Shown: in pieces, positions 1 to 64,000 of the stretch | Position numbering within the stretch: position 1 is the stretch's first letter | How the letters are laid out: each line of letters opens with the position of its first letter | Assembly (NCBI GenBank): GCA_003347645.1 | Contig: QDFX01000018.1 | Location: forward strand, 1-64,000 | Direction: 5' to 3' | Origin: Rhizobiaceae bacterium CPCC 101076 | GTDB lineage: Bacteria; Pseudomonadota; Alphaproteobacteria; Rhizobiales; Methylopilaceae | DNA length: 64,000 nucleotides | Program-made: the position numbers and the translations under genes | Notes under the pieces: generated by a model | The model's database searches: none | The model's input: only the letters and a program-made list of their open reading frames with translations | Told to the model about the DNA's origin: nothing

Positions 1-93
1 ACCGGCATCGCCGAACAGGGCAACCACACCGACCTCGTTGCCCGCCACGGAACCTACCGCCGGCTGCACGACGCGCAGCTCCTGGGTGCTTGA
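1..93 (+). CDS. C-terminal end of an ABC exporter ATPase (partial)
   Basis: The window opens in frame 1 inside a coding region of 30 residues that ends with TGA at 91-93. The residues IAEQGNHTDLVARHGTYRRL match the usual tail of type I ABC exporter ATPases (G-x-I-x-E-x-G-x-H-x-x-L), the segment after the H-loop where the ATPase domain finishes. The Walker motifs and membrane domain would lie upstream of the window. The substrate cannot be inferred from this fragment. Confidence 0.7.
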   Translation, partial: TGIAEQGNHTDLVARHGTYRRLHDAQLLGA

Positions 94-146
94 GGCTCCG
101 GCCGCGCGCTATAACTTCTCCAATCCCCCGCCTGATGGAGTGCCCG

Positions 147-2213
147 ATGTCGTCTGCCAACCCGCTGCTCGACGCCTGGAAGACGCCGTTCGAGGCGCCT
201 CCCTTCGACAAGATCACACCAGCGGATTACCGCCCGGCCTTTGACGCGGCGCTGGAGAAGCACCGCGCCGAGGTCGCCGCCATTGCCTCCTCGACCGAGG
301 AGCCGAGCTTCCAGAACGTCATCGAGGCGATGGAGGACAGCGGCCGCGCGCTCGATCGCGTCAGCTCCACCTTCTTCAATCTGGCGGGCGCACATACGAA
401 CGACGAACTCGAAGCGATCGAGCGCGACATGGCGCCGATCCTGTCGCGGCACGACAGCGAGATCTATCTCAACGACGAGCTATTCCGCCGCGTCGACGCG
501 CTCTACCAGCGCCGCGACCAGCTTTCGCTGACGCCTGAGCAGAACCGCGTCCTTGAGCGCTACCACACCGCGTTCGTCCGGTCCGGCGGAGGCAAGCCCG
601 AGGCGGTGAAGAAGCGCCTCGCCGAAATCTCCGAGCGCCTCGCGACGCTTTCCACCACCTTCGGCCAGAACATCCTGGCTGACGAACGCTCGTGGACGCT
701 CGTACTCGACAGCGAAGCCGATCTCGACGGCCTGTCCGAAGCCCAGATCGCCGCCGCGGCGAAGGCGGCCGAGGATCGCGGCCTCGCCGGCAAGCATGTG
801 ATCACGCTGTCGCGCTCCAGCGTCGAGCCGTTCCTGCAATCGTCCCGTCGCCGCGATCTACGCGAGAAGGCGTTCATGGCCTGGATTTCGCGCGGCGAGC
901 ATTCGGGCGCGAACGACAACCGGCCGCTCGTCGCCGAAATGGTCGCACTCCGGGCCGAACGTGCCCGCCTGCTCGGCTTCGAGACCTTCGCCGCCTACAA
1001 GCTCGACGACACGATGGCGAAGACGCCGGACGCCGTGCGCGGCCTGCTGAAACAGGTCTGGGCGCCGGCCAAGACCCGCGCCGCGAAGGAGCGCGCCGAC
1101 CTTCAGGAACTGGCGGCGCGGCAGGGCGACAATATCGAGATCGAGGCCTGGGACTGGCGCTATTATTCGGAAGCGCTGCGCCGCGAGCGCTACGATCTCG
1201 ACGATGCCGAGATCAAGCCGTACCTCCAGCTCGACCGCATCATCGAGGCCGCCTTCGACACCGCGACACGACTGTTCGGCGTCACCTTCAAGGAGCGCCA
1301 CGACGTGCCGGTCTATCACCCGGACGTCCGCGCCTGGGAAGTGACATCCGCCGACGGCAAGCATGTCGGCCTGTTCCTCGGCGACTATTTCGCCCGGCCG
1401 TCGAAGCATTCCGGCGCGTGGATGACGAGCTTCCGCAATCAGGAGCGGCTCGCGGGCGAGATCCGCCCGATCATCCTCAACGTGATGAACTTCTCGAAGC
1501 CGCCGGAGGGGAAGCCGGCGCTGATCGGCATGGACGATGCGCGGACTTTGTTCCACGAATTCGGCCACGGCCTGCACGGTCTGCTGTCCGACGTCACCTA
1601 TCCACTCGTCTCGGGCACGCATGTCTCGCGCGATTTCGTCGAACTGCCGTCGCAGCTCTACGAACACTGGCTGGAAGAACCGGAAGTGCTGAGCCGCTTC
1701 GCCGTCCACCACGAGACCGGCGAGCCGATGCCGGAAGCGCTGCTGTCGCGCCTCCTCGCGGCGCGGCGGTTCAACCAGGGCTTCGCGACCGTCGAATACA
1801 CCGCCTCGGCGCTCGTCGATCTCGAATTCCATCTCCTGCCGAGCGCCGACGGCCTCGACCCGATCCGCTTCGAGCGCGACGTACTGGAGAAGATCGGCAT
1901 GCCGCGCGCGATCGTGATGCGCCATCGCACGCCGCATTTCTCGCACGTGTTCTCGGGCGGTTATTCGGCCGGCTATTACAGCTATCTCTGGTCCGAAGTG
2001 CTCGATGCCGACGCGTTCGACGCCTTCAAGGAAACGGGCAACATCTTCGACCCGACCACTGCGACGAAGCTCCGGGACTACATCTACTCCGCAGGCGGCC
2101 GGCAGGATCCGCACGACGCGTATCGCAACTTCCGCGGCCGCGACGCCTCGCCGGAAGCGCTGCTGAAGAAGCGCGGTCTCAACGCCGTCGATCTCGCCAC
2201 AGCCGAGGTCTGA
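147..2213 (+). CDS. M3 family oligopeptidase (Dcp/oligopeptidase A type)
   Basis: A cytoplasmic zinc metallopeptidase of 688 residues, the usual size for the M3A family (peptidyl-dipeptidase Dcp, oligopeptidase A), which degrades short peptides. The zinc motif HEFGH is at residues 470-474, followed by the conserved GLHGLLSD stretch. A downstream Glu in FVELPSQLYEHW would be the third ligand. I chose the ATG at 147 because GGAG lies six bases before it. The same frame is open back to 90, with another ATG at 135, but neither has a ribosome site. A 13-bp stem-loop follows the stop. Dcp and OpdA cannot be separated by eye. Confidence 0.93.
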   Translation: MSSANPLLDAWKTPFEAPPFDKITPADYRPAFDAALEKHRAEVAAIASSTEEPSFQNVIEAMEDSGRALDRVSSTFFNLAGAHTNDELEAIERDMAPILSRHDSEIYLNDELFRRVDALYQRRDQLSLTPEQNRVLERYHTAFVRSGGGKPEAVKKRLAEISERLATLSTTFGQNILADERSWTLVLDSEADLDGLSEAQIAAAAKAAEDRGLAGKHVITLSRSSVEPFLQSSRRRDLREKAFMAWISRGEHSGANDNRPLVAEMVALRAERARLLGFETFAAYKLDDTMAKTPDAVRGLLKQVWAPAKTRAAKERADLQELAARQGDNIEIEAWDWRYYSEALRRERYDLDDAEIKPYLQLDRIIEAAFDTATRLFGVTFKERHDVPVYHPDVRAWEVTSADGKHVGLFLGDYFARPSKHSGAWMTSFRNQERLAGEIRPIILNVMNFSKPPEGKPALIGMDDARTLFHEFGHGLHGLLSDVTYPLVSGTHVSRDFVELPSQLYEHWLEEPEVLSRFAVHHETGEPMPEALLSRLLAARRFNQGFATVEYTASALVDLEFHLLPSADGLDPIRFERDVLEKIGMPRAIVMRHRTPHFSHVFSGGYSAGYYSYLWSEVLDADAFDAFKETGNIFDPTTATKLRDYIYSAGGRQDPHDAYRNFRGRDASPEALLKKRGLNAVDLATAEV

Positions 2214-2218
2214 ACACC

Positions 2219-2249
2219 CGCCGAAGTGAATTTTGCATTCACTTCGGCG
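2219..2249 (+). terminator. Stem-loop after the M3 peptidase gene
   Basis: A perfect 13-bp stem (2219-2231 with 2237-2249) closes a 5-base loop six bases after the stop codon. There is no T-tract, so it is either a weak terminator or an mRNA 3'-end stabiliser. Confidence 0.5.
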
Positions 2250-2290
2250 CTTCCGGCAGCCTACACTCAGGCTTCACTCTGGGAGGAACG

Positions 2291-3265
2291 ATGTCGAAGC
2301 CCGACGTGCTGATGCTGAACGCCATGCGCCCCTTCGTGGAGGGCGCGCTGTCTCCCTCCTTCGAAATCCATCGTCTGTGGGAAGCGCCTGACCCGAATGC
2401 GCTGATTGCCGAGGTCGGTCCGCGTATCATGGCGATCACCGGTTTCGGCGGGCGTATCCCGCGCGAGTTGATCGAGCGGCTGCCGGAGCTGAAGATCATC
2501 TCGACGTCGAGCGTCGGCTATGACGGCATCGACGTGAAGGCCGCCGCCGAGCACGGCGTGGTCGTCACCAACACCCCGGACGTGCTGACCGACGAGGTCG
2601 CCGACCTCGCGCTCGGCCTGCTGCTCGCGACGATCCGCGAGATCCCGCGCGCCGAACATCACCTGCGCTCGGGGCAGTGGCCGCGGGGCACGTATCCGCT
2701 CACGACGACGTTGCGCGGCCGCAAGGTCGGCATCATCGGCCTCGGCCGCATCGGCAAGGCGATCGCCCAGCGCGTTGCGGCGTTCGACGTGCCGGTGTCC
2801 TATTACGGTCGACACAAGCAGGCCGGCGTCAGCTACCCCTATGTCGACTCGCTTCTCGGGCTCGCGAAGGATGTCGACGTCCTGATCTGTGTCGCGCCAG
2901 GTGGCGCGGAGACGCAACGCATGATCGGTCGCGAGGTCTTCGAGGCGCTTGGACCGAACGGGATTTTCATCAATGTTGGCCGCGGCTCGGTCGTCGACGA
3001 GGCAGCGCTTGTCCACGCGCTGAGGAACGGCACGATCCTGTCGGCCGGCCTTGATGTCTTCGAGAATGAACCGCATGTCCCGGCGGAGCTGATCGCCCTG
3101 CCGAACGCGGTTCTGCTGCCGCATGTCGCATCGGCCTCCGACCATACCCGCGATGCAATGGCGAAGCTCGCCGTCGACAATCTGCTGGCCTGGGCAAAGG
3201 GAGAGGCGCCCCTGACGCCGGTGCCAGAAACGCCATGGCCGCCCGTAAAGGCCGGGGTGATCTAG
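2291..3265 (+). CDS. D-2-hydroxyacid dehydrogenase (glyoxylate/hydroxypyruvate reductase-like)
   Basis: A 324-residue NAD(P)-dependent D-isomer-specific 2-hydroxyacid dehydrogenase. The Rossmann motif GLGRIGKAIAQR lies near residue 150. The GRHKQ segment after the second beta strand carries an Arg typical of NADP-preferring members. The catalytic Arg is expected in the substrate-domain loop, the Glu is in DVFENEP and the His is in LLPHVASAS. GGGAGGA precedes the ATG with ideal spacing. Glyoxylate or hydroxypyruvate reduction is the likely role from family resemblance, and the nearby glycolate oxidase genes fit C2-acid metabolism, but the substrate is not proven. Confidence 0.88.
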   Translation: MSKPDVLMLNAMRPFVEGALSPSFEIHRLWEAPDPNALIAEVGPRIMAITGFGGRIPRELIERLPELKIISTSSVGYDGIDVKAAAEHGVVVTNTPDVLTDEVADLALGLLLATIREIPRAEHHLRSGQWPRGTYPLTTTLRGRKVGIIGLGRIGKAIAQRVAAFDVPVSYYGRHKQAGVSYPYVDSLLGLAKDVDVLICVAPGGAETQRMIGREVFEALGPNGIFINVGRGSVVDEAALVHALRNGTILSAGLDVFENEPHVPAELIALPNAVLLPHVASASDHTRDAMAKLAVDNLLAWAKGEAPLTPVPETPWPPVKAGVI

Positions 3266-3432
3266 CGGGCGCCGTCAGGGGTGCGGTGCACGAAAAGATC
3301 GTAGCCGCACAGCACGACGCAGACGACCAGGACAGAGCCGAGGTCGAGCCTCGGCACATAGCTGATCAGTACCCCGAGAAATGCGCACAAGAGCGCGAAT
3401 GCGAGGACCGACAGCAGGTGTTGCAGCATCAT
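3262..3432 (-). CDS. Small two-helix membrane protein, last gene of the TRAP operon
   Basis: A 56-residue protein beginning MMLQHLLSVLAF and ending RTPDGAR. It has two hydrophobic segments (about residues 3-25 and 31-46) separated by a short polar turn. GAGGAG lies seven bases before the ATG at 3432, and a second in-frame ATG is at 3429. It starts 41 bases after the TRAP large permease stop on the same strand, so it probably belongs to that operon. Its stop codon overlaps the convergent dehydrogenase stop. I do not recognise the family. An accessory role in the transporter is only an inference from position. Confidence 0.65.
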   Translation of the reverse strand: MMLQHLLSVLAFALLCAFLGVLISYVPRLDLGSVLVVCVVLCGYDLFVHRTPDGAR

Positions 3433-3473
3433 CTCCAGTCTCCTCGATAGGCGTTAACGTGCCCGCTCCACAG

Positions 3474-4892
3474 TTACCTGCCATAGAAGCTGTTCGGCAG
3501 GTAGAAGACTGTCTGCGGGAACAGATAGAGCAGCGCCATGCACAAGAACACCATTCCGAGGAACGGCATCACGCCTCGGAAAATCTCCGTGAGTTTCACA
3601 TCCGGCGGCGCAATGCCCTTCAGATAATAAGCCGACATCGCCATTGGCGGCGTCAGGAACGAGGTCTGGAGGTTGACCGCAACCAAAACGCCGAAGAACA
3701 GCGGATCGATGTTGAAGAGCGGCAGGAGCGGCAGGAAGATCGGCACGAAGATGATGATGATCTCCGACCACTCCAGTGGCCAGCCGAGCAGGAAGATGAT
3801 GAGCTGCGCCATCAGCAGGAACTGCAAAGGCGTCAGATTGAGGCCGCGCACGAATTCCGAAATGATCTGCTCGCCGCCGAGATATGAGAAGACAGACGAG
3901 AAGACGTAAGAACCAACGAACAGCCAGCAGACCATGGCTGTCGTGCGGACGGTGAGATAAACGGCCTCGCGAAGCCGCTGGAAGGTCAGCGCGTGGTAGG
4001 CGACGGCGAGGATGAGCCCGCCCAGTGCGCCTATGGCGGCCGCCTCCGTCGGTGTCGCAAGTCCAAACAGGATCGAGCCAAGAACGGCCAGGATGAGAAC
4101 AGCGAGCGGCAGGAACGACGTTACGACCATAAAGATCAGCCGGCCGTAGGGCACGTCGGGGACCTCATCCTTGGTGGGTCGCGGCGCCGAGCTCGGCTGG
4201 AGGAGCGACCGCGCCACCACGTAAACAAGATAGAGCCCGACGAGAATGAAGCCGGGCACCAGCGCCCCCGCGTAGAGCTTCACGATCGAGACGCCTGACG
4301 CCGCCGCATATACGATCAGCATGATCGAGGGCGGGATCAGAATGCCAAGCGTGCCGCCGGCGCAAATGATGCCGGCTGCAAACGACTTGTCGTAGCGCGC
4401 CTTCAACATTGCGGGCAATGCGAGCAGGCCCATCAATGTCACGACAGCTCCAACGATGCCGGTCGCCGTGGCAAACAGCGCGCAGGTGACGAGCGCCGCG
4501 ACACCCATCGAGCCGGGAATGTTTTTCGAGGCGATGTTCAGCGTGGTGAAAAGACGGTCGACAATGTTGGCGCGTTCTACGATGTAGCCCATGAAGAGGA
4601 AGAGCGGCACTGCCGTTAGCACCTCATTGCTCATCACGGAGTAAGTCTGGTTTATGAAGAGATCGAAGATGCGGTTGTTGAAGAACCCCTCGATCCAGAG
4701 CGACACGCTGTCATACGAGGACGCGGTGTCCTGCAGCCGATTGTATGCGCGCCACATCCGTGCAGGCTCGAAATAGGCGTAGTAGCCGAAGCCGACCCCC
4801 ATCGCCATGAGCGTAAAAGCGATGGGGAACCCGAGAAACACGAAGACGATGAACAGCCCCAGCATCGTCAGGGCGATTTGCGGATCGGTCAT
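3474..4892 (-). CDS. TRAP transporter large permease (DctM type)
   Basis: The 472-residue large membrane subunit of a tripartite ATP-independent periplasmic transporter, which carries solute across the inner membrane with a sodium or proton gradient. About a dozen hydrophobic segments are visible, with DctM-typical stretches such as GGTLGILIPPSIMLIVYAA and the closing LTPPMAMSAYYLKGIAPP. The ATG at 4892 overlaps the stop of the small permease as ATGA, so translation is coupled. The frame is open far upstream, but those codons are the shadow of the small-permease gene. The length has an enlarged middle section, as in 2-oxo/2-hydroxy monocarboxylate TRAP systems. Confidence 0.95.
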   Translation of the reverse strand: MTDPQIALTMLGLFIVFVFLGFPIAFTLMAMGVGFGYYAYFEPARMWRAYNRLQDTASSYDSVSLWIEGFFNNRIFDLFINQTYSVMSNEVLTAVPLFLFMGYIVERANIVDRLFTTLNIASKNIPGSMGVAALVTCALFATATGIVGAVVTLMGLLALPAMLKARYDKSFAAGIICAGGTLGILIPPSIMLIVYAAASGVSIVKLYAGALVPGFILVGLYLVYVVARSLLQPSSAPRPTKDEVPDVPYGRLIFMVVTSFLPLAVLILAVLGSILFGLATPTEAAAIGALGGLILAVAYHALTFQRLREAVYLTVRTTAMVCWLFVGSYVFSSVFSYLGGEQIISEFVRGLNLTPLQFLLMAQLIIFLLGWPLEWSEIIIIFVPIFLPLLPLFNIDPLFFGVLVAVNLQTSFLTPPMAMSAYYLKGIAPPDVKLTEIFRGVMPFLGMVFLCMALLYLFPQTVFYLPNSFYGR

Positions 4893-5473
4893 GGATGAGC
4901 GTCGCTTTCTGCTTTCGTTGCCTCGTTGAGCAGCATGTCCTCGGTTTCGCGGACATCTTCCTCGGGCCGGTACCATTCGCCGGTCCGAATGCACTGTATG
5001 CACTTGCAGATTTCCGCGATGCCTTGAATGAACAAGAGCGCGCCTGCGACCGCCATAACGGTCTTGAACTGGAAGATTGGGATACCCGCCGGGCTGTTGA
5101 CGCTGACTTCGCCGTAACGCCAGGAGCGGGCGGCGTATCCGCCGCCGACGACGATGAGCGCCGTGACGCCCGGGAAGAAGAACAAGCAATAGAGCACGAG
5201 GTCGATCGACGCCTGCACGCGCGGCTTCCAGAGCCGGTAGACGAAATCGCCGCGCACATGCCCGCCGCGGGAAAGCGTGTAGGCCCCGCCCATCATGAAG
5301 AGCGTGCCATACATGATGAAGGAGACATCGAAAGCCCAAGGCGTCGGACTATTCAGAACGTAGCGGACGAACACTTCATAGCTCGTCCCGAACGTCATCA
5401 GGACGATGAGCCAAGCGAAGGTCTTACCGAACGCCGCCGACAGGGAGTCTGCGAAACGGATGAAAGAGAGCAT
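4889..5473 (-). CDS. TRAP transporter small permease (DctQ type)
   Basis: The 194-residue small membrane subunit of the TRAP system, with four hydrophobic segments and the DctQ-typical EVFVRYVLNSPTPWAFD near residue 40. I chose the ATG at 5473 because AAGGAA precedes it and the protein begins MLSFIRFADSL directly before the first helix. The open frame to 5587 runs into the binding-protein gene. It overlaps the large permease gene by four bases and lies 67 bases after the binding-protein gene, in the order binding protein, DctQ, DctM, small protein. Confidence 0.93.
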   Translation of the reverse strand: MLSFIRFADSLSAAFGKTFAWLIVLMTFGTSYEVFVRYVLNSPTPWAFDVSFIMYGTLFMMGGAYTLSRGGHVRGDFVYRLWKPRVQASIDLVLYCLFFFPGVTALIVVGGGYAARSWRYGEVSVNSPAGIPIFQFKTVMAVAGALLFIQGIAEICKCIQCIRTGEWYRPEEDVRETEDMLLNEATKAESDAHP

Positions 5474-5540
5474 GAATTCGGTTCCTTGCAGAAGTGCCCG
5501 GCGGCGAGAGCCGCCAGGCATTGCTACATTTCTGCGAGGT

Positions 5541-6692
5541 TCAGACCTTGGCTGGCAGCTTGCCGGGGAAGAAGTGCTCGTAAGCAAGCCTGTAATCGGG
5601 CGCGTTGAGGATTTCGTAGTACGTCACCCGCTCGACCCAGGCGCGCTGGCTGTCCAGCACCTTCTTGATGAACGGATCCTGCTCGAGCGGGCCGATCATC
5701 GCTGTCCAGGCATCGAGCTGCGCTTGAAGGATTTCGGACGACGTCTGGTGGATTTTAACGCCCTTCTCGTTCTGGAGCTTCTGCAGGTCGGCCGAATAAT
5801 TATCGAGGGCAAAGGCCGTGTTGTAGGTCGACACTGCCTCCACGCCGTATTCGACGATCGCCCGCAAGTCTTCCGGAAGATCCTCGAGGAAATCCTGATT
5901 GAACAGGAATTCGAACGCCTCGCTCGCCTGATGGTAGGATCCGAGATAGTAGTTCTTCGCGACGTCCTGGGAACCGAAGCGAATGTCGGACGACGGGTTG
6001 TTGAACTCGAAGGCGTCGATGACGCCTCGCTCCATGGCAGGCACAATTTCGCCGCCAGGAAGCTGTGCGACGCTCATCCCCATGGACTGGAACAGGTCGG
6101 CAGCAAGACCGACCGTCCGGTACTTGAAGCCCTTGACGTCCGCAACGGTGTTCACTTCTTTCTTGAACCAACCGAACGGCTGCGCCGGCATCGGGAAACC
6201 AAGCAGGCCGACGACCTTGAGGCCCATTTTCTCCTGCGTGAGCTCGCGATAGAGCTCGCGGCCACCGCCTTGGTAAAACCAGGACAGCATGGTCGTTGGA
6301 TTGCCGCCGAACACCGGACCGGTGCCGAATAGCGACGCCGCCTTGTTCTTTCCGTACCAATACGCGCAGACGGAGTGAGCGGCATCCAGAACGCCATCAT
6401 TTACGGCATCCATCACCTGGAAGGCGCCAACAACCGCGCCGGCAGGCAAAAGATCGATCTTGATGCGGCCGCCGGACATCTTCTGGACGCGATCGGCATA
6501 TTGTCCCGCCATCGTCTGCCAAATGTCAGAAGCCGGCCAGGACGACTGCATCTTCATCACGATGGGAGACTGCGCGACCACAACGTTCGGGGCTGCAACC
6601 GCAGCACCGGCCACGGCCGCGCCCGTCAGGAATTTGCGGCGACCGATGGAGCCCTTGTTCCCTGCCTCTTTATTGGGGTTCTCTTCACGCAT
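5541..6692 (-). CDS. TRAP transporter substrate-binding protein (DctP family, Tat-exported)
   Basis: A 383-residue periplasmic solute receptor. The N-terminus has a twin-arginine leader, RRKFLTGAAVAGAAVAAP, with cleavage likely after VVVAQ near residue 41. The mature part has the DctP signature around KGFKYRTVGLAADLF, where the Arg normally binds the substrate carboxylate, and EFNNPSSDIRFG in the cleft. The overall pattern resembles TakP and lactate-binding TRAP receptors. Divergence from the glycolate/lactate oxidase operon suggests a 2-hydroxy- or 2-oxo-monocarboxylate ligand. GAGGG precedes the ATG. Confidence 0.92.
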   Translation of the reverse strand: MREENPNKEAGNKGSIGRRKFLTGAAVAGAAVAAPNVVVAQSPIVMKMQSSWPASDIWQTMAGQYADRVQKMSGGRIKIDLLPAGAVVGAFQVMDAVNDGVLDAAHSVCAYWYGKNKAASLFGTGPVFGGNPTTMLSWFYQGGGRELYRELTQEKMGLKVVGLLGFPMPAQPFGWFKKEVNTVADVKGFKYRTVGLAADLFQSMGMSVAQLPGGEIVPAMERGVIDAFEFNNPSSDIRFGSQDVAKNYYLGSYHQASEAFEFLFNQDFLEDLPEDLRAIVEYGVEAVSTYNTAFALDNYSADLQKLQNEKGVKIHQTSSEILQAQLDAWTAMIGPLEQDPFIKKVLDSQRAWVERVTYYEILNAPDYRLAYEHFFPGKLPAKV

Positions 6693-6792
6693 GGGAGTCC
6701 CTCTGTTTTGCAGCGCTTTTTTGCGCTTGCTGGTTCGTTTCTTCCCTTTGCGCCGTGAGGCGCTTTATGTACGGTCACTTTCCGCGACCTGC

Positions 6793-6809
6793 GTGAATTA
6801 TGAATGCAC
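6793..6809. promoter_or_regulatory. Operator-like dyad between the TRAP and glc operons
   Basis: The 162-bp divergent intergenic region contains a dyad with arms GTGnATT and AATnCAC (6793-6809), centred 54 bases before glcD and about 109 bases before the TRAP binding-protein gene. The position suits a shared regulator. No regulator gene is adjacent and I cannot assign a family. Confidence 0.35.
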
Positions 6810-6854
6810 TTGTAGCGGGAAGCTAGACTTTATGATGAGACGCGGACGGAAAAG

Positions 6855-8351
6855 ATGAGCGGTCTCAAGATGCCTGCTCCGAATTCAGGCGTTTTGGCAC
6901 GTCGGGCGGAAATCGCGCGAGCTCTTTCCGCGATCGTGCCCGGAGAAGGCGTGGTTTCAACCCAGGACGGCATGCGTCCGTTCGAGACCGACGGGCTGAC
7001 CGCCTACCGCCAGATGCCGCTCGTCGTCGTGCTCCCCGAGACCACCGAACAGGTCTCGAAAGTTCTCCGCTACTGCCACGAAAACGAGATCCCGGTTGTG
7101 CCCCGCGGCTCAGGCACGTCCCTGTCCGGTGGAGCTATTCCGCTCGAGGATGGCGTGCTGCTGGCGATGACACGGTTTAACCGCGTGCTCGAGATCGACT
7201 ACGAGAACCGTGCGGTCACGGTGCAGCCCGGCGTCACCAATCTCGCTGTGACGAAGGCGGTGTCGGAAAAGGGATTCTACTACGCGCCCGACCCGTCGTC
7301 GCAGATCGCCTGTTCGATCGGCGGCAATGTCGCGGAGAATTCCGGCGGCGTGCACTGCCTGAAATACGGCCTGACCGCGAACAACCTGCTCGGCGTCGAA
7401 ATCGTGCTGATCTCGGGCGAAGTGGTTCGGCTCGGCGGCAAGCATCTCGATTCCGAAGGCTACGATCTGCTCGGTCTGGTGACCGGCTCGGAAGGCCTGC
7501 TCGGCGTCGTCACCGAGGTGACGGTCCGCATCCTGCAATCGCCGGAGACCGCGCGTGCGGTGCTGTTCGGCTTCGACACCTCCGAGGCCGGCGGGGCGGC
7601 GGTCGCGGCGATCATCGCGGCCGGCATCATTCCGGGCGGCATGGAGATGATGGACCGCCCGGCGATCCACGCAACAGAAGCCTATGTCGGCGCGGGCTAT
7701 CCGCTCGACGTCGAGGCTCTGCTGATCGTCGAGCTCGACGGCCCGAAGGGCGAGGTCGATCATCTGATCGGCGAGGTCGAGAAGATCGCGTCGGCCTGCG
7801 GCTCGGTCTATGTGCGGGTGTCACAGACAGAAGCCGAGCGCGCCGCGTTCTGGCTCGGCCGGAAGGCCGCGTTCCCGGCGGTCGGACGCCTCGCGCCGGA
7901 TTATCTCTGCATGGACGGCACGATCCCGAGGAAGACGCTGCCGCAGGTGCTCGCCGCCATGCGCGAGATGTCGGTGCATTACGGGCTCGAAGTCGCCAAC
8001 GTGTTCCACGCCGGCGACGGCAATCTCCATCCTCTGATCCTCTACGACGCCAACATCCCCGGTCAGCTCGACAAGGCCGAGGCGTTCGGCGCCGACATCC
8101 TGAAACTGTGCGTGAAGGTCGGCGGTGTGCTGACCGGCGAACACGGCGTCGGCATCGAGAAGCGCGATTTGATGGGCGAGATGTTCGACGATATCGACCT
8201 CAGCCATCAGCAACGGGTCAAATGCGCCTTCGACCCGCAGCATTTGCTCAACCCTGGCAAGATGTTCCCTGTCCTGCATCGTTGCGCCGAGCTCGGCCGC
8301 ATGCACGTTCACAAGGGTCAGTTGCCCCATCCCGATTTGCCCAGATTCTGA
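6855..8351 (+). CDS. glcD: Glycolate oxidase FAD subunit GlcD
   Basis: The FAD-linked catalytic subunit (498 residues) of membrane-associated glycolate dehydrogenase, which oxidises glycolate (and often D-lactate) to the 2-oxoacid. The PCMH-type FAD-binding signature PRGSGTSLSGGA is at residues 83-94. The C-terminal half has the GlcD/D-lactate-dehydrogenase motifs VFHAGDGNLHP and TGEHGVGIEK. The stop overlaps the glcE start by one base (TGATG). The glcDEF order and coupling are as in characterised glc operons. Confidence 0.95.
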   Translation: MSGLKMPAPNSGVLARRAEIARALSAIVPGEGVVSTQDGMRPFETDGLTAYRQMPLVVVLPETTEQVSKVLRYCHENEIPVVPRGSGTSLSGGAIPLEDGVLLAMTRFNRVLEIDYENRAVTVQPGVTNLAVTKAVSEKGFYYAPDPSSQIACSIGGNVAENSGGVHCLKYGLTANNLLGVEIVLISGEVVRLGGKHLDSEGYDLLGLVTGSEGLLGVVTEVTVRILQSPETARAVLFGFDTSEAGGAAVAAIIAAGIIPGGMEMMDRPAIHATEAYVGAGYPLDVEALLIVELDGPKGEVDHLIGEVEKIASACGSVYVRVSQTEAERAAFWLGRKAAFPAVGRLAPDYLCMDGTIPRKTLPQVLAAMREMSVHYGLEVANVFHAGDGNLHPLILYDANIPGQLDKAEAFGADILKLCVKVGGVLTGEHGVGIEKRDLMGEMFDDIDLSHQQRVKCAFDPQHLLNPGKMFPVLHRCAELGRMHVHKGQLPHPDLPRF

Positions 8352-9568
8352 TGCTTGACCTTGCAGTACTGTCCCGTCCCAAGACCCAGTCCGACGTGCT
8401 CGACCTCATCCAGCAGGCCGCCGAACGCAAGGAGCCGGTCGAGGTCGTAGGCCAGGGTTCGCGACGCGGCGTCGGCCATCATGTCGATGCCGCGCATGTG
8501 CTCGATCTGTCCGAACTGTCTGGCGTGATTTCCTATGAGCCGGACGAACTGGTCCTGACCGCCAAGGCCGGCACGTCGCTAGCCGAGATCGAGCGTCTGC
8601 TCGCGGCGGAAAAACAGGAATTGGCCTTCGAGCCGATCGATCACGGCCTGCTGTTCGGCCACCCGGCCGGGCGCGGCACGCTCGGCGGGGTCATCGCCTC
8701 GAATGCGAGCGGACCGCGCCGCTTGAAGGCGGGAGCGGCACGAGACCATGTGCTCGGCGTCCATGCGGTGTCGGGGCGCGGAGAGGCGTTCAAATCGGGC
8801 GGTCGCGTCGTCAAGAACGTCACCGGTTACGACCTGTCCAAGGGCATGGCGGGATCCTGGGGAACGCTCGCCGTCATCACGGAGATCTCCGTGAAGGTCC
8901 TGCCGCGCGCCGAAACCTCGGCGACGATCGCGATCATGGGACTCGACGACAAAGCGGGCGTGGCCGCGCTCTGCGCGGCGATGGGCTCGGCGGCGGAGAT
9001 TTCGGGTGCGGCACACATCCCGGCCGCCGTTGCAGCCAATCTGCCGGTCGCCGAATTACAGGGCGCCTCCTGCACGCTGATGCGCCTCGAAGGCTTCGAG
9101 CCCTCGGTCGTGTACCGCGCCGGTCGCGTCGCCGAGATGTTCGCCACGGCGGGCGAGATCGTCCGGGTCGATGCGGACGCTTCGGCGAAGCTCTGGCGGT
9201 CGATCCGCGATGTCGAGCCCTTCGCCGGCCTCTCAACTCCGCTCTGGCGCTTCAGCGTCACGCCGATGGAGGCTCCCGCAATCGTGGATGCATTGGCGCG
9301 CCAGTTCGCGTTCCGTCACGTCTACGACTGGTCGGGCGGGCTAATTTGGCTCGAGCCGGTCGACGCGCCGTCGCACGGCCATGCCTCGGTGATCCGCGCC
9401 GCGATCCAGGCGCGCGGCGGCGGTCACGCGACGCTGATCCGCAGCGCAAACGTGACCGAGAACGTGCCCCGCTTCGAGCCGCAGCCTGCCGCTCTCGCGG
9501 GACTTTCTCAGCGCCTCAAGGAAGGCTTCGATCCGCTGAACATCCTCAATCCCGGCCGGATGGGCTGA
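8351..9568 (+). CDS. glcE: Glycolate oxidase FAD subunit GlcE
   Basis: The second flavin-binding subunit of the glycolate oxidase complex, 405 residues. It shares the FAD-PCMH fold with GlcD but is shorter. GHPAGRGTLGGVIASNASGP and GRVVKNVTGYDLSKGMAGS are the recognisable GlcE segments near residues 100-165. The ATG at 8351 overlaps the glcD stop, and the upstream open frame to 8108 lies inside glcD. The stop is three bases before the glcF ATG, so the three subunits are co-translated. Confidence 0.94.
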   Translation: MLDLAVLSRPKTQSDVLDLIQQAAERKEPVEVVGQGSRRGVGHHVDAAHVLDLSELSGVISYEPDELVLTAKAGTSLAEIERLLAAEKQELAFEPIDHGLLFGHPAGRGTLGGVIASNASGPRRLKAGAARDHVLGVHAVSGRGEAFKSGGRVVKNVTGYDLSKGMAGSWGTLAVITEISVKVLPRAETSATIAIMGLDDKAGVAALCAAMGSAAEISGAAHIPAAVAANLPVAELQGASCTLMRLEGFEPSVVYRAGRVAEMFATAGEIVRVDADASAKLWRSIRDVEPFAGLSTPLWRFSVTPMEAPAIVDALARQFAFRHVYDWSGGLIWLEPVDAPSHGHASVIRAAIQARGGGHATLIRSANVTENVPRFEPQPAALAGLSQRLKEGFDPLNILNPGRMG

Positions 9569-9571
9569 ACC

Positions 9572-10894
9572 ATGCAGACCCATTTCACCCTGGCCCAGCT
9601 CGCCGATCCCGACGTCAAGGAAGCCGAGCGCATCATCCGGAAATGCGTGCATTGCGGGTTCTGCCTCGCTACGTGCCCGACCTATCTCGAACTCGGCAAC
9701 GAGCTCGATAGCCCGCGCGGCCGCATCTACCTGATCAAGGACATGCTGGAGCACGACAAGCCCGCGTCCGCCGAGGTCACGCTTCATATCGACCGCTGCC
9801 TGTCGTGCCTGTCCTGCGCGACGACCTGCCCGTCTGGCGTCGACTACATGCACCTCGTCGACCGCGCGCGCGTCCACATCGAAAACACGTACAAACGGCC
9901 CTTCGCCGACCGGCTGGTGCGCGACGTGCTGGCATTGGTGCTGCCCTATCCCGGCCGCTTCCGCATGGCGCTCGCGGCCGCCAGGATCGCCCGGCCGCTG
10001 GCGCCGCTGTTCGACGCGATGGGCGGGCCGTTCCGGCGGCTGGCGGCGATGCTGCGGCTGTCGTCGGGGCCGAAGCGAGCGCCGCTCGCCAGCAAGCCGA
10101 TCGTGCTGCCGGCGGTGCCGAAAGCGCGCGTCGCGATCCTGCAGGGCTGCGCGCAATCGGTGCTCGATCCCGGCATCAACCAGGCGACCGAACGCCTGCT
10201 CGCCCGGCTCGGCGTCGAGGTCGTCGCCATCCCGGATGAAGGCTGCTGCGGCGCGCTCACCCACCATATGGGCCGGGACGATTCCGCGCGTGCCTTCGCC
10301 CGCAGGAACATCGACGCCTGGACCCGCGAGATCGATGGCAAGGGCCTCGACGCTATCCTGATCACGACGTCGGGCTGCGGCACGGTGGTGAAGGATTACG
10401 GCCATCTGTTCGCGGACGATCTGACCTATGCCGGCAGAGCGAAGGAGATCGCGCGGCGCGCAAAGGACATCTCCGAGTTCCTGGCGACGCTCGACCTCCC
10501 GACGAAGCCCTCGACCGGCCTCGCGGTCGCCTATCATTCGGCCTGTTCGCTGCAGCACGGCCAGCGCGTCATCGCCCAGCCTCGCCAGCTGCTGGAGAAG
10601 GCTGGCTTTGCGCTGAACGAGATTCCGGAAGGCCATATCTGCTGCGGCTCGGCCGGTACCTACAACATCCTTCACCCGGACATCGCCGACCGTCTGCGCG
10701 ACCGGAAGCTGAAGAACATCGCCAAGACCGGCGCGCCGATCATCGTCACCGGCAATATCGGCTGCATCACCCAGCTCGCATCCGGCACCGAAACTCCGGT
10801 CCTCCATCTGGTCGAACTTCTCGACTGGGCGTACGGAGGTCCGCGTCCGACGCAGCTCGCGCCGGAGACCACCGAAACGAGGACGACGACGTGA
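9572..10894 (+). CDS. glcF: Glycolate oxidase iron-sulfur subunit GlcF
   Basis: A 440-residue electron-transfer subunit that passes electrons from the flavin subunits towards quinone. Two 4Fe-4S motifs are visible: C25-x2-C28-x2-C31-x3-C35-P and C76-x2-C79-x2-C82-x3-C86-P. Two C-terminal cysteine-rich CCG-type domains follow (GCCGALTHHMGRDD and HICCGSAGTYN), as in GlcF and heterodisulfide-reductase-like proteins. Its TGA overlaps the GTG start of the next gene. Confidence 0.95.
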   Translation: MQTHFTLAQLADPDVKEAERIIRKCVHCGFCLATCPTYLELGNELDSPRGRIYLIKDMLEHDKPASAEVTLHIDRCLSCLSCATTCPSGVDYMHLVDRARVHIENTYKRPFADRLVRDVLALVLPYPGRFRMALAAARIARPLAPLFDAMGGPFRRLAAMLRLSSGPKRAPLASKPIVLPAVPKARVAILQGCAQSVLDPGINQATERLLARLGVEVVAIPDEGCCGALTHHMGRDDSARAFARRNIDAWTREIDGKGLDAILITTSGCGTVVKDYGHLFADDLTYAGRAKEIARRAKDISEFLATLDLPTKPSTGLAVAYHSACSLQHGQRVIAQPRQLLEKAGFALNEIPEGHICCGSAGTYNILHPDIADRLRDRKLKNIAKTGAPIIVTGNIGCITQLASGTETPVLHLVELLDWAYGGPRPTQLAPETTETRTTT

Positions 10895-11325
10895 CCCTGA
10901 CGCTGCAACAGACCCAGACCATCCTCTCGGCCGCGCTCGACCACGCCAAGCAGACCGATATGAAGCCTGTCTCGATCGTCGTGCTCGACGCGCGCGGCGC
11001 GCTGAAAGGTGCGATCTCGATGGACGGTACCAGCCTCAAGCGCGCCTCGATCGCGACCGGCAAGGCGAACGGCGCGATCTCGCTCGGCATGGGCTCGCGC
11101 TCGCTGTTCAAGCGCGCGAAGGAGCAGGCCTTCTTCATCGCCGCCGCCACCGAGGCGATCGGCGGCTCGCTGGTCCCGGTTCCGGGCGGCGTCCTGATCC
11201 GCGATGGCGCCGGCGAAATCCTCGGCGCTGTGGGCATTTCGGGTTGCACCTCGGAGAACGACGAAGCCGCCGCGATGGCGGGCATCAAGGCTGCAGGCCT
11301 CAACAGCGATCCCGGACAGGACTGA
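10891..11325 (+). CDS. GlcG/HbpS family protein
   Basis: A 144-residue protein of the GlcG/HbpS (DUF336, haem-binding) family, shown by the conserved pattern KTGNA-like IATGKANGAISLGM, GGSLVPVPGGVLIRD and GAVGISG. It starts with GTG at 10891 in a GTGA overlap with glcF. The family is often encoded in glycolate operons with unsettled function. Haem or substrate sensing has been shown only for some homologues. It resembles E. coli GlcG in size and context. Confidence 0.85.
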   Translation: MTLTLQQTQTILSAALDHAKQTDMKPVSIVVLDARGALKGAISMDGTSLKRASIATGKANGAISLGMGSRSLFKRAKEQAFFIAAATEAIGGSLVPVPGGVLIRDGAGEILGAVGISGCTSENDEAAAMAGIKAAGLNSDPGQD

Positions 11326-11330
11326 ACGAC

Positions 11331-12491
11331 ATGGCCGCAGTCACGACCGTCGCCGATCTTCGGGCGATCGCAAGACGGCGCATTCCGCGCGCGATCTTCG
11401 ACTATGCCGACTGCGGCTCCTACAACGAGACGACCTTGCGCGCGAACAAGGCCGATCTCGACGCGATCGGCCTGCGCCAGCGTGTCCTGATCGACGTCTC
11501 CGAGCGCAATGTGAAAACGACGCTCGTCGGAGAGGATGCGGTGATGCCGCTCGCGATCGCGCCGACGGGACTGACCGGCCTGTTCCATCGCGACGGCGAG
11601 ATCCAGGGCGCGCTTGCGGCGCAGGAATTCGGCATTCCGTTCTGCCTGTCAACGATGTCGATCTGCTCGATCGAGGATGTCCGCGCGGCCGTCTCGAAGC
11701 CGTTCTGGTTCCAGCTCTACGTCATGCGTGACCGCGGCTTCGCCGCATCGCTGATCGAGCGGGCGAAGGCGGCCGAATGCTCGGCCCTGGTGCTGACGCT
11801 CGATTTGCAGATTCAGGGCCAGCGGCACCGCGACATCAAGAACGGGCTGACCGTTCCGCCCAGGATGACCCTGGCAAACGCCATCGACATCGCAACCAAG
11901 CCGGGCTGGGCAACGAGCGTGCTGCGCGGCAAGCGCCGCAGCTTCGGCAATCTGCAGGATCGCGTCCCCGGAGCCGGCAGCCTGACGACCCTCTCGCAAT
12001 GGATTGCCGGCCAGTTCGACCCGTCACTGTCGTGGAAGGACGTCGAATGGGTGAAGAGCCTCTGGCCGGGCAAGCTCATTCTGAAGGGCATTCTCGACGA
12101 GGAGGACGCGAAGCTCGCGGCCGCCTGCGGCGCGGATGCGATCGTGGTCTCCAACCATGGCGGCCGCCAACTCGACGGCGCCCGTTCCTCGATCAGCGCG
12201 CTGCCCGGCGTGCTTGAGGCCGTGGACGGCCGTGTCGAGGTCCTGTTCGACGGCGGCGTGACTTCCGGCCAGGACGTGCTGAAGGCCGTGGCGCTCGGCG
12301 CGCGTGGCTGTCTCGTCGGCAAGGCCTTCCTCTGGTCGCTGGCGGCCGGCGGGCGCGCGGGTGTCGCACAGATGCTCGACATCATCCGCCGCGAGCTCGA
12401 CGTCTCGATGGCGCTCACCGGGTCGAGCGACATTCACAAGGTCGGCCCGCATTCGCTGACGAGAACGGTGGCGCCAGAGCGTCCGCTCTGA
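11331..12491 (+). CDS. lldD: FMN-dependent L-2-hydroxyacid (L-lactate) dehydrogenase
   Basis: A 386-residue member of the FMN-dependent alpha-hydroxyacid dehydrogenase family (L-lactate dehydrogenase LldD, glycolate oxidase, mandelate dehydrogenase). FDYADCGSYNE at 23-33 is the N-terminal family signature. SNHGGRQLDGA contains the catalytic base His276. FDGGVTSGQDVLKAVALGA is the FMN phosphate-binding segment. It starts five bases after the upstream stop as the fifth gene of the operon. L-lactate is the most likely substrate, but related L-2-hydroxyacids cannot be excluded by eye. Confidence 0.87.
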   Translation: MAAVTTVADLRAIARRRIPRAIFDYADCGSYNETTLRANKADLDAIGLRQRVLIDVSERNVKTTLVGEDAVMPLAIAPTGLTGLFHRDGEIQGALAAQEFGIPFCLSTMSICSIEDVRAAVSKPFWFQLYVMRDRGFAASLIERAKAAECSALVLTLDLQIQGQRHRDIKNGLTVPPRMTLANAIDIATKPGWATSVLRGKRRSFGNLQDRVPGAGSLTTLSQWIAGQFDPSLSWKDVEWVKSLWPGKLILKGILDEEDAKLAAACGADAIVVSNHGGRQLDGARSSISALPGVLEAVDGRVEVLFDGGVTSGQDVLKAVALGARGCLVGKAFLWSLAAGGRAGVAQMLDIIRRELDVSMALTGSSDIHKVGPHSLTRTVAPERPL

Positions 12492-12517
12492 TATCCACCC
12501 CGGCTCCCAAGACATCC

Positions 12518-12537
12518 GCCCGCGCGTTCTCGCGGGC
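12518..12537 (+). terminator. Stem-loop after the glc-lld operon
   Basis: A 7-bp GC stem (12518-12524 with 12531-12537) with a 6-base loop lies between the lldD stop and the next gene. It has no T-tract, so termination is only possible, not shown. Confidence 0.3.
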
Positions 12538-12563
12538 CGCCTCTCAGAATGGAGCCATTCGGC

Positions 12564-13814
12564 ATGGCCGCCTGCGGTCTCGACTTCGGCACGTCCAACA
12601 CGACGCTCGGCACGATCGCGAAGGGCCGCACGGCCCTTCTGGCGCTCGAAGGCAGCGAGGTGACGATCCCCAGCGCGATCTTCTACGAACCGCGCGGCGG
12701 CTCGCGGATCGGTCGCGCGGCGATCGGCGCCTATGTCGAGGGGCTCGACGGCCGACTGATGCGAAGCCTGAAATCGGTGCTCGGCTCCTCGCTCCTGAAC
12801 GAGATCACACAGGTCGGCCGCGAGCGGTTGTCGTTCCGTCAGGTCATCGCCGGGTATATCGGCGCGGTGAAGAAGCGCGCCGAGGCCGCCTGCGGGCATG
12901 AGTTGACGCAGGTCGTGCACGGGCGCCCGGTGCATTTCGTCGACGGCAACGAGGCGGGCGACCGGAAGGCCGAGGAGGCGCTGCGCGAGATCGCGCACGA
13001 GATCGGCTTCAAGGATGTGATCTTTCAGTACGAGCCGATCGCCGCCGCGCTCGATTATGAGCAGCAGATCGACCATGAGGAGATCGCGCTGATCGCCGAT
13101 ATCGGCGGCGGCACGTCGGACTTCTCGATCATCAGGCTCGGCCCAGGTCACGCCAGGCGGGCGGATCGGGCGCAGGACATCCTGGCGAATGACGGCGTGC
13201 GTATCGGCGGCACGGACTTCGACCGCCAGATCAGCCTGCGCCGGATCATGCCGCAGCTCGGCATGGGCAGCCCGATGAAGCGGAAGGATCTCGACGTACC
13301 GTCGAGCTTCTTCCACGACCTCGCGAGCTGGCACTCGATCAATCGCCTCTACGATCCGGCGGTGTTGCGCAGCATCAACGAGGTCCGCCGCGACGCGGCG
13401 AAGCCCGAACTGATCGACCGGCTGGTGAAGACCGTGGAAGAGCGGCGCGGCCATGCTCTTGCGGGCGCCGTGGAAGCGGCCAAGATCGGGTTGAGCGACG
13501 TGCCGGAGACGACAATCCCGCTCGACTGGCTGGAACGCGACCTTGAGGTCTCGTTCGGACGGCACGATCTTGCGGGCGATACCGCCGATCTGGCGGATCG
13601 TATCGCGGCGCGGATTGGGAAATGCCTGGCACAGGCCGGAATCAACGCAAAGGCAGTCGACGCGGTCTTCCTGACCGGCGGCTCGACCAAGCTGACTCAT
13701 GTTCGCGAGGCTATCGCCGCTTCGCTGCCAGATGCCCGAGCGGTCACCGGCGACAGCTTCGGTTCGGTCGGCCTCGGCCTGACCATCGACGCGAAGCGCC
13801 GCTTCGGTCACTGA
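12564..13814 (+). CDS. Hsp70-like (YegD-type) ATPase-domain protein
   Basis: A 416-residue actin/Hsp70-fold protein with only the nucleotide-binding domain. The phosphate-1 loop is CGLDFGTSNTTLG at the N-terminus, phosphate-2 is IADIGGGTSDFS and the adenosine motif is VFLTGGSTKLTHVREAI. No substrate-binding domain follows, as in E. coli YegD, so it is not a normal DnaK. GGAG nine bases before the ATG at 12564 favours that start. An in-frame ATG at 12549 has no ribosome site. The cellular role is not known. Confidence 0.85.
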   Translation: MAACGLDFGTSNTTLGTIAKGRTALLALEGSEVTIPSAIFYEPRGGSRIGRAAIGAYVEGLDGRLMRSLKSVLGSSLLNEITQVGRERLSFRQVIAGYIGAVKKRAEAACGHELTQVVHGRPVHFVDGNEAGDRKAEEALREIAHEIGFKDVIFQYEPIAAALDYEQQIDHEEIALIADIGGGTSDFSIIRLGPGHARRADRAQDILANDGVRIGGTDFDRQISLRRIMPQLGMGSPMKRKDLDVPSSFFHDLASWHSINRLYDPAVLRSINEVRRDAAKPELIDRLVKTVEERRGHALAGAVEAAKIGLSDVPETTIPLDWLERDLEVSFGRHDLAGDTADLADRIAARIGKCLAQAGINAKAVDAVFLTGGSTKLTHVREAIAASLPDARAVTGDSFGSVGLGLTIDAKRRFGH

Positions 13815-13872
13815 CCCGCGAAATTCTCAGGGCAGCCGCGCGCTACACGCATAAGATGCGTCGGAAACACAA

Positions 13873-13894
13873 AGAGCGGCCTCGCGGCCGCTCT
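13873..13894 (-). terminator. Intrinsic terminator of the DUF1127-like gene
   Basis: A 9-bp GC-rich stem with a TCGC loop (13873-13894). Read on the minus strand it is followed by a T-rich run (TTTGTGTTT), so it ends the minus-strand small gene 26 bases after its stop. Confidence 0.7.
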
Positions 13895-13919
13895 CGAGCG
13901 TACTAGATGTTTGCTTGGA

Positions 13920-14057
13920 TCAGCCGCGGACGAAAGCCGAAGCCGGGATGCCGAGAATGGCAAGATCCTCAGCGGACGGAGCGCGGTGGTTGCGGGCCGC
14001 ATCAGCAGCGCGACGAGCAGCACCAAACATCTGCAGGACATTGATCAGGTTGTTCAT
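13920..14057 (-). CDS. DUF1127-like small protein
   Basis: A 45-residue Arg/Ala-rich protein ending SAEDLAILGIPASAFVRG. The DLAxLGI element resembles the C-terminal part of DUF1127 proteins, small basic regulators common in Rhizobiales. I chose the ATG at 14057 because GGGGA lies a suitable distance before it. An ATG at 14072 in the same frame is an alternative. A terminator follows, and two palindromes lie upstream at 14121-14154. Function is not assigned. The family link rests on this short segment. Confidence 0.6.
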   Translation of the reverse strand: MNNLINVLQMFGAARRAADAARNHRAPSAEDLAILGIPASAFVRG

Positions 14058-14120
14058 GGCTTCATTCCCCATTTCTGTTGGGCACAATATGAGGGATGAG
14101 CACACGTTTGAGGAGTGTTT

Positions 14121-14154
14121 TGGTATACCACCGGCCATGCGTATGACGCATGGC
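14121..14154. promoter_or_regulatory. Two adjacent palindromes upstream of the DUF1127-like gene
   Basis: TGGTATACCA (14121-14130) is a perfect 10-base palindrome. Three bases later there is a 9-bp perfect inverted repeat, GCCATGCGT/ACGCATGGC, around ATG (14134-14154). They lie 64-97 bases before the small gene. The first resembles GntR-family half-site pairs (TGGT..ACCA). No regulator is identified. Confidence 0.4.
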
Positions 14155-14222
14155 TAGCCGATCTAGCTATGCGCAGAATTAAATTCTTGTTAACCAAAAC
14201 TGCATGGCTCGGGCCGCCCACC

Positions 14223-14972
14223 TCAGCGTTTGAGCGCCTTCTCGACGGCGGCCGCAAGAGTAGTCGACGGAACGGCAACCGAGGGTACCGTTTCCTGACT
14301 GGAACTTGCGACGAGGACGCCGACGATCTCCGGCTCTCCGCCGGCGAAGGACAGGAGGGCGGAGCCCGATTCCCCGTGGACCGAACTGCAACTGTGCAGC
14401 AGTAACGGAACAGGCTGCGACACGGGCCGGACGGAGCAATCCCGCTGCACGGTCAGCACGTGCGAGCGATCGCCACGATAGCTCGCCCTGACGATGCCGG
14501 TCGTCTCGACCGACGCCTCGGTTCGAACCCTGATCGGCTTGAGGTCCATGGGCTTGGCAAGCTCGATCACCGCCCAGTCCTGCGCGAGCGAGGCGGGTTT
14601 GGGTGGATCGGTCCGGACGAAGCCGTCCGGCTTCTCGTATGAGGACGCCACGGAATGGGCCCTATACTGGCCCTGCGCATAGCCCGCCACGAAATGGACC
14701 GACGAGGGATGCACCCAGACCCCTCGCGTCGGATTGAAGAGGCAGTGGGCGGCCGTCAGGACATGACGGGGACCGATCAGGGCGCCGGTGCACTGGCTCC
14801 TGCGACCGGCTCCGGTGATGACATTGACCCTCCCTATCGAGGAAAAGGGCCATGCCGCAGGATCGGGCGCGGCTTCCTGTCCGGACGCCGGCAAGGCGGC
14901 CGTGAGGAAGAGGGCGGCGCTTCCGGCAATCAGGAAACCACGCAAAACCGAGAAGGACGAGCGGTTAATCAA
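14223..14972 (-). CDS. Secreted trypsin-like serine protease
   Basis: A 249-residue exported protease. A Sec signal peptide occupies about residues 1-32 (hydrophobic core LIAGSAALFLTAAL, then PASGQ). The chymotrypsin-fold triad is visible: His76 in LTAAHC, Asp132 in QDWAVIEL and Ser202 in HGESGSAL. Four cysteines (61, 77, 179, 195) could form two disulfides. The GESGS nucleophile motif and compact size recall V8-like glutamyl endopeptidases and other bacterial trypsin-like enzymes. The substrate is unknown. Confidence 0.85.
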   Translation of the reverse strand: MINRSSFSVLRGFLIAGSAALFLTAALPASGQEAAPDPAAWPFSSIGRVNVITGAGRRSQCTGALIGPRHVLTAAHCLFNPTRGVWVHPSSVHFVAGYAQGQYRAHSVASSYEKPDGFVRTDPPKPASLAQDWAVIELAKPMDLKPIRVRTEASVETTGIVRASYRGDRSHVLTVQRDCSVRPVSQPVPLLLHSCSSVHGESGSALLSFAGGEPEIVGVLVASSSQETVPSVAVPSTTLAAAVEKALKR

Positions 14973-15259
14973 AGGTCGCTCCTGATGGGACAGCGATAGC
15001 GATCAAATGCGGGCGACGACACGCAGATGAGGTCCTCTCCCGGAGGCACGGCCAAGCGACGTCCCCGAACTCACCGAGTCTACCAAAGAGCGGCAGAGGA
15101 TTCGTTTTAGTCAGCACAGCGATCTTCACATCAGGATCCGGCGCGTTTTCCCATCGCAGAGCCCATACAAGGGTCGAGCTGATGGCTGCTTCGCGGCAAG
15201 AGACACGGGGTTTCGTTGTCGTCGCGATACGCCTGCAAAATGATGCTCAGGAGCTTTTC

Positions 15260-16225
15260 ATGGATCGCAGGCATTTCCTTTTCGCCGGCGCGACATTCGC
15301 CGCGAGTACGACGCTGTTTCGCAACGTCGCTGCTGAGGGTTCACTGTCGGGAAACTTCAATGGTGTCGCGGTTTACGATGAGACACCGCAAGGACGGATC
15401 ATTGTCGTCGATTCGCTCAGCTATCTGACGCGGCGACCGGATCTCATGGGGTCCCTGCGTGTATCCCAGAAGGATGTCGTGGTTGGCTGCTCGTTCGCTG
15501 GCTTGCAGACGTTTTCCGACCCATTGGCCCTCGGTCCACGCGCGCTGATCGCCCACGCTGCCGGCGTCGGCAAAGACAATGCCGGCATTGCCGGCCTTCC
15601 GATGGCGCAGGAGCTGGGTGTGGCCGCCGCTGCCTGCCTGACCCTGTCGGCCCGCATGTCTGACGGGCGGTCCCTGTTTCTCGACGGCATCATCGGACAT
15701 CTGAACGAGGCGGCGGGAGCTGCGGGCGTCCACGAAAACATGACCGTAAGGGACGCGGCCTACGCCTTGTTGGCCGCTCCAGAAGGGCAAGTCCGCAAAA
15801 TCGATAGCGGCGCCGGATCGCATACGAGCGGCAAGATCACGACCTTGCTCGAAACAAAAGCAGGCGGGATTTACGCCGCCTGGTTCATAGCGCTGATCAA
15901 GGACCGCCGCCCGAATGACGTCTTCGTAACAGCCACCCACTGCGGTGAAACCATGGCGCGATACACGCTTGCGGTTCGGCCGAAAGGCATCATCGCCAAC
16001 GATGCGGGGCTCAGCAAAGACCGTTCGGGCGTGATCGGCCTCACTATGCTGGAACGCGAGGGCATTCCAGCGGCGGCAGTCGCGGCGCTATCCGCGCGAA
16101 TTGGCGACGAACTCAGCTCCTACAATGACGGAATCATCTCCGAGGTGAATGCGCCAGCGACGCGGAAGGGTGTGCGGCCAGGAATGGCCTGCAAGGACGC
16201 CGCGCGTATTCTGCTCGAAGCATAG
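15260..16225 (+). CDS. Tat-exported protein with a duplicated domain of unknown function
   Basis: A 321-residue protein. I chose the ATG at 15260 because CAGGAG lies six bases before it and the protein then begins MDRRHFLFAGATFAAS, a twin-arginine leader. The frame is open to 15182. The mature part holds two copies of one domain of about 100 residues, at 72-171 and 220-319. Shared landmarks are D-x-x-V near the start, the D-(N/R)-(A/S)-G-(I/V)-x-G-L segment, LSAR(M/I), (D/N)DG-like before II, and a closing D-A-A. I do not recognise the family, and no enzyme motif is evident. A terminator hairpin follows. Confidence 0.72.
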   Translation: MDRRHFLFAGATFAASTTLFRNVAAEGSLSGNFNGVAVYDETPQGRIIVVDSLSYLTRRPDLMGSLRVSQKDVVVGCSFAGLQTFSDPLALGPRALIAHAAGVGKDNAGIAGLPMAQELGVAAAACLTLSARMSDGRSLFLDGIIGHLNEAAGAAGVHENMTVRDAAYALLAAPEGQVRKIDSGAGSHTSGKITTLLETKAGGIYAAWFIALIKDRRPNDVFVTATHCGETMARYTLAVRPKGIIANDAGLSKDRSGVIGLTMLEREGIPAAAVAALSARIGDELSSYNDGIISEVNAPATRKGVRPGMACKDAARILLEA

Positions 16226-16271
16226 ACGAGCGTGCCGGCGAGCTCTGGGAACTCCCAACCCTGAAAGCAAA

Positions 16272-16303
16272 CCCCGGCATCATTGCGATACCGGGGCCTT
16301 TTG
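16272..16303. terminator. Bidirectional terminator between the duplicated-domain gene and nrdB
   Basis: A stem CCCCGGcATC/GATaCCGGGG with one mismatch and a 5-base loop, followed on the plus strand by CCTTTTG. Read from the minus strand it is followed by TTTGCTTT. It separates two convergent genes. Confidence 0.65.
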
Positions 16304-16339
16304 TCGAAGTGACGAGTACCGCGCCTTGGCGGACCGGAA

Positions 16340-17476
16340 TCACTCCCAGGTCAGCGCGCCGCCGTTCTGGTATTCGATGACGCGCGTCTCGAAGAAGTTC
16401 TTCTCCTTCTTGAGGTCCATCGCCTCCGACATCCATGGGAACGGGTTCTCCGTCTCCGCGAATACCGGCGAAAGGCCGATCTGGGCGCAGCGGCGGTTGG
16501 CGATGAAGTGCATGTACTGCTCGCACAGCGCCGCGTTCAGGCCGAGGAAGCCGCGGGGCATCGTGTCCCGGCCATAGGCCGCTTCCAGCTCGGCCGCTTC
16601 CTTGATCATGCCGCGCAGCTCGTCCTGGAACGTCTTCGTCCAGAGATGCGGGTTCTCGATCTTGATCTGGTTGATGACGTCGATGCCGAAGTTCAGATGG
16701 ATGCTCTCGTCGCGCAGGATGTACTGATACTGCTCGGCGATACCGACCATCTTGTTGCGGCGGCCGAGCGACAGGATCTGCGCGAAGCCGGTGTAGAACC
16801 ACATGCCTTCGAACACGACGTAGAACGCCACGAGATCGCGCAGGAAGCTCTGGTCGGCCTCCGTCGTGCCGGTCTTGAAGTCCGGGTTCTCGAGGTTCTG
16901 CGTGTGTTTCAGCGCCCAGGCCGCCTTATCGGTGATCGAGGGCACTTCGCGGTACATGTTGAACAGCTCGCCCTCGTCGAGGCCGAGGCTTTCCACGATG
17001 TACTGGAAGGTATGCGTATGCACCGCCTCCTCGAACGCCTGGCGCAGCAGGTACTGCCGGCATTCGGGGTTGGTCAGGTGGCGATAGATCGCCAGCACGA
17101 TGTTGTTGGCGACGAGCGATTCCGAGGCCGCGAAGAAACCGAGATTGCGCTTGATCGCCAGGCGCTCATCCTCGGTTAGGCCGTCGCGCGACTTCCATAG
17201 CGCGATGTCGGCCTGCATCGAGACTTCCGTCGGCATCCAGTGATTGTTGCAGCCCGACAGGTACTTCTCCCATGCCCACTTGTACTTGAGCGGCAGGAGC
17301 TGGTTCACGTCGGCGCGGCAATTGATCATCCGCTTGTCGTCGACCGAGACGCGGCCGCCGGAGCGGTCGATCTCACCAAGACCCGTGGTGTCCGCAGGCG
17401 CGGCTTCCTTCTGGAAGCCGGCCGGCATGGTCTTCTTGGGGTCGTTGTTCGGCGTCGTATCGGACCAATCGAGCAT
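16340..17476 (-). CDS. nrdB: Ribonucleotide reductase small subunit, class Ic type
   Basis: The 378-residue metal-cofactor subunit of ribonucleotide reductase, which makes deoxyribonucleotides. Metal ligands align by constant spacing with Chlamydia trachomatis R2: Glu119, Glu150, His153, Glu223, Glu257 and His260. The residue seven after Glu150, normally the radical Tyr, is Phe157 (EEAVHTHTF), and the first ligand is Glu rather than Asp. Both are class Ic hallmarks (Mn/Fe cofactor instead of a tyrosyl radical). Tyr159 and Tyr252 match the Chlamydia electron-relay tyrosines. AGGAG precedes the ATG, and nrdA lies 26 bases upstream. Confidence 0.95.
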
Positions 17477-17502
17477 TTTTTTCTCCTAAAGTTCCGAGCC
17501 GA

Positions 17503-20394
17503 TTACTGGCAGGCTTCGCAAGTCGGGTCTTCGATCGAGCAGGCCATCGGCATGCGGATCGGCTCGGGAGCCGCCGCTCCGAGAGAACCGGCCGAGACGG
17601 CATTCAGCTTGCCGTCGGTGCCCTTCAGCGTCGACTTCTCGACATGCGTGGCGCTGCGCGAGCGCAGGTAATAGGTGGTCTTGAGGCCGCGCTGCCAAGC
17701 CAGGCGGTAGAGCTGATCGAGCTTCTTGCCGTTCGGATTGGCGATGTAGAGGTTCAAGGACTGCGCCTGGTCGATCCACTTCTGGCGACGGGCTGCCGCC
17801 TCGATAAGCCAAGAGCTGTCGATCTCGAACGCGGTCGCGTAGATCGCCTTCAGATCGTCCGGCACGCGGTCGATCGAGCCGACCGAACCGTCGAAGTACT
17901 TCAGGTCCGAGATCATCACCGCATCCCACAGCCCACGGGCCTTGAGGTCGCGGACGAGGTGCTCGTTCACCACAGTGAAGTCGCCCGACATGTTCGATTT
18001 GACGAACAGGTTCTGGTAGGCGGGCTCGATCGACTGGGCGACGCCGCAGATGTTGGAGATCGTCGCGGTCGGCGCGATCGCCATCGTGTTCGAGTTGCGC
18101 ATGCCCTGCTGCATCACCTTGGTGCGCAGGCTGGCCCAGTCGAGCTTGGACGAGCGGTCGACCTCGACGGTCTGGCCGCGGGCGTCGTCGAGGATCTGGA
18201 TCGAGTCGAGCGGCAGAATGCCCTTCGACCAGAGCGAGCCCTCGAAGCTCGGATAGCGGCCGCGTTCGGCGGCGAGATCGGCCGAGGCCGAGATCGCATG
18301 ATAGGAGATCGCCTCCATGCTCTCGTCGGCGAACTGCACGGCTGCGTCAGAGGCATACGGCAGGCGCAGGATGTTGATCGCATCCTGGAAGCCCATCAGG
18401 CCGAGACCGACCGGACGATGCTTCATGTTGGAATTCCGCGCCTCCGGGATCGTGTAGTAGTTCACGTCGATCACGTTATCGAGCATGCGCATGGCGGTCG
18501 TGACCGTCCGCTTCAGCTGCTCGTGGTCGAGCGCGCCGTTGTGGATGTGGTTCGCCAGGTTGACCGAGCCGAGATTGCAGACCGCGACTTCGGTGTCGGA
18601 GGTATTGAGCGTGATCTCGGTGCAGAGGTTCGAGGAGTGAACCACGCCGATGTGCTGCTGCGGCGAGCGCAGATTGCAGGGGTCCTTGAACGTCACCCAG
18701 GGATGGCCGGTCTCGAACAGCATGGTGAGCATGCGGCGCCACAGATCGGTCGCGCGGACCTCCTTGTAGACGGTCATCTCGCCGCGCTTGGCCTTGTCTT
18801 CGTAATAGGCGTAGCGCTCTGCGAACTTCTTGCCGGTCAGGTCGTGCAGGTCCGGCGTCTCGTCGGGCGAGAACAGGGTCCACACGCCGTCTTCCTCGAC
18901 GCGCTGCATGAACAGGTCCGGCACCCAGTTCGCCGTGTTCATGTCGTGCGTGCGGCGGCGGTCGTCGCCGGTGTTCTTGCGGAGATCGAGGAACTCCTCG
19001 ATGTCGATGTGCCAGGTCTCGAGATAGGCGCAGACCGCGCCCTTGCGCTTGCCGCCCTGGTTCACCGCGATCGCGGTGTCGTTGGCGACCTTGAGGAACG
19101 GCACCACGCCCTGGCTCTCGCCGTTGGTGCCCTTGATGTGGGCGCCGAGGCCGCGGACGCGGGTCCAGTCATTGCCGAGACCGCCCGAGTACTTGGCGAG
19201 CAGGGCGTTGTCCTTGATCGACTTGAAGATGCCGTCGAGGTCGTCCGGCACCGTCGTCAGGAAGCACGACGACAGCTGGGCGCGCTGCGTGCCCGAGTTG
19301 AACAGAGTCGGCGTCGACGCCATGAAGTCGAACGACGACAGGAGATTATAGAACTCGATGACCTTCGACTCGCGGTCGATCTCGCGAAGCGCGAGACCCA
19401 TCGCGACGCGCATGAAGAAGGCCTGCGGCAGCTCGAAACGGGTGCCTTCCGAGTGCAGGAAGTAGCGGTCGTAGAGCGTCTGCAGACCTAGGAACTGGAA
19501 GTTCAGGTCGCGCTCCGGCTTGATCGCGTCGGCGATGCGCTTGACGTCGAAACGGCTGAGTTCCGGGTCGAGCAGGTCGAGCTCGATGCCGCGCTTCACA
19601 TAGGCCTGGAAATACTCGGCATAGCGCGAGCCCATTTCGGCCTGCGTCGCCTGGTCCTCATGGCCCGAGATGAAGGTCAGCGCTTCGCGGCGCAGACGGT
19701 CGAGCAACAGGCGGGCGGAGACGAACGCATAGTTCGGCTCCTGCTCGACGAGGGTGCGGGCGGCCATGATCGAGGCCAGTGACAGCTCGTCCTGGGTGAT
19801 GCCGTCATAGAGATTGCGGCGGGCTTCGGTGAGAACCGGTTCGGCCGAGGCGCCATCGAGGCCGGCGACGGCCTCGTCGACGAGGGCCTGCAGACGGCGC
19901 TCGTCGAGCGGCTGCAGCGAACCGTCGGCAGCGCGGACCTTGAGGGACGGAGCGGTCTCGCCTTCGGCCTTCGCAGCGACTTCCTCACGGCGGGCACGGG
20001 CGCGCTCCTCACGATAGAGGACGTAAGCGCGGGCGACCTTGTGGTGCTCGCCGCGCATCAGCGCGAGCTCGACCTGGTCCTGGATATCCTCGATGTGCAG
20101 CGCGCGATCGGAATCGACGCGGCGGGTCAGGGCGGAGACGACCTGTTCGGTCACCTGCTCGACACCTTCATGGACGCGGCGCGAACCGGCGGCGCCCTGG
20201 CCCTCGACCGCGAGGAAAGCCTTGGTGACCGCGATCGCGATCTTGTTCTGGTCGAACGGCGTCACCGAGCCATTGCGGCGGATGACATGGAATGCCGGCG
20301 CCGAGGCGTGCTGCTGCGGAGAAGGATGCTCGTTCATTGCGATAACCGGCGCCGTGCGCTGGGCGCGTTCGAGATCAGCGGATAGTGAAGCCAA
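17503..20394 (-). CDS. nrdA: Ribonucleotide reductase large subunit
   Basis: A 963-residue catalytic subunit. The N-terminus has an ATP-cone (about residues 36-127, starting HVIRRNGSVTPFD) and a second, degenerate cone-like stretch (about 151-180) before the core. Active-site landmarks are SSCFLTTV, NLCTE, VAVCNLGSVNL and the C-terminal PTCEACQ redox pair. I chose a TTG start at 20394 because GAGGGGGAT lies directly before it. An ATG at 20337 has no ribosome site. The extended N-terminus fits the large partners of class Ic small subunits. It is co-transcribed with nrdB. Confidence 0.95.
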   Translation of the reverse strand: MASLSADLERAQRTAPVIAMNEHPSPQQHASAPAFHVIRRNGSVTPFDQNKIAIAVTKAFLAVEGQGAAGSRRVHEGVEQVTEQVVSALTRRVDSDRALHIEDIQDQVELALMRGEHHKVARAYVLYREERARARREEVAAKAEGETAPSLKVRAADGSLQPLDERRLQALVDEAVAGLDGASAEPVLTEARRNLYDGITQDELSLASIMAARTLVEQEPNYAFVSARLLLDRLRREALTFISGHEDQATQAEMGSRYAEYFQAYVKRGIELDLLDPELSRFDVKRIADAIKPERDLNFQFLGLQTLYDRYFLHSEGTRFELPQAFFMRVAMGLALREIDRESKVIEFYNLLSSFDFMASTPTLFNSGTQRAQLSSCFLTTVPDDLDGIFKSIKDNALLAKYSGGLGNDWTRVRGLGAHIKGTNGESQGVVPFLKVANDTAIAVNQGGKRKGAVCAYLETWHIDIEEFLDLRKNTGDDRRRTHDMNTANWVPDLFMQRVEEDGVWTLFSPDETPDLHDLTGKKFAERYAYYEDKAKRGEMTVYKEVRATDLWRRMLTMLFETGHPWVTFKDPCNLRSPQQHIGVVHSSNLCTEITLNTSDTEVAVCNLGSVNLANHIHNGALDHEQLKRTVTTAMRMLDNVIDVNYYTIPEARNSNMKHRPVGLGLMGFQDAINILRLPYASDAAVQFADESMEAISYHAISASADLAAERGRYPSFEGSLWSKGILPLDSIQILDDARGQTVEVDRSSKLDWASLRTKVMQQGMRNSNTMAIAPTATISNICGVAQSIEPAYQNLFVKSNMSGDFTVVNEHLVRDLKARGLWDAVMISDLKYFDGSVGSIDRVPDDLKAIYATAFEIDSSWLIEAAARRQKWIDQAQSLNLYIANPNGKKLDQLYRLAWQRGLKTTYYLRSRSATHVEKSTLKGTDGKLNAVSAGSLGAAAPEPIRMPMACSIEDPTCEACQ

Positions 20395-20802
20395 TTCATC
20401 CCCCTCAAGATAGGTCCATGGGCACCGGTTGTCAGGCTGGGGCGCAGCGTTTCCGGCCTGTCGTCGTGCTGTCAGATCAAGAGCCTAGGTGAGTCGGCTG
20501 CTAAGCCGCCAGAGCTCCAACGGACCACAACGCCACAATCCCCAACCTGTGGCGCAGATACCACTCTTTGGTGGGCCACGCCTGAGGTGTACTATATATA
20601 GGGTGTAACCCTCCGCAGGTTAAGGCCCTGTAAACGGTGCGCCGCCTGTTAATTCCGGGGACGGAAGAGGGCGTACGATCGAGAAAAAGGGTTGCGGGCC
20701 TGTTGACTAAACAGTCGATCCGTCGCCCCTCCCGAACCCATTTCCTCCGTTGCGGCGGCATGCCCGGTTTTCCACATGCCGGGCCCGATCTAGACTTCCC
20801 GG
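20395..20802. other. 408-bp region upstream of nrdA
   Basis: This gap separates the divergent nrdA and nuclease-like genes. It holds the NrdR-like box pair at 20559-20604 and a looser dyad CCACAA...CTGTGG nearby. A minus-strand open frame at 20501-20761 has no ribosome site and no recognisable protein, so I leave it out. I see no RNA gene or riboswitch. Confidence 0.5.
20559..20604 (-). promoter_or_regulatory. Paired NrdR-like boxes upstream of nrdA
   Basis: The box at 20589-20604 (core CTATATATAG) fits the NrdR consensus acaCwAtATaTwGtgt at nearly every position. A second, weaker 16-base dyad at 20559-20574 (CCACTCTTTGGTGG) is centred exactly 30 bases away, close to the helical-turn spacing of known NrdR box pairs. 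Regulation of nrdAB by the ATP/dATP-sensing repressor NrdR is therefore likely. The nrdR gene is not in the window. Confidence 0.65.
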
Positions 20803-21339
20803 ATGCGCTTCCTCATTCCGTGCACCCTGATCATCACCGCGTTCGGAACAGCCGCGGCGGCGCAAGACGTTCCCGATTCGACCGGATCGGTCGGCGCGGC
20901 TGCCCAGCCTCAAACCAGGCAGAGCATCCGGTTCATCGCAGACGGCACGCTGGAGATTGACGGCGCCCGGGCTCAGCTCGACGGCGCGGTTCCGTTCGAT
21001 CGTAGCGAGGTTTGTACCGCCACCGATGGAAGGCGCTGGGCGTGCGGGATGCGATCGCAGGCGGCTTGGAACAATTATTTCAAGACGAATGTCCAGTGCG
21101 CCGTCAGCGACGGCATCGCCAGCTGCGTCCGGGACGGCGAGCCGTCCGATCTCTGGCTGTTGCGAAACGGCTGGGCGGCAACGCTCGAAGGCGAGGCGGG
21201 TTTCCCGCGACTGGCCGCATACCGGGCGGCACAGCAATATGGTCTCGGGGTCTTCTCTCCCGGGGTACCGCCTTCCGCAGACGAACCGAAGGCTCCCAAA
21301 ACGAAAACGCCCGCCGTTTCGGGCGGGCGTTCTCAGTAA
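20803..21339 (+). CDS. Exported SNase-like (degenerate thermonuclease-fold) protein
   Basis: A 178-residue protein with a signal peptide (MRFLIPCTLIITAFGTAAAA, then QD). The central part, about residues 45-150, follows the order of the staphylococcal-nuclease fold seen in alphaproteobacterial thermonuclease-like proteins: DG-x-L, a strand ending in C....G..W.CG..A, V.C, then a GWA....A..AQ..GLG tail. The Asp/Arg/Glu catalytic set of active nucleases is not evident, so it may not cleave DNA. A Pro/Lys/Thr-rich tail follows, and a terminator overlaps the last codons. Confidence 0.6.
   Translation: MRFLIPCTLIITAFGTAAAAQDVPDSTGSVGAAAQPQTRQSIRFIADGTLEIDGARAQLDGAVPFDRSEVCTATDGRRWACGMRSQAAWNNYFKTNVQCAVSDGIASCVRDGEPSDLWLLRNGWAATLEGEAGFPRLAAYRAAQQYGLGVFSPGVPPSADEPKAPKTKTPAVSGGRSQ
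21306..21331 (+). terminator. Terminator hairpin overlapping the end of the SNase-like gene
   Basis: A perfect 10-bp stem AACGCCCGCC/GGCGGGCGTT with a 6-base loop, inside the last codons before TAA. AAAA precedes it, so it could also act from the minus strand for the convergent peroxiredoxin gene. Confidence 0.55.
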
Positions 21340-21350
21340 GCGATGCTCGC

Positions 21351-21986
21351 TCAGGTGCCGGGCTGCTCGGTGACGCGCAGATACGGCTTCAGCGTCTTCC
21401 AGCCCTTCGGGAACTTCTCCTTGGCGGCCTCGTCGGACACGCTCGGGACGATGATGACGTCCTGACCCTGCTTCCAGTCGGCCGGGGTGGCGACGGAGTG
21501 CTTGTCGGTCAACTGCAGCGAGTCGATCGTGCGGAGGATTTCATCGAAATTGCGGCCGGTCGCCGCCGGATAGGTCAGCGTCAGGCGGACCTTCTTGTTC
21601 GGATCGATGATGAACACCGAACGCACCGTCATGGTGTCGGAGGCGTTCGGGTGGATCATGCCGTACTTGTCGGAGACCGACTTGTCGCTGTCGGCGATCA
21701 GCGGGAAGTTCAGGCGGGCGCCCTGCGTCTCGGCGATGTCGTCGGCCCATTTGCCGTGATTGTCGAGCTGGTCGACCGAAAGGCCGAGCACCTTGACGCC
21801 ACGCTTCTCGAATTCGGGCTTCAGCTTGGAAACGGCGCCGAGCTCGGTGGTACATACCGGCGTGAAGTTCTTCGGATGGGAAAACAGCACGACCCAGTTG
21901 CTGCCGGCCCAATCATGAAAACGGATTTTGCCCTCGGTCGAGTCCTGCTCGAAATCCGGAGCGATATCGCCAATACGGACGCTCAT
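21351..21986 (-). CDS. 1-Cys peroxiredoxin (Prx6/AhpC-TSA family)
   Basis: A 211-residue cytoplasmic peroxidase reducing hydrogen peroxide, organic peroxides or peroxynitrite. The peroxidatic Cys45 sits in NFTPVCTTE. The long C-terminal domain and lack of a second conserved Cys in the usual resolving position place it with the Prx6 (1-Cys) group. GGGAGGT precedes the ATG at 21986. The frame is open further upstream, to 22064, without a ribosome site. Confidence 0.92.
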   Translation of the reverse strand: MSVRIGDIAPDFEQDSTEGKIRFHDWAGSNWVVLFSHPKNFTPVCTTELGAVSKLKPEFEKRGVKVLGLSVDQLDNHGKWADDIAETQGARLNFPLIADSDKSVSDKYGMIHPNASDTMTVRSVFIIDPNKKVRLTLTYPAATGRNFDEILRTIDSLQLTDKHSVATPADWKQGQDVIIVPSVSDEAAKEKFPKGWKTLKPYLRVTEQPGT

Positions 21987-22196
21987 CGCGACCTCCCAAA
22001 GCTGTTGCCGGCCCGGATGCGGGCGCGACGATGCGCCTGCATATGGGCAATCTGTGAAAAACACGCAACAGAAAAGTTTAGCGCAGAGAAATCACATAGC
22101 TTTCATGCGTTTATTGGTTTCATCAACCTTGTTCCGCGAATTCCGGGAGGAGGGGCCGAAAACCGCTAAAATCTTATCCTTCGCAGGAATTTCGCC

Positions 22197-23234
22197 ATGC
22201 CCCGCATCGCCGTGCCAGAAACCGAACGCATCGCGTGGGTCGATTACTCCAAGGGCATCTGCATCGTGCTTGTCGTCATGATGCATTCGACGCTGGGCGT
22301 TGGGAACGCCGCCGGCGGAGAAGGCTTCATGCACCATGTCGTCGCCTTCGCGCTGCCATTCCGCATGCCGGACTTCTTCCTGATCTCGGGCCTGTTTCTC
22401 TCGCGCGTGATCGACCGCGACTGGCGAACCTATCTCGACCGCAAGGTCATCCATTTCGCCTATTTCTACATCCTCTGGCTCGTCATTCAGGGCGCCTTCC
22501 GCTGGCCGGAACTGGCGATGACTGACGGCCCTGTCGCCGTCATCGAGCAGTTCCTGCTGGCGTTGATCGAGCCGTTCGGCACGCTCTGGTTCATCTACCT
22601 TCTGCCGGTGTTCTTCGTCGCCGCGAAGCTGATGCGGAACGTCCCGCCGGTTATCGTCCTCGCCCTCGGCACCGCCCTGCAGATCGCGGACATCCACACC
22701 GGCTGGACCGTCATCGACGAGACCGCCGAGCGCTTCGTCTTCTTCGCTATCGGCTGGTACGCCGCGCCGCTGATCTTCGCCTATACCGACCGCGTCGCCC
22801 AGAATATCGGTCTCGCCGCGATCGGCCTTGTCGCCTGGGCGGTGATGAACGGGACGCTGGTGCATTTCGACGTCGCTATGCTTCCAGGCGTCTCCTTCGT
22901 CCTCGGCCTGATGGGCGCGGGAGCCGTCGTCACCACGGGCGTCCTGCTGTCTCGCTACAAGCTGGCGGAGGCGCTGCGCTATGCCGGCCAGAATTCGATC
23001 GTCGTCTATCTGGCCTTCTTCCTGCCGATGGTCGTCACCCGCCTCGTTCTGCTGAAGACGGGCGTGGTCACCGATGTCGGCTGGATGTCGCTGATCGTGA
23101 CCGCGTCCGCCGTGATCACGCCGCTTCTCCTCCATCTCGCAGTGAAGAAGACCGGCTGGGGCCTGTTCCTGTTCGAACGCCCGGCCCGCTTCCGTCTCGA
23201 GCCTCGCTCCCCGGCCCTGCAGCCGGCGGAATAG
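22197..23234 (+). CDS. Inner-membrane acyltransferase 3 family protein
   Basis: A 345-residue polytopic protein with about ten hydrophobic segments. The family landmark WVDYSKGICIVLVVMMHS near residue 14 contains the catalytic-type His of acyltransferase family 3 (OatA, NodX and opgC-like), and FFLISGLFLSR follows. Such enzymes O-acetylate or succinylate surface polysaccharides or glucans. The target here is unknown. It is divergent from the peroxiredoxin gene and ends at a strong bidirectional terminator. Confidence 0.85.
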   Translation: MPRIAVPETERIAWVDYSKGICIVLVVMMHSTLGVGNAAGGEGFMHHVVAFALPFRMPDFFLISGLFLSRVIDRDWRTYLDRKVIHFAYFYILWLVIQGAFRWPELAMTDGPVAVIEQFLLALIEPFGTLWFIYLLPVFFVAAKLMRNVPPVIVLALGTALQIADIHTGWTVIDETAERFVFFAIGWYAAPLIFAYTDRVAQNIGLAAIGLVAWAVMNGTLVHFDVAMLPGVSFVLGLMGAGAVVTTGVLLSRYKLAEALRYAGQNSIVVYLAFFLPMVVTRLVLLKTGVVTDVGWMSLIVTASAVITPLLLHLAVKKTGWGLFLFERPARFRLEPRSPALQPAE

Positions 23235-23255
23235 GCGACACAGGCCGAGCGCAAA

Positions 23256-23291
23256 CGAAAAGGCGGCGGACCGAGGTCCGCCGCCTTTTCG
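23256..23291. terminator. Strong bidirectional terminator
   Basis: A perfect 16-bp stem with a CGAG loop. The arms carry AAAA and TTTT at their bases, so it can end both the acyltransferase transcript and the convergent oxlT transcript. Confidence 0.85.
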
Positions 23292-23316
23292 TTGCGTTGC
23301 CCATCTAGGGCGAGGA

Positions 23317-24615
23317 TTACTCGGCCGGCTGGACGACCGGAGCGCCGGTGCTGACCGAACGCGCATCGGCGATCGTCTTCGCACGCATCGGCTTCAGCAC
23401 GAACAGCGAGACCACGGCGGCGATCGCGTTGACCGCGGCCGCTGCGTAGAACACCGACTCCCACGAACCCGAGGCGTCGTACATCAGGCTCGCCACCGGG
23501 ACGACGAAGCTCGCCGTACCCTTGGCGGTGTACAGCAGGCCGGCGTTCGTCGCGGCGTACTTCGAGCCGAACGTGTCGGCGCAGGTCGACGGGAACAGGC
23601 TGTAGATCTCGCCCCAGGCGAAGAACACGAGGCCCGTCAGCAGCGTGAAGGCGATCGGGTCATGCCCGAACTCCCACATCGCGACGATGCCGACCGCTTC
23701 GAGCGCGAAGCAGATGAACATCGTGTTCTCGCGGCCGATATGATCCGACACCCAGCCGAAGAACGGACGGGTGACGCCGTTCAGGATGCGGTCGATCGCG
23801 AGCGCGAAGGTCAGCGCCGGCATTGTGATGCCGAGCATCGAGACCGGGACGTCGGCGATCTGCCAGTCCTTGGCGATCGGAGCGATCTGCGCGGTCACGA
23901 CCAGGCCGCCGGCGGCGACGAGCACGAACAGCAGATACATGATCCAGAACACCGGGCTCTTGATCATTTCCATCGGCGAGTATTCGCGACGGGTCTGGAC
24001 GACCTTGCCGGTGGCTGCGGGCAGAAGAGCCGCATCCGGCTTGACGAGGAGGAAGCCGAGCACGAGCACGACGCCGCCCTGGAGAAGGCCGAAGAACCAG
24101 AAGGTGTACTCATAGCCCGACGACGCGATCATGTTCGCGATCGGGATGATGGTGATGGCCGAGCCGGCGCCGAAGCCGGCGGCGGTGAGGCCGGCGGCCA
24201 GACCACGACGGTCCGGGAACCATTTCAGAGCGTTGCCGACGCATGTGCCGTAGACTGCACCGGCGCCGATGCCGCCGAGAGCAGCACCTGCGTAGAGCAG
24301 GAACAGCGAGTCAGCGAACGAGTTGATCCACCAGGCGAGACCGCACAGCAGGCCGCCGATGATGGTGACGATCTTCGGGCCGAACTTGTCGACGAACCAA
24401 CCCTCGATCGGAACGAGCCAGGTCTCGGTAACGACGAAGATGGTGAAGGCGACCTGGATGGCCGACAGCGACCAATCCGGATGAGCCTGCTGGATCGGCT
24501 TGACGAACAGCGTCCAGCCGTACTGAAGGTTTGCCACCATGGCCATGCAGACGATGCCGATGACCAGCTGCAGCCAGCGCCCGCCCACGGGGCCGGTTTT
24601 CGTTGTCGAAGACAT
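23317..24615 (-). CDS. oxlT: Oxalate/formate antiporter-like MFS transporter
   Basis: A 432-residue major facilitator with 12 hydrophobic segments, of the OxlT group that exchanges oxalate for formate. WTLFVKPIQQAHPDWSLS in the first loop, DRRGLAAGLTAAGFGAGSA in the middle and NAGLLYTAKGTAS are typical. The last holds the Lys that binds the dicarboxylate in Oxalobacter OxlT. AGGAGGAAG precedes the ATG at 24615, and the frame is open further upstream. No oxalate-catabolism gene is adjacent, so the substrate is inferred from family alone. Confidence 0.85.
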   Translation of the reverse strand: MSSTTKTGPVGGRWLQLVIGIVCMAMVANLQYGWTLFVKPIQQAHPDWSLSAIQVAFTIFVVTETWLVPIEGWFVDKFGPKIVTIIGGLLCGLAWWINSFADSLFLLYAGAALGGIGAGAVYGTCVGNALKWFPDRRGLAAGLTAAGFGAGSAITIIPIANMIASSGYEYTFWFFGLLQGGVVLVLGFLLVKPDAALLPAATGKVVQTRREYSPMEMIKSPVFWIMYLLFVLVAAGGLVVTAQIAPIAKDWQIADVPVSMLGITMPALTFALAIDRILNGVTRPFFGWVSDHIGRENTMFICFALEAVGIVAMWEFGHDPIAFTLLTGLVFFAWGEIYSLFPSTCADTFGSKYAATNAGLLYTAKGTASFVVPVASLMYDASGSWESVFYAAAAVNAIAAVVSLFVLKPMRAKTIADARSVSTGAPVVQPAE

Positions 24616-24764
24616 TCGCGTCTTCCTCCTAGACTTTTGATTGTTACAGGGCCCGCCGCCCCCCGCATGAGTGCTGGCAGGTTCGTGCATCACATCGCTT
24701 GGGAGGTCCGTGAAGCGCTGAAACCGTCCATCGCCAAGTTAGGCGTCTGACGCGGCTCTGCTAT

Positions 24765-24813
24765 GCTAAGTACTTATACCATAGTCAAAAGTACCTTAGC
24801 CTTTAGTCTAAAG
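24765..24813. promoter_or_regulatory. Cluster of palindromes upstream of oxlT
   Basis: In the AT-richer gap between oxlT and polA there is an imperfect inverted repeat, GCTAAGTACTT (24765-24775) with AAAGTACCTTAGC (24788-24800). A perfect palindrome, CTTTAGTCTAAAG (24801-24813), follows it directly. They lie 150-198 bases before oxlT and 89-137 bases before polA. They look like operators, but the regulator is unknown. Confidence 0.4.
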
Positions 24814-24901
24814 ACGTCACGTTTCGGTCGTTTTCGTTGACGGCCGTTAACGATTGAAGGCCGCGCTTCCGTTCGCGGCGGCGATCTCTATATTCGCGCG
24901 C

Positions 24902-27900
24902 ATGACCGCACAGCCCCTGGCACCCGGCGACCGGGTCTTCCTCGTCGACGGCTCGTCCTTCGTCTTTCGCGCCTATTTCCAGTCGATGAATCAGGACGCG
25001 AAGTACAATTACCGTTCGGATGGGCTGCCGACCGGCGCCGTGCGCCTGTTCTCGACCAAGCTCTACCAATTCATCCGCGAGGGCGCGGTCGGCATCCGCC
25101 CGACCCATCTCGCCATCGTCTTCGACAAGTCCGAGGACACATTCCGCAAGGAAATCTATGCGGACTACAAGGCGAACCGGAAAGAGCCGCCACCGGACCT
25201 GATCCCGCAGTTCCGCCTGATGCGCGAGGCGGTGAAGGCGTTCGGGCTGAAGCCGGTCGAAAAGGCGGGCTTCGAGGCCGACGACATCATCGCGACCTAT
25301 GCCTGCCAGGCGGAAGCGGCGGGTGCGGAGGTGCTGATTATCTCGGCGGACAAGGACCTCATGCAGGTCGTGACGCCGAAGGTTAGCTTCTACGACTTCG
25401 AGAGCGGGGCAAAAGGCCGGCCCGGCTACCGGCCGGAGCGACGGATCGATATCCAGGGCGTCATCGATTATTTCGGCGTGCCGCCGGAGCGCGTGACCGA
25501 CGTCCAGGCGCTGGTCGGCGACACCTCCGACAACGTTCCGGGCGTGCCGGGCATCGGCATCAAGACCGCGTCCGCGCTGCTTGCGGAATTCGGGACTCTC
25601 GAAGAGCTTCTTGGGCGCGTCGAGGAGATCAAGCAGCCGAAAAGGCGCGAGAGCCTGATCCAGTATGCCGAGCAGGCGCGAATTTCGAAGCAGCTCGTCA
25701 CGCTCGACTGCGCGGTCGCGATGGACATTTCGCTGCCGGATCTGCAGGTGCCGGATTTCGACCCGGCACGGCTGATCGCGTTCTCCAAGGCGATGGAGTT
25801 CACGACGCTGACCAAGCGCGTCGCCGAGGCCTCCGGTATCGATGCGAATGGCATAGAAAGTGATGCAGAACTCCGCGCCGGACCCGGCCGTTATGCAGAA
25901 TCCCAGATCGAGGCCGCGGAAGCCGGCGAACCTGCCCCTCCGCCCGCCAATCTGAGCGGTGAGGAGGAGATCCCGTCGCCGATCCGCTACGAGCGCGGCG
26001 CGCCGAACAAGACGAACGGCAAGGCCGCGACGACCGACGGCTTCAGCCCGCAGGCGCGAGTGCAGAAGATCATCGAGGAAGCGCGCAACACGCCCTGCTC
26101 GAAGGAGCATTACGACATCGTCCGCACCGTCGAGCGCCTCGACCGGTGGATCGCCGCGATCCGCGAGGCGGGACGCGTGGCGATCGACACCGAGACGACG
26201 AGCCTCGACGCGATGCAGGCCGAGATCGTCGGCATCTCGCTCGCCGTCCAGCCGGGCCTCGCCGCCTATATCCCTGTCGGCCACACGACCGGCGTCAGCG
26301 ACATGTTCGGCGGCGGCCTCGCGCCCGACCAGCTGCCGCTCGACACCGTGCTGAAGGGGCTGAAGCCGCTCCTCGAAGAGCAGAGCGTCCTGAAGATCGG
26401 CCAAAACATCAAATACGACACGCTGGTTTTCTCGCGGCACGGCATCAAGCTCGCGCCGACCGATGACACGATGCTGTTGTCCTACGCACTCGATTCCGGG
26501 CGCGGCACGCATGGCATGGACGAGCTGGCCATGCGCTGGCTCAATCACACCTGCATCGCCTATCGCGACGTCACCGGCACGGGCAAGGCGCGCAAGGGTT
26601 TCGCCGAGGTCGCGATCGACAAGGCGGCGGAATATTCGGCCGAGGACGCCGACATCACGCTCAGGCTGTGGCGGGTGCTCAAGGCACGTCTTGTCGCCGA
26701 GGGCATGGTCACCGTCTACGAGACGCTGGAGAAGCCGCTCATTCCGGTGCTGATGCGCATGGAACAGCGCGGCATCGCGATCGACAGGAACATGCTGTCG
26801 CGCCTGTCCGGCGATTTCGCCCAAAGCATGGGCGCGCTTGAAGAGGAGATCTTCGAGCTTGCCGGCGAGCGCTTCACTCTCGGCTCACCGAAACAGCTTG
26901 GCGACATCCTGTTCGGCAAGATGGGCTATCCCGGCGCCAAGAAGACGAAGACCGGCGCCTGGGCGACCGGCGCCAATATCCTCGAAGACCTCGCGGAAGA
27001 GGGCTATCCGCTACCCCGCCGTATCCTCGACTGGCGCCAGCTCGCCAAGCTGAAGTCGACCTATACCGACTCGCTGCAAACCTACGTCCATCCCGAGACC
27101 AAACGGGTGCACACCTCGTTCTCGATGGCCTCGACCTCGACCGGACGGCTATCGTCGTCGGATCCCAACATCCAGAACATCCCGATCCGAACCGAGGAAG
27201 GCCGGAAGATCCGCAAGGCCTTCGTTGCCGAACCGGGCCGCAAGCTGATCTCGGCCGACTATTCGCAGATCGAACTGCGCGTGCTGGCCCATATGGCCGA
27301 CATCCCGCAGCTGAAGGACGCCTTCGCCAAGGGCCACGACATCCATGCGATGACGGCGTCGGAGATGTTCGGCGTGCCGGTCGAGGGCATGCCGGCGGAT
27401 GTCCGCCGCCGCGCCAAGGCGATCAATTTCGGCATCATCTACGGCATCTCGGCCTTCGGCCTCGCGAACCAGCTCTCGATCCCGCGCGACGAGGCGGGCG
27501 CCTATATCAAGAAGTACTTCGAGCGCTTCCCCGGTATCCGCGACTACATGGACCGGATGCGCGACGAGGCGAAGCAGCACGGCTATGTGCGGACCTTGTT
27601 CGGGCGCAAATGCCATTACCCGCTGAACGAGGCCCGCTCGCCGGCCGAACGCGGCTTCCTGGAACGCGCGGCGATCAACGCGCCGATCCAGGGCACCGCG
27701 GCGGACATCATCCGCCGCGCGATGATCCGGATGGAGGAGGCTTTGGCCGCCGAGCGGCTGTCAGCGAAGATGCTGCTGCAGGTCCACGACGAACTGGTGT
27801 TCGAGGTGCCGGACGACGAAGTCGAGGCGACCATCCCGGTGGTGAGGCGCATCATGATCGACGCGCCGCTGCCTTCGGTGAAGCTCGACGTGCCGCTGCA

Positions 27901-27943
27901 GGTCGACGCGCGCGCAGCGGACAATTGGGACGAGGCGCATTAA
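24902..27943 (+). CDS. polA: DNA polymerase I
   Basis: A 1013-residue repair and replication polymerase with all three domains. The 5'-3' exonuclease (about 1-300) has FEADDIIATYA and GDTSDNVPGVPGIGIKTA. The 3'-5' proofreading domain has Asp429-x-Glu in AIDTETTSLD, then IGQNIKYDTL and YSAEDADITL, so it looks active. The polymerase domain has Asp786 in SADYSQIELR and Asp963 in VHDELVF as metal ligands. I chose the ATG at 24902, where the family N-terminus begins. The open frame back to 24854 adds unrelated residues. Confidence 0.97.
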   Translation: MTAQPLAPGDRVFLVDGSSFVFRAYFQSMNQDAKYNYRSDGLPTGAVRLFSTKLYQFIREGAVGIRPTHLAIVFDKSEDTFRKEIYADYKANRKEPPPDLIPQFRLMREAVKAFGLKPVEKAGFEADDIIATYACQAEAAGAEVLIISADKDLMQVVTPKVSFYDFESGAKGRPGYRPERRIDIQGVIDYFGVPPERVTDVQALVGDTSDNVPGVPGIGIKTASALLAEFGTLEELLGRVEEIKQPKRRESLIQYAEQARISKQLVTLDCAVAMDISLPDLQVPDFDPARLIAFSKAMEFTTLTKRVAEASGIDANGIESDAELRAGPGRYAESQIEAAEAGEPAPPPANLSGEEEIPSPIRYERGAPNKTNGKAATTDGFSPQARVQKIIEEARNTPCSKEHYDIVRTVERLDRWIAAIREAGRVAIDTETTSLDAMQAEIVGISLAVQPGLAAYIPVGHTTGVSDMFGGGLAPDQLPLDTVLKGLKPLLEEQSVLKIGQNIKYDTLVFSRHGIKLAPTDDTMLLSYALDSGRGTHGMDELAMRWLNHTCIAYRDVTGTGKARKGFAEVAIDKAAEYSAEDADITLRLWRVLKARLVAEGMVTVYETLEKPLIPVLMRMEQRGIAIDRNMLSRLSGDFAQSMGALEEEIFELAGERFTLGSPKQLGDILFGKMGYPGAKKTKTGAWATGANILEDLAEEGYPLPRRILDWRQLAKLKSTYTDSLQTYVHPETKRVHTSFSMASTSTGRLSSSDPNIQNIPIRTEEGRKIRKAFVAEPGRKLISADYSQIELRVLAHMADIPQLKDAFAKGHDIHAMTASEMFGVPVEGMPADVRRRAKAINFGIIYGISAFGLANQLSIPRDEAGAYIKKYFERFPGIRDYMDRMRDEAKQHGYVRTLFGRKCHYPLNEARSPAERGFLERAAINAPIQGTAADIIRRAMIRMEEALAAERLSAKMLLQVHDELVFEVPDDEVEATIPVVRRIMIDAPLPSVKLDVPLQVDARAADNWDEAH

Positions 27944-27968
27944 CCCTTTCCCGCGAAGCGGGAGAGAC
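27944..27968. repeat. Dispersed hairpin repeat, copy 1
   Basis: CTTTCCCGCGAAGCGGGAGAG follows the polA stop directly and forms a short hairpin around GAA. Related copies follow the nth gene (43816-43841) and the YgjP-like gene (55757-55782). Confidence 0.6.
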
Positions 27969-27969
27969 A

Positions 27970-28521
27970 TTACGCCAACTTCGCCACCCAGCCCGCCAGA
28001 GCCGCGATCTTCGCCTCGAGCACGCCGCGCAGACCGGCATCGGCGATCGTGCCGTCGTCAGCCACGAGCTCCGGCTGGAAGTGGATGTAGACCTCGGGCT
28101 GGCCGATCAGGCGGACGTCGAGATAGCCGAGGATGGTCTTGAGATGCGCCTGCGCGTTGGCGGTGCGGATCGGGCCGATCGAGGCGCCCATGATCGCGGC
28201 CGGCTTGCCGGCCCATACATTGTGGCCGTAGGGCCGCGACGCCCAGGCGATCGCATTGGTCAGGAGCGGCGGCAGAGAGCGGTTATATTCCGGCGTCACG
28301 AACAGAAGACCGTCGACTCCCTTCACCTCGCGGCGGAGCCGTTCGACGCTTTCCGGCACCGCGCCTTCGAGGTCCTGGCTGAACATCGGAAGGTCGTCGA
28401 TCTGGATTTGTTTGAAGCGCACCTGACCGTCCGCGAGCTTCTCAAGTGCCGTCGCCACCTTCTGATTGATCGAACCCCTATGCGCGCTGCCCACAACCAC
28501 GCCGACCACATGCTTTGCCAT
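27970..28521 (-). CDS. NAD(P)H-dependent FMN reductase (flavodoxin fold)
   Basis: A 183-residue flavoprotein of the NADPH-dependent FMN reductase family, which includes chromate and quinone reductases. GSAHRGSIN at residues 11-19 is the FMN phosphate loop, and TPEYNRSLPPLLTNAIAW is the second family signature. Three consecutive ATG codons occur. The third (28521) has GGAG at good spacing. It is divergent from an HxlR regulator with only 77 bases between the starts, so redox- or electrophile-responsive control by that protein is likely. Confidence 0.88.
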   Translation of the reverse strand: MAKHVVGVVVGSAHRGSINQKVATALEKLADGQVRFKQIQIDDLPMFSQDLEGAVPESVERLRREVKGVDGLLFVTPEYNRSLPPLLTNAIAWASRPYGHNVWAGKPAAIMGASIGPIRTANAQAHLKTILGYLDVRLIGQPEVYIHFQPELVADDGTIADAGLRGVLEAKIAALAGWVAKLA

Positions 28522-28530
28522 CATCATCTC

Positions 28531-28567
28531 CAGTTACTATTTGTGCCTTGGGGCGCTCAAGGTACTG
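28531..28567. promoter_or_regulatory. Probable HxlR operator region
   Basis: The 77-bp gap between the divergent reductase and HxlR genes has an inverted pair CCTTG (28546-28550) and CAAGG (28558-28562) between a GTTACT and a GGTACT. HxlR regulators commonly bind such TACT-containing dyads between themselves and a divergent target. Confidence 0.4.
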
Positions 28568-28598
28568 TCGGTTGCGGCAGCCGCAAGAAGGCACATAC

Positions 28599-29009
28599 AT
28601 GACACTGACCCACGATCCGCTCTCCACGAACTGTCGCGCCGTCAGCGCCGTGCTGGCGCGCGTCGGCGACAAATGGAGCGTGCTCATCGTCACCGTGCTC
28701 GGCCCCGGCCCCAGGCGCTTCAACGAGCTGAAACGCTCGATCAACGGCATCTCGCAGCGCATGCTGACGCTGTCGCTGCGCGGGCTCGAACGCGACGGAC
28801 TGATTACCCGGACAGTGACGCCCTCGACGCCACCGCGCGTCGACTACGAACTGACCGAACTCGGCCGCTCGCTGCTGAAACCGGTGATGGCGCTGACGGA
28901 CTGGGCGATCAAGAACCAGAGCGCGATCAAGCTGGCGCAAACGGAATTCGACGCCGCCTCGCAGCCCGACATGGAGCGCCGGCCTCTTCAGGCATCCAGC
29001 TCGGCGTAA
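28599..29009 (+). CDS. HxlR-family winged-helix transcriptional regulator
   Basis: A 136-residue MarR-like regulator. The HxlR pattern is clear: an N-terminal Cys (NCRAVSAVLARVGDKWSVLIV), FNELKRSINGISQRMLTLSLRGLERDGLI for the recognition helix and wing, then YELTELGRSLLKPV. The Cys at residue 12 is the usual thiol sensor position. The ATG at 28599 follows AAGAAGG. It probably controls the divergent FMN reductase and itself. It is convergent with the GST gene and overlaps its 3' end by 22 bases. Confidence 0.9.
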   Translation: MTLTHDPLSTNCRAVSAVLARVGDKWSVLIVTVLGPGPRRFNELKRSINGISQRMLTLSLRGLERDGLITRTVTPSTPPRVDYELTELGRSLLKPVMALTDWAIKNQSAIKLAQTEFDAASQPDMERRPLQASSSA

Positions 29010-29701
29010 TGGCGGAAGATGCCCTCCTCGCTGAAGGGCAGACGGCGATCGCTGTCGAGATAGGCGGCGATGCGCGGGCGGTCGGCCACCATGTCGTGCA
29101 GGGCGACGACGCTGGGCGTGCCCCCAAGCGCTCGCTCGGTCGCGTTGGGGAAGGCATAGCGCAGTCCCTCGACGACCTGGAACAGGGACAGATCGGCATA
29201 GGTCAGTCCATTGCCGACGAGATGGTCTGAACCTTCGGGATTGCGCGTCAGGATGGTCTCGAACCAGCCGAGGAATTTCGGTATGCGCTCCTCGCAGAAC
29301 TCCTTCGATCGTTTCTTCGCCTCCGGCTTCTGGTCCTCGTAATATTGGCCCATTCCGAGCGGGTGATGGGTATCGTGCGCCTCGCTGACGAGATCGGCGA
29401 TGGTGAGCTGGATCTGATGCACCCAGAGCTTGCCCGCCTCGTCGACAGGCGCGAGTGCATGCCGCGCTCCAAGGTGCAGCAGGATGGCCGAGACCTGCCC
29501 GATGACGAGATCGCCATGCTTCAGGAAGGGTGGTGCGAAGCTCGGCGTCTTGATCGACGCCTCTTCCATCAACGAGATCATCACCGCCATGCCGTCGGGC
29601 TCGCGCCCTACATCCATGTAATCGGCAGCGGCTTCCTCCAGCGCGAGGCGGACAAATTCCCCGCGTCCCTGAATGCCGGGCCAGTAATAAAGCTCGTACA
29701 T
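28988..29701 (-). CDS. Glutathione S-transferase family protein
   Basis: A 237-residue protein with the thioredoxin-fold N-terminal domain (MYELYYWPGIQGRGEFVRLALEEAAADY) and the all-helical C-terminal domain (TYADLSLFQVVEGLRY) of glutathione transferases. Tyr5 or Tyr6 is in the position of the sigma/alpha-class catalytic Tyr. GGGAGGT precedes the ATG at 29701. The much longer open frame upstream (to 30544) is the shadow of plus-strand genes. The substrate is unknown. Confidence 0.88.
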   Translation of the reverse strand: MYELYYWPGIQGRGEFVRLALEEAAADYMDVGREPDGMAVMISLMEEASIKTPSFAPPFLKHGDLVIGQVSAILLHLGARHALAPVDEAGKLWVHQIQLTIADLVSEAHDTHHPLGMGQYYEDQKPEAKKRSKEFCEERIPKFLGWFETILTRNPEGSDHLVGNGLTYADLSLFQVVEGLRYAFPNATERALGGTPSVVALHDMVADRPRIAAYLDSDRRLPFSEEGIFRHYAELDA

Positions 29702-29791
29702 GCTCGGACCTCCCGCTGCCGAACGCGCGAGGTGGCCAACCCGCCTCAAACCCATTAATGGACGCGCCAACGAGAACGGCGGACAGGGACA

Positions 29792-30190
29792 ATGCCCAAA
29801 GCAAAAATGACGAACGTGGTCGGCGTCACCGTGCAGGCGAAGGCCGGCACATTCAGCATCCTCGGCAAGGACAGCGCCGGTCGCGAGATCGAGTTCGAAC
29901 TGCCACTCGACGCGATGAAGCGGCTGGCGGCCGAGACGCGCCGCGCCTCGATGCTCCACCCGGGTCCGTCGCTGGTTCCGAAGGACGCGAAGCCCGGCGA
30001 GTGGGGACAGGTCGTGCCGCTCGATATCCGCACCGCGGCTGTCGGCACGCTCTCCCCGCCGGCGGGTCCCGCGGTCGCGATCGTGTTCGACCAAGGCCAC
30101 GAGACCGAGATCGCGTTCCGCATCCCCGGCGACGGCGCCAAGCATCTCGGCGAGCTGATGATCAAAGAGAGCGAGAAGCTGAAGGGCTAA
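29792..30190 (+). CDS. Hypothetical protein
   Basis: A 132-residue protein, soluble and without a signal peptide. I do not recognise it. It looks like one beta-rich domain: GTFSILGKDSAGREIEFELPLDAMKRLAAE near the start and VAIVFDQGHETEIAFRIPG near the end repeat the same strand-strand-helix plan, which may be an internal duplication. AGGGAC precedes the ATG. It is divergent from the GST gene and 64 bases before the next gene on the same strand. Confidence 0.65.
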   Translation: MPKAKMTNVVGVTVQAKAGTFSILGKDSAGREIEFELPLDAMKRLAAETRRASMLHPGPSLVPKDAKPGEWGQVVPLDIRTAAVGTLSPPAGPAVAIVFDQGHETEIAFRIPGDGAKHLGELMIKESEKLKG

Positions 30191-30254
30191 GGCCGCAACC
30201 TTCCTTCGCGATGGTGCGTTGATCCCGTGAATTGATGTTGCGGGAGACACGACC

Positions 30255-30719
30255 ATGGCGCTCTGGGGCCGTTCCAACCAGACCGAACTGCAATCGCGGA
30301 TCGAGGACATCCAGGCGGGTCTTTCCGCACTGGGCGATTTGCTCAGCGGCGGATTAGACCGCGCCGGGGAGGAAGCAACGCGCGGCGCCCGTGCGGCGCG
30401 GAAATCGGCCGGCGAAACGGCCGATGAACTGACCACGGCGCTGGCGCCGGTCGCATCCGACCTGCGGCACCAGATCGAGGCCCTGACCTCCATCGTCTCC
30501 GCCGCAACCGGAGCATTCGCCAAGAAGGCGGGTCGCGAAGGCAAGCAGGCCTATCAGGTCGTCGAGGAGAAGGTTGAGGACAATGCCATGCTCGCGGTCG
30601 TCGCGGCAGCCGGCGTCGGCTTCCTGCTCGGCGCCATGCTGGTCGGCGGACGCACCGAGGCGCCGCCCAAAGCCGCCAACACCCAGACGCGCACGCCGGC
30701 GCGGCGGCGCGCCGCCTGA
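30255..30719 (+). CDS. DUF883/ElaB-like membrane-anchored protein
   Basis: A 154-residue protein. Residues 1-105 are Ala/Glu/Arg-rich and predicted helical, probably coiled coil. One hydrophobic segment (MLAVVAAAGVGFLLGAMLVGG, about 112-132) is followed by a basic Pro/Thr/Arg tail. The layout resembles the DUF883 (ElaB/YqjD) family, which is anchored to the inner membrane by a C-terminal GlyxxxGly-type helix and has been linked to ribosomes in stationary phase. Similarity is by layout, so the family call is tentative. A strong terminator follows. Confidence 0.65.
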   Translation: MALWGRSNQTELQSRIEDIQAGLSALGDLLSGGLDRAGEEATRGARAARKSAGETADELTTALAPVASDLRHQIEALTSIVSAATGAFAKKAGREGKQAYQVVEEKVEDNAMLAVVAAAGVGFLLGAMLVGGRTEAPPKAANTQTRTPARRRAA

Positions 30720-30722
30720 AAC

Positions 30723-30753
30723 AAAAAAGCCCCGCATCGCTGCGGGGCTTTTC
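30723..30753. terminator. Bidirectional terminator between the DUF883-like gene and metE
   Basis: The stem GCCCCGCA/TGCGGGGC (30729-30736 with 30741-30748) with loop TCGC is flanked by a run of A before and TTTT after, so it works for both convergent genes. Confidence 0.85.
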
Positions 30754-30760
30754 TTATTCG

Positions 30761-33079
30761 TCAGGCCGGTTCGCGAAGCTTCTTCGCCGCCGCGACCATG
30801 TTCTCCAGCGCGGGGCGGACCTCGTCCCATTTGCGGGTCTTGAGGCCGCAATCCGGATTGACCCAGATCTGGTCCGGCGACAGGCGCTGCCGGGCCTTGT
30901 CGAGGAGATCGCTCATCTCGCTCGCCGGCGGCACCCGCGGCGAATGGATGTCGTAGACGCCCGGTCCGATCTCGTTCGGGTACTTGTACGTACGGAACGC
31001 GTCGAGCAGTTCCATCTGCGAACGCGAGGTTTCGATCGAGATCACGTCGGCGTCCATCGCGCCGATGCTGTCGATGATGTCGTTGAATTCCGAATAGCAC
31101 ATATGGGTGTGGATCTGGGTCGACGGCATCACGCCCGAGGCCGAGATGCGGAAACTCTCGACCGCCCAGTCGAGATAGTTCTTCCAGTCCTTCTCGCGCA
31201 GCGGCAGACCTTCGCGGAACGCCGGCTCGTCGATCTGGATGATGGTGATGCCGGCCTTTTCGAGATCGACCACTTCGTCGCGGATCGCGAGTGCGATCTG
31301 GCGGCAGGTTTCGGAGCGCGGAATGTCGTCGCGGATGAACGACCAGAACAGCATGGTGACGGGGCCGGTGAGCATACCCTTCATCGGCCGCTTCGTCAGC
31401 GACTGGGCGTAGCTCGACCATTCCACCGACATCGGCGCGGGACGCGAGACGTCGCCGAAGATGATCGGCGGGCGGACATAGCGTGAGCCGTAGCTCTGCA
31501 CCCAGCCATGCTGGGTGAAGGCGTAGCCGGAGAGCTGCTCGCCGAAATATTGCACCATGTCGTTCCGTTCGAACTCACCGTGGACGAGGACGTCGAGGCC
31601 GATCTCCTCCTGCCATCGGACAGCCGCTTCCGTCTCCTTGCGGAGGAACGCGGCGTAGTCGGCATCGGACAGCGCGCCCTTGCCGTTGGCGGCGCGCGCC
31701 TTGCGAACCTCTTCGGTCTGCGGGAACGAGCCGATCGTCGTGGTCGGAAACGCCGGCAGGTTGAACGCCGCGCGCTGGGCCTCGCGGCGCTCGGCGAAGG
31801 CGACGCGCTTCGCGTGGTCAGGGGTCAGCGCCTGCATGCGCGCCTTCACCGCCGGATCGTGGATCTTCGGCGATTTCGTGCGGGCACGCGCGGCCTCGGA
31901 CGATGACTTCAGCTCCTCGACAACGCTGGCGCGGCCGCCGTCGAGCGCGCGCCCCAGGATCGATAGTTCCTCAATCTTCTGCGCCGCGAAGGCGAGCCAG
32001 GTCTTCACGTCGGAATCGAGCTTCGTCTCCTGGTCGAGATCGATCGGCACGTGAAGGAACGAGCACGAGCCCGAGACGATGATCTTGTCTTCGCCGCGCT
32101 CCTCAATGATCGGCTCGAGCTGGTCGAGCACCGCTTCGAGATCGGCGCGCCAGACATTACGGCCGTCGATGACACCGAGCGACAGAACGAGGTCGCCCCT
32201 CGCGCGGTCGAGGACATCGTTGATCTGGCCGGCGCCGCGCTTGAGGTCGACATGCAGGCCCGCGACCGGCAGATCGAGCGCGAGATCGAGATTGTCGCCG
32301 AGTTCGCCGAAATAGGTCGCGACGAGGACCTTGAGCGACGACGGCAGCGCCGCCGCGATGTGCTGATAGGCAAGCGACATCGCCGCGCGCTCGGAATCGT
32401 CGAGGTCGAGCACGAGGACCGGCTCGTCGATCTGCACCCAGTCCGCGCCTTCGGCCGCGAGCTGCTTCAGCACCTCGACATAGACCGGCACCAGGCCCGG
32501 CAGGAGCGACAGCGGGACGAGCGTCTCGTCCTTCGACTTGCCGAGCTTCAGGAAGGTGACCGGGCCGACCAGCACGGGGCGGGTGTGGATGCCGAGCGCC
32601 TTGGCCTCGCGGAATTCATCGACCGCCTTGGAGGTCGACAGCGCGAATTCCTGACCACGGACGAATTCGGGAACGATGTAGTGGTAGTTGGTATCGAACC
32701 ATTTGGTCATTTCCATCGCCGGCACGCCCTTGCCGGTCTCGTGGACATGGCCGTGCTCGCAGACCGCCGCGCCCTGCGCACCGCGCGCCATCGCGAAATA
32801 GGTGTCGAGCGAAACCGGGCCGCCCTTCCAGCCGTAGATCGCCGGGATCGCGCCGACCATGGCCGAGGTGTCGAGGACATGGTCGTAGAGCGAGAAGTCG
32901 TTGCTCGCGACGCTCTTCAGCGCCTTCTGCCGCTGCCAGTTCGCGGCGCGGATGTCTTTCGCGGAGGCGACGAGCGCGGCCTGGTCGGTCTTGCCGGACC
33001 AGGAGCTTTCGAGGGCGGATTTCAGTTCGCGCCTGGGGCCGATGCGCGGAAATCCGAGCGACGCGGTGACAATGGACAT
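30761..33079 (-). CDS. metE: Cobalamin-independent methionine synthase
   Basis: A 772-residue enzyme that methylates homocysteine with 5-methyltetrahydropteroyltri-glutamate, the last step of methionine synthesis without B12. The N-terminal half starts with the typical LGFPRIGPRRELK. The C-terminal half starts near TTTIGSFPQTEEVRKAR and carries the zinc site: THMCYSEF (His, Cys), a Glu in IQIDEPAFREG, and Cys in NPDCGLKTRKW. Full length for the family. The upstream leader is a cobalamin riboswitch, so B12 should shut it off, which implies a B12-dependent MetH elsewhere. Confidence 0.97.
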   Translation of the reverse strand: MSIVTASLGFPRIGPRRELKSALESSWSGKTDQAALVASAKDIRAANWQRQKALKSVASNDFSLYDHVLDTSAMVGAIPAIYGWKGGPVSLDTYFAMARGAQGAAVCEHGHVHETGKGVPAMEMTKWFDTNYHYIVPEFVRGQEFALSTSKAVDEFREAKALGIHTRPVLVGPVTFLKLGKSKDETLVPLSLLPGLVPVYVEVLKQLAAEGADWVQIDEPVLVLDLDDSERAAMSLAYQHIAAALPSSLKVLVATYFGELGDNLDLALDLPVAGLHVDLKRGAGQINDVLDRARGDLVLSLGVIDGRNVWRADLEAVLDQLEPIIEERGEDKIIVSGSCSFLHVPIDLDQETKLDSDVKTWLAFAAQKIEELSILGRALDGGRASVVEELKSSSEAARARTKSPKIHDPAVKARMQALTPDHAKRVAFAERREAQRAAFNLPAFPTTTIGSFPQTEEVRKARAANGKGALSDADYAAFLRKETEAAVRWQEEIGLDVLVHGEFERNDMVQYFGEQLSGYAFTQHGWVQSYGSRYVRPPIIFGDVSRPAPMSVEWSSYAQSLTKRPMKGMLTGPVTMLFWSFIRDDIPRSETCRQIALAIRDEVVDLEKAGITIIQIDEPAFREGLPLREKDWKNYLDWAVESFRISASGVMPSTQIHTHMCYSEFNDIIDSIGAMDADVISIETSRSQMELLDAFRTYKYPNEIGPGVYDIHSPRVPPASEMSDLLDKARQRLSPDQIWVNPDCGLKTRKWDEVRPALENMVAAAKKLREPA

Positions 33080-33193
33080 GCGGCTAACCTCACTTGAGAG
33101 GCGTGGGGCCGAGCATGGGCACGCATTCCGGCGAGCTTGCGGCGCGCAGGGCAGAGCGGGCCCGCCGGGACACCCCGCCCGTGGACATCTATC

Positions 33194-33363
33194 TCACCGT
33201 GGCAGGTCTCCTGGCTCGCGGGTCGCGGCTGCTGCCTGGCCTTCCCGCCGCGAGCGGCAGTGACACATTCGACAGAAGCTCGCCGCCTACAGTTGCGGGG
33301 GCAGCTCCGGCGCTGAACCGGATTCCCTCTTAGCCACGGGCAGGCGCCCGCAGACCACGGTGA
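33194..33363 (-). promoter_or_regulatory. Cobalamin (adenosylcobalamin) riboswitch in the metE leader
   Basis: On the minus strand the leader has all recognisable parts of the cobalamin riboswitch in order. The P1 5' arm TCACCGTGG comes first, then GAGGGAATCCGGT, the GCTGCCCCCGCAACTGTA core, CACTG, GGGAAGGC and the B12 box AGCCAGGAGACCTGCC (33201-33216). The 3' arm CCACGGTGA pairs perfectly with the first arm. The 3' end is 115 bases before metE. Ligand binding should repress metE when B12 is plentiful. Confidence 0.95.
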
Positions 33364-33377
33364 CGGTACGATGCCGC

Positions 33378-33429
33378 GAGTCTCGATATTAGTCAATAAG
33401 GATATAGAGATTTCTTTATATCGAGACTC
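33378..33429. promoter_or_regulatory. Perfect 12-bp inverted repeat near the metE promoter
   Basis: GAGTCTCGATAT (33378-33389) and ATATCGAGACTC (33418-33429) are exact reverse complements 28 bases apart. Inside the spacer, GATATA pairs with the TATATC of the right arm around GAGATTTCTT, giving a second AT-rich dyad at about 33400-33422. This inner dyad resembles the ATAAAGATATCTTTAT-like sites I associate with ArsR-family SAM/SAH regulators of methionine genes in alphaproteobacteria. That assignment is an inference. Confidence 0.55.
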
Positions 33430-33533
33430 AACGACCTTGGTCGCCTTGTGCCTGCCGATTCCGGCCCCAAGTGAACCTCTCGGCCCTCCGAGAGTTGAAG
33501 CTCTCAAGGCGCGCACAGACGAAGGGGATCCGT

Positions 33534-34823
33534 ATGAACGACAGCCGAGGCGAGCAGCGATCCGCTCGCGGATCGCGGGCGGGCGAACTCCATCGAGCCT
33601 TCCAGACCGTTCGAGCACAAAGCGAGGAACTTGCCCGCGGTCTGCAGCCGGAAGACCAGACCGTGCAGTCGATGCCGGATTGCAGCCCGACAAAATGGCA
33701 CCTCGCCCATGTCTCCTGGTTCTTCGAGACCTTCCTCCTCGTGCCGCACATGAGGAAGTATGAGGTCGTGCATCCGCAGTTCCCGTTCCTCTTCAACTCC
33801 TATTACGAGGCCGCCGGCCCTAGGCATAACCGCTTCGAGCGCGGCCTGATCACCCGTCCGACCGTGGCCGAGGTCGCCGACTATCGCGATCATGTCACAC
33901 GCGCCATGGATGATCTGATCCAGGGTGCCGACGAGAGACTGTGGGCGGAGATCGAGCCGATCGTCGAGATCGGCATCCACCATGAGCAGCAGCACCAGGA
34001 ACTGATCCTGATGGACATCCTGAACCTGTTCGCGGCGAACCCGCTCAGGCCGGCCTATCGCCCGTGGAAGGCGCAGGTCGCGCGTGCCGCCGAGCCGCTG
34101 AAATGGTTCGATTATCCGGGCGGGGTGTTCGAGATCGGCCATACGGGTGAGAGCTTCTCATACGACAACGAGAGCCCGCGCCACGAAGTCCTGCTGCGTC
34201 CGTTCCGCCTCGCCTCGCGCGCGGTGACGAATGCCGAGTGGATCGCCTTCATCGAGGACGGCGGCTATGCGCGCCCGGATCTCTGGCTCGCCGACGGCTG
34301 GGCTCGGGTGAAGAACGGCGAGTACTCGGCGCCCTATTATTGGGAAAAGACCAGCCACGGCTGGGAGGCGATGACGCTCTCCGGCCAGCACCGCGTCGAT
34401 CCCGACGCGCCGGTCGTCCATGTCTCGTTCTACGAGGCGGACGCCTATGCCCGCTGGGTGGGGAAGCGCCTCCCGACCGAAGCCGAATGGGAAATCGCCG
34501 CCCGGAACCTGCCGCAGACCGGTAATTTCGTCGGCTCCGGCGCGCTCCGTCCGCTTGCCGCGCCTGCGTCGCAGGACCATCCGGCGCAGATGTATGGCGA
34601 TGTCTGGGAATGGACCTCGAGCCCCTACATCGCCTATCCCGGCTACAAGCCCGCGCCCGGCGCGATCGGCGAGTACAACGGCAAGTTCATGTCGAACCAG
34701 ATGGTGCTGCGCGGCGGGTGCTGCGCGACACCTGACGGTCACATTCGTCCGACCTATCGCAACTTTTTCTACCCCCACCAGCGCTGGCCATTCGCCGGGC
34801 TTCGCCTCGCGGAGGATGCGTGA
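33534..34823 (+). CDS. egtB: Ergothioneine biosynthesis sulfoxide synthase EgtB
   Basis: A 429-residue non-haem iron enzyme joining hercynine to a thiol donor (gamma-glutamylcysteine or cysteine) with oxygen. The N-terminal DinB-like domain has HLAHVSWFFETFLL and HHEQQHQE, with His150 and His154 as iron ligands plus a His near 56-59. The C-terminal sulfatase-modifying/C-lectin-like domain has GGVFEIGHTG, LPTEAEWE and MYGDVWEWTSS. AAGGGGAT precedes the ATG at 33534. It overlaps egtD (TGATG). No egtA, egtC or egtE is nearby. Confidence 0.94.
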   Translation: MNDSRGEQRSARGSRAGELHRAFQTVRAQSEELARGLQPEDQTVQSMPDCSPTKWHLAHVSWFFETFLLVPHMRKYEVVHPQFPFLFNSYYEAAGPRHNRFERGLITRPTVAEVADYRDHVTRAMDDLIQGADERLWAEIEPIVEIGIHHEQQHQELILMDILNLFAANPLRPAYRPWKAQVARAAEPLKWFDYPGGVFEIGHTGESFSYDNESPRHEVLLRPFRLASRAVTNAEWIAFIEDGGYARPDLWLADGWARVKNGEYSAPYYWEKTSHGWEAMTLSGQHRVDPDAPVVHVSFYEADAYARWVGKRLPTEAEWEIAARNLPQTGNFVGSGALRPLAAPASQDHPAQMYGDVWEWTSSPYIAYPGYKPAPGAIGEYNGKFMSNQMVLRGGCCATPDGHIRPTYRNFFYPHQRWPFAGLRLAEDA

Positions 34824-35800
34824 TGTCGCCGGATCTCGCAGCAATGCTCAGGCTCGATCCTGATGCACTCCCCCCGGTCGAGGGCCGTTCGGCTTTCTAT
34901 GACGACGTGATGCGCGGCCTGACGCTCCGCCAGAAGACACTGCCCGCGAAATACTTCTACGACACCGAGGGTTCGCGGCTGTTCGACCGGATTTGCGAAC
35001 TGCCGGAATATTACCCGACGCGCACCGAAATCGGCATTTTGCGCGACCATGCCGACGACATCGCGGCCTTCGCCGGAGAAAAGGCGGCGCTGATCGAATT
35101 CGGCTCCGGCTCCAGCACCAAGGTCCGGCTCCTGCTCGGTGCAATGAGGCATCCGGCCTATGTGCCGATCGACATTTCGGGCGAACATATGATCGAGGCC
35201 GTCGAACGGCTCCGGCTCGACTATCCCGACGTGCCGATGCATCCCGTCGAGACGGACTTCACACAGGACGCCGCGCTACCGACCATAATCTCCGGCCGCC
35301 GGCGCATCGGCTTCTTCCCCGGCTCGACCATCGGCAATTTCACACCCGACCAGGCGGAAGCGTTCCTGCGCCGGGCCGCCGGCACGCTCGGCGCGGGCGC
35401 TGGCTTCGTGGTCGGCGTCGATCTGAAGAAGGATCCGGCCGTTCTGCACGCGGCCTATAACGACCGACAGGGCGTCACCGCTGCGTTCAATCTCAATCTG
35501 CTCGCCCGCATCAACCGCGAACTGCATGGCGAGATCGATCTCGCCCATTTCCGTCATCTGGCCTTCTACAATGCCGCCGCCGGACGGGTGGAAATGCACA
35601 TCGAGAGCCTGAAGCGGCAGCGGGTGCGGATTGCCGGCGACATGTTCGCGTTCCGCAACGGCGAGACGATCCACACCGAGAATTCCTGCAAATACGCTGT
35701 GGATGAATTCCAGGCACTCGCCAAGCGCGCCGGCTGGCATCCGGAAGTGTGCTTCACCGATGCCGACAAACTGTTCTCGGTCCATCTGCTCGCCCGCTAG
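34823..35800 (+). CDS. egtD: L-histidine N-alpha-methyltransferase EgtD
   Basis: A 325-residue SAM-dependent enzyme trimethylating histidine to hercynine, the first step of ergothioneine synthesis. FDRICELPEYYPTRTE near residue 60 is the family signature, and IEFGSGSSTK at 91-100 binds SAM. GFFPGSTIGNF and the C-terminal IHTENSCKY are also typical. GGAGG precedes the ATG, and the start overlaps the egtB stop, so the two proteins are translated together. Confidence 0.95.
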   Translation: MSPDLAAMLRLDPDALPPVEGRSAFYDDVMRGLTLRQKTLPAKYFYDTEGSRLFDRICELPEYYPTRTEIGILRDHADDIAAFAGEKAALIEFGSGSSTKVRLLLGAMRHPAYVPIDISGEHMIEAVERLRLDYPDVPMHPVETDFTQDAALPTIISGRRRIGFFPGSTIGNFTPDQAEAFLRRAAGTLGAGAGFVVGVDLKKDPAVLHAAYNDRQGVTAAFNLNLLARINRELHGEIDLAHFRHLAFYNAAAGRVEMHIESLKRQRVRIAGDMFAFRNGETIHTENSCKYAVDEFQALAKRAGWHPEVCFTDADKLFSVHLLAR

Positions 35801-35836
35801 CATCGCCGAAGAGCGAACCGCGGTGCGTCTACCGGC

Positions 35837-36847
35837 TCAAGGAAGCTCGGTGAGGACGCGATCGACCTCGGCGAGCGCCTTCTTTTTCTCTTCGTCCGGC
35901 ATCAGGGACGCGTGGAAGCCGTTGCGGACGATCGCCGCGATCTCCTCGCGGCTGAGCGCAAGGGCTTCCGATATTTCGCGGTAGTTCTGGTTTACATAGC
36001 CGCCGAAATAAGCGGGATCGTCCGAATTGACCGTGACCACCAATCCCTTGTCCATCATCCGCCGCAGCGGGTGATGACTCAGGTCATCGACGACGCGCAG
36101 CCGCAGATTTGAAAGCGGACATACCGTCAGCGCCATCTTCTCGCGCACCAGCCGCCCGACCAGGGTCTCGTCCTCCATCGCACGATTGCCGTGGTCGATC
36201 CGCTCGACGCCGAGCTCGTCGAGGGCTTCCCAGACATAGCTCGCCGGCCCCTCCTCGCCCGCATGCGCCGTGACGAAGAACCCCGCATCGCGGGCGCGGC
36301 CGAACACGCGCTTGAACTTGCTCGGCGGGTGACCGGCTTCGGACGAATCGAGCCCGATGCCGACGATGCGGTCCTTGAACGCCAGAGCCTCATCCAGGGT
36401 CTTCTCGGCACTGGCCTCGTCGAGATGGCGCAGGAAACACATGACCAGGCAAGCCGATACGCCGAGCGTTCGCTCCGCATCGGCGATCGCGCGCGAAAGG
36501 CCGTCGGTCACGGTCTCGAACGCGACCCCGCGGGCCGTGTGCCCCTGCGGATCGAAGAACATCTCGACATGCCGGACATTGTCGGCCTTCGCGCGCTCGA
36601 GATAGGCGAAGGCAAGATCGTAGAAATCCTGCTCCGTGATCAGGACGGACATGCCCTGATAATAGATGTCGAGGAAGTCCTGGAGGTTGCGGAACTGATA
36701 GGCCCGACGCACGGCCTCGACCGACTCATAGGGCAGCGCGATTCCATTGCGGCGCGCGAGCGCGAACATCAGTTCTGGTTCGAGGCTGCCCTCGATGTGG
36801 ATGTGGAGCTCGCATTTGGGCAGGCTTCTGATGAGCGCGTCGTTCAT
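35837..36847 (-). CDS. Adenine deaminase (adenosine deaminase superfamily)
   Basis: A 336-residue zinc amidohydrolase that deaminates adenine to hypoxanthine for purine salvage. Metal and catalytic motifs are HIHIEGS near residue 15, TAHAGEEGP, DHGNRA and NSDDPAYFGGY. The segment GLDSSEAGHPPSKF is the type seen in adenine deaminases (Aah1/PA0148 group), whereas adenosine deaminases have a different substrate loop there, so I prefer adenine. I chose the ATG at 36847, just before the family start. The frame is open upstream. Confidence 0.85.
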   Translation of the reverse strand: MNDALIRSLPKCELHIHIEGSLEPELMFALARRNGIALPYESVEAVRRAYQFRNLQDFLDIYYQGMSVLITEQDFYDLAFAYLERAKADNVRHVEMFFDPQGHTARGVAFETVTDGLSRAIADAERTLGVSACLVMCFLRHLDEASAEKTLDEALAFKDRIVGIGLDSSEAGHPPSKFKRVFGRARDAGFFVTAHAGEEGPASYVWEALDELGVERIDHGNRAMEDETLVGRLVREKMALTVCPLSNLRLRVVDDLSHHPLRRMMDKGLVVTVNSDDPAYFGGYVNQNYREISEALALSREEIAAIVRNGFHASLMPDEEKKKALAEVDRVLTELP

Positions 36848-37172
36848 ACCGGCCCGCGTTGGGATAGAGCGAGCAGCTCTTGTACCGCAAAGACGGCAGT
36901 TGCTCCATGGATCGCTCCCGCCGCAGTCGCCGGTCAGGTCCGAAGCACGTCGCACGAACCGAAATAAATTTCGTTAAAGGCGCCCGGGGTTCATGCGTCA
37001 TCGTGCCCTCGGGTGCCAAAAGTATAGATTTGCGAAGCACTTCCTTCCGGGCTCCGCACAGTGAGGCTCGTTACGTCACGAACAACGCCATTTGCCGCCA
37101 CACTGTGGCCCATCGGACATTGTGCAAGCGCCGCTTAACCATTCAGCATCATGCTGGGTGGCGGAGTGCAGC
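36848..37172. other. 325-bp divergent intergenic region
   Basis: This gap lies between the adenine deaminase gene and the cysteine-protease-like gene. I see no RNA gene, riboswitch or plausible ORF. It contains a short palindrome, CAGCATCATGCTG (37144-37156), 16 bases before the protease start, and an AT-rich spot near 36960. Confidence 0.45.
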
Positions 37173-37700
37173 ATGATAGTTCGGATCGTTTTTGTCCTCA
37201 TCGCGATGACGTCCGCGGCCATCGCCCAGCCCGCCAAACCTCCGCAGGGGGCACAGAATCTCTGTCAGAACTATAGATGGGCGTGCTCCAACGGGGTTGG
37301 CGGCAGCATTTCCTCGCCATCGGCCATCCTTGACGCAGCTCGCTCGGTGAACAGCGACGTCAATCACAGGATCAAGCCGCGCAGCGACCGCGGCCAATAC
37401 GGTTCGGCGGAGAGGTGGGCGCTTCCGACGACTTCCGGAGACTGCGAGGATTATGCGCTTCTGAAAATGAAGGTCCTGATCGACCGCGGTGTCGCCCCAG
37501 AGCGCCTGCGTCTCGCCCAGGTCATGGCGCGTGACATACCCTCGCACGTCGTGCTCCTGGTGGATGCCGATGACGGCAACGAATACGTCCTGGACAATCT
37601 GACAGACGGCATCTCGACTCGCGCATCGTCCCGATATGCCTACCTCAAGGTCCAGCGGAAATCCGACCGATCGAGCTGGGAATATGGGGGCTATCGATAG
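37173..37700 (+). CDS. Exported transglutaminase-like cysteine protease (BTLCP/C93 family)
   Basis: A 175-residue periplasmic protein with a signal peptide (IVRIVFVLIAMTSAAIAQ). The bacterial transglutaminase-like cysteine protease pattern is complete: Cys91 in SGDCEDYALLK, His125 in IPSHVVLLV and Asp141 in YVLDNL. Members such as LapG cleave surface adhesins, but many alphaproteobacterial ones have unknown targets and no linked LapD or adhesin gene, as here. GGAG lies before the ATG at 37173. Confidence 0.88.
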   Translation: MIVRIVFVLIAMTSAAIAQPAKPPQGAQNLCQNYRWACSNGVGGSISSPSAILDAARSVNSDVNHRIKPRSDRGQYGSAERWALPTTSGDCEDYALLKMKVLIDRGVAPERLRLAQVMARDIPSHVVLLVDADDGNEYVLDNLTDGISTRASSRYAYLKVQRKSDRSSWEYGGYR

Positions 37701-37754
37701 CCCGTGGCGAAGGCGGAGAGTTTCCTCCCCGCCTCGCGCCGTCCGGGAGCGGCA

Positions 37755-38603
37755 TCACCTGTTACCCTTACCACCGCCCTTTCCGCCACCCTTGCCATCC
37801 TTGCCGTGGTCGCCGTGACCACCACCCTTGCCGTGGCCACCCTTGCCATGCTTGCCGCCATGACCGCCCTTGCCGGGACCGTCGTCATTGTCGCGACCGC
37901 CATAACCGCCCTTGCCGGGACCATCATGATCGCCGCGGCCGCCGCCATAGCCACCCTTGCCGGGACCGTCGTGGTCACCATGACCCCCGTGACCGCCACC
38001 GCCGTGGCCGCCGCCGTGGCCACCGCCATGTCCACCGCCGCCGTGACCTCCACCACCATGGCCGCCACCACCATGACCGCCGCCGCCATGGCCGCCACCG
38101 CCATGACCACCACCGCCATGACCACCGTCATGACCACCGCCGCCGTGACCTCCACCACCATGGCCGCCACCACCATGGCCGCCGCCACCGTGATGTCCGC
38201 CACCGCCGTGGCCTCCGCCATGACCATGACCATGACCATGACCATGGCCGTGGCCGTGGCCGTGGCCGTGGCCATGTCCGGGATCGGGATCTGGATCTGG
38301 ATCGGGATCTGGGTCAGGACCCGGACCGGGCCCCGGACCCGGACCTGGGCCCGGCCCAGGATCGCGGTCGTTATCGCCCCTCCGATCGCGGGCCGACGGA
38401 ATCGCGGCTGTGGGGAGCAGCGAGCAGCGCTCGAAGTTCAGCGGGGTGATGCGAGGATTTCCTCGCTCGTCATAGCATTCCCGAAAATTGGGATCGATCA
38501 CAGGGCCTGGGCCCGATCTCGTTTGAGCGGATGCACCTTGCATCATCAGCAATGAGATAGACGAACAGGCGCACAGAAGGACGATTTCTCTGGTAACGCG
38601 CAT
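37755..38603 (-). CDS. Exported Gly/His/Pro-rich repeat protein
   Basis: A 282-residue protein. A signal peptide (1-26, ending GASA|Q) is followed by a short ordinary segment with two cysteines (C43, C60). Then come four low-complexity blocks: Pro-Gly repeats (about 82-96), Asp-Pro (96-110), His-Gly (111-131), Gly3-4-His (131-205) and finally a basic part with several GPGKGG units. GGAG precedes the ATG at 38603. The His-rich tract suggests divalent metal binding (nickel, zinc or copper), but no family is recognised. Repeat number may vary between strains. Confidence 0.75.
   Translation of the reverse strand: MRVTREIVLLCACSSISLLMMQGASAQTRSGPGPVIDPNFRECYDERGNPRITPLNFERCSLLPTAAIPSARDRRGDNDRDPGPGPGPGPGPGPGPDPDPDPDPDPDPGHGHGHGHGHGHGHGHGHGHGGGHGGGGHHGGGGHGGGGHGGGGHGGGGHDGGHGGGGHGGGGHGGGGHGGGGHGGGGHGGGGHGGGHGGGHGGGGHGGHGDHDGPGKGGYGGGRGDHDGPGKGGYGGRDNDDGPGKGGHGGKHGKGGHGKGGGHGDHGKDGKGGGKGGGKGNR
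37770..38360. repeat. Tandem low-complexity DNA encoding the Gly/His/Pro tracts
   Basis: About 590 bp of short imperfect tandem repeats, such as units of CCATGACCACCACCG on the plus strand, ATGACC/GTGGCC hexamers (38219-38276) and GGATCT/GGACCC hexamers (38279-38350). They are coding repeats of the exported protein, not a CRISPR array: spacers are absent and unit length is 6-15 bases. Confidence 0.8.
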
Positions 38604-38654
38604 TTGCTTGCTCCGCGAGCTCGCTCGCCCCCACAAGCAAATGAAGTTCGTTTT

Positions 38655-38720
38655 TTAGGCAATTCGCAATAAACTAATTATAATACTTATATTTAGTTAG
38701 AATAGATGACGGATAAAGGT
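38655..38720. promoter_or_regulatory. AT-rich promoter segment between the repeat-protein and LuxR genes
   Basis: This stretch is far more AT-rich than the rest of the window and contains an inverted repeat, AACTAA (38672-38677) with TTAGTT (38693-38698). It sits between divergent starts, 52-117 bases before the repeat-protein gene. Promoter or nucleoid-protein binding is plausible. Confidence 0.35.
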
Positions 38721-38845
38721 ATTGGGCCTTAGGTCCTAATTACAACGATTTACATCCCATCGATTGACTGAACGGGCTTCTCGGCTACCCTATCCTCGGC
38801 AGTAGCCTTTGCAATCAGGGGGCAGAACTGTACGCGGGTGGTCCG

Positions 38846-39601
38846 ATGAGCAGCGTTGTGAGCTCGGTGGAACAATCCTGTTCCGAGAGAGTCGTCCTAG
38901 TCGATCATCGCGAACTGACGAGGATCGCCCTGATCCGCTCCCTGAGCCACGCATTGTCCGGCACACTCGTCATCGGCGCCTCCTGCATATCCGACCTCTC
39001 CGGCCACGTGACGTCCGATATCCGCGCCGTCGTCATTCACGTCGACCAGTCCCCCAAAGCGGCACATTCGATGGCCGAGGTGATCCTCATGGCCCGGGCG
39101 CTGCTCGGCGCGGTGGCGATCGTGGTTCTGGCGGAATCGGATGATCGCGATGCGGTCGCTACGGCTTCCGACGCGGGCGCCAGCGCCTTCCTGACCACGT
39201 CGACACCGCTGGAACTGGCTGCCGCGACGCTTCGCTTCGTCATGGCCGGCGGAAGTTCGCTGCCAACGCCCGGTTCGGTCGGCTTTTCGCTGCCGCGGCT
39301 GGCATCCGCGATCTACCAATCCGATCCTCAACTCGAGAAACTGACCCAGAGGGAAGAGCAGGTCCTGCGTTTGGTCGGACAGGGCGCGCAGAACAAAACC
39401 ATCGCCTTCATGCTGAACATGTCGGAGAATACGGTGAAGGTGCATCTTCACCGGATCATCCACAAATTCGGACTGCACAATCGCACCGAAGTCGCCCTTC
39501 TCTCCGGACGCTATTTCGCAACGACGGGTGCGCAAGAGAGAATCGACGTTGCATTGGCCTCGCCTCCGCCACCCGCTTTCGTGCTGGATCTCGGCGCATA
39601 G
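38846..39601 (+). CDS. LuxR/FixJ-type transcriptional regulator with atypical receiver
   Basis: A 251-residue protein. The C-terminal LuxR HTH is intact ([22 protein letters not shown], then [21 protein letters not shown], about 166-225). The N-terminal half follows a receiver fold ([18 protein letters not shown] at the start), but the phosphoacceptor strand reads [10 protein letters not shown] and the conserved Lys after strand 5 is Thr ([11 protein letters not shown]). It may therefore act without phosphorylation. No histidine kinase is adjacent. It is divergent from the Gly/His-rich protein gene, a possible target. Confidence 0.85.
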
Positions 39602-39712
39602 ACCGCCGAAGACAATGCCACGCCTGATTCCCGGGCAGGCTGTTCCTGGCGCGGAGTTTCCGTTGCCCGAACAAGACGGTTTCGCTAATGTCCGCCCGCG
39701 TTCCTCGCGCAT

Positions 39713-39789
39713 GCACCCGTAGCTCAGCTGGATAGAGCGTTGCCCTCCGAAGGCAAAGGTCACAGGTTCGAATCCTGTCGGGTGCGCCA
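39713..39789 (+). tRNA. tRNA-Arg (anticodon CCG)
   Basis: A 77-base cloverleaf beginning GCACCCG and ending CGGGTGC-GCCA, with the CCA encoded. The D arm is GCTC..GAGC. The anticodon stem TTGCC/GGCAA holds loop CTCCGAA, giving anticodon CCG (reads CGG). The T arm is ACAGG-TTCGAAT-CCTGT. Confidence 0.97.
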
Positions 39790-40022
39790 GTTCGGTTTAA
39801 AACTGCGAGCCATGCCGAGCAAACTCGTATTGTTGGGGTTTCTTGTACTGGCACAGGCCCGATCTTTGAAATCCGCCAGCTATGGGCGGCACGGACTGCG
39901 AACTCGTTGACAAGAAACTGATACGACGTTCCGGGTGCCCGGCTGCGCCGATCGTGATTTGGGTGTGCGCGGTATCAGGCCCATCGGAACGATACGAATG
40001 GCAGCTTGATCATTGATCCTGC

Positions 40023-41324
40023 TCAGATGGGCAGGTCGGCGGCAGGAGAGCGACGGAATGCTGATCCGCGTGGGGAAAACTTCGCTGCAGCTTCGCCGAC
40101 GCGTCGTATATCCTCATCAAGGTTGAGCCCGTTCTCCGCCCGCTTCAGGGAAATGAGGGAATGCTTTCGAGCGGCGTTGAAAAACTCGTCATCGTCGGTC
40201 CGCGACAGCGCGATGAAGGCCTTTTGAAGCCGAATCTGAACCTCGACCATAGCCGCGCCGTCGCGGGCGATCGGCGCGAATACATCGTCGAAGATATCTC
40301 CAACCTCGATAGCGGGTACCCATACATGCGGGTAGTCGATGACAGCATCGGGTTGAGACTGGTCCAGGCGCTCCCATCCCGCCAGCAACCGTACTGCCCG
40401 ACCGACAACATCGATGGCCGTCCCGGGATCGTTTATGGCGGGCGAGAGCGCTCGCGACGCGATCTCGGCCAAAACGCAGAAGCCAAAACGTGGATCTTGA
40501 TCGAATGTCCGCTCCGCGCCGACGGTAAAGGCTTTCGCGACCAAGCGGCTGACCTGTTCATCTTCGCCGCCGCGCACCATGGCTACCGGCCTTGCCGGGT
40601 CGGCAAATGCTCCGGGTAGCGCCATGACGAACACGTCGCGATCAGTTGCATTCGCGCAAGCTTCCAACGCTCCCATGTCGACATGCTGGACATAACCGAT
40701 CGTCCCAGCGAAGACCGGCCGTGCGGCATCCGGGGCGCCCCGCCCTTCCATAGGTCGCCCTCCGAGGTAGCGATGAGCCAGGTGTGCTTCCATGGCTTTC
40801 CATGTCGCATCCTCGACCCGCTGAATCGTTTCCCCGAGCCGGCCGAACCGGGAGAGATAGTCGATCCAACGCAGGATGGTAACGGCGATCAACGCAATCA
40901 AGCCAACGGTTGCGACCAGCAAGACAGCTCGTCCCTGCGAGCCATAAAGACCGGTACTCAGCGCGATGATGCCGACAAGGCTGAAAAGGAATGATCCGAT
41001 GAACGTGCCCAGCACATTCTGCGAGGTATCGTCCTCCATCAGCAGTTTTGTAGCGCGCGGCGTGACATTGTTGGTCGCCGCGCCATAGGCAGCTACCATC
41101 GTACTGACCGAAAACACCGTAACCGCCAGCATACTCGATGCAAGAACATTGAGGATTCCATCGATTGCTTGTGCGCCGATCTTGATGGTCCAATTGTCGG
41201 GAACATACGGCGCCAGCACGATGCCGGCCGCGGCGGTCCCTACGCCGATCAATGCCAGTATGGACACTCGCAGCCAGAGCTTTCGCGAGAGCAGCACGAA
41301 CAGCCACTGCCAGCGCGGCATCAT
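40023..41324 (-). CDS. DUF2254 family membrane protein
   Basis: A 433-residue inner-membrane protein of the DUF2254 family, function unknown. Four hydrophobic segments fill the first 150 residues. LASSMLAVTVFSVSTMVAAYGAA and the LSPAINDPGTAIDV segment in the soluble C-terminal half are family landmarks. Two ATGs occur in a row. The first overlaps the stop of the preceding 62-codon ORF as ATGA, suggesting translational coupling. The ribosome site is weak, which fits coupling. Confidence 0.85.
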   Translation of the reverse strand: MMPRWQWLFVLLSRKLWLRVSILALIGVGTAAAGIVLAPYVPDNWTIKIGAQAIDGILNVLASSMLAVTVFSVSTMVAAYGAATNNVTPRATKLLMEDDTSQNVLGTFIGSFLFSLVGIIALSTGLYGSQGRAVLLVATVGLIALIAVTILRWIDYLSRFGRLGETIQRVEDATWKAMEAHLAHRYLGGRPMEGRGAPDAARPVFAGTIGYVQHVDMGALEACANATDRDVFVMALPGAFADPARPVAMVRGGEDEQVSRLVAKAFTVGAERTFDQDPRFGFCVLAEIASRALSPAINDPGTAIDVVGRAVRLLAGWERLDQSQPDAVIDYPHVWVPAIEVGDIFDDVFAPIARDGAAMVEVQIRLQKAFIALSRTDDDEFFNAARKHSLISLKRAENGLNLDEDIRRVGEAAAKFSPRGSAFRRSPAADLPI

Positions 41325-41509
41325 AGTGAGGCTTCCAGTTGGCCATCCTCGACGGTTAGCGGCGATTCAACCGCCGGCTCCCGCCCGAGCGACGACGCTC
41401 TGGCGCTAGACAAAGAGGCGTTTCGCCAGGAAGGCGAGCGCCGCCGAACCGCGAGCTCTATCGCGCGCAGAAGCGACGCCATGTCCGGCGCCGGGCCAGG
41501 ACGTGTCAC
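41321..41509 (-). CDS. Hypothetical 62-residue protein between iron-permease-like and DUF2254 genes
   Basis: A 62-codon ORF starting with GTG at 41509. Its start overlaps the upstream stop as GTGA and its own stop overlaps the next ATG as ATGA. Overlaps at both ends are the main evidence that it is translated. The product is Arg/Ser/Ala-rich without a membrane segment or known domain. It could instead be a chance open frame that happens to fit. Confidence 0.45.
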   Translation of the reverse strand: MTRPGPAPDMASLLRAIELAVRRRSPSWRNASLSSARASSLGREPAVESPLTVEDGQLEASL

Positions 41510-41817
41510 GGCTGCTCCTCTTCTCGAAACCGCTCGACCTCCTCAGGCTCCTCATTATCCAGCCGAGAGAGGCGGGTATCTGCGCCCGCCTGAACACGCA
41601 GCAGCTCGTCGATCTTGGCCTGCAATGCTTGCGTATCTCGATGTTCCGACCGTTGGATGAACAAGGTCATCATCCACGTGGCGAGCGTTGCGACGCCATG
41701 CCAGTCGAACGTCTCGCGCTCGAAGACCAGCCACAGAATGGCGTAGACGATGACGATCAGGAACGCCGTGGGGCGGGCGAAGAAGGTGCCGATTTGCGTG
41801 AGCCAAGGAAACGTCAT
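41506..41817 (-). CDS. Low-affinity iron permease-like small membrane protein
   Basis: A 103-residue protein with a hydrophobic N-terminus (two segments within residues 12-60) and a charged helical tail. TLFIQRSEHRDTQALQAKIDEL matches the conserved end of the Iron_permease (PF04120-type) family, in which FLIQNTQNRD-like residues lead into a coiled helix. Despite the family name, iron transport is not established for bacterial members. I chose ATG 41817. A TTG at 41826 is also in frame. Confidence 0.75.
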   Translation of the reverse strand: MTFPWLTQIGTFFARPTAFLIVIVYAILWLVFERETFDWHGVATLATWMMTLFIQRSEHRDTQALQAKIDELLRVQAGADTRLSRLDNEEPEEVERFREEEQP

Positions 41818-41965
41818 GCAGTTCAACCGTGCGCACGGCAGGTTGTTCCTGCAGGCATTGCGAGCACCTGGGACGGCGAGCGGTCGGCGAAGAGCCGCTG
41901 AATGCTTTACGTGTGCCGGACCGGTATCGGGCCTGAACGCTCGTCGACGTCGGCACGCGCTTCGA

Positions 41966-42109
41966 TCAATCCCGTTTCGGCTGATGGGTCCAGAGCGGGA
42001 TGACGTGCTCCAGGAATAGAACCAGGACGACCAGTCCGAGAGCGATCGCGATAAACCAGCCGCCGGCCTCCTGAGCCGGCGCCATGCACTGCGTGATCTG
42101 TTGGGTCAT
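41966..42109 (-). CDS. 47-residue single-pass membrane protein
   Basis: The ORF reads MTQQITQCMAPAQEAGGW, then a strongly hydrophobic helix (IAIALGLVVLVLFLEHVI, about residues 20-37) and a polar tail ending HQPKRD. GAGAGG lies eight bases before the ATG. It heads the minus-strand group of membrane-protein genes, 148 bases before the iron-permease-like gene. No family is recognised. Confidence 0.6.
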   Translation of the reverse strand: MTQQITQCMAPAQEAGGWFIAIALGLVVLVLFLEHVIPLWTHQPKRD

Positions 42110-42256
42110 TTCAGAGACCTCTCGCTAGCGTTTCTCTGCTAACGCCGACCGAGGCCTGACCGATGCGGAATGGATCGAATTTAATGCGGCCGATCAACAG
42201 CCTCGCCTTCGACCAACGTCGAGAGGCGGAAATTCGGCCGATGCTATAGACCGTTT

Positions 42257-42331
42257 CCGTCTAGATTCCGTTCCCTCGAACGGGTTCTATTCTTCCCATC
42301 TGCCCCGCCGGTTCGCCTGCGGGGCTTTTTT
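42257..42331 (+). ncRNA. Candidate small RNA ending at an orphan intrinsic terminator
   Basis: A TATAGA-like -10 element at about 42245-42250 is followed by a 5-bp stem-loop (42268-42283), a pyrimidine-rich single-stranded stretch (TTCTATTCTTCCCATCT) and a terminator hairpin with six T. CU-rich linkers between hairpins are typical of mRNA-pairing small RNAs. The -35 element is not clear, and the 5' end is a guess. Confidence 0.3.
42302..42331 (+). terminator. Intrinsic terminator, plus strand, no assigned gene upstream
   Basis: Stem GCCCCGC (42302-42308) with GCGGGGC (42319-42325), a 10-base loop and then six T. The T-tract is only on the plus-strand side, while both neighbouring genes are on the minus strand. 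Confidence 0.8.
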
Positions 42332-42479
42332 CGATGATGGGACAGGCCTGAGTGGTCGGGCCGCCGCCTCAGCCACGAAGGCGACGGCCCTGCGAGTTCG
42401 CGCTTGCAGGCGGGACATCTCGCATCCGGAGATTATCGGACGGGGCTTGGCCGGGTCTATCCGCAAGCCCTTGTCGGAT

Positions 42480-42503
42480 CACGTTTTGTTCGCGTAAAAC
42501 GTG
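42480..42503. repeat. Perfect inverted repeat after the DUF2244 gene
   Basis: CACGTTTT and AAAACGTG are separated by eight bases, 66 bases beyond the DUF2244 stop. It could be a weak terminator or a protein-binding dyad. Confidence 0.4.
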
Positions 42504-42569
42504 TATTCCTTATTCATTTTACTGTTAACACTCAGTCCATGTTGCTGCCGGGCAACGCCGCAACCATGC

Positions 42570-43064
42570 CTAGTTGTAGGTCGGCCCGCGCTTCGCTTCC
42601 CCAAGAGCACGACCGAATTCATCGGCGAAAGCGGCGCGTTCGACAGGGGCCAGAAAGCCGCCGACATCGAGCAGGCGCTGGCGTTCCGCAATGGCCAGCC
42701 GCATCAATCCGTAATCATCGTCGACCTCGCGATGAAGCCGTACCCATGCCGGATTGAAGTGCCATTCCGAGGCTTGGCCCCAGTGCGAGATCTTCCTGAC
42801 CGTCAGTTCGAACCAGGTCAGGATGACTTCCTCACGGGCGCGCGCGGTCCTGTAACTCCACTTGAAGGCCCAGTAGAGCAGGAGCACGTCGAGACCGAAA
42901 AAGCCGACGACCGGCCAGGCGCCCATGATGAAGAAAGGCAGGCTAGCGAACGCCGAGCCGAGCCCGACCGCAATCATCAGAATCCGGAACCCTCTCGGGC
43001 TGAGCGAACGGTGCGGCCTGAGAACCGTTTGATAGAGGGGGTCGGATGGGTTGCCGGGTTCCAT
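42570..43064 (-). CDS. DUF2244 domain-containing membrane protein
   Basis: A 164-residue protein with two adjacent hydrophobic segments (about residues 28-70). It has the DUF2244 landmarks LRPHRSLSPRGFRILM at the start, YWAFKWSYRTARAREEV after the helices and FLAPVERAAFADEFGRAL near the C-terminus. Function unknown. The ATG at 43064 lacks a clear ribosome site. It is divergent from nth with only 22 bases between the starts, so the promoters must overlap the coding ends. Confidence 0.8.
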   Translation of the reverse strand: MEPGNPSDPLYQTVLRPHRSLSPRGFRILMIAVGLGSAFASLPFFIMGAWPVVGFFGLDVLLLYWAFKWSYRTARAREEVILTWFELTVRKISHWGQASEWHFNPAWVRLHREVDDDYGLMRLAIAERQRLLDVGGFLAPVERAAFADEFGRALGEAKRGPTYN

Positions 43065-43086
43065 TTCAGGGCATATTAGCGCGGTG

Positions 43087-43815
43087 ATGCCCGCCCGCCA
43101 GTCACCGAACAATCCCAAAACCGCGATCAGGAAGCCGAAAAAGCTGAGTCGCGAGGAGATCGAGGAGGTCTTCCGCCGCTTCTCGGCGGCCAATCCCGAG
43201 CCCAAGGGCGAGCTGGAATACACCAACGCCTTCACGCTCCTCGTCGCTGTCGTGCTCTCGGCGCAGGCGACGGACGTCGGGGTCAACAAGGCCACACGCG
43301 ACCTGTTCGCCGTCGCGGACACGCCCGAGAAGATGGCGGCGCTCGGGGTAGAGGGCGTCTCGCGCTATATCAGGACGATCGGCCTCTTCAACGGCAAGGC
43401 CAAGAATGTCGTCGCGCTGTCGGAGCTGCTGATCGAGCGCCACGGCGGCGAGGTGCCGACCACACGTGAGGAGTTGGAGGCCCTGCCCGGCGTCGGCCGC
43501 AAGACGGCGAACGTGGTGCTGAACATCTTCTTCGGCCAGCCGACGATCGCGGTCGACACCCACCTCTTCCGAGTCGGCAACCGCACCGGCCTCGCACCCG
43601 GCGCGAACCCGCTGAAGGTGGAACTGGCGCTGATGAAGGCCGTGCCCGGCTGGGCCATGCTGCATGCGCATCACTGGCTCATCCTGCACGGCCGGTACGT
43701 CTGCAAGGCGCGCGTGCCGGAATGCTGGCGCTGCCTCATCGCCGACATCTGCCGGCATGAGCCCAAGACGCCGGCGCCGGTGGCGAAGGGAGGCGGGCTC
43801 GCGCCGCCGCGGTAA
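43087..43815 (+). CDS. nth: Endonuclease III
   Basis: A 242-residue base-excision DNA glycosylase/AP lyase for oxidised pyrimidines. The helix-hairpin-helix LPGVGRKTANVVLN holds the catalytic Lys139, and Asp157 is in VDTHLFR. The 4Fe-4S motif C206-x6-C213-x2-C216-x5-C222 is complete. A basic N-terminal extension of about 20 residues precedes the core. The ATG at 43087 is preferred to the open frame starting at 43051 because the latter runs into the divergent gene. Confidence 0.95.
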   Translation: MPARQSPNNPKTAIRKPKKLSREEIEEVFRRFSAANPEPKGELEYTNAFTLLVAVVLSAQATDVGVNKATRDLFAVADTPEKMAALGVEGVSRYIRTIGLFNGKAKNVVALSELLIERHGGEVPTTREELEALPGVGRKTANVVLNIFFGQPTIAVDTHLFRVGNRTGLAPGANPLKVELALMKAVPGWAMLHAHHWLILHGRYVCKARVPECWRCLIADICRHEPKTPAPVAKGGGLAPPR

Positions 43816-43841
43816 CCCCCCTCCTGCGAAGCGGGAGAGGC
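43816..43841. repeat. Dispersed hairpin repeat, copy 2
   Basis: CCCTCCTGCGAAGCGGGAGAGG follows the nth stop directly. It shares GCGAAGCGGGAGAG with the copies at 27944 and 55757. Confidence 0.6.
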
Positions 43842-43849
43842 AAAGAAGC

Positions 43850-44611
43850 TCAGAACTGCACGCCGCGCGTCAGCGCACCGTCCACCACCAAATTCGTCCC
43901 CGTCGTGAAGCTCGCCGCCGGGCTGGCGATGAAGGCGACCGCGTTGGCGATCTCCTGCGGCTTCGCCATCCTGCCGGTCGGATTGAGCGCCAGCGAGGCG
44001 GAGAAGAGGTCCGGCAGGTTTTTCTCGATGTTCTCCCAGACGCCGCCGGCGAAATAGGTGTTGCCCGGCGAGACGGTGTTGGCGCGGATGTTCTTCGGCG
44101 CGAGATTGTAGGCGAGGCCCTGCGTGTAGTGGATGAGCGCCGCCTTGAACGCGCCGTAGGGACCGGAGGCGAAGTCGATCTCGCGGCCGGAGACGGACGA
44201 GATCGTGACGATCGAACCTGCCGCGCTCTTCTCCAGATAGGGCATCGTGGCGTCGACCAGCCGGACCGTGCCCATGATGTCGGTCTCGAAGCCCTTTCTC
44301 CAGCTCTCCTCGTCGGCCCCGACCGCCAGCGCGCTGACATTGGCGACAACGATGTCGATGCCGCCCAGTGCTTCCGCCGAATCCGCGACCCATCTGGTCA
44401 GCGCCGCGCCGTCGGACACATCCACCTGCGAGCCGACCGCCGTCACGCCCGAGGCGGACAGTTTCGCGGCGACATCCTTCGCCTCCTCGGCGTTGCGTGA
44501 GCAGATCGCCACATCGGCGCCCTCCGCCGCGAGGGTTTCGGCAATCTTGAGGCCGATGCCCTTGGTGCCGCCGGTGACGAGCGCCTTCAGGCCCTTGAGA
44601 CCCAGATCCAT
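43850..44611 (-). CDS. Short-chain dehydrogenase/reductase
   Basis: A 253-residue classical SDR. The nucleotide loop TGGTKGIG is at 13-20. SRN at 38-40 after the second strand suggests NADP(H), and the catalytic Tyr152-x3-Lys156 lies in YGAFK with Ser138/139 before it. The usual NNAG motif is replaced by VANVSA. The substrate is unknown. It is the last gene of the minus-strand run, 148 bases after pabBC, so it may have its own promoter. Confidence 0.9.
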   Translation of the reverse strand: MDLGLKGLKALVTGGTKGIGLKIAETLAAEGADVAICSRNAEEAKDVAAKLSASGVTAVGSQVDVSDGAALTRWVADSAEALGGIDIVVANVSALAVGADEESWRKGFETDIMGTVRLVDATMPYLEKSAAGSIVTISSVSGREIDFASGPYGAFKAALIHYTQGLAYNLAPKNIRANTVSPGNTYFAGGVWENIEKNLPDLFSASLALNPTGRMAKPQEIANAVAFIASPAASFTTGTNLVVDGALTRGVQF

Positions 44612-44759
44612 GATTGAATTTCCATAGGTCAGCGCGCCCGAAACCGCTGGGGTTCACGAGCGAAGATGGGTCACGCCGGAGAGCATGGTCCGACATCGAA
44701 CGTCTCGGAGCAACCAGTCATCGGATATTTTTTGAGCAGGCCAGATTTTAGGCAGGAGT

Positions 44760-46535
44760 TCAGCCGACGAGAACCGCCGTCACCAGACCACGGACCGAAT
44801 TCCCGAGAAAAATCGCATCCGCATTTCTGAGGTCCGCCGGACGCAAGACCGACTCGCTCGCCTGCCCGGTCGCGATCAGCTCCGCGCGCAGCACGCCGGG
44901 CAGGAGCCCGGACGACAGCGGGGGTGTCAGCAAGATGCCGTGCTTCTCGACGAACAGATTGGTGAAGCTGCCTTCGGTCAGCTCACCCCGCTCGTTGACG
45001 AAGACGACCTCGTCGACGCCATGCAACTTCGCTGCCTCGGCGCGCGGCTGGTCGTAGACGGCCCGGCGCGTCGTCTTGTGCGCGAGTAGCGGATCTGTCG
45101 AATCCATCACCTGTGTGGCGATGAGGAAGCTGAGTTTCTCCGTCGGAGGCAGGGGAACGGCAACGGTCTCGACCCCACCGTCGGGCGCGAGAACCAGTCG
45201 AACGCGAAGCAGGTCTTCGCGATCCCGGACCACCGCATCGAGCGCGACCATGATCGCTGCTCGATCGAACGTCATGCCAAAATAGCCAGCCGACTTTTCG
45301 AGCCGTTCGAGATGGCGCTCCAGCAGCCAGAACCCGCCCACCTCCTTCCAGAGCAGCGTCTCGATCAGCCCCGGCGCGATCGCCGCCTCCCGGAAGAAGC
45401 CGAGCTTCAGCAGACATTCCTCGTATTCGGCGTTCAGCACCGAGTCCGCGACGATGCCGCCACCGATGCCGATCTCGCCGCGCCCGTCCGAATGGATCAC
45501 CGCGGTGCGGATGGCAACGTTGAACGAGAAATCGCCGTTCGGCGCGACATGGCCGATGCTGCCGCAATAGACACCGCGCGATCTACTCTCGATCTCGCCG
45601 ATGATCTGCATCGCCCGGATCTTGGGAGCGCCGGTCACCGAGCCGCACGGGAAGAGCGCGCGCAGCACCGCCCCCAGACCCGCACCGGGCTTGAGCCGCG
45701 CCGCCACCGTCGAGGTCATCTGGTGCAGGCTTTTATAGGTCTCGATTTCGAACAACGCCGGAACCTCGACGCTGCCCGTCTCGGCGACCCGACCGAGATC
45801 GTTCCGCAGGAGATCCACGATCATCAGGTTCTCGGCGCGGGACTTCTCGTCCGCCTGCATCGCCGCCTTGATCGCCTCGTCGTCCTCCGGCGTGGTGCCA
45901 CGCGGAGCCGTGCCCTTCATCGGTCGGGTAACGATCCGGCCGGCGCGGTTTTCGATGAACAGTTCGGGTGACAGCGAGAGCACATGGTCCTCTCCGGTAT
46001 TGACCAGCGCGCCGAACGAGACAGGTTGGCTGCGGCAGAGCTCGCGGTAGAACGAGACGGGATCGCCCGAAAAGCCGAAGCGGGCGAGCATGGTCAGGTT
46101 GATCTGATAAACATCGCCCGCGCGGATGTACTCCATGACATTGGCGAAGGCGGCGTCGTATTCTTCGCGCGACATCGAAAGCGATACTTTGCCCACTTTG
46201 GACGGGGCGGGCGAAGAATGCCCGGCGAGCCAGGCCCAGGCGGCCTCGCGGTCGAGTTCGACCGGAGCGTCATAGACGCCGAGCCAAACCAGTGGCATCT
46301 GTCTTGCGCTTGCCAGAAGCGGGACCAGCCGCTCCTCGAAGCAGAAGCCGAGTTCGTATGAGAGGAAGCCGGCGAGATGCCGGCCGTCGCCAATCGCCGC
46401 CTCGGCTTCGCCCAACAGGGCCGGCACGTCCGCCGGATTCCGCGTCGTCAGCACCCGGCGGGGATTTTCGAACAGCAGCGAGCGGCCGGCATTGGGCGCG
46501 TTGTCGTGCAGAAGGACGGTGCCGGCGGAGATCAT
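44760..46535 (-). CDS. pabBC: Fused aminodeoxychorismate synthase component I / aminodeoxychorismate lyase
   Basis: A 591-residue fusion giving 4-aminobenzoate for folate. Residues 1-370 are PabB/chorismate-binding: YQINLTMLARF, the RPMKGTAPRG motif, LRNDLGRVAETGSV, GSVTGAPKIRAMQII and GIGGGIVADS. Residues about 385-591 are the PLP-dependent lyase PabC, with the catalytic Lys in HKTTRRAVYD and the closing ELTEGSFTNLFV and GLLPGVLR. The glutamine amidotransferase PabA is not in the window. It starts 18 bases after the YnfA-like gene. Confidence 0.94.
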   Translation of the reverse strand: MISAGTVLLHDNAPNAGRSLLFENPRRVLTTRNPADVPALLGEAEAAIGDGRHLAGFLSYELGFCFEERLVPLLASARQMPLVWLGVYDAPVELDREAAWAWLAGHSSPAPSKVGKVSLSMSREEYDAAFANVMEYIRAGDVYQINLTMLARFGFSGDPVSFYRELCRSQPVSFGALVNTGEDHVLSLSPELFIENRAGRIVTRPMKGTAPRGTTPEDDEAIKAAMQADEKSRAENLMIVDLLRNDLGRVAETGSVEVPALFEIETYKSLHQMTSTVAARLKPGAGLGAVLRALFPCGSVTGAPKIRAMQIIGEIESRSRGVYCGSIGHVAPNGDFSFNVAIRTAVIHSDGRGEIGIGGGIVADSVLNAEYEECLLKLGFFREAAIAPGLIETLLWKEVGGFWLLERHLERLEKSAGYFGMTFDRAAIMVALDAVVRDREDLLRVRLVLAPDGGVETVAVPLPPTEKLSFLIATQVMDSTDPLLAHKTTRRAVYDQPRAEAAKLHGVDEVVFVNERGELTEGSFTNLFVEKHGILLTPPLSSGLLPGVLRAELIATGQASESVLRPADLRNADAIFLGNSVRGLVTAVLVG

Positions 46536-46553
46536 GTTCGTAGTCTAGTACGA

Positions 46554-46874
46554 CTAGCCGCGCGGTCCGGCGATGATGACCGCCGCGCCGACGAGGCAGA
46601 TGCTCGCGCCGATGACATCCCAGCGGTCCGGCCGCGAGCCTTCGACCGCCCAGAGCCAGAGCAGCGATGCCGCGATGTAGACGCCGCCATAAGCGGCATA
46701 GGCACGGCCGGCAGCCGCCGAATCGACCAGGGTCAACAGCCAGGCGAACGCCGCGAGAGATACGCAGCCGGGGATGAGCCAGAGCGGCGACTTGTCGAGC
46801 TTCAGCCACACCCAGAAGGCGAAACAGCCGGCGATCTCGCAGAGCGCAGCGAGGACGTAGAAGACCGGCGTCAT
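46554..46874 (-). CDS. YnfA/UPF0060 family membrane protein
   Basis: A 106-residue protein with four transmembrane segments. [24 protein letters not shown] and the N-terminal [16 protein letters not shown] are diagnostic of UPF0060, related to small multidrug-resistance transporters. A proposed efflux role is known for some homologues only. The start overlaps the stop of the EI24-domain gene as ATGA. Confidence 0.92.
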
Positions 46875-47542
46875 GCGGTGCGCCGCGATCCGTTCATACC
46901 CTTGAAGATGTGGACCATGAAAGCGGAGGCGACGAGCGGCGTCGCGAGATTGAGGACCGGGATCGCCATGAACGCCGCGACGAAGAGACCGGCAAAGAAT
47001 ACTCGGCCCTGCCGCTCTCTGCGCAGGTTCCGCGCCTGCGCCTCACCGAGGAAACGCATGGCCGCGAACTCGAAATATTCGCGGCCGAGCAGATAGGCGT
47101 TCGCTGCCCACCAGGCGATCAGGTTCACGCCCGGCACCAGCAGCAGGAGCAGCGCGCCGATATTCACCACGAGGACGAGCAGCGCGAACCGCATGGCGAG
47201 CAGGATCGAGCGGCCGGTCGGCAATTCCTTGCCCGGCGGGTCGCCCGGATAATGCTCCGCCTCGACCTTGGCGGCGATCTGGTCCTGGAAAAAACCGGCG
47301 ACCAGCGAGACCACCGGGCCGACGAGGAAGAACAGCGCGATCAGTACACCCGCGCCGCTGAGGAGATCGGCGACGAAGTCCCAGGTCGTGCTCTCAAGAT
47401 CGATCAGCTTCACCGCGAGCGTCTGCACCAGCACGCCGAGGAGGACGAGCAGCAACAGAGCGAGACCGACCGACTTGAAGAGGATCGAGCGGAAAGCGGG
47501 AGAGAAGGCTTCGCGAAGGGCGAGAGATGCGGACTGGATCAT
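46871..47542 (-). CDS. EI24/CysZ-like membrane protein
   Basis: A 223-residue inner-membrane protein with several hydrophobic segments and the EI24-family features: a long helix pair containing [24 protein letters not shown], and [28 protein letters not shown]. CysZ members of this family take up sulfate, but many alphaproteobacterial EI24 proteins have no sulfate context, as here. It overlaps both neighbours by four bases (ATGA), so the YiiX-like, EI24 and YnfA-like proteins are co-translated. Confidence 0.85.
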
Positions 47543-48312
47543 GCCAGCTCATCTTCCTTCGGCGCGCGCCGCCACACCAGTGCCTTGTAATCGAACCCGA
47601 ATTCGATCGTCGGCTTGACGATCTGGAAATAGGGAGACAGGTCGAAATCGCGCGGCGCGTAGAGCGAATAATGCCGGATGTGCAGGATCTCGCGCCGCTG
47701 GCGGCGCTTGCGCCGGGTATTTGCCGAGGCGCGGGTGATCTTCGGCAGGACCGGATAGTTCACCGACTGGAAGGCCTGCGCCAGCAGGGTCGAGCAGATC
47801 GCGCGGGTCGGATCGCCCGAGCCGAGCGCCAGCAGACGACGGCGGAAGCGGACGGGAACCGGGGGACGCGGCAACAGGAAACGCGCTAGATCGAGGACGT
47901 TCTTGGTGTCGTAGCCAAGTCCGATCTTGCCGACCATGAACTGGATGAGAGCGTCGACCCCGGCCTCGTCGAGGCCGACCGGCCGGCAGATGCGCGTCTG
48001 AACGGCCTCATATTTCTCCAGCGGAACGGCGATGCAGCCATCCTCGACATCGACCTCGATCAGCATATGCGGCTTGCCGAGCGCGTTGCCGACATAGAGC
48101 GCGGAATGGCTCCAGGTCGATTGCGTCAGGTATTTGATGATGCCGGCAATGCGCGTCGAGCCCTCGACCAGAAGCACGTCGCCCGGTCTCAGCGCACGAC
48201 GCATCTTCTCTGGATCGGACGTCGAGGCGGGCTCGAAGCCTTTGCTCTGCTGCGTCAGATAAGTGACGATTCGGCGGCCGATGGCCCGGCGCAGCGGGTC
48301 GAAGAGTCCCAT
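47539..48312 (-). CDS. YiiX-like permuted NlpC/P60 cysteine hydrolase
   Basis: A 257-residue protein without a signal peptide. The permuted papain-like layout is recognisable: LRPGDVLLVEG leads to the catalytic His in TWSHSALYVG, then GYDTKNVLDLARF, and the catalytic Cys in ICSTLLAQAF lies later. Members of the YiiX/YebB group are thought to cleave amide or ester bonds, possibly lipid- or murein-linked. The substrate is unknown. It lies 189 bases after pheT on the same strand. Confidence 0.8.
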   Translation of the reverse strand: MGLFDPLRRAIGRRIVTYLTQQSKGFEPASTSDPEKMRRALRPGDVLLVEGSTRIAGIIKYLTQSTWSHSALYVGNALGKPHMLIEVDVEDGCIAVPLEKYEAVQTRICRPVGLDEAGVDALIQFMVGKIGLGYDTKNVLDLARFLLPRPPVPVRFRRRLLALGSGDPTRAICSTLLAQAFQSVNYPVLPKITRASANTRRKRRQRREILHIRHYSLYAPRDFDLSPYFQIVKPTIEFGFDYKALVWRRAPKEDELA

Positions 48313-48501
48313 ATCCGACAGACAGCGGAAATATGTGACGGGATCAAGAGTGTCCCGGACAAACTGTGCACAGCACAGTGCAGATACGGGACCCGGCGCC
48401 TACTCGCGAAGCTCTTTGGCTATCGAGCACCGCCCCGGCGCGCTCATACGCTGGGCCTCGGATCACGCGACACGGCTGCGCCGTGCGCGGTCCGGAGAAC
48501 G

Positions 48502-50919
48502 TCAGCTCCGAAGCGTCGCGCCGGTCGCCTTCGTCACCGCGGCGACGATCTTCTCGGCCACGGCCTCGATCTCGACGTCGGTCAAGGTCTTCTCACGCGG
48601 CTGCAGCGTGACCGCGACCGCGACGGACTTCTTGCCCTCGGGAACGCCCTGGCCTTCGTAGATGTCGAAGATGTCGGCACCGGTCACGAGCTTGCGGTCG
48701 ACGCCGAGCGCGGCCTTCAGCACGTCCGCCGCCTTCACGGAGCGGTCGGCAAGGAAGGCGAAGTCCCGGCTGACCGGCTGGAGGTCGACCTTTTCGAGCG
48801 CGGGCTTCGCCTTGGTCGGCTTGGCCTTCGGCTCGGGCAGATTATCGAGAACGATCTCGATGGCGACAAGCGGACCGTCGACCCCGAGTGTCTTCAGCAG
48901 CCGGGGGTGAAGCTCGCCGAAATGGCCGAACACGTTCTGCGGACCGAGTTGCAGCGTGCCCGAACGCCCCGGATGGAACCATTCGGGTGCCGTCTGAGCG
49001 ATCTGGACGCGATCGGCCGGAAGACCGAGCGCACCGAGCAAGGTCAGCGCATCGGCCTTGGCGTCGAACACGTCGACCGTCTCGGGCTTGGCCGACCAGT
49101 GACGGCCGGAGCCCACGGGCTTTGCCGAGGCACGGCGGAGCACGGTCGCGGCCATGCGCTGGTCTTTCGGACCGGCACCCAGGAATATCTGGCCGACTTC
49201 GAACAATGCGGAATCGGCGAAGCCGCGATCGGCGTTCTTCTGGGCGGAGGCGATAAGGCCCGGCAGCAGGCTTGGACGCATGTCGGAAAGGTCGGAGGCG
49301 ATCGGATTGGCGAGCGCAAGCTCCGGCGCGCCGCCACCGAATGCATCGGCCTGCGCCTTCGAGACGAACGACCAGGTGACGGCCTCGACGAGACCACGCG
49401 CAGCAAGCGTTCGGCGGGCGGTGCGGACACGCTTCTGCAGCGGTGTCAGGACCGGACGGCTGACGCTTTCGATCTTCGGCAGCGGAACCGAGTGCACACG
49501 GTCGAGGCCAAGAATGCGGACGACCTCTTCGACGAGATCGGCCTTGCCGTGCACGTCCGGACGCCAGCTCGGCGCCGCGACGCGGACGACTTCGCCCGAA
49601 CCGACCAGCGAGAAGCCGAGCGCCTGGAGGACGAGCTTCTGTTCGACGGCCGGCGCCTTGAGGCCAGTCAGGCGCTCCACTTCGTGGAACGGAAATTCGA
49701 TCGCGTGGCGGTCGTCCGGGACTTCGCCGACGACGAAGACCTCGGAGGCCTCGCCGCCGCAAAGATCGAGGATCAGTTTCGTTGCGAGTTCGAGGCCGGG
49801 AATGGTGAAGACCGGATCGACGCCGCGTTCGAAGCGATGGCGGGCGTCAGAATGGATCGACAGCCGACGGCCGGTCTGGGCGATGTTGAGCGGATCCCAG
49901 AGCGCGCTCTCGATCAGGACGTCGACCGTCTCTTCGGTGCAGCCCGTGGCCTCACCGCCCATGATGCCGGCCATGCTCTCAGGGCCGTGCTCGTCGGCGA
50001 TGACGACGATGTTCGGATCGAGATTGTAGGTCTTGCCGTCGAGCGCTAGCAGCGTCTCGCCGTCCTTCGCGCGGCGAACGGTGAGGTTGCCCTTCACCTT
50101 GGCGGCGTCGAAGACGTGCAGCGGGCGTCCACGGTCGATCGTCAGCAGGTTGGTGATGTCGACCAGCGTGTTGATGGGCCGGAGGCCGATCGCGCGGAGC
50201 TTCTTCTGCAACCAGTCCGGCGACGGGTCGTTCCTGACGCCGCGCACCATGCGCAGGCCGAACATCGGGCAGAGCTTCGGATCGTCGAGATCGAGTACGA
50301 CCTTGACCGGACTCGGATAGGAGCCGCGCACCGGCTGGACCATTTTCGGCGTGGTCAGGACACCCAGTTCCGTCGCGGCGAGGTCGCGGGCGATGCCCGA
50401 TACGCTGAGGCAATCCGGACGGTTCGGCGTCACCGCGATCTCGATCACCGGATCGTCGAGGCCGAGCAGCGGCGCGAACGGCTGGCCGATCGGTGTATCG
50501 GCGGCGAGATCGATGATGCCGTTGTGCTCGTTGGAGAGCCCCATCTCGCGCTCGGACACCATCATGCCCTGCGAGGCCTGTCCACGGATCTCGCCAGCCT
50601 TGAGGGCGACGCCCGTACCGGGCGGTACGGTGCCTTCCCTGGCGAACACGCCGACCATGCCGGCGCGTGCGTTCGGGGCGCCGCAGACGACCTGCATCAG
50701 CTTGCCGTCGCCGGCATCGACCTTGAGCACTCGGAGCTTATCGGCATTCGGATGCTGAGCCGCCTCGACCACCTTGGCGGTGACGAAGGGCGCGAGCGCC
50801 TTGGCGCGATCCTCGACCGCCTCGACCTCGAGGCCGACCTTGGTCAGCGTCTCGGTAACCTGATCGAGGGTCGCCGTGGTGTCGAGATGCTCCTTGAGCC
50901 AGGACAAGGTGAACTTCAT
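48502..50919 (-). CDS. pheT: Phenylalanine-tRNA ligase beta subunit
   Basis: An 805-residue beta subunit of the heterotetrameric PheRS. The N-terminus MKFTLSWLKEHLDT is canonical. The EMAP/tRNA-binding domain (about 40-150) has HPNADKLRVLKVDAGDG. B3/B4 editing and B5 domains follow (GIMGGEATGCTEET, HSDARHRFERGVD), and a C-terminal anticodon-binding FDX domain ends the chain (PVSRDFAFLADRSV). I chose the ATG at 50919. It overlaps the stop of the inserted DUF559 gene (ATGA), so pheT translation is coupled to that gene rather than to pheS. Confidence 0.96.
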   Translation of the reverse strand: MKFTLSWLKEHLDTTATLDQVTETLTKVGLEVEAVEDRAKALAPFVTAKVVEAAQHPNADKLRVLKVDAGDGKLMQVVCGAPNARAGMVGVFAREGTVPPGTGVALKAGEIRGQASQGMMVSEREMGLSNEHNGIIDLAADTPIGQPFAPLLGLDDPVIEIAVTPNRPDCLSVSGIARDLAATELGVLTTPKMVQPVRGSYPSPVKVVLDLDDPKLCPMFGLRMVRGVRNDPSPDWLQKKLRAIGLRPINTLVDITNLLTIDRGRPLHVFDAAKVKGNLTVRRAKDGETLLALDGKTYNLDPNIVVIADEHGPESMAGIMGGEATGCTEETVDVLIESALWDPLNIAQTGRRLSIHSDARHRFERGVDPVFTIPGLELATKLILDLCGGEASEVFVVGEVPDDRHAIEFPFHEVERLTGLKAPAVEQKLVLQALGFSLVGSGEVVRVAAPSWRPDVHGKADLVEEVVRILGLDRVHSVPLPKIESVSRPVLTPLQKRVRTARRTLAARGLVEAVTWSFVSKAQADAFGGGAPELALANPIASDLSDMRPSLLPGLIASAQKNADRGFADSALFEVGQIFLGAGPKDQRMAATVLRRASAKPVGSGRHWSAKPETVDVFDAKADALTLLGALGLPADRVQIAQTAPEWFHPGRSGTLQLGPQNVFGHFGELHPRLLKTLGVDGPLVAIEIVLDNLPEPKAKPTKAKPALEKVDLQPVSRDFAFLADRSVKAADVLKAALGVDRKLVTGADIFDIYEGQGVPEGKKSVAVAVTLQPREKTLTDVEIEAVAEKIVAAVTKATGATLRS

Positions 50920-51380
50920 GACTGATGATCCGGCTCGGAATCGGAGGAAATGTGCGGCGACCACTCCTCCCCCCCTGAGGGGGAGGTCGAGTCGCCGAAG
51001 GCGAACCGGGAGGGGGGTACCCCACGCACGGCGACCATGATCGCTTCCAGCACGCCATCCATGTTCGAGAAAATATCCGAGTTCCAAATCCGCAGGACGT
51101 GATAGCCAAGGCGGCTCAACTCCGCGTCTCGGATTGCATCGCGTGCGGCGTGTGCGTCCTCCGCATGCTGTCCGCCATCAAGCTCAATGACGAGGCGATG
51201 CTCGTGACAGACGAAATCGGCGATGTAGGCACCGATTGGAGTCTGGCGACGGAAAGACAGGCCGTCGAGACGGTGCGCGCGCAGTCGAAACCAGAGCTTC
51301 CGCTCAGCATCCGTCATGTCGCGGCGTAAGCGCTTCGCCGAGGAGCGCAGGCGGGCGGGGACAGAACGATGCGTCGGCAT
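50916..51380 (-). CDS. DUF559 endonuclease-like protein between pheS and pheT
   Basis: A 154-residue protein of the DUF559 family (PD-(D/E)XK fold, related to Vsr-type very-short-patch endonucleases). LRRDMTDAERKLWFRLRAHR, then FRRQTPIGAYIADFVC and VIELDGGQHAE with its acidic cluster, and GYHVLRIWNSDI at the end of the core are typical, so the nuclease site looks intact. The last 35 residues or so (from GVPPSRFAFGDS) are encoded by a palindromic repeat. A matching inverted copy directly upstream of the ATG supplies a G-rich Shine-Dalgarno-like run. Its stop overlaps the pheT start. Function unknown. Confidence 0.85.
   Translation of the reverse strand: MPTHRSVPARLRSSAKRLRRDMTDAERKLWFRLRAHRLDGLSFRRQTPIGAYIADFVCHEHRLVIELDGGQHAEDAHAARDAIRDAELSRLGYHVLRIWNSDIFSNMDGVLEAIMVAVRGVPPSRFAFGDSTSPSGGEEWSPHISSDSEPDHQS
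50965..51023 (-). repeat. Palindromic repeat, pheT-side copy
   Basis: Read on the minus strand this copy begins ACCCCCCTCCCGG, continues with a variable stem (TTCGCCTTCGGCGA) and ends in a hairpin CCTCCCCCTC/AGGGGGGGAGG. It lies in the 3' coding end of the DUF559 gene and is the inverted partner of the copy at 51387-51442. Confidence 0.75.
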
Positions 51381-51386
51381 GCTTGG

Positions 51387-51442
51387 CACCCCCCTCCCGG
51401 TCGCGCTCCGCGCGCTCGGCCTCCCCCTCGCGGGGGGAGGCG
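51387..51442 (+). repeat. Palindromic repeat, pheS-side copy
   Basis: Read on the plus strand it begins ACCCCCCTCCCGG, has a variable stem (TCGCGCTCCGCGCGCT) and ends in the hairpin CCTCCCCCTC/CGGGGGGAGG. It starts seven bases outside the DUF559 ATG. Relative to the gene, both copies have the same end facing inwards, like terminal inverted repeats. Confidence 0.75.
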
Positions 51443-51463
51443 AAAGGCGCGGCATCTCCCCGT

Positions 51464-52546
51464 TCACGAGCTCAGCCCTCCGATCAGGCCCGGCAGATCG
51501 AGCGGACGGAAACCGTAATGCTGCAGCCAGCGCTGGTCGGCCTCGAAGAAGGCGCGCAGGTCCGGCATGCCGTATTTCAGCATGGCGACGCGATCGATGC
51601 CCATGCCCCAGGCAAAGCCCTGCCACTCGTCGGGATCGAGCCCGCAATTCCTGAGTACGTTCGGGTGGACCATTCCGCAGCCGAGGATTTCCAGCCAGTC
51701 GTCGCCCTCGCCGAAGCGGATTTCGGACCCCTGGCGCGAGCAGCGGATGTCGACCTCCATCGACGGCTCGGTGAACGGGAAAAAGCTCGGACGCATCCGC
51801 ATCTCGACCTTCGGCACTTCGAAGAAGGCCTTGCAGAACTCTTCGAGGATCCACTTCAGGTGGCCCATATGGGCCTGCTTGTCGATCACCAGCCCCTCGA
51901 CCTGATGGAACATCGGGGTGTGGGTCTGATCGGAATCGTTGCGATAGGTGCGGCCAGGGCAGATGACCCGGATCGGCGGCTCCTGGCTCCGCATGGTGCG
52001 GATCTGCACGGGCGAGGTGTGGGTGCGCAGCACCTTGCGCTCGCCGTTCTCGTCGGGCGCGAAGAAGAAGGTGTCGTGCATCTCGCGCGCGGGATGGCCG
52101 ACCGGGAAGTTCAGCGCCGTGAAATTATGCTCGTCGTCCTCGACGTCCGGGCCTTCGGCGACCGAGAAGCCGAGATCGGCGAAGATCGCGACGATTTCCT
52201 CGGTGACCTGGCTGACCGGATGGATGCGGCCGATGTCGATGCCGTTGGGGCGGACCGGAAGCGTGACATCGACGGCCTCGGAGGCGAGGCGCGCATCGAG
52301 CGCGGCCGAAGCAAGAGCCTCCTTGCGGTCGCCGAGCGCCGACTGGACACGGTCACGCAAGCCGTTGATGGCCGGGCCGAACGTCTTGCGTTCGTCGGGC
52401 GACATCTTGCCGAGCTGGCCGAGCTGTTCGGAGATGACGCCCTTCTTGCCGAGGGCGGACACGCGGACGGTTTCGAGTGCCGTCTCGTCGGAAGCCGAGG
52501 CGATCTCGGCGAGAATCTTGGATTCGAGCTCGTTCAGGTCGCTCAT
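51464..52546 (-). CDS. pheS: Phenylalanine-tRNA ligase alpha subunit
   Basis: The 360-residue catalytic alpha subunit of PheRS. The N-terminal coiled coil (1-85) precedes the class II core. Motif 2 is visible in [28 protein letters not shown], with [10 protein letters not shown] and the motif 3 [17 protein letters not shown] after it. I chose the ATG at 52546. The frame is open further upstream. It ends 84 bases before the DUF559 gene, so the usual tight pheS-pheT junction is interrupted here. Confidence 0.96.
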
Positions 52547-52568
52547 ATGGCGAATTTTCCGGTGCGTC

Positions 52569-52634
52569 GCCCTCCGGCTCGACCGGAGGGCCCATCGAGA
52601 GATCGATATAGATGCTCCGGTCAAGCCGGAGCAT
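52569..52634. repeat. Two hairpin repeats between rplT and pheS
   Basis: CCCTCCGG-CTCGA-CCGGAGGG lies at about 52569-52589, and ATGCTCCGG-TCAAG-CCGGAGCAT at 52612-52634. The second resembles a hairpin unit widespread in Rhizobiales intergenic DNA. They occupy most of the 137-bp gap. Confidence 0.6.
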
Positions 52635-52683
52635 GACGGCTGTGGCCGGAGGAAAACTCCGCCCCGAAGGGCGGAGAGAATTT

Positions 52684-53040
52684 TCAGCCGAGAGCGGTCT
52701 TCGCCTGCGAAACCAGCGCCTGGAAGGCAGCCGGCTCACGGATGGCGAGGTCGGAAAGGACCTTGCGGTCGATCTCGACGCCAGCCTTCGACAGACCGTC
52801 GATGAAGCGCGAATAGGTCAGGCCGGCCTCACGGACGGCAGCGTTGATGCGCTGGATCCAGAGGGCGCGGAAATTCCGCTTCTTCACCTTCCGGTCGCGA
52901 TAGGCGTACTGCATCGAACGATCGACGGCGGCCTTGGCTGCGCGGATCGTATTCTTGCGACGGCCATAGAAGCCCTTGGCGGCCTTCAGCGTCTTCTTGT
53001 GCTTGGCGTGCGAGGTGACGCCGCGTTTCACACGGGACAT
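52684..53040 (-). CDS. rplT: Ribosomal protein bL20
   Basis: A 118-residue basic large-subunit protein, needed early in 50S assembly. The sequence [23 protein letters not shown] at the start and [24 protein letters not shown] in the globular part are canonical. It starts 30 bases after rpmI in the infC-rpmI-rplT order. Confidence 0.98.
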
Positions 53041-53070
53041 ATCAGTTCTCCTGTGTTGCTACGGGGCGGC

Positions 53071-53274
53071 TCAGCGAGCGCCGTACGGAAGGAAGGTCTT
53101 CACGATGTTCGCATCCGACTCGCAGAGCACCGAGGTGCCGCGCTGGTTGCGGATCTGCGCGTTGGTGCGCTTGATCATACCGTGACGCTTGTTGGCCTGG
53201 CCGGCTTTCACCTTGCCAGACGCCGTCAGACGGAAGCGCTTCTTGGCTCCCGACTTCGTCTTCATCTTGGGCAT
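53071..53274 (-). CDS. rpmI: Ribosomal protein bL35
   Basis: A 67-residue basic protein: [20 protein letters not shown], then [19 protein letters not shown] precedes the ATG at 53274, and the much longer open frame upstream is not coding. A stem-loop GGCCGGCA/TGCCGGCC (53297-53321) lies in the leader just before the ribosome site and could affect expression of rpmI-rplT. Confidence 0.97.
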
Positions 53275-53468
53275 TTCGGCTCTCCTGAATGAGGAAGGCC
53301 GGCAAGCCAACGCTGCCGGCCGAGCAAAAACTCCCGCCACGGCAGCCCTTATCAGCCGGTCGGGAGAAGAGGCGGGGTTATTACAGTGGAGAATTGGGGA
53401 AGGCAAGCGCTGTTGCCGCCATCTTTGCCGCGGCGAAGCGGAGAGCTGGAACTGCTCTCCGCCCATAG

Positions 53469-53503
53469 CGACCCCGGATCGACCTGCGGTCGTCCGGGAT
53501 GAC
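53469..53503. repeat. Hairpin repeat between infC and rpmI
   Basis: CGACCCCGGATCGACC and GGTCGTCCGGGATGA form an imperfect hairpin of the CCCGGAT...TCCGGG type seen repeatedly in related genomes. The rest of the 236-bp gap between infC and rpmI shows no gene. Confidence 0.45.
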
Positions 53504-53510
53504 GCCGGAA

Positions 53511-54050
53511 TTACCTCGGCGAGAGGATCATCACCATCTGGCGGCCTTCGAGCGAGGGCTCGCTCTCGACCTTGGCAAGCGTCGTGACCTCGTCGCGGAC
53601 GCGCCACAACAGCTTCAGACCGAGATCCTGGTGGGCCATTTCGCGGCCGCGGAAGCGGAGCGTCACCTTGACCTTGTCACCCTCGTCGAAGAAGCGGCGC
53701 ATCGCCTTCATCTTCGTGTCGTAGTCGTGATCGTCGATGTTCGGACGCATCTTGATCTCTTTGACCTCGACGGTCTTCTGGTTCTTGCGCGCCTCGGCGG
53801 CCTTTTTCTGTGCGGCGAACTTGTACTTGCCGTAGTCCAGCAGCTTGCAGACCGGCGGCTCGGAATTCGGAGCGATTTCAACGAGATCAAGCCCGGCCTC
53901 TTCGGCGGCAGCCAGCGCGTCGTGGATTGGCACGACACCCCGGTTCTCGCCTTCGGCATCGATGAGCTGGACGGCTGGAACCCGGATTTCCCGGTTGGTG
54001 CGCGGTCCTTCTTTCTGGACCGGCTGAATAGATCTCATTGGACGACGAAT
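53511..54050 (-). CDS. infC: Translation initiation factor IF-3, probable AUU start
   Basis: A 179-residue IF-3, which binds the 30S subunit and checks the start codon. N-domain: [19 protein letters not shown] and [12 protein letters not shown]-domain: [17 protein letters not shown] and [17 protein letters not shown]. With ATT at 54050 the protein begins [10 protein letters not shown], matching the usual alphaproteobacterial N-terminus, and AGGAG lies nine bases before it. The next ATG (54038) is 21 bases from that site. A rare AUU start, rejected by IF-3 itself, is the known autoregulation device of infC in E. coli. Confidence 0.95.
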
Positions 54051-54200
54051 GGCAGTCTTCTCCTGATTGTTGATACGGCCGGGGCGGCAAAGCGCCACGC
54101 GCGGCGGAGGATGGGTGATTTTCCTGCGAAGTCAACCAGCCCTACAGGTGGTTTACTTAACCGCCCCTCTCGGGCATGTCGCGGCTTGCGGAGGAAAGCC

Positions 54201-54956
54201 TTGGAAAGCCTCAATCATATAGTGACGGCATCGGGCCGGCGCATCGCCCTGAAATTCCAACCCGGCGAAGGGCCAACGGTCGTCTGGCTCGGCGGGTTCA
54301 AATCCGACATGGCCTCGACCAAAGCAAGCTTCATCACGGAATGGGGCAAGAATGCCGGTCGCGCTACCCTCCGGTTCGATTATTCCGGCCACGGCGAGTC
54401 CGAAGGCCGGTTCGAGGACGGCACGATCTCGCACTGGCTGGAGGATGCGCTCACCGTCGTCCGCGCTCATGCGGGCGAGGCGCCGATCCTCGTCGGCTCA
54501 TCCATGGGCGGCTGGATCTCGCTGCTCGCGGCCCGCATCCTCGCCGCCGAGGGCAGGACGCTCTCCGGCCTCGTGCTGATCGCGCCCGCAGCCGACTTCA
54601 CGGAAGACCTGATGTGGAAGCGCTTCACGCCGGCGCAGAAGAAGGCGATCGAGAAACACGGTGTCTACCGCCATCCCTCCGAATATTCCGACGAGCCGAC
54701 GCCGATCACCCGCGCACTCATCCTCGACGGCCGCAATCACCTGATCCTCGGCGCCCCGTTCAAGGTCGGCGCCCCGGTCCGCATCCTGCAGGGCATGCAG
54801 GACCCGGATGTACCCTGGAAACACACGATGACCCTTGTCGAGCATCTCGCCGAGGACGATGTCGTCGTCGGCCTGATCAAGGACGGTGACCACCGTCTCT
54901 CGCGGCCGGAAGACTTGGACAGGTTGATCGCTGCCATCGAGGCGGTCGGGAAGTAA
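54201..54956 (+). CDS. Alpha/beta hydrolase (ABHD10-like)
   Basis: A 251-residue serine hydrolase. VVWLGGFKSDMASTKASF near residue 30 carries the oxyanion loop typical of the alphaproteobacterial and mitochondrial ABHD10 group (depalmitoylase/thioesterase). Ser101 in GSSMGGW is the nucleophile, Asp in MQDPDVPW and His in GDHRLSRPED complete the triad. I chose TTG at 54201 because GGAGGAAAG lies just before it. The long open frame upstream overlaps infC. Substrate unknown. Confidence 0.85.
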   Translation: MESLNHIVTASGRRIALKFQPGEGPTVVWLGGFKSDMASTKASFITEWGKNAGRATLRFDYSGHGESEGRFEDGTISHWLEDALTVVRAHAGEAPILVGSSMGGWISLLAARILAAEGRTLSGLVLIAPAADFTEDLMWKRFTPAQKKAIEKHGVYRHPSEYSDEPTPITRALILDGRNHLILGAPFKVGAPVRILQGMQDPDVPWKHTMTLVEHLAEDDVVVGLIKDGDHRLSRPEDLDRLIAAIEAVGK

Positions 54957-54996
54957 CCCACCCTCGAATCGCCTCGATCCCTGCTAAAGTCGCCGC

Positions 54997-55752
54997 GTGC
55001 TGCGCCGTCTCTTCACTCCCGCTTCACCGCCTGAGCCCGAGCAGATCGGGGTGATGGTGCGTGGCCGGCCGGTCCAGATATCGGTTCGACGGACTGCTGC
55101 GGCGCGGCGGATGACGCTCCGGGTCAAGGGCGCCACGGGCGAAGTGGTGCTGACGCTGCCCGCCCGCGCGAGCTTCCGGTCCGGCAAGGCCTTCGTCGAA
55201 CGGCAGGTCGACTGGATCGCCGCCCGGCTGGAACAGCGCCCGGCGGCTAAGCCCTTCGTGGAGGGCGCCGAGATCCCGTTGCGCGGCGAGCCGCATGTCC
55301 TGGTGCACCGCGGCCTTCGCGGCGTCACCCGCGTCGAGCCGGGTCTTCGTGGCCAGCCGCCGGTCATCGCCGTTTCGGGCCCGCGCGAGCACTTCTCCCG
55401 CCGCGTCACCGATTTCCTGAAGCGCGAGGCCAAGCACGATCTCGAACCGGCCGTCGCCCGCCACGCCGCCGCACTCAATGTCGCGATCGGGCGGATCAGC
55501 GTGAAGGATACGACGAGCCGCTGGGGCTCATGCTCGGCGAAGGGTGGCCTCGCCTTTTCCTGGCGGCTGATCCTCGCCCCGCCCTTCGTGCTCGATTACC
55601 TCGCCGCCCACGAGGTCGCGCACCGCCGCGAAATGAACCACGGCCAGGCGTTCTGGGATCTCGTCCATCGGCTCTGTCCGGAGACGGACGCGGCCGAGCG
55701 CTGGCTGAAGAAGAACGGGGTGGACCTGCACCGCTACGGGGCGGCGGAGTGA
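54997..55752 (+). CDS. YgjP-like zinc metallopeptidase (DUF45)
   Basis: A 251-residue protein. The zinc motif HEVAH is at residues 205-209, with the third ligand His expected in MNHGQAFW. SRWGSCSAKGGLAFSWRLILAP before it is the family signature of the SprT/YgjP-like (DUF45, M48-related) group. The N-terminal half is a beta-rich domain typical of these proteins. It starts with GTG at 54997 without a strong ribosome site. Physiological role unknown. A composite hairpin repeat follows. Confidence 0.85.
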   Translation: MLRRLFTPASPPEPEQIGVMVRGRPVQISVRRTAAARRMTLRVKGATGEVVLTLPARASFRSGKAFVERQVDWIAARLEQRPAAKPFVEGAEIPLRGEPHVLVHRGLRGVTRVEPGLRGQPPVIAVSGPREHFSRRVTDFLKREAKHDLEPAVARHAAALNVAIGRISVKDTTSRWGSCSAKGGLAFSWRLILAPPFVLDYLAAHEVAHRREMNHGQAFWDLVHRLCPETDAAERWLKKNGVDLHRYGAAE

Positions 55753-55756
55753 TCTT

Positions 55757-55890
55757 CCCCTCTCCTGCGAAGCGGGAGAGGGTCGAGTGCGTGTCAACGC
55801 ACCGGGGTGAGGGGCCAGCACGACGCTCATTGCAATCCTGCCCTCACCCGCTCGCTTCGCGAGTCGACCTCTCCCGTAAACGGGAGAGGC
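55757..55890. repeat. Composite hairpin repeat (copy 3 plus a mirror half)
   Basis: The left part (55757-55782) has CCTCTCCTGCGAAGCGGGAGAGG. The right part has CTCACCCGCTCGCTTCGCGAG and then a 9-bp hairpin, CCTCTCCCG-TAAA-CGGGAGAGG (55868-55889). The two outer hairpins are related, and GGGGTGAGG/CCTCACCC in the middle pair as well, so the whole block may fold. It fills the gap between two convergent genes. Confidence 0.65.
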
Positions 55891-55891
55891 A

Positions 55892-58177
55892 TTATCCCCC
55901 AAACAGGCGCTTCAGGAAATTGATCGGCGCGCGGATCGGCTGGGGCAGATCCTCGATCGGCCGGGCGCCCGCCCAGGCATCGTCGCGGGCGTAGCGCGGC
56001 TGCTGCTGGTCGGCGTAGGCCGGACCGGGGCCATAGAGACCCGGCAGACCCGCGACCGGCAGGCCGCGATGGGCGACCGTCATGAACCGGCTCCAAATCT
56101 CTACCGGCAGGCCGGAGCCCGATGCCTTCTTGGTCGGCGAATTGTCGTCATTACCGAGCCAGACCGTGGTTACGAGCTGCGCCGTATAGCCGACGAACCA
56201 AGCATCGCGGAAATCCTGGCTGGTGCCGGTCTTGCCCGCCGCCGGCCAGCCGTCGAACTCGGCCTTGCGCGCGGTACCGATGCGAAGCGTCTCCGACAGC
56301 ATCTGGTTCATCATGCCGAGATAATGCGGATCGACGACCTGACCGAGGCCCGAGCCCCGGCGCTCGTAAAGCACGTCACCGTTTTCGCTGGCCCGGATGC
56401 GCTTCACCACATACGGCATGACGCCCCGGCCGCCATTGGCGAACGGAGCATAGGCACCGGCGAGTTCGAGCGGCGTCACCTCGGACGTGCCGAGCGCGAT
56501 GGACGCGTTCGGCTGCAGCACCGAATTGATGCCCATGCGATTGGCCGTCGAGACGACGCTCTGCGGCCCGACATCGAGGGCGAGCCTGACCGCCACCGTA
56601 TTCAGTGAGGTCGCCAGGGCCTCCGTCATCGTGACGGTGCCGCGATATTTCTTGTCGAAGTTCTCGGGCTGCCAGTTCTTGACCCGGATCGGCGCGTCCT
56701 GGACCAACGTATTCGGGGTCATGCCTTGTTCGAGCGCCGTGAGGTAGACGAACGGCTTGAACGCCGAGCCCGGCTGACGCTTCGCCAGAACGGCGCGGTT
56801 GAACTGACTTTGGGCGTAGGATTTGCCGCCGACCAGCGCCTTGATCGCGCCCTGGGGGTCGAGCGCGACCACCGCGCCTTGGCTGACGCCAAGCCGGACT
56901 CCATTTGCGCCGAGCCCGGCGACGAGGGCCTGCTCGGCCTCTGCCTGAAGGATCGGATCGATGGTCGTATCGACGATGACATCGCGGTCGACCTTTCCGG
57001 CGAGATCATCGATCTGATCGACCACCCAGTCGGCCACATAACCGACCGCGCCTTCGCTGCGGACGTTGGCGAGGTTCGCCGGGGCCGACATCGCCTTCGC
57101 GGCTTCCTTGTCCGATATGAAGCCCTGCTGCGCCATGGCGGTCAGGACCAGCTGGCCGCGCGCCTCGGCGGCATCCAAATCGCGCGTCGGCGCGAGCCGG
57201 GATGGTGCTTTCACGAGGCCTGCGAGGATCGCCGCCTCCGACAAGGTCACATAGCTCGCCGGTTTGCCGAAATAGCGCTGCGAGGCCGCCTGCACGCCAT
57301 ACGCGCCGGAGCCGAAATAGACGCGGTTGAGATAGAGTTCGAGGATCTGGTCCTTGGTCAGCTTGGTCTCGAGCCAGACCGCCAGGATCGCCTCCTGCAC
57401 CTTGCGCTCGAAGGAGCGCTCGGGGGTCAGGAACAGGTTCTTTGCCAGCTGCTGCGTCAGCGTCGAACCGCCCTGCACCACCGACCCGGCGCGCATATTG
57501 ATAAAGGCCGCGCGCATCAGGCCGATCGGATCGACGCCGAAATGGCTGCGGAAGCGCTGATCCTCGATCGCGACGAAGGCCTGCGGCAGATAATCCGGCA
57601 GGTGCTTAATCTCGACCGTCGAGCCGACGCCGTCGCCGCGGCGGGCGAGGACGGTACCATCGGTGCCGACAAGCGTCACGCTTGGCGGGCGCGGTGGAAT
57701 CTTCAGATCATTAATGCTCGGAAGGTTCGTCGCTTCGTACGCGACGAATCCTGCCAGAACGACACCGCCCCAGACCGAGGCGACGAGGCCGTATTTGATC
57801 AGGCCGCCCAGCGCGAAAAAGCCGATGCCGGGACGCGAGCGGCGTTTCTTCTTCGAACGTCGCGCGGAGCCGGATCGAGACGAGGAGCGCTTCTTCCTGG
57901 GCTGCGGAGGCGGCGGTTCGTCCTCCATCTCGTCCTCGAAATCCTCGTCCTCATCATAGTCAGGTTCAGGCTCCGGCGCCCGGCGTGCGGAACGGCGCGG
58001 CGGCGGGGCCGGTTCGTCGTCTTCGTAGAAATCTTCTATGGGACGGCGGCGCGCACCGGCGCGGCCGTGACCGCCCGCCCGGTCCTCCGGGCTCAGACGG
58101 AGATCCAGCAGTTCCTCAGGATGGGAATCGAATCGGGGCTCGCGCTTCTTGCGCGGCTTCCCGCCGAAACCGAACAT
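55892..58177 (-). CDS. Class A penicillin-binding protein (PBP1A-type)
   Basis: A 761-residue bifunctional peptidoglycan synthase. The N-terminal cytoplasmic part (1-115) is unusually long, with acidic Asp/Glu-Pro runs followed by a basic stretch. One membrane helix is at about 119-147. The glycosyltransferase domain has Glu205 in AIEDQRFRSHFG and QGGSTLTQQLAKNLFL. The transpeptidase domain has Ser471 in SAFKPF, SLNTVA and KTGTS. I prefer the ATG at 58177 (MFGFGGKPRKKR) over 58213, but neither has a strong ribosome site. Confidence 0.94.
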   Translation of the reverse strand: MFGFGGKPRKKREPRFDSHPEELLDLRLSPEDRAGGHGRAGARRRPIEDFYEDDEPAPPPRRSARRAPEPEPDYDEDEDFEDEMEDEPPPPQPRKKRSSSRSGSARRSKKKRRSRPGIGFFALGGLIKYGLVASVWGGVVLAGFVAYEATNLPSINDLKIPPRPPSVTLVGTDGTVLARRGDGVGSTVEIKHLPDYLPQAFVAIEDQRFRSHFGVDPIGLMRAAFINMRAGSVVQGGSTLTQQLAKNLFLTPERSFERKVQEAILAVWLETKLTKDQILELYLNRVYFGSGAYGVQAASQRYFGKPASYVTLSEAAILAGLVKAPSRLAPTRDLDAAEARGQLVLTAMAQQGFISDKEAAKAMSAPANLANVRSEGAVGYVADWVVDQIDDLAGKVDRDVIVDTTIDPILQAEAEQALVAGLGANGVRLGVSQGAVVALDPQGAIKALVGGKSYAQSQFNRAVLAKRQPGSAFKPFVYLTALEQGMTPNTLVQDAPIRVKNWQPENFDKKYRGTVTMTEALATSLNTVAVRLALDVGPQSVVSTANRMGINSVLQPNASIALGTSEVTPLELAGAYAPFANGGRGVMPYVVKRIRASENGDVLYERRGSGLGQVVDPHYLGMMNQMLSETLRIGTARKAEFDGWPAAGKTGTSQDFRDAWFVGYTAQLVTTVWLGNDDNSPTKKASGSGLPVEIWSRFMTVAHRGLPVAGLPGLYGPGPAYADQQQPRYARDDAWAGARPIEDLPQPIRAPINFLKRLFGG

Positions 58178-58299
58178 ACCGCTAGCCCCGCTCAGCACAG
58201 ACCGCGGCGCCACGCCGGCGCCGCCCTGCTCGCCCAGTGCCGCACCTTCACTTTGAATGCGGCGGGTTTATGGGGTGTTAACCCAATTGCGGTTTGGAC

Positions 58300-59865
58300 T
58301 CAGGCCCGTTGCGGATCGAGCGTGATCGACCAGAGATCGGCGTCGGCGACGTCCTTCAGCGTTACCGTCATCTGCTCCGTGTCGCCGTCGATCGCGACCA
58401 GGCCGAAGAACTGCAGGCCAGCCGCGGGCGACAGATTCGCCTGTCCGTTTTCCGGTGCCTTCACGTAGCGAAGCTGCGGGCCGAACGTATTCTCGAGTTC
58501 GTTAGGACCGAACGTGCCGGAATGGATCGGGCCGGAGACGAACTCCCAGAACGGATCGAAATCCTGGAACTGGGCCTTGTCCGGATCGTAGTAGTGCGCG
58601 GCGGTATAGTGGACGTCGGCGGTGAGCCACACCGTGTTCTTGATGCCCGCATGCTTCATGAAGCTGAGGATATGCGCGAATTCGTGTTCGCGGCCGGCCG
58701 GCGCGCCATTGCCCTGCGCCACCCCCTCCTGCCGCATCGAGCCGTCGGCCTGCTTGTCGGGAACGATCAGTCCGAGCGGCATATCGGCCGCGATGACCTT
58801 CCAAGTCGCACGGGAATTGAGCAATTCGCGCTTCAGCCAAGCGATCTGTTCTGCGCCGAGGAACACCGTTTCCGCCGACTCCTTGGTCTGGCCATTAGCG
58901 GTGTTCGGGCCGCGGTAAGTGCGCATGTCGAGGAAGAAGATGTCGAGCAGCGGACCGTAATTGACCCGACGATAAACACGGCGCGGCTCGACGATCGAAG
59001 TGCGAAGCGGCATCATCTCATGGAAGGCGCGCGCCGCGCGGGCGGCCAGCACGCCGATGTTCTTTTCCTTGTAAGCATCACCGAGAATCTTCGAGGAAGA
59101 CCAGTTGTTGGTGACCTCGTGGTCGTCCCACTGGGCGTATATCGGCACCGCCGCGTTGAAGGCGCGGACGTTCTCGTCCATCAGATTGTATTTGTACTGG
59201 CCGCGATATTCCGAGAGCGTCTCGGCGACCTTGGACTTCTCCTCGGTCGTGACGTTCTTCCACATCGTACCGTCGGGCAGTTTCACTTCCGACTTCAGCG
59301 GACCGTCGGCATAGACCGTGTCGCCGGAATGGATGAAGAAGTCCGGCTGGTGCTTCAGCATGGTGGCATAGGCCTTCATGCCGCCGCGATCGGCATCGAT
59401 GCCCCAGCCCTGACCGGCGGTGTCGCCAGACCAGGTGAACTTGACACCGCGGCGATTGCCCGGCGCGGTGCGGAAGCGACCGACCAGGGGCTCGCCGATC
59501 ACGTTGACGTCGGCAATGTCGCGGAAGCGGACGCGGTAGAAGATGTCCTGCCCGGACGGCAGGTCGTCGACGAGGAGCTTGCCGGTGAAATCCCCTTCCG
59601 GGTCGACGGTGAGGGCCGGCAGCGTGCGAGCGTTCTTGAAGCTCTCCGTCGTCGAGATTTCGACCATCATCTGCGACGGACGGTCGGCGCGTGCCCAGAT
59701 CATGCCGGCGTCCGAGCCGATGTCGCCCGTCTGCAGGCCGTGCGTAATCAGCGGGCGATCGGCGGCGCGGCTGAGATAGGGGCGGGCGAGGCCGCCAGGC
59801 AGCGCGAAAGAAGCGGTCGCGGCTGCGCCGGTGAGGAGAATCTGACGGCGGGAAATGGTCGGCAT
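58300..59865 (-). CDS. phoD: PhoD-like alkaline phosphatase/phosphodiesterase
   Basis: A 521-residue Tat-exported metallophosphatase. The leader is SRRQILLTGAAATASFALPG. A PhoD N-terminal beta domain (about 38-135: THGLQTGDIGSDAGMIWARAD) precedes the catalytic domain with SGDTAGQ, FIHSGDTVYADG, QWDDHEVTNNW and LTADVHYTAAHYYD, which provide the iron/calcium ligands. The enzyme hydrolyses phosphate mono- and diesters in the periplasm. GGAGGA precedes the ATG at 59865. No Pho box was identified by eye. Confidence 0.92.
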   Translation of the reverse strand: MPTISRRQILLTGAAATASFALPGGLARPYLSRAADRPLITHGLQTGDIGSDAGMIWARADRPSQMMVEISTTESFKNARTLPALTVDPEGDFTGKLLVDDLPSGQDIFYRVRFRDIADVNVIGEPLVGRFRTAPGNRRGVKFTWSGDTAGQGWGIDADRGGMKAYATMLKHQPDFFIHSGDTVYADGPLKSEVKLPDGTMWKNVTTEEKSKVAETLSEYRGQYKYNLMDENVRAFNAAVPIYAQWDDHEVTNNWSSSKILGDAYKEKNIGVLAARAARAFHEMMPLRTSIVEPRRVYRRVNYGPLLDIFFLDMRTYRGPNTANGQTKESAETVFLGAEQIAWLKRELLNSRATWKVIAADMPLGLIVPDKQADGSMRQEGVAQGNGAPAGREHEFAHILSFMKHAGIKNTVWLTADVHYTAAHYYDPDKAQFQDFDPFWEFVSGPIHSGTFGPNELENTFGPQLRYVKAPENGQANLSPAAGLQFFGLVAIDGDTEQMTVTLKDVADADLWSITLDPQRA

Positions 59866-60137
59866 GGAAGCGTCCTCCGGGTCTCGTCGAGTCCAGAAGA
59901 CTTCTAAAAACCGCCGATGACGTGACTGTTTCGCGAAGGCGACGAAGCTGTGACGCGTGTTTTGTAGCCGCAGCTAAGAAAATGGGTTTCCCATTCGGCG
60001 CCTGTAAGTTTACGTTGGACTCGCAGCACGTGGCCAATCAGCCACAGGTCTGATTTAACCGGACTATCAGGGTTGCGGGTCACATTCGTGGCCCTGATCT
60101 ACCCGCAAATTGCAGTTTCCATTTCACAGGCATCTTT

Positions 60138-61286
60138 ATGTTGCGCCCGCTCCTTTCGGCCGTTGCCGCTTTCGCCATTCTCGCTCCAACCGTGGTCATC
60201 GCGCAGGCACCGCCAGCGCCTCCGGTCTCGGTGGCAAAGCCCGTGTCGCGCAAGGTCGTCGACTGGGTGGAGTTTCCGGGACGTTTCGAACCGGCCGCCT
60301 TTGTCGAAGTCCGCGCGCAGGTCGCGGGTGAACTTGCCCAGGTCGCGTTCACTGACGGTCAGGAGGTCAAGGCCGGCGATCTCCTGTTCAAGATCGATGA
60401 CAAGCCTTTCGCTGCCACGCTGCGCCAGACGCAGGCAGCGGTAGTAGGTAACCAGACCCGCCTCGACCTCGCGACGTCGGAACTGAAGCGCGCACAGGAG
60501 CTGCGCCAGACCGGCAATATTCCGGAACAGACATTCCAGCAGCGCCAGCAGACCTTTCTCGAATCGCAGGCGAACCTGAACGCCTCGACCGCCGAGGTGG
60601 AGACCGCGCGCATCAATCTCGGCTATACAGAGATCCGGGCGCCGATCTCCGGCCGTATCGGCCGCAAGCTGGTCACCGAGGGCAACCTGATCTCGGCTGG
60701 CTCGTCTGGCACGCTGCTGACGACGATCGTCTCCTTCGATCCCGTGCACTTCTACTTCGACGTCGATGAGGGCTCGTTCCTCGCCTATACCCGCGCGAAT
60801 AGGGGCATTTCGAGCAACAGCGACCAGAAGGTGTACGTCGCCCTCTCGGACGAGACCGACTTCACGCGCGAAGGCACGCTCGACTTCCTCGGCAACCGAG
60901 TCGACGCGCAGACTGGCACGATCCGCGTCCGCGCATCGGTTCCCAATCCGGAACACTTCATCACACCCGGTCTGTTCGGCCGCGTGCGTCTCGCTACCCG
61001 CCCCGCCTATGACGCTATGATCCTGCCGGACGAGGCGATCATGCTCGACCAGACTCGCCATCTCGTCATGACGGTTGCGGCCGACGGAACCGTTGTTCCG
61101 AAGCAGATCCAGGTCGGTCCGAAGCTCGGCCCGTACCGCGCGATCGCCAGCGGCCTCACCGCCGACGACACGGTTATCATCAATGGTCTGATGCGTGCCC
61201 GTCCCGGCGCCAAGGTGACACCCCAGCCGACGGAACTGAAGGTTCCCGACGATCTGACGCGCCCCAGCGTCACCCCGACTAACTGA
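60138..61286 (+). CDS. RND efflux periplasmic adaptor (AcrA/MexA family)
   Basis: A 382-residue membrane-fusion protein. Signal peptide MLRPLLSAVAAFAILAPTVVIA. The lipoyl halves flank an alpha-helical hairpin (about 95-150, LRQTQAAVVGNQTRLDLATSELKRA and on). The barrel and membrane-proximal domains follow (APISGRIGRKLVTEGN, and ILPDEAIMLDQTRHLVMTV). There is no lipobox Cys, so it is probably held by the complex rather than a lipid anchor. It lies 16 bases before the permease gene. The substrate is unknown. Confidence 0.92.
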   Translation: MLRPLLSAVAAFAILAPTVVIAQAPPAPPVSVAKPVSRKVVDWVEFPGRFEPAAFVEVRAQVAGELAQVAFTDGQEVKAGDLLFKIDDKPFAATLRQTQAAVVGNQTRLDLATSELKRAQELRQTGNIPEQTFQQRQQTFLESQANLNASTAEVETARINLGYTEIRAPISGRIGRKLVTEGNLISAGSSGTLLTTIVSFDPVHFYFDVDEGSFLAYTRANRGISSNSDQKVYVALSDETDFTREGTLDFLGNRVDAQTGTIRVRASVPNPEHFITPGLFGRVRLATRPAYDAMILPDEAIMLDQTRHLVMTVAADGTVVPKQIQVGPKLGPYRAIASGLTADDTVIINGLMRARPGAKVTPQPTELKVPDDLTRPSVTPTN

Positions 61287-61302
61287 GCGGACAGGGGAAC
61301 AA

Positions 61303-64000
61303 ATGCGCTTCGGTCATTTCTTCGTCGACCGCCCGATCTTCGCGGCGGTCGTTTCGATCGTGATGGTGGTTATCGGCGTCGTTGCGCTGGTGCAGCTTCC
61401 CATCGCCCAATATCCGCAGATCGCACCGCCGACGGTCGTGGTCAACGCGACCTATCCGGGCGCAAACGCCGAAACGATCTCCGAGACGGTGGCAACGCCG
61501 ATTGAACAGCAGATCAACGGCGTCGAGAACATGATCTACATGTCCTCGCAGTCGACGTCGGACGGCTCGCTGCAGATCACCGTCACCTTCGAGATCGGCA
61601 CCGACCTCGATATCGCGCAGGTTCAGGTCCAGAACCGCGTCAACCAGGCGGAACCCCGCCTGCCTGAAGACGTGCGCCGCCTCGGCATCACGGTCAACAA
61701 GTCGTCGAGCGACTTCTTGATGGTCGTGAACATGTTCTCGCCGGACAACAGCCTCGATGAGCTGTATGTCTCGACCTACACCTTCCTGAACATCCGCGAC
61801 CGGCTCGCACGCCTCTACGGTGTCGGCGACATCTTCGTCTTCGGCGCCCGCGAATTGTCGCTCCGCGTCTGGCTCGATCCGCAGAAACTCGCGTCGTACA
61901 GCCTGAGCGCAGGCGAGGTCGTCGCATCTTTGCAGGAGCAGAACGTCCAGGTTTCGGGCGGCTCGCTCGGCCAGCCCCCGTCACCACAGGGCACCGATTT
62001 CCAGGTCATGGTGACGACCCAGGGACGTTTCCGCACGCCGGAGCAGTTCCAGCAGGTCATCATCAAGGCCGATCAGGGCCGCCTCTTGAGACTGAAAGAC
62101 GTGGCGCGTGTCGAGTTCGGCGCGCAGCAATATGCCACCAACTCATATCTCGACGGCCGCTATTCGATCGGTCTCGGCATCAACCAGCGCCCGGGCTCGA
62201 ACGCACTCGCGGCGTCGGAGGCCGTGATCCAGGAGATGGAGCGTCTCAAGAAGGACTTCCCGCAGGGCCTCGACTACGCCATCGCGTATAACCCGACCGA
62301 ATTCGTGGCCGACTCGATCGAGGCGGTGACGCACACGATCTGGGAAGCGATTGCGCTCGTCGTACTCGTGGTCCTGATCTTCCTGCAGTCCTGGCGCGCG
62401 GCGATCATCCCGATCCTCGCGATCCCGGTCTCGCTGGTCGGCACCTTCGCGATGATGGCGGCCTTCGGCTATTCCATCAACATGCTGACCCTGTTCGGCC
62501 TGATCCTCGCGATCGGTATCGTCGTCGACGACGCCATCGTGGTGGTCGAGAACGTCGAACGAAACATCGCCGAGGGAAAATCGCCCCGTGAAGCGGCGCA
62601 CATCACCATGGACGAGGTCGGCGTCGCGGTCATCGCGATCGCGCTCGTTCTGTCCGCGGTGTTCGTGCCGACCGCCTTCATCCCCGGCATTTCCGGTCAG
62701 TTCTACAAGCAGTTCGCGCTGACCATCGCCGGCGCAACGGTCATCTCGGCCTTCAATTCGCTGACCCTGTCGCCTGCCCTCGCGGCGCTTCTGCTGAAGC
62801 CGCATAAGCACGGCGGACACCGCAATCTGCTCGGGCGCGCGGCCGACGCCTTCAACCGGCGTTTCGACTGGCTGTCGCTGAAATACTCGCACGGCGTCCG
62901 CGGCGTTGTCGGCCACAAGGTCATCATGCTCGGCATCTATGGCGTTCTGGTCGCGGCGACGATCTTCGTGTTCGGCCGGGTTCCGGTTGGCTTCATCCCA
63001 CAGAGCGACCAGAGCTACGCGATCATTGCCGTGCAGTTGCCGGAGGGGGCGTCGCTCCAGCGAACCGACGAGGTGGTGCGCCGCATCTCCGAAATCGCGC
63101 AGAAAACTCCGGGCGTTGCGCATTCGGTCGGCATCGCCGGTTTCTCCGGCGCGACTTTCACCGCAGCGTCGAACGCGGCGGCGATCTTCACGCCGTTCGA
63201 CACGTTCGAAGAGCGCGTGCCGAAGGGCCAGACCGCGAACTCGATCATCGCCTCGCTGCAGGAGCAGATGGGCGCGATCGAGGAAGCCTTCGTCATCGTC
63301 ATCGGACCGCCCTCGGTTCAGGGGCTCGGCAATGGCAGCGGCTTCAACATGCAGGTGCAGGATCGCGGCAATGTCGGCATCCGCTCGCTCGAAGCGGCCG
63401 CCGGCGAGGTAATTGCGGCCGCCGCGCAGGAGCCAACCCTGATGGGCGTCTTCACGACGTTCAACACACGCGCGCCGCAGGTCTACGTCGACATCGACCG
63501 TGAGAAGGCCCAGCAGCTGAACGTTCCGATCGGGAACATCTTCCAAGCCATGCAGGTCTTCATCGGCTCGGCCTATGTGAACGACTTCACCGCCTATGGA
63601 CGTTCGTTCCAGGTCAACGCACAGGCCGACGGCCCATACCGCATCGCCAAGTCCGACATCACCCAGATCAAGGTCCGCTCGTCGGACGGCGCGCTGGTCC
63701 CGCTCGGCACGCTGGTGAAGCTCCGCGACGATACCGGCCCCTACACCGTCAACCGGCACAACCTCTACACCTCGGTGTCCATCCAGGGGCAGGCGGTGCC
63801 CGGCATCTCGTCTGGTACGGCGCTCGATAAGATGGAGCAGATCGCGGCCCGGGTGCTACCGCCCGGAGTCTCGTTCGAATGGACCGAGCTCGCCTTCCAG
63901 GAGAGAAGCGCCGGCAATCCGGTGTTCATCTTCGCGATCGGCGTGCTGTTCGTCTTCCTCGTTCTCTCCGCGCAATACGAGAGCTGGTCACTGCCGTTCG
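61303..64000 (+). CDS. RND efflux permease, HAE1 family (3' end outside window)
   Basis: The first 899 codons of an AcrB-like proton-driven drug exporter, open at the window end. MRFGHFFVDRPIFAAVVSIVM is the canonical first helix. Asp409-Asp410 in GIVVDDAIVVVENVER match the proton-relay pair of AcrB (Asp407/408). PVGFIPQSDQSYAIIAVQLPEGAS starts the second porter half. About 150 residues are missing. AGGGGAA precedes the ATG. No outer-membrane channel or TetR regulator is visible in the window. Confidence 0.95.
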   Translation, partial: MRFGHFFVDRPIFAAVVSIVMVVIGVVALVQLPIAQYPQIAPPTVVVNATYPGANAETISETVATPIEQQINGVENMIYMSSQSTSDGSLQITVTFEIGTDLDIAQVQVQNRVNQAEPRLPEDVRRLGITVNKSSSDFLMVVNMFSPDNSLDELYVSTYTFLNIRDRLARLYGVGDIFVFGARELSLRVWLDPQKLASYSLSAGEVVASLQEQNVQVSGGSLGQPPSPQGTDFQVMVTTQGRFRTPEQFQQVIIKADQGRLLRLKDVARVEFGAQQYATNSYLDGRYSIGLGINQRPGSNALAASEAVIQEMERLKKDFPQGLDYAIAYNPTEFVADSIEAVTHTIWEAIALVVLVVLIFLQSWRAAIIPILAIPVSLVGTFAMMAAFGYSINMLTLFGLILAIGIVVDDAIVVVENVERNIAEGKSPREAAHITMDEVGVAVIAIALVLSAVFVPTAFIPGISGQFYKQFALTIAGATVISAFNSLTLSPALAALLLKPHKHGGHRNLLGRAADAFNRRFDWLSLKYSHGVRGVVGHKVIMLGIYGVLVAATIFVFGRVPVGFIPQSDQSYAIIAVQLPEGASLQRTDEVVRRISEIAQKTPGVAHSVGIAGFSGATFTAASNAAAIFTPFDTFEERVPKGQTANSIIASLQEQMGAIEEAFVIVIGPPSVQGLGNGSGFNMQVQDRGNVGIRSLEAAAGEVIAAAAQEPTLMGVFTTFNTRAPQVYVDIDREKAQQLNVPIGNIFQAMQVFIGSAYVNDFTAYGRSFQVNAQADGPYRIAKSDITQIKVRSSDGALVPLGTLVKLRDDTGPYTVNRHNLYTSVSIQGQAVPGISSGTALDKMEQIAARVLPPGVSFEWTELAFQERSAGNPVFIFAIGVLFVFLVLSAQYESWSLPF

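Follow-up and report, generated by a model that had tools for sequence, protein, structure and literature searches.

A small nuclease gene lies between two essential genes, pheS and pheT, in Rhizobiaceae bacterium CPCC 101076 and is framed by two DNA hairpin repeats, which raises the question of whether the repeats belong with the nuclease and, if so, how widely the pairing occurs. We analyzed a 64,000-nt stretch (positions 1 to 64,000 of contig QDFX01000018.1, assembly GCA_003347645.1; hereafter, the window). The first-pass annotation, made from sequence alone, had described two inverted palindromic copies around a DUF559 gene inserted between pheS and pheT, and this observation was confirmed. 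The two arms (50966-51021 and 51385-51440) are 56 nt long and 77% complementary, forming the longest inverted pair listed for the 64-kb window, and both carry the gene-facing ACCCCCCTCCCGG and an outer CCTCCCCC hairpin. The DUF559 open reading frame (51380-50916, minus strand) encodes 154 aa and matches the Pfam profile PF04480 with an E-value of 1.5e-40, scoring 137.9 bits against a gathering score of 20.6. A GGGAGGGGGG run ends 8 nt before its ATG, whereas its last ~34 codons run through the other repeat to a stop TGA that overlaps the pheT ATG (ATGA).

We next resolved the architecture of the repeats. The unit at the 3′ side of the gene (50966-51017, plus strand) consists of hairpin 1 (50966-50986), hairpin 2 (50992-51004), and a purine tail, GGGAGGGGGG (about 51008-51017), while the unit at the 5′ side (51389-51440, minus strand) consists of hairpin 1 (51420-51440), hairpin 2 (51402-51414), and a purine tail (about 51389-51398) that also lies at Shine-Dalgarno distance from the DUF559 ATG. 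Each gene-facing tail mirrors the purine arm of its hairpin 1, with no mismatch over the 7 nt scored in either unit, which is the layout of a fold-back purine triplex. To assess whether such units could arise by chance, we scanned 464 kb of this genome and three Markov-2 null sequences of it; the nulls gave 0, 0, and 0 units, compared with 20 observed, of which 2 (in L198) look spurious. The units are thus not a product of chance. An Rfam search of positions 50800-51600 returned no match at E-values up to 1.

The first-pass annotation had proposed comparing pheS–pheT junctions with and without the insertion. pheT (48502-50919, minus strand; start MKFTLSWL at 50919) and pheS (51464-52600, minus strand; start approximate) are separated by a 544-nt gap (50920-51463), whereas in three same-genus genomes (G001, G002, and G003) the two genes overlap by 4 nt, a difference of 548 nt whose edges can be placed to within the shared TGA. 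A pheS protein query matched in 30 of 30 genomes. DUF559 genes of two families of bacteria sit at this same junction (loci L057 and L074). This recurrence, together with a predicted structure (pLDDT 84.3) whose best match after 3hrl (Z 15.8) is the catalytic domain of the homing endonuclease I-Bth0305I (Z 12.8), is compatible with a free-standing homing endonuclease that settled between repeat copies because they offer homology for repair, the repeats being its landing pads and not its ends. However, the empty sites read at pheS–pheT (G001–G003) and at a second locus, L046 (genomes G013 and G009), hold no unit, and the insertion sites of the elements differ; cleavage of an empty site was not assayed, and we regard this reading as improbable.

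Next, we asked whether the bracketing extends to other DUF559 genes, another comparison that had been suggested in advance. From relatives, 60 match rows were reduced to 53 loci by merging three pairs of rows and leaving out four weak or edge rows (L035, L036, one G011 fragment, and G049); a second set comprised 80 loci chosen by protein similarity, one of which lacked enough flank. Strict facing units were found on both sides of 33 of 53 and 42 of 80 genes, respectively; L021 and L106 are one gene present in both sets, and without L106 the second count is 41 of 79. No facing unit was found by the strict scan beside 8 of 53 and 11 of 80 genes. Among controls, 0 of 14 tyrosine (Y1_Tnp) transposase genes had a unit on any side, 0 of 29 pheS genes were bracketed and these showed one unit-bearing side in total, both results holding when approximate coordinates near contig ends were replaced by exact ones, and random windows were bracketed in 0 of 4000 and 1 of 4000 cases. 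Thus, although the units are common in some of these genomes, coincidental flanking by abundant intergenic palindromes is refuted by the contrast between 1 of 8,000 random windows and 74 of 132 distinct DUF559 loci. The two translation remarks of the first-pass annotation also generalize in the protein-chosen set: where a strict 3′-side unit exists, the ORF stop lies beyond the start of that unit in 44 of 54 loci, and the 5′-side tail ends 1-13 nt before the first in-frame start codon in 30 of the 47 loci where a distance could be taken. 

To examine what is conserved in the units, we compared arms with tails. The mirror alignment beat the direct alignment 31:0 of 51 (set 1) and 57:5 of 87 (set 2), the rest being tied; arm G meets tail G in 721 of 731 cases, and arm A meets A or T in 179 of 187, as is compatible with G.GC, A.AT, and T.AT triplets. 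A G-quadruplex was rejected as the general reason for the purine tail, since that motif is present in only 76 of 214 ends and does not predict the mirrored A positions. Left and right unit classes were identical in 56 of 93 loci (shuffled mean 10.4, maximum 22 in 2000 shuffles). Unit class also follows the DUF559 tree, requiring 27 changes against 33.7 after shuffling (0 of 200 shuffles as low; 50 of 55 labeled proteins after removal of near copies); this association is real, although the domain is short and most forks are weak.

These data bear on the possibility that an unidentified transposase moves facing unit pairs, with DUF559 genes as frequent cargo. Units outlive DUF559 genes in some genomes, as this would allow. 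Nevertheless, the same gene family lies between facing units in Proteobacteria and in contigs labeled Omnitrophota and Chloroflexi (labels of metagenome bins), unit class follows the nuclease tree, and a PF01797 search found no Y1 transposase in the own genome (matches in 10 of 61 genomes), which also led us to reject a RAYT as the mover. Other gene families between facing units were not surveyed, and we consider the passenger reading improbable. Membership in a defense system was likewise rejected, as PADLOC hits were short stretches matching large proteins (Hhe, DpdF, PDC-S37) and one restriction enzyme (E-values 2.6e-7 to 3e-3). Plasmid carriage of the window element was also rejected, with two weak matches covering about 30%.

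We then searched for units away from DUF559 genes. The first-pass annotation had named repeats occurring mostly away from such genes as grounds for dismissing the pairing. This is literally true, since most units are dispersed, but it does not make the pairing coincidental given the random-window frequency, and the facing gene-less pairs look like non-autonomous derivatives. Four such pairs were found in 464 kb. One mini-element in the window (55758-55889) comprises two facing units with a 30-nt spacer and belongs to a ~134-bp family with at least 17 further copies at 85-93% identity over nearly the whole query copy. In hairpin 2, whole-arm swaps were seen, with 5 of 6 pairs changed on both sides and no one-sided change; an alignment of the family used 10 of the 17 usable copies, those of nearly equal length. 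The element at L046 has an exact empty site in G013 and G009, is also absent in G004, and is occupied in G006 and G014. Away from the DUF559 site, however, the shorter alleles at polymorphic unit pairs are not exact empty sites, and 8 of the 12 indels listed between G008 and G013 hold no unit. Units persist without DUF559 in G013 (20) and G009 (9), and G012 holds 42 units of a class not seen beside its DUF559 genes; per-genome counts rest on at most 15 scored candidate stretches for the former two, and on at most 40 for the family copies and the L046 comparison, and are lower bounds. We also looked for the target duplication that had been named as a comparison to make. Both edges at pheS–pheT carry TGA (RTGA being a possible duplication), yet 17 mini-element copies (an eighteenth, L223, was not included) showed no direct repeat flush with the hairpins (mean 0.0 against 0.48 shuffled). 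A clean target duplication is therefore not supported, and the two observations together leave it undecided whether a duplication of fixed length exists. By contrast, terminal inverted repeats with dispersed shorter relatives, as in insertion sequences and MITEs, are present.

The unit belongs with the BoxC/PIT/TM repeats of E. coli, and we examined the E. coli DUF559 gene ycjD. The unit beside ycjD is TM no. 9 of Table 1 in PMC4666352. In an even sample of E. coli, ycjD-positive chromosomes (n = 37) hold a median of 22 copies and ycjD-negative ones (n = 22) 7.5 (Mann-Whitney p = 2.4e-9; one of 60 rows, a 231-kb record, was not counted). This contrast is confounded by phylogeny, for which no correction was made, and ycjD-negative chromosomes hold up to 21 copies. 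Moreover, ycjD has one degenerate unit at its 3′ end and a palindrome of another kind at its 5′ end, and not a clean bracket. A higher copy number with ycjD is also predicted if DUF559 is a housekeeping repair nuclease, kept because it removes or resolves triplex or hairpin obstacles created by the repeats, with the flanking units as feedback or accumulated copies and the repeats spreading by another route. The Vsr fold fits this view, as does C. crescentus VsrA, which is induced in the DNA damage response and needed for the SOS response of cells lacking its cognate methylation (PMC12907096); that study, the only functional one we saw, reads a DUF559 protein as mismatch repair and gave no hit for palindromes. 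This view is unlikely, as it does not explain the matched inverted bracketing, the insert at pheS–pheT, or mini-elements with the same facing layout.

Taken together, we favor, with moderate confidence, the reading that the window holds the full-size, gene-carrying form of a dispersed palindromic element and that DUF559 is the missing partner nuclease of the repeats, in a RAYT/REPIN-like arrangement with an unrelated enzyme. In this view, each end is a pyrimidine arm, loop, purine arm, link or second hairpin, and a purine tail that can fold back as a third strand; when the strand is single, during replication, transcription, or repair, the unit would fold into a hairpin-triplex that the cognate DUF559 protein recognizes and nicks, letting unit pairs, with or without the gene, be copied or moved to new intergenic sites. 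Our analysis demonstrates the bracketing, the mirror rule, the dispersed gene-less pairs, the presence/absence differences between relatives, the left-right class matching, and the association of unit class with the nuclease tree; triplex folding of the E. coli single strand was shown in vitro by others, whereas recognition and nicking by DUF559 and its role in copying are our inference, and nothing here shows DUF559 touching these repeats. The interpretation in the first-pass annotation, of a small mobile or homing-type element carrying its own translation signals or a domesticated regulator of pheT, is thus partly supported: the insertion, the recurrent repeats at both ends, and the translation signals hold, a clean target duplication does not find support, and regulation of pheT was not examined. 

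More tentatively, and with less than even likelihood, these elements may constitute a separate class of bacterial mobile element that moves by a Vsr-fold nuclease acting on single-stranded DNA folded into purine-motif triplexes, with DUF559 genes as autonomous members and the BoxC/PIT/TM repeats of E. coli and hundreds of other genomes as their non-autonomous offspring; the mirror tail would be a conserved part of the substrate and the whole-arm swaps in hairpin 2 a footprint of copying through a hairpin intermediate. BoxC/PIT/TM repeats are described in print without a function or a mobility gene, and the 2015 study states that mobility activities were never found near them and that their origin remains unclear (PMC4666352). 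A partner nuclease bracketed by the same motif, with a degenerate case in E. coli K-12, makes that question accessible to bench experiment; it would also give a large family of nucleases of unknown function a natural DNA substrate and add a second, unrelated enzyme to the REP/RAYT way of populating genomes with hairpins. We saw no paper joining DUF559 or YcjD to such repeats in the open-licence literature searched, for most of which only titles and the starts of abstracts were seen.

Finally, we compared the element with its closest known systems. With YcjD/DUF559, Vsr, and I-Bth0305I nucleases (PMC1189080; PDB 3hrl, 1cw0, 3r3p), the window protein shares the predicted PD-(D/E)XK/Vsr fold (1cw0: Z 11.1, rmsd 2.5, 104 aligned), and in A3, residues R19, T23, E26, D55, E66, D68, and H72 are among the invariant ones; nicking of T:G mismatches, as by Vsr, was not measured, and the passages of PMC1189080 that we saw name no repeat partner for YcjD. 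RAYT/REP/REPIN and TIRYT systems (PMC3733652, PMC3116915) likewise comprise a nuclease gene bracketed by inverted palindromic repeats with dispersed gene-less repeat pairs. Some TIRYT repeats share GGGGWSAS, which GGGGTGAG would fit, an untested lead, but here the enzyme is PD-(D/E)XK and not an HUH tyrosine transposase, the unit sequences read by eye carry no GTAG or CGTC tag, and a mirror tail is present. With the BoxC/PIT/TM repeats, whose E. coli type is reported in 262 proteobacterial genomes (PMC4666352), the units share a pyrimidine stem, loop, purine stem, link, and second purine stem in antiparallel (mirror) orientation, and inverted pairs occur in both. The E. coli oligonucleotide is reported to fold as a triplex by CD and NMR, although DMS probing gave no stable triplex in vivo; folding of the window units was not assayed. 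The second loop is 3 nt in the E. coli TM, and that study searched loops of 1-6 nt and reported no mobility genes or gene-class link around the repeats; links of 2-3 nt occur in 51 of our 106 well-aligned units, but both window units have 22 nt with a hairpin between arm and tail, the link is often 13-37 nt with a second hairpin, and the repeats bracket DUF559 genes.

We first examined whether the first-pass annotation, which described a DUF559 nuclease gene bracketed by inverted palindromic repeats between pheS and pheT, holds at the sequence level. The observation held: the two arms, at 50966-51021 and 51385-51440, are 77% complementary and form the longest inverted pair listed for the window, and between them, on the minus strand, lies a 154-aa DUF559 ORF at 51380-50916. 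The same repeat analysis also listed dense degenerate direct repeats at 37785-38255 (CCGCCATGACC-like, mostly in 15-nt steps), possibly a repetitive coding stretch. As pheS-pheT junctions with and without the insert had been proposed beforehand as a check, we compared the locus across relatives. In three same-genus genomes (G001, G002, and G003), pheS and pheT overlap by 4 nt at GTGA, whereas the genome studied here has a gap of 544 nt, with TGA present at both edges. So the unit is most simply an insertion. In a relative of another family (G025; locus L022/L074), a different DUF559 gene lies at the same junction, within a pheS-pheT gap of 628 nt, with a hairpin pair downstream and no unit found upstream. 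The junction also holds other inserts of 127-179 nt in seven further genomes (G008, G009, G013, G004, G006, G015, and G012; loci L062-L066, L069, and L071). Some of these carry GTCATCCCGG-type palindromes that resemble CGTC REPs (PMC3733652), although this resemblance was not tested, and pheS-pheT thus looks like a permissive landing site.

Next, we asked whether the repeats accompany DUF559 genes elsewhere, first within the same genome, a search that the first-pass annotation had suggested. Six DUF559 loci exist in this 3.73-Mb genome (two match rows are one broken gene), of which four have a facing unit on both sides, one (L004) on one side, and one (L006) on none. DUF559 occurs in 31 of 61 genomes searched, giving 60 match rows, from which 53 loci were examined. 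Comparison of the left flank with the reverse-complemented right flank gave an average score of 28.9 for the same gene and 15.0 for mismatched genes. A second set of 80 loci, chosen by protein similarity alone from one-genome-per-species contigs with varied labels, gave 29.3 against 14.8, with 46 of 79 own pairs above the 95th and 28 above the 99th percentile of 6,241 mismatched pairs. With a strict unit definition, both sides were occupied in 33 of 53 and 42 of 80 loci, one side in 12 and 27, and neither in 8 and 11, respectively; one gene is in both sets, and without it the second set has 41 of 79. In the controls, tyrosine transposase genes had a unit on any side in 0 of 14 cases, pheS had 1 occupied side in 29 genes, and random windows were bracketed in 0 of 4,000 cases in the genome studied here and in 1 of 4,000 in G008, G013, and G009. 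The two units of one gene share their stem class in 56 of 93 loci, against at most 22 in 2,000 shuffles. Unit classes also cluster on the DUF559 tree (27 changes against 33.7; 0 of 200 shuffles), although the tree has weak forks and taxonomy may contribute. Outside Proteobacteria, both sides were occupied in contigs labelled Omnitrophota (L120 and L142) and Chloroflexi (L129), and one side in a contig labelled Nitrospira (L166); in the Gastranaerophilales contig (L139), the strict scan found none, although the flank comparison showed a matched 38-nt inverted repeat. The best inverted repeat around the DUF559 gene of Bradyrhizobium glycinis (L101) is a different palindrome (CGGATTGCTC...GAGCAATCCG), so more than one repeat type may pair with the family. 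One locus of G012 (L049; G012:C1:199915-200722) contains two DUF559 genes in tandem, 490 nt apart start to start, with equal scores.

We then analyzed the anatomy of the units. Reading toward the gene, a unit consists of a C/T-only arm, a loop, a G/A-only arm, a link, and a purine tail. Among 106 well-aligned units, the link is 2-3 nt in 51, 5 nt in one, and 13-37 nt in 54, and many of the long links hold a second hairpin, as in the window. The tail is the mirror of the purine arm and not a direct copy of it: mirror beat direct 31 to 0 (of 51) in the first set and 57 to 5 (of 87) in the second, with the rest tied, and arm shuffles never reached the observed mean (0 of 200 and, in a further test, 0 of 1,000). 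In the 106 units, arm G faces tail G in 721 of 731 instances, and arm A faces A (115), T (64), C (6), or G (2). These 106 are those of 134 asymmetric ends that passed a score cut, so the match rate is partly selected, but the cut did not favor T over C. G on G-C, and A or T on A-T, are the triplets of the antiparallel purine motif, so the rule is what a fold-back triplex needs. One unit class, at L053 (G030) and L049, seems to include in its mirror symmetry a C next to the purine run (GCGGGGGAGG / GGAGGGGGCG in L053), which purine triplets do not explain. A G-quadruplex motif is present in only 76 of 214 ends. In a family of ~134-bp gene-less pairs of this genome, the second hairpin carries different stems in copies that are otherwise about 92% alike; over 10 copies, 98.3% of cells were paired, with 20 cells changed on both sides and none on one side only (0 of 500 shuffles). 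This points to selection on structure and hints at arm replacement through a hairpin intermediate, which is an inference.

Gene-less forms are dispersed in the genome. In 464 kb (the window plus twenty 20-kb samples), the strict scan identified 20 units, 2 of which (in the sample L198) look spurious, against 0 in each of three Markov-2 nulls. Apart from the DUF559 element, four facing pairs have spacers of 27-115 nt in place of the gene, and the only back-to-back pair is the spurious one, although back-to-back pairs do occur in relatives. One family of facing pairs gave 42 matches, of which 17 besides the query share 85-93% identity over nearly its whole length. In 160 kb of synteny, G008 (four DUF559 match rows) has 11 strict units and G013 (none) has 4; in 80 kb, G009 (none) has 0. 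Of 12 indels listed between G008 and G013, three hold facing pairs, one an unrelated hairpin, and eight no unit; of 7 between G008 and G009, two hold facing pairs and one a single strict unit. A comparison of empty and occupied sites for target duplication had also been proposed beforehand as a check, and no fixed target duplication was found, RTGA being seen at one site only. The DUF559 element L046 is absent at an exact empty site in G013 and G009 and is absent in G004, whereas G006 and G014 hold it at the same site, so it is not always young. At the other polymorphic places, the shorter allele keeps 8-38 unaligned nt. The proposal of the first-pass annotation that the unit may be a small mobile or homing-type element is partly supported.

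To determine whether unit number follows DUF559, we counted one unit class across the 61 genomes. This class is found in 18 of 31 genomes with DUF559 and in 6 of 30 without (324 against 44 copies, both lower bounds; Fisher p = 0.004). Exceptions are plain: at least 42 units of a class that we did not see beside its DUF559 genes occur in G012, G013 has at least 20 units with no DUF559, and G007 and G010 have none of this class and carry DUF559 with another class.

The nearest NCBIfam model of the window protein is PRK09767, which is annotated as a DUF559 protein and covers YcjD; the match falls below its cut-off (98.7 of 218 bits). In E. coli MG1655, a unit lies 168 bp from the ycjD stop. This place is TM no. 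9 in Table 1 of Holder et al. 2015 (PMC4666352), in which the motif, earlier called BoxC or PIT, folds as a triplex in vitro by CD and NMR, shows no stable triplex in vivo, has no link to neighboring gene classes, and "never" has mobility functions nearby. ycjD with its unit is present in 3,364 of 5,426 E. coli genomes (at least 80% of the query). In an even 60-row sample, 37 ycjD+ chromosomes carry 13-31 places (median 22) and 22 ycjD- chromosomes carry 1-21 (median 7.5; p = 2.4e-9), although the sample is not corrected for phylogeny and the ycjD+ count includes the place at ycjD itself. In E. coli, ycjD is not cleanly bracketed, which fits a decayed element or counts against the model; at its 5' side in E. 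coli K-12 (L263:3260-3302), a long near-perfect palindrome (CACCTCATTCTGACAA...TTGTCAGAATGAGGTG) sits at the ycjD start and is not a triplex-type unit.

The predicted structure of the window protein (pLDDT 84.3) matches 3hrl (a solved close relative, 44% identical), the catalytic domain of the homing endonuclease I-Bth0305I, and Vsr (Z 15.8, 12.8, and 11.1, respectively). Fold matches of this model (m005418d9c6c8) to mitochondrial ribosome subunits of Toxoplasma and Tetrahymena (Z 8.6-10.1) possibly reflect nuclease-like domains in mitoribosomal proteins. The unit-encoded C-terminus, from about residue 121, is of low confidence. R19, T23, E26, W30, R45, Q46, D55, E66, D68, G69, H72, R84, R97, and N100 are among the residues invariant in 47 sequences. 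A competing view comes from the one functional study of a DUF559 protein that we encountered, on C. crescentus VsrA (PMC12907096), which proposes mismatch repair; a text search of that paper found no "palindrom".

Taken together, we favor the interpretation that DUF559 is the partner nuclease of these triplex-type repeats, acting when the strand is single, in the manner of RAYT on REPs, with gene-less pairs as its offspring. Our data show the association, the structure rule, the polymorphism, and the matching of classes, whereas binding, nicking, and copying by the nuclease are inferred. The repeat and the nuclease are each already known, and movement by DUF559 is unproven; if such activity were established, the arrangement would constitute a separate class. 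It is not a member of the RAYT/REPIN family, since both the enzyme and the tag tests fail, but it may work like one.
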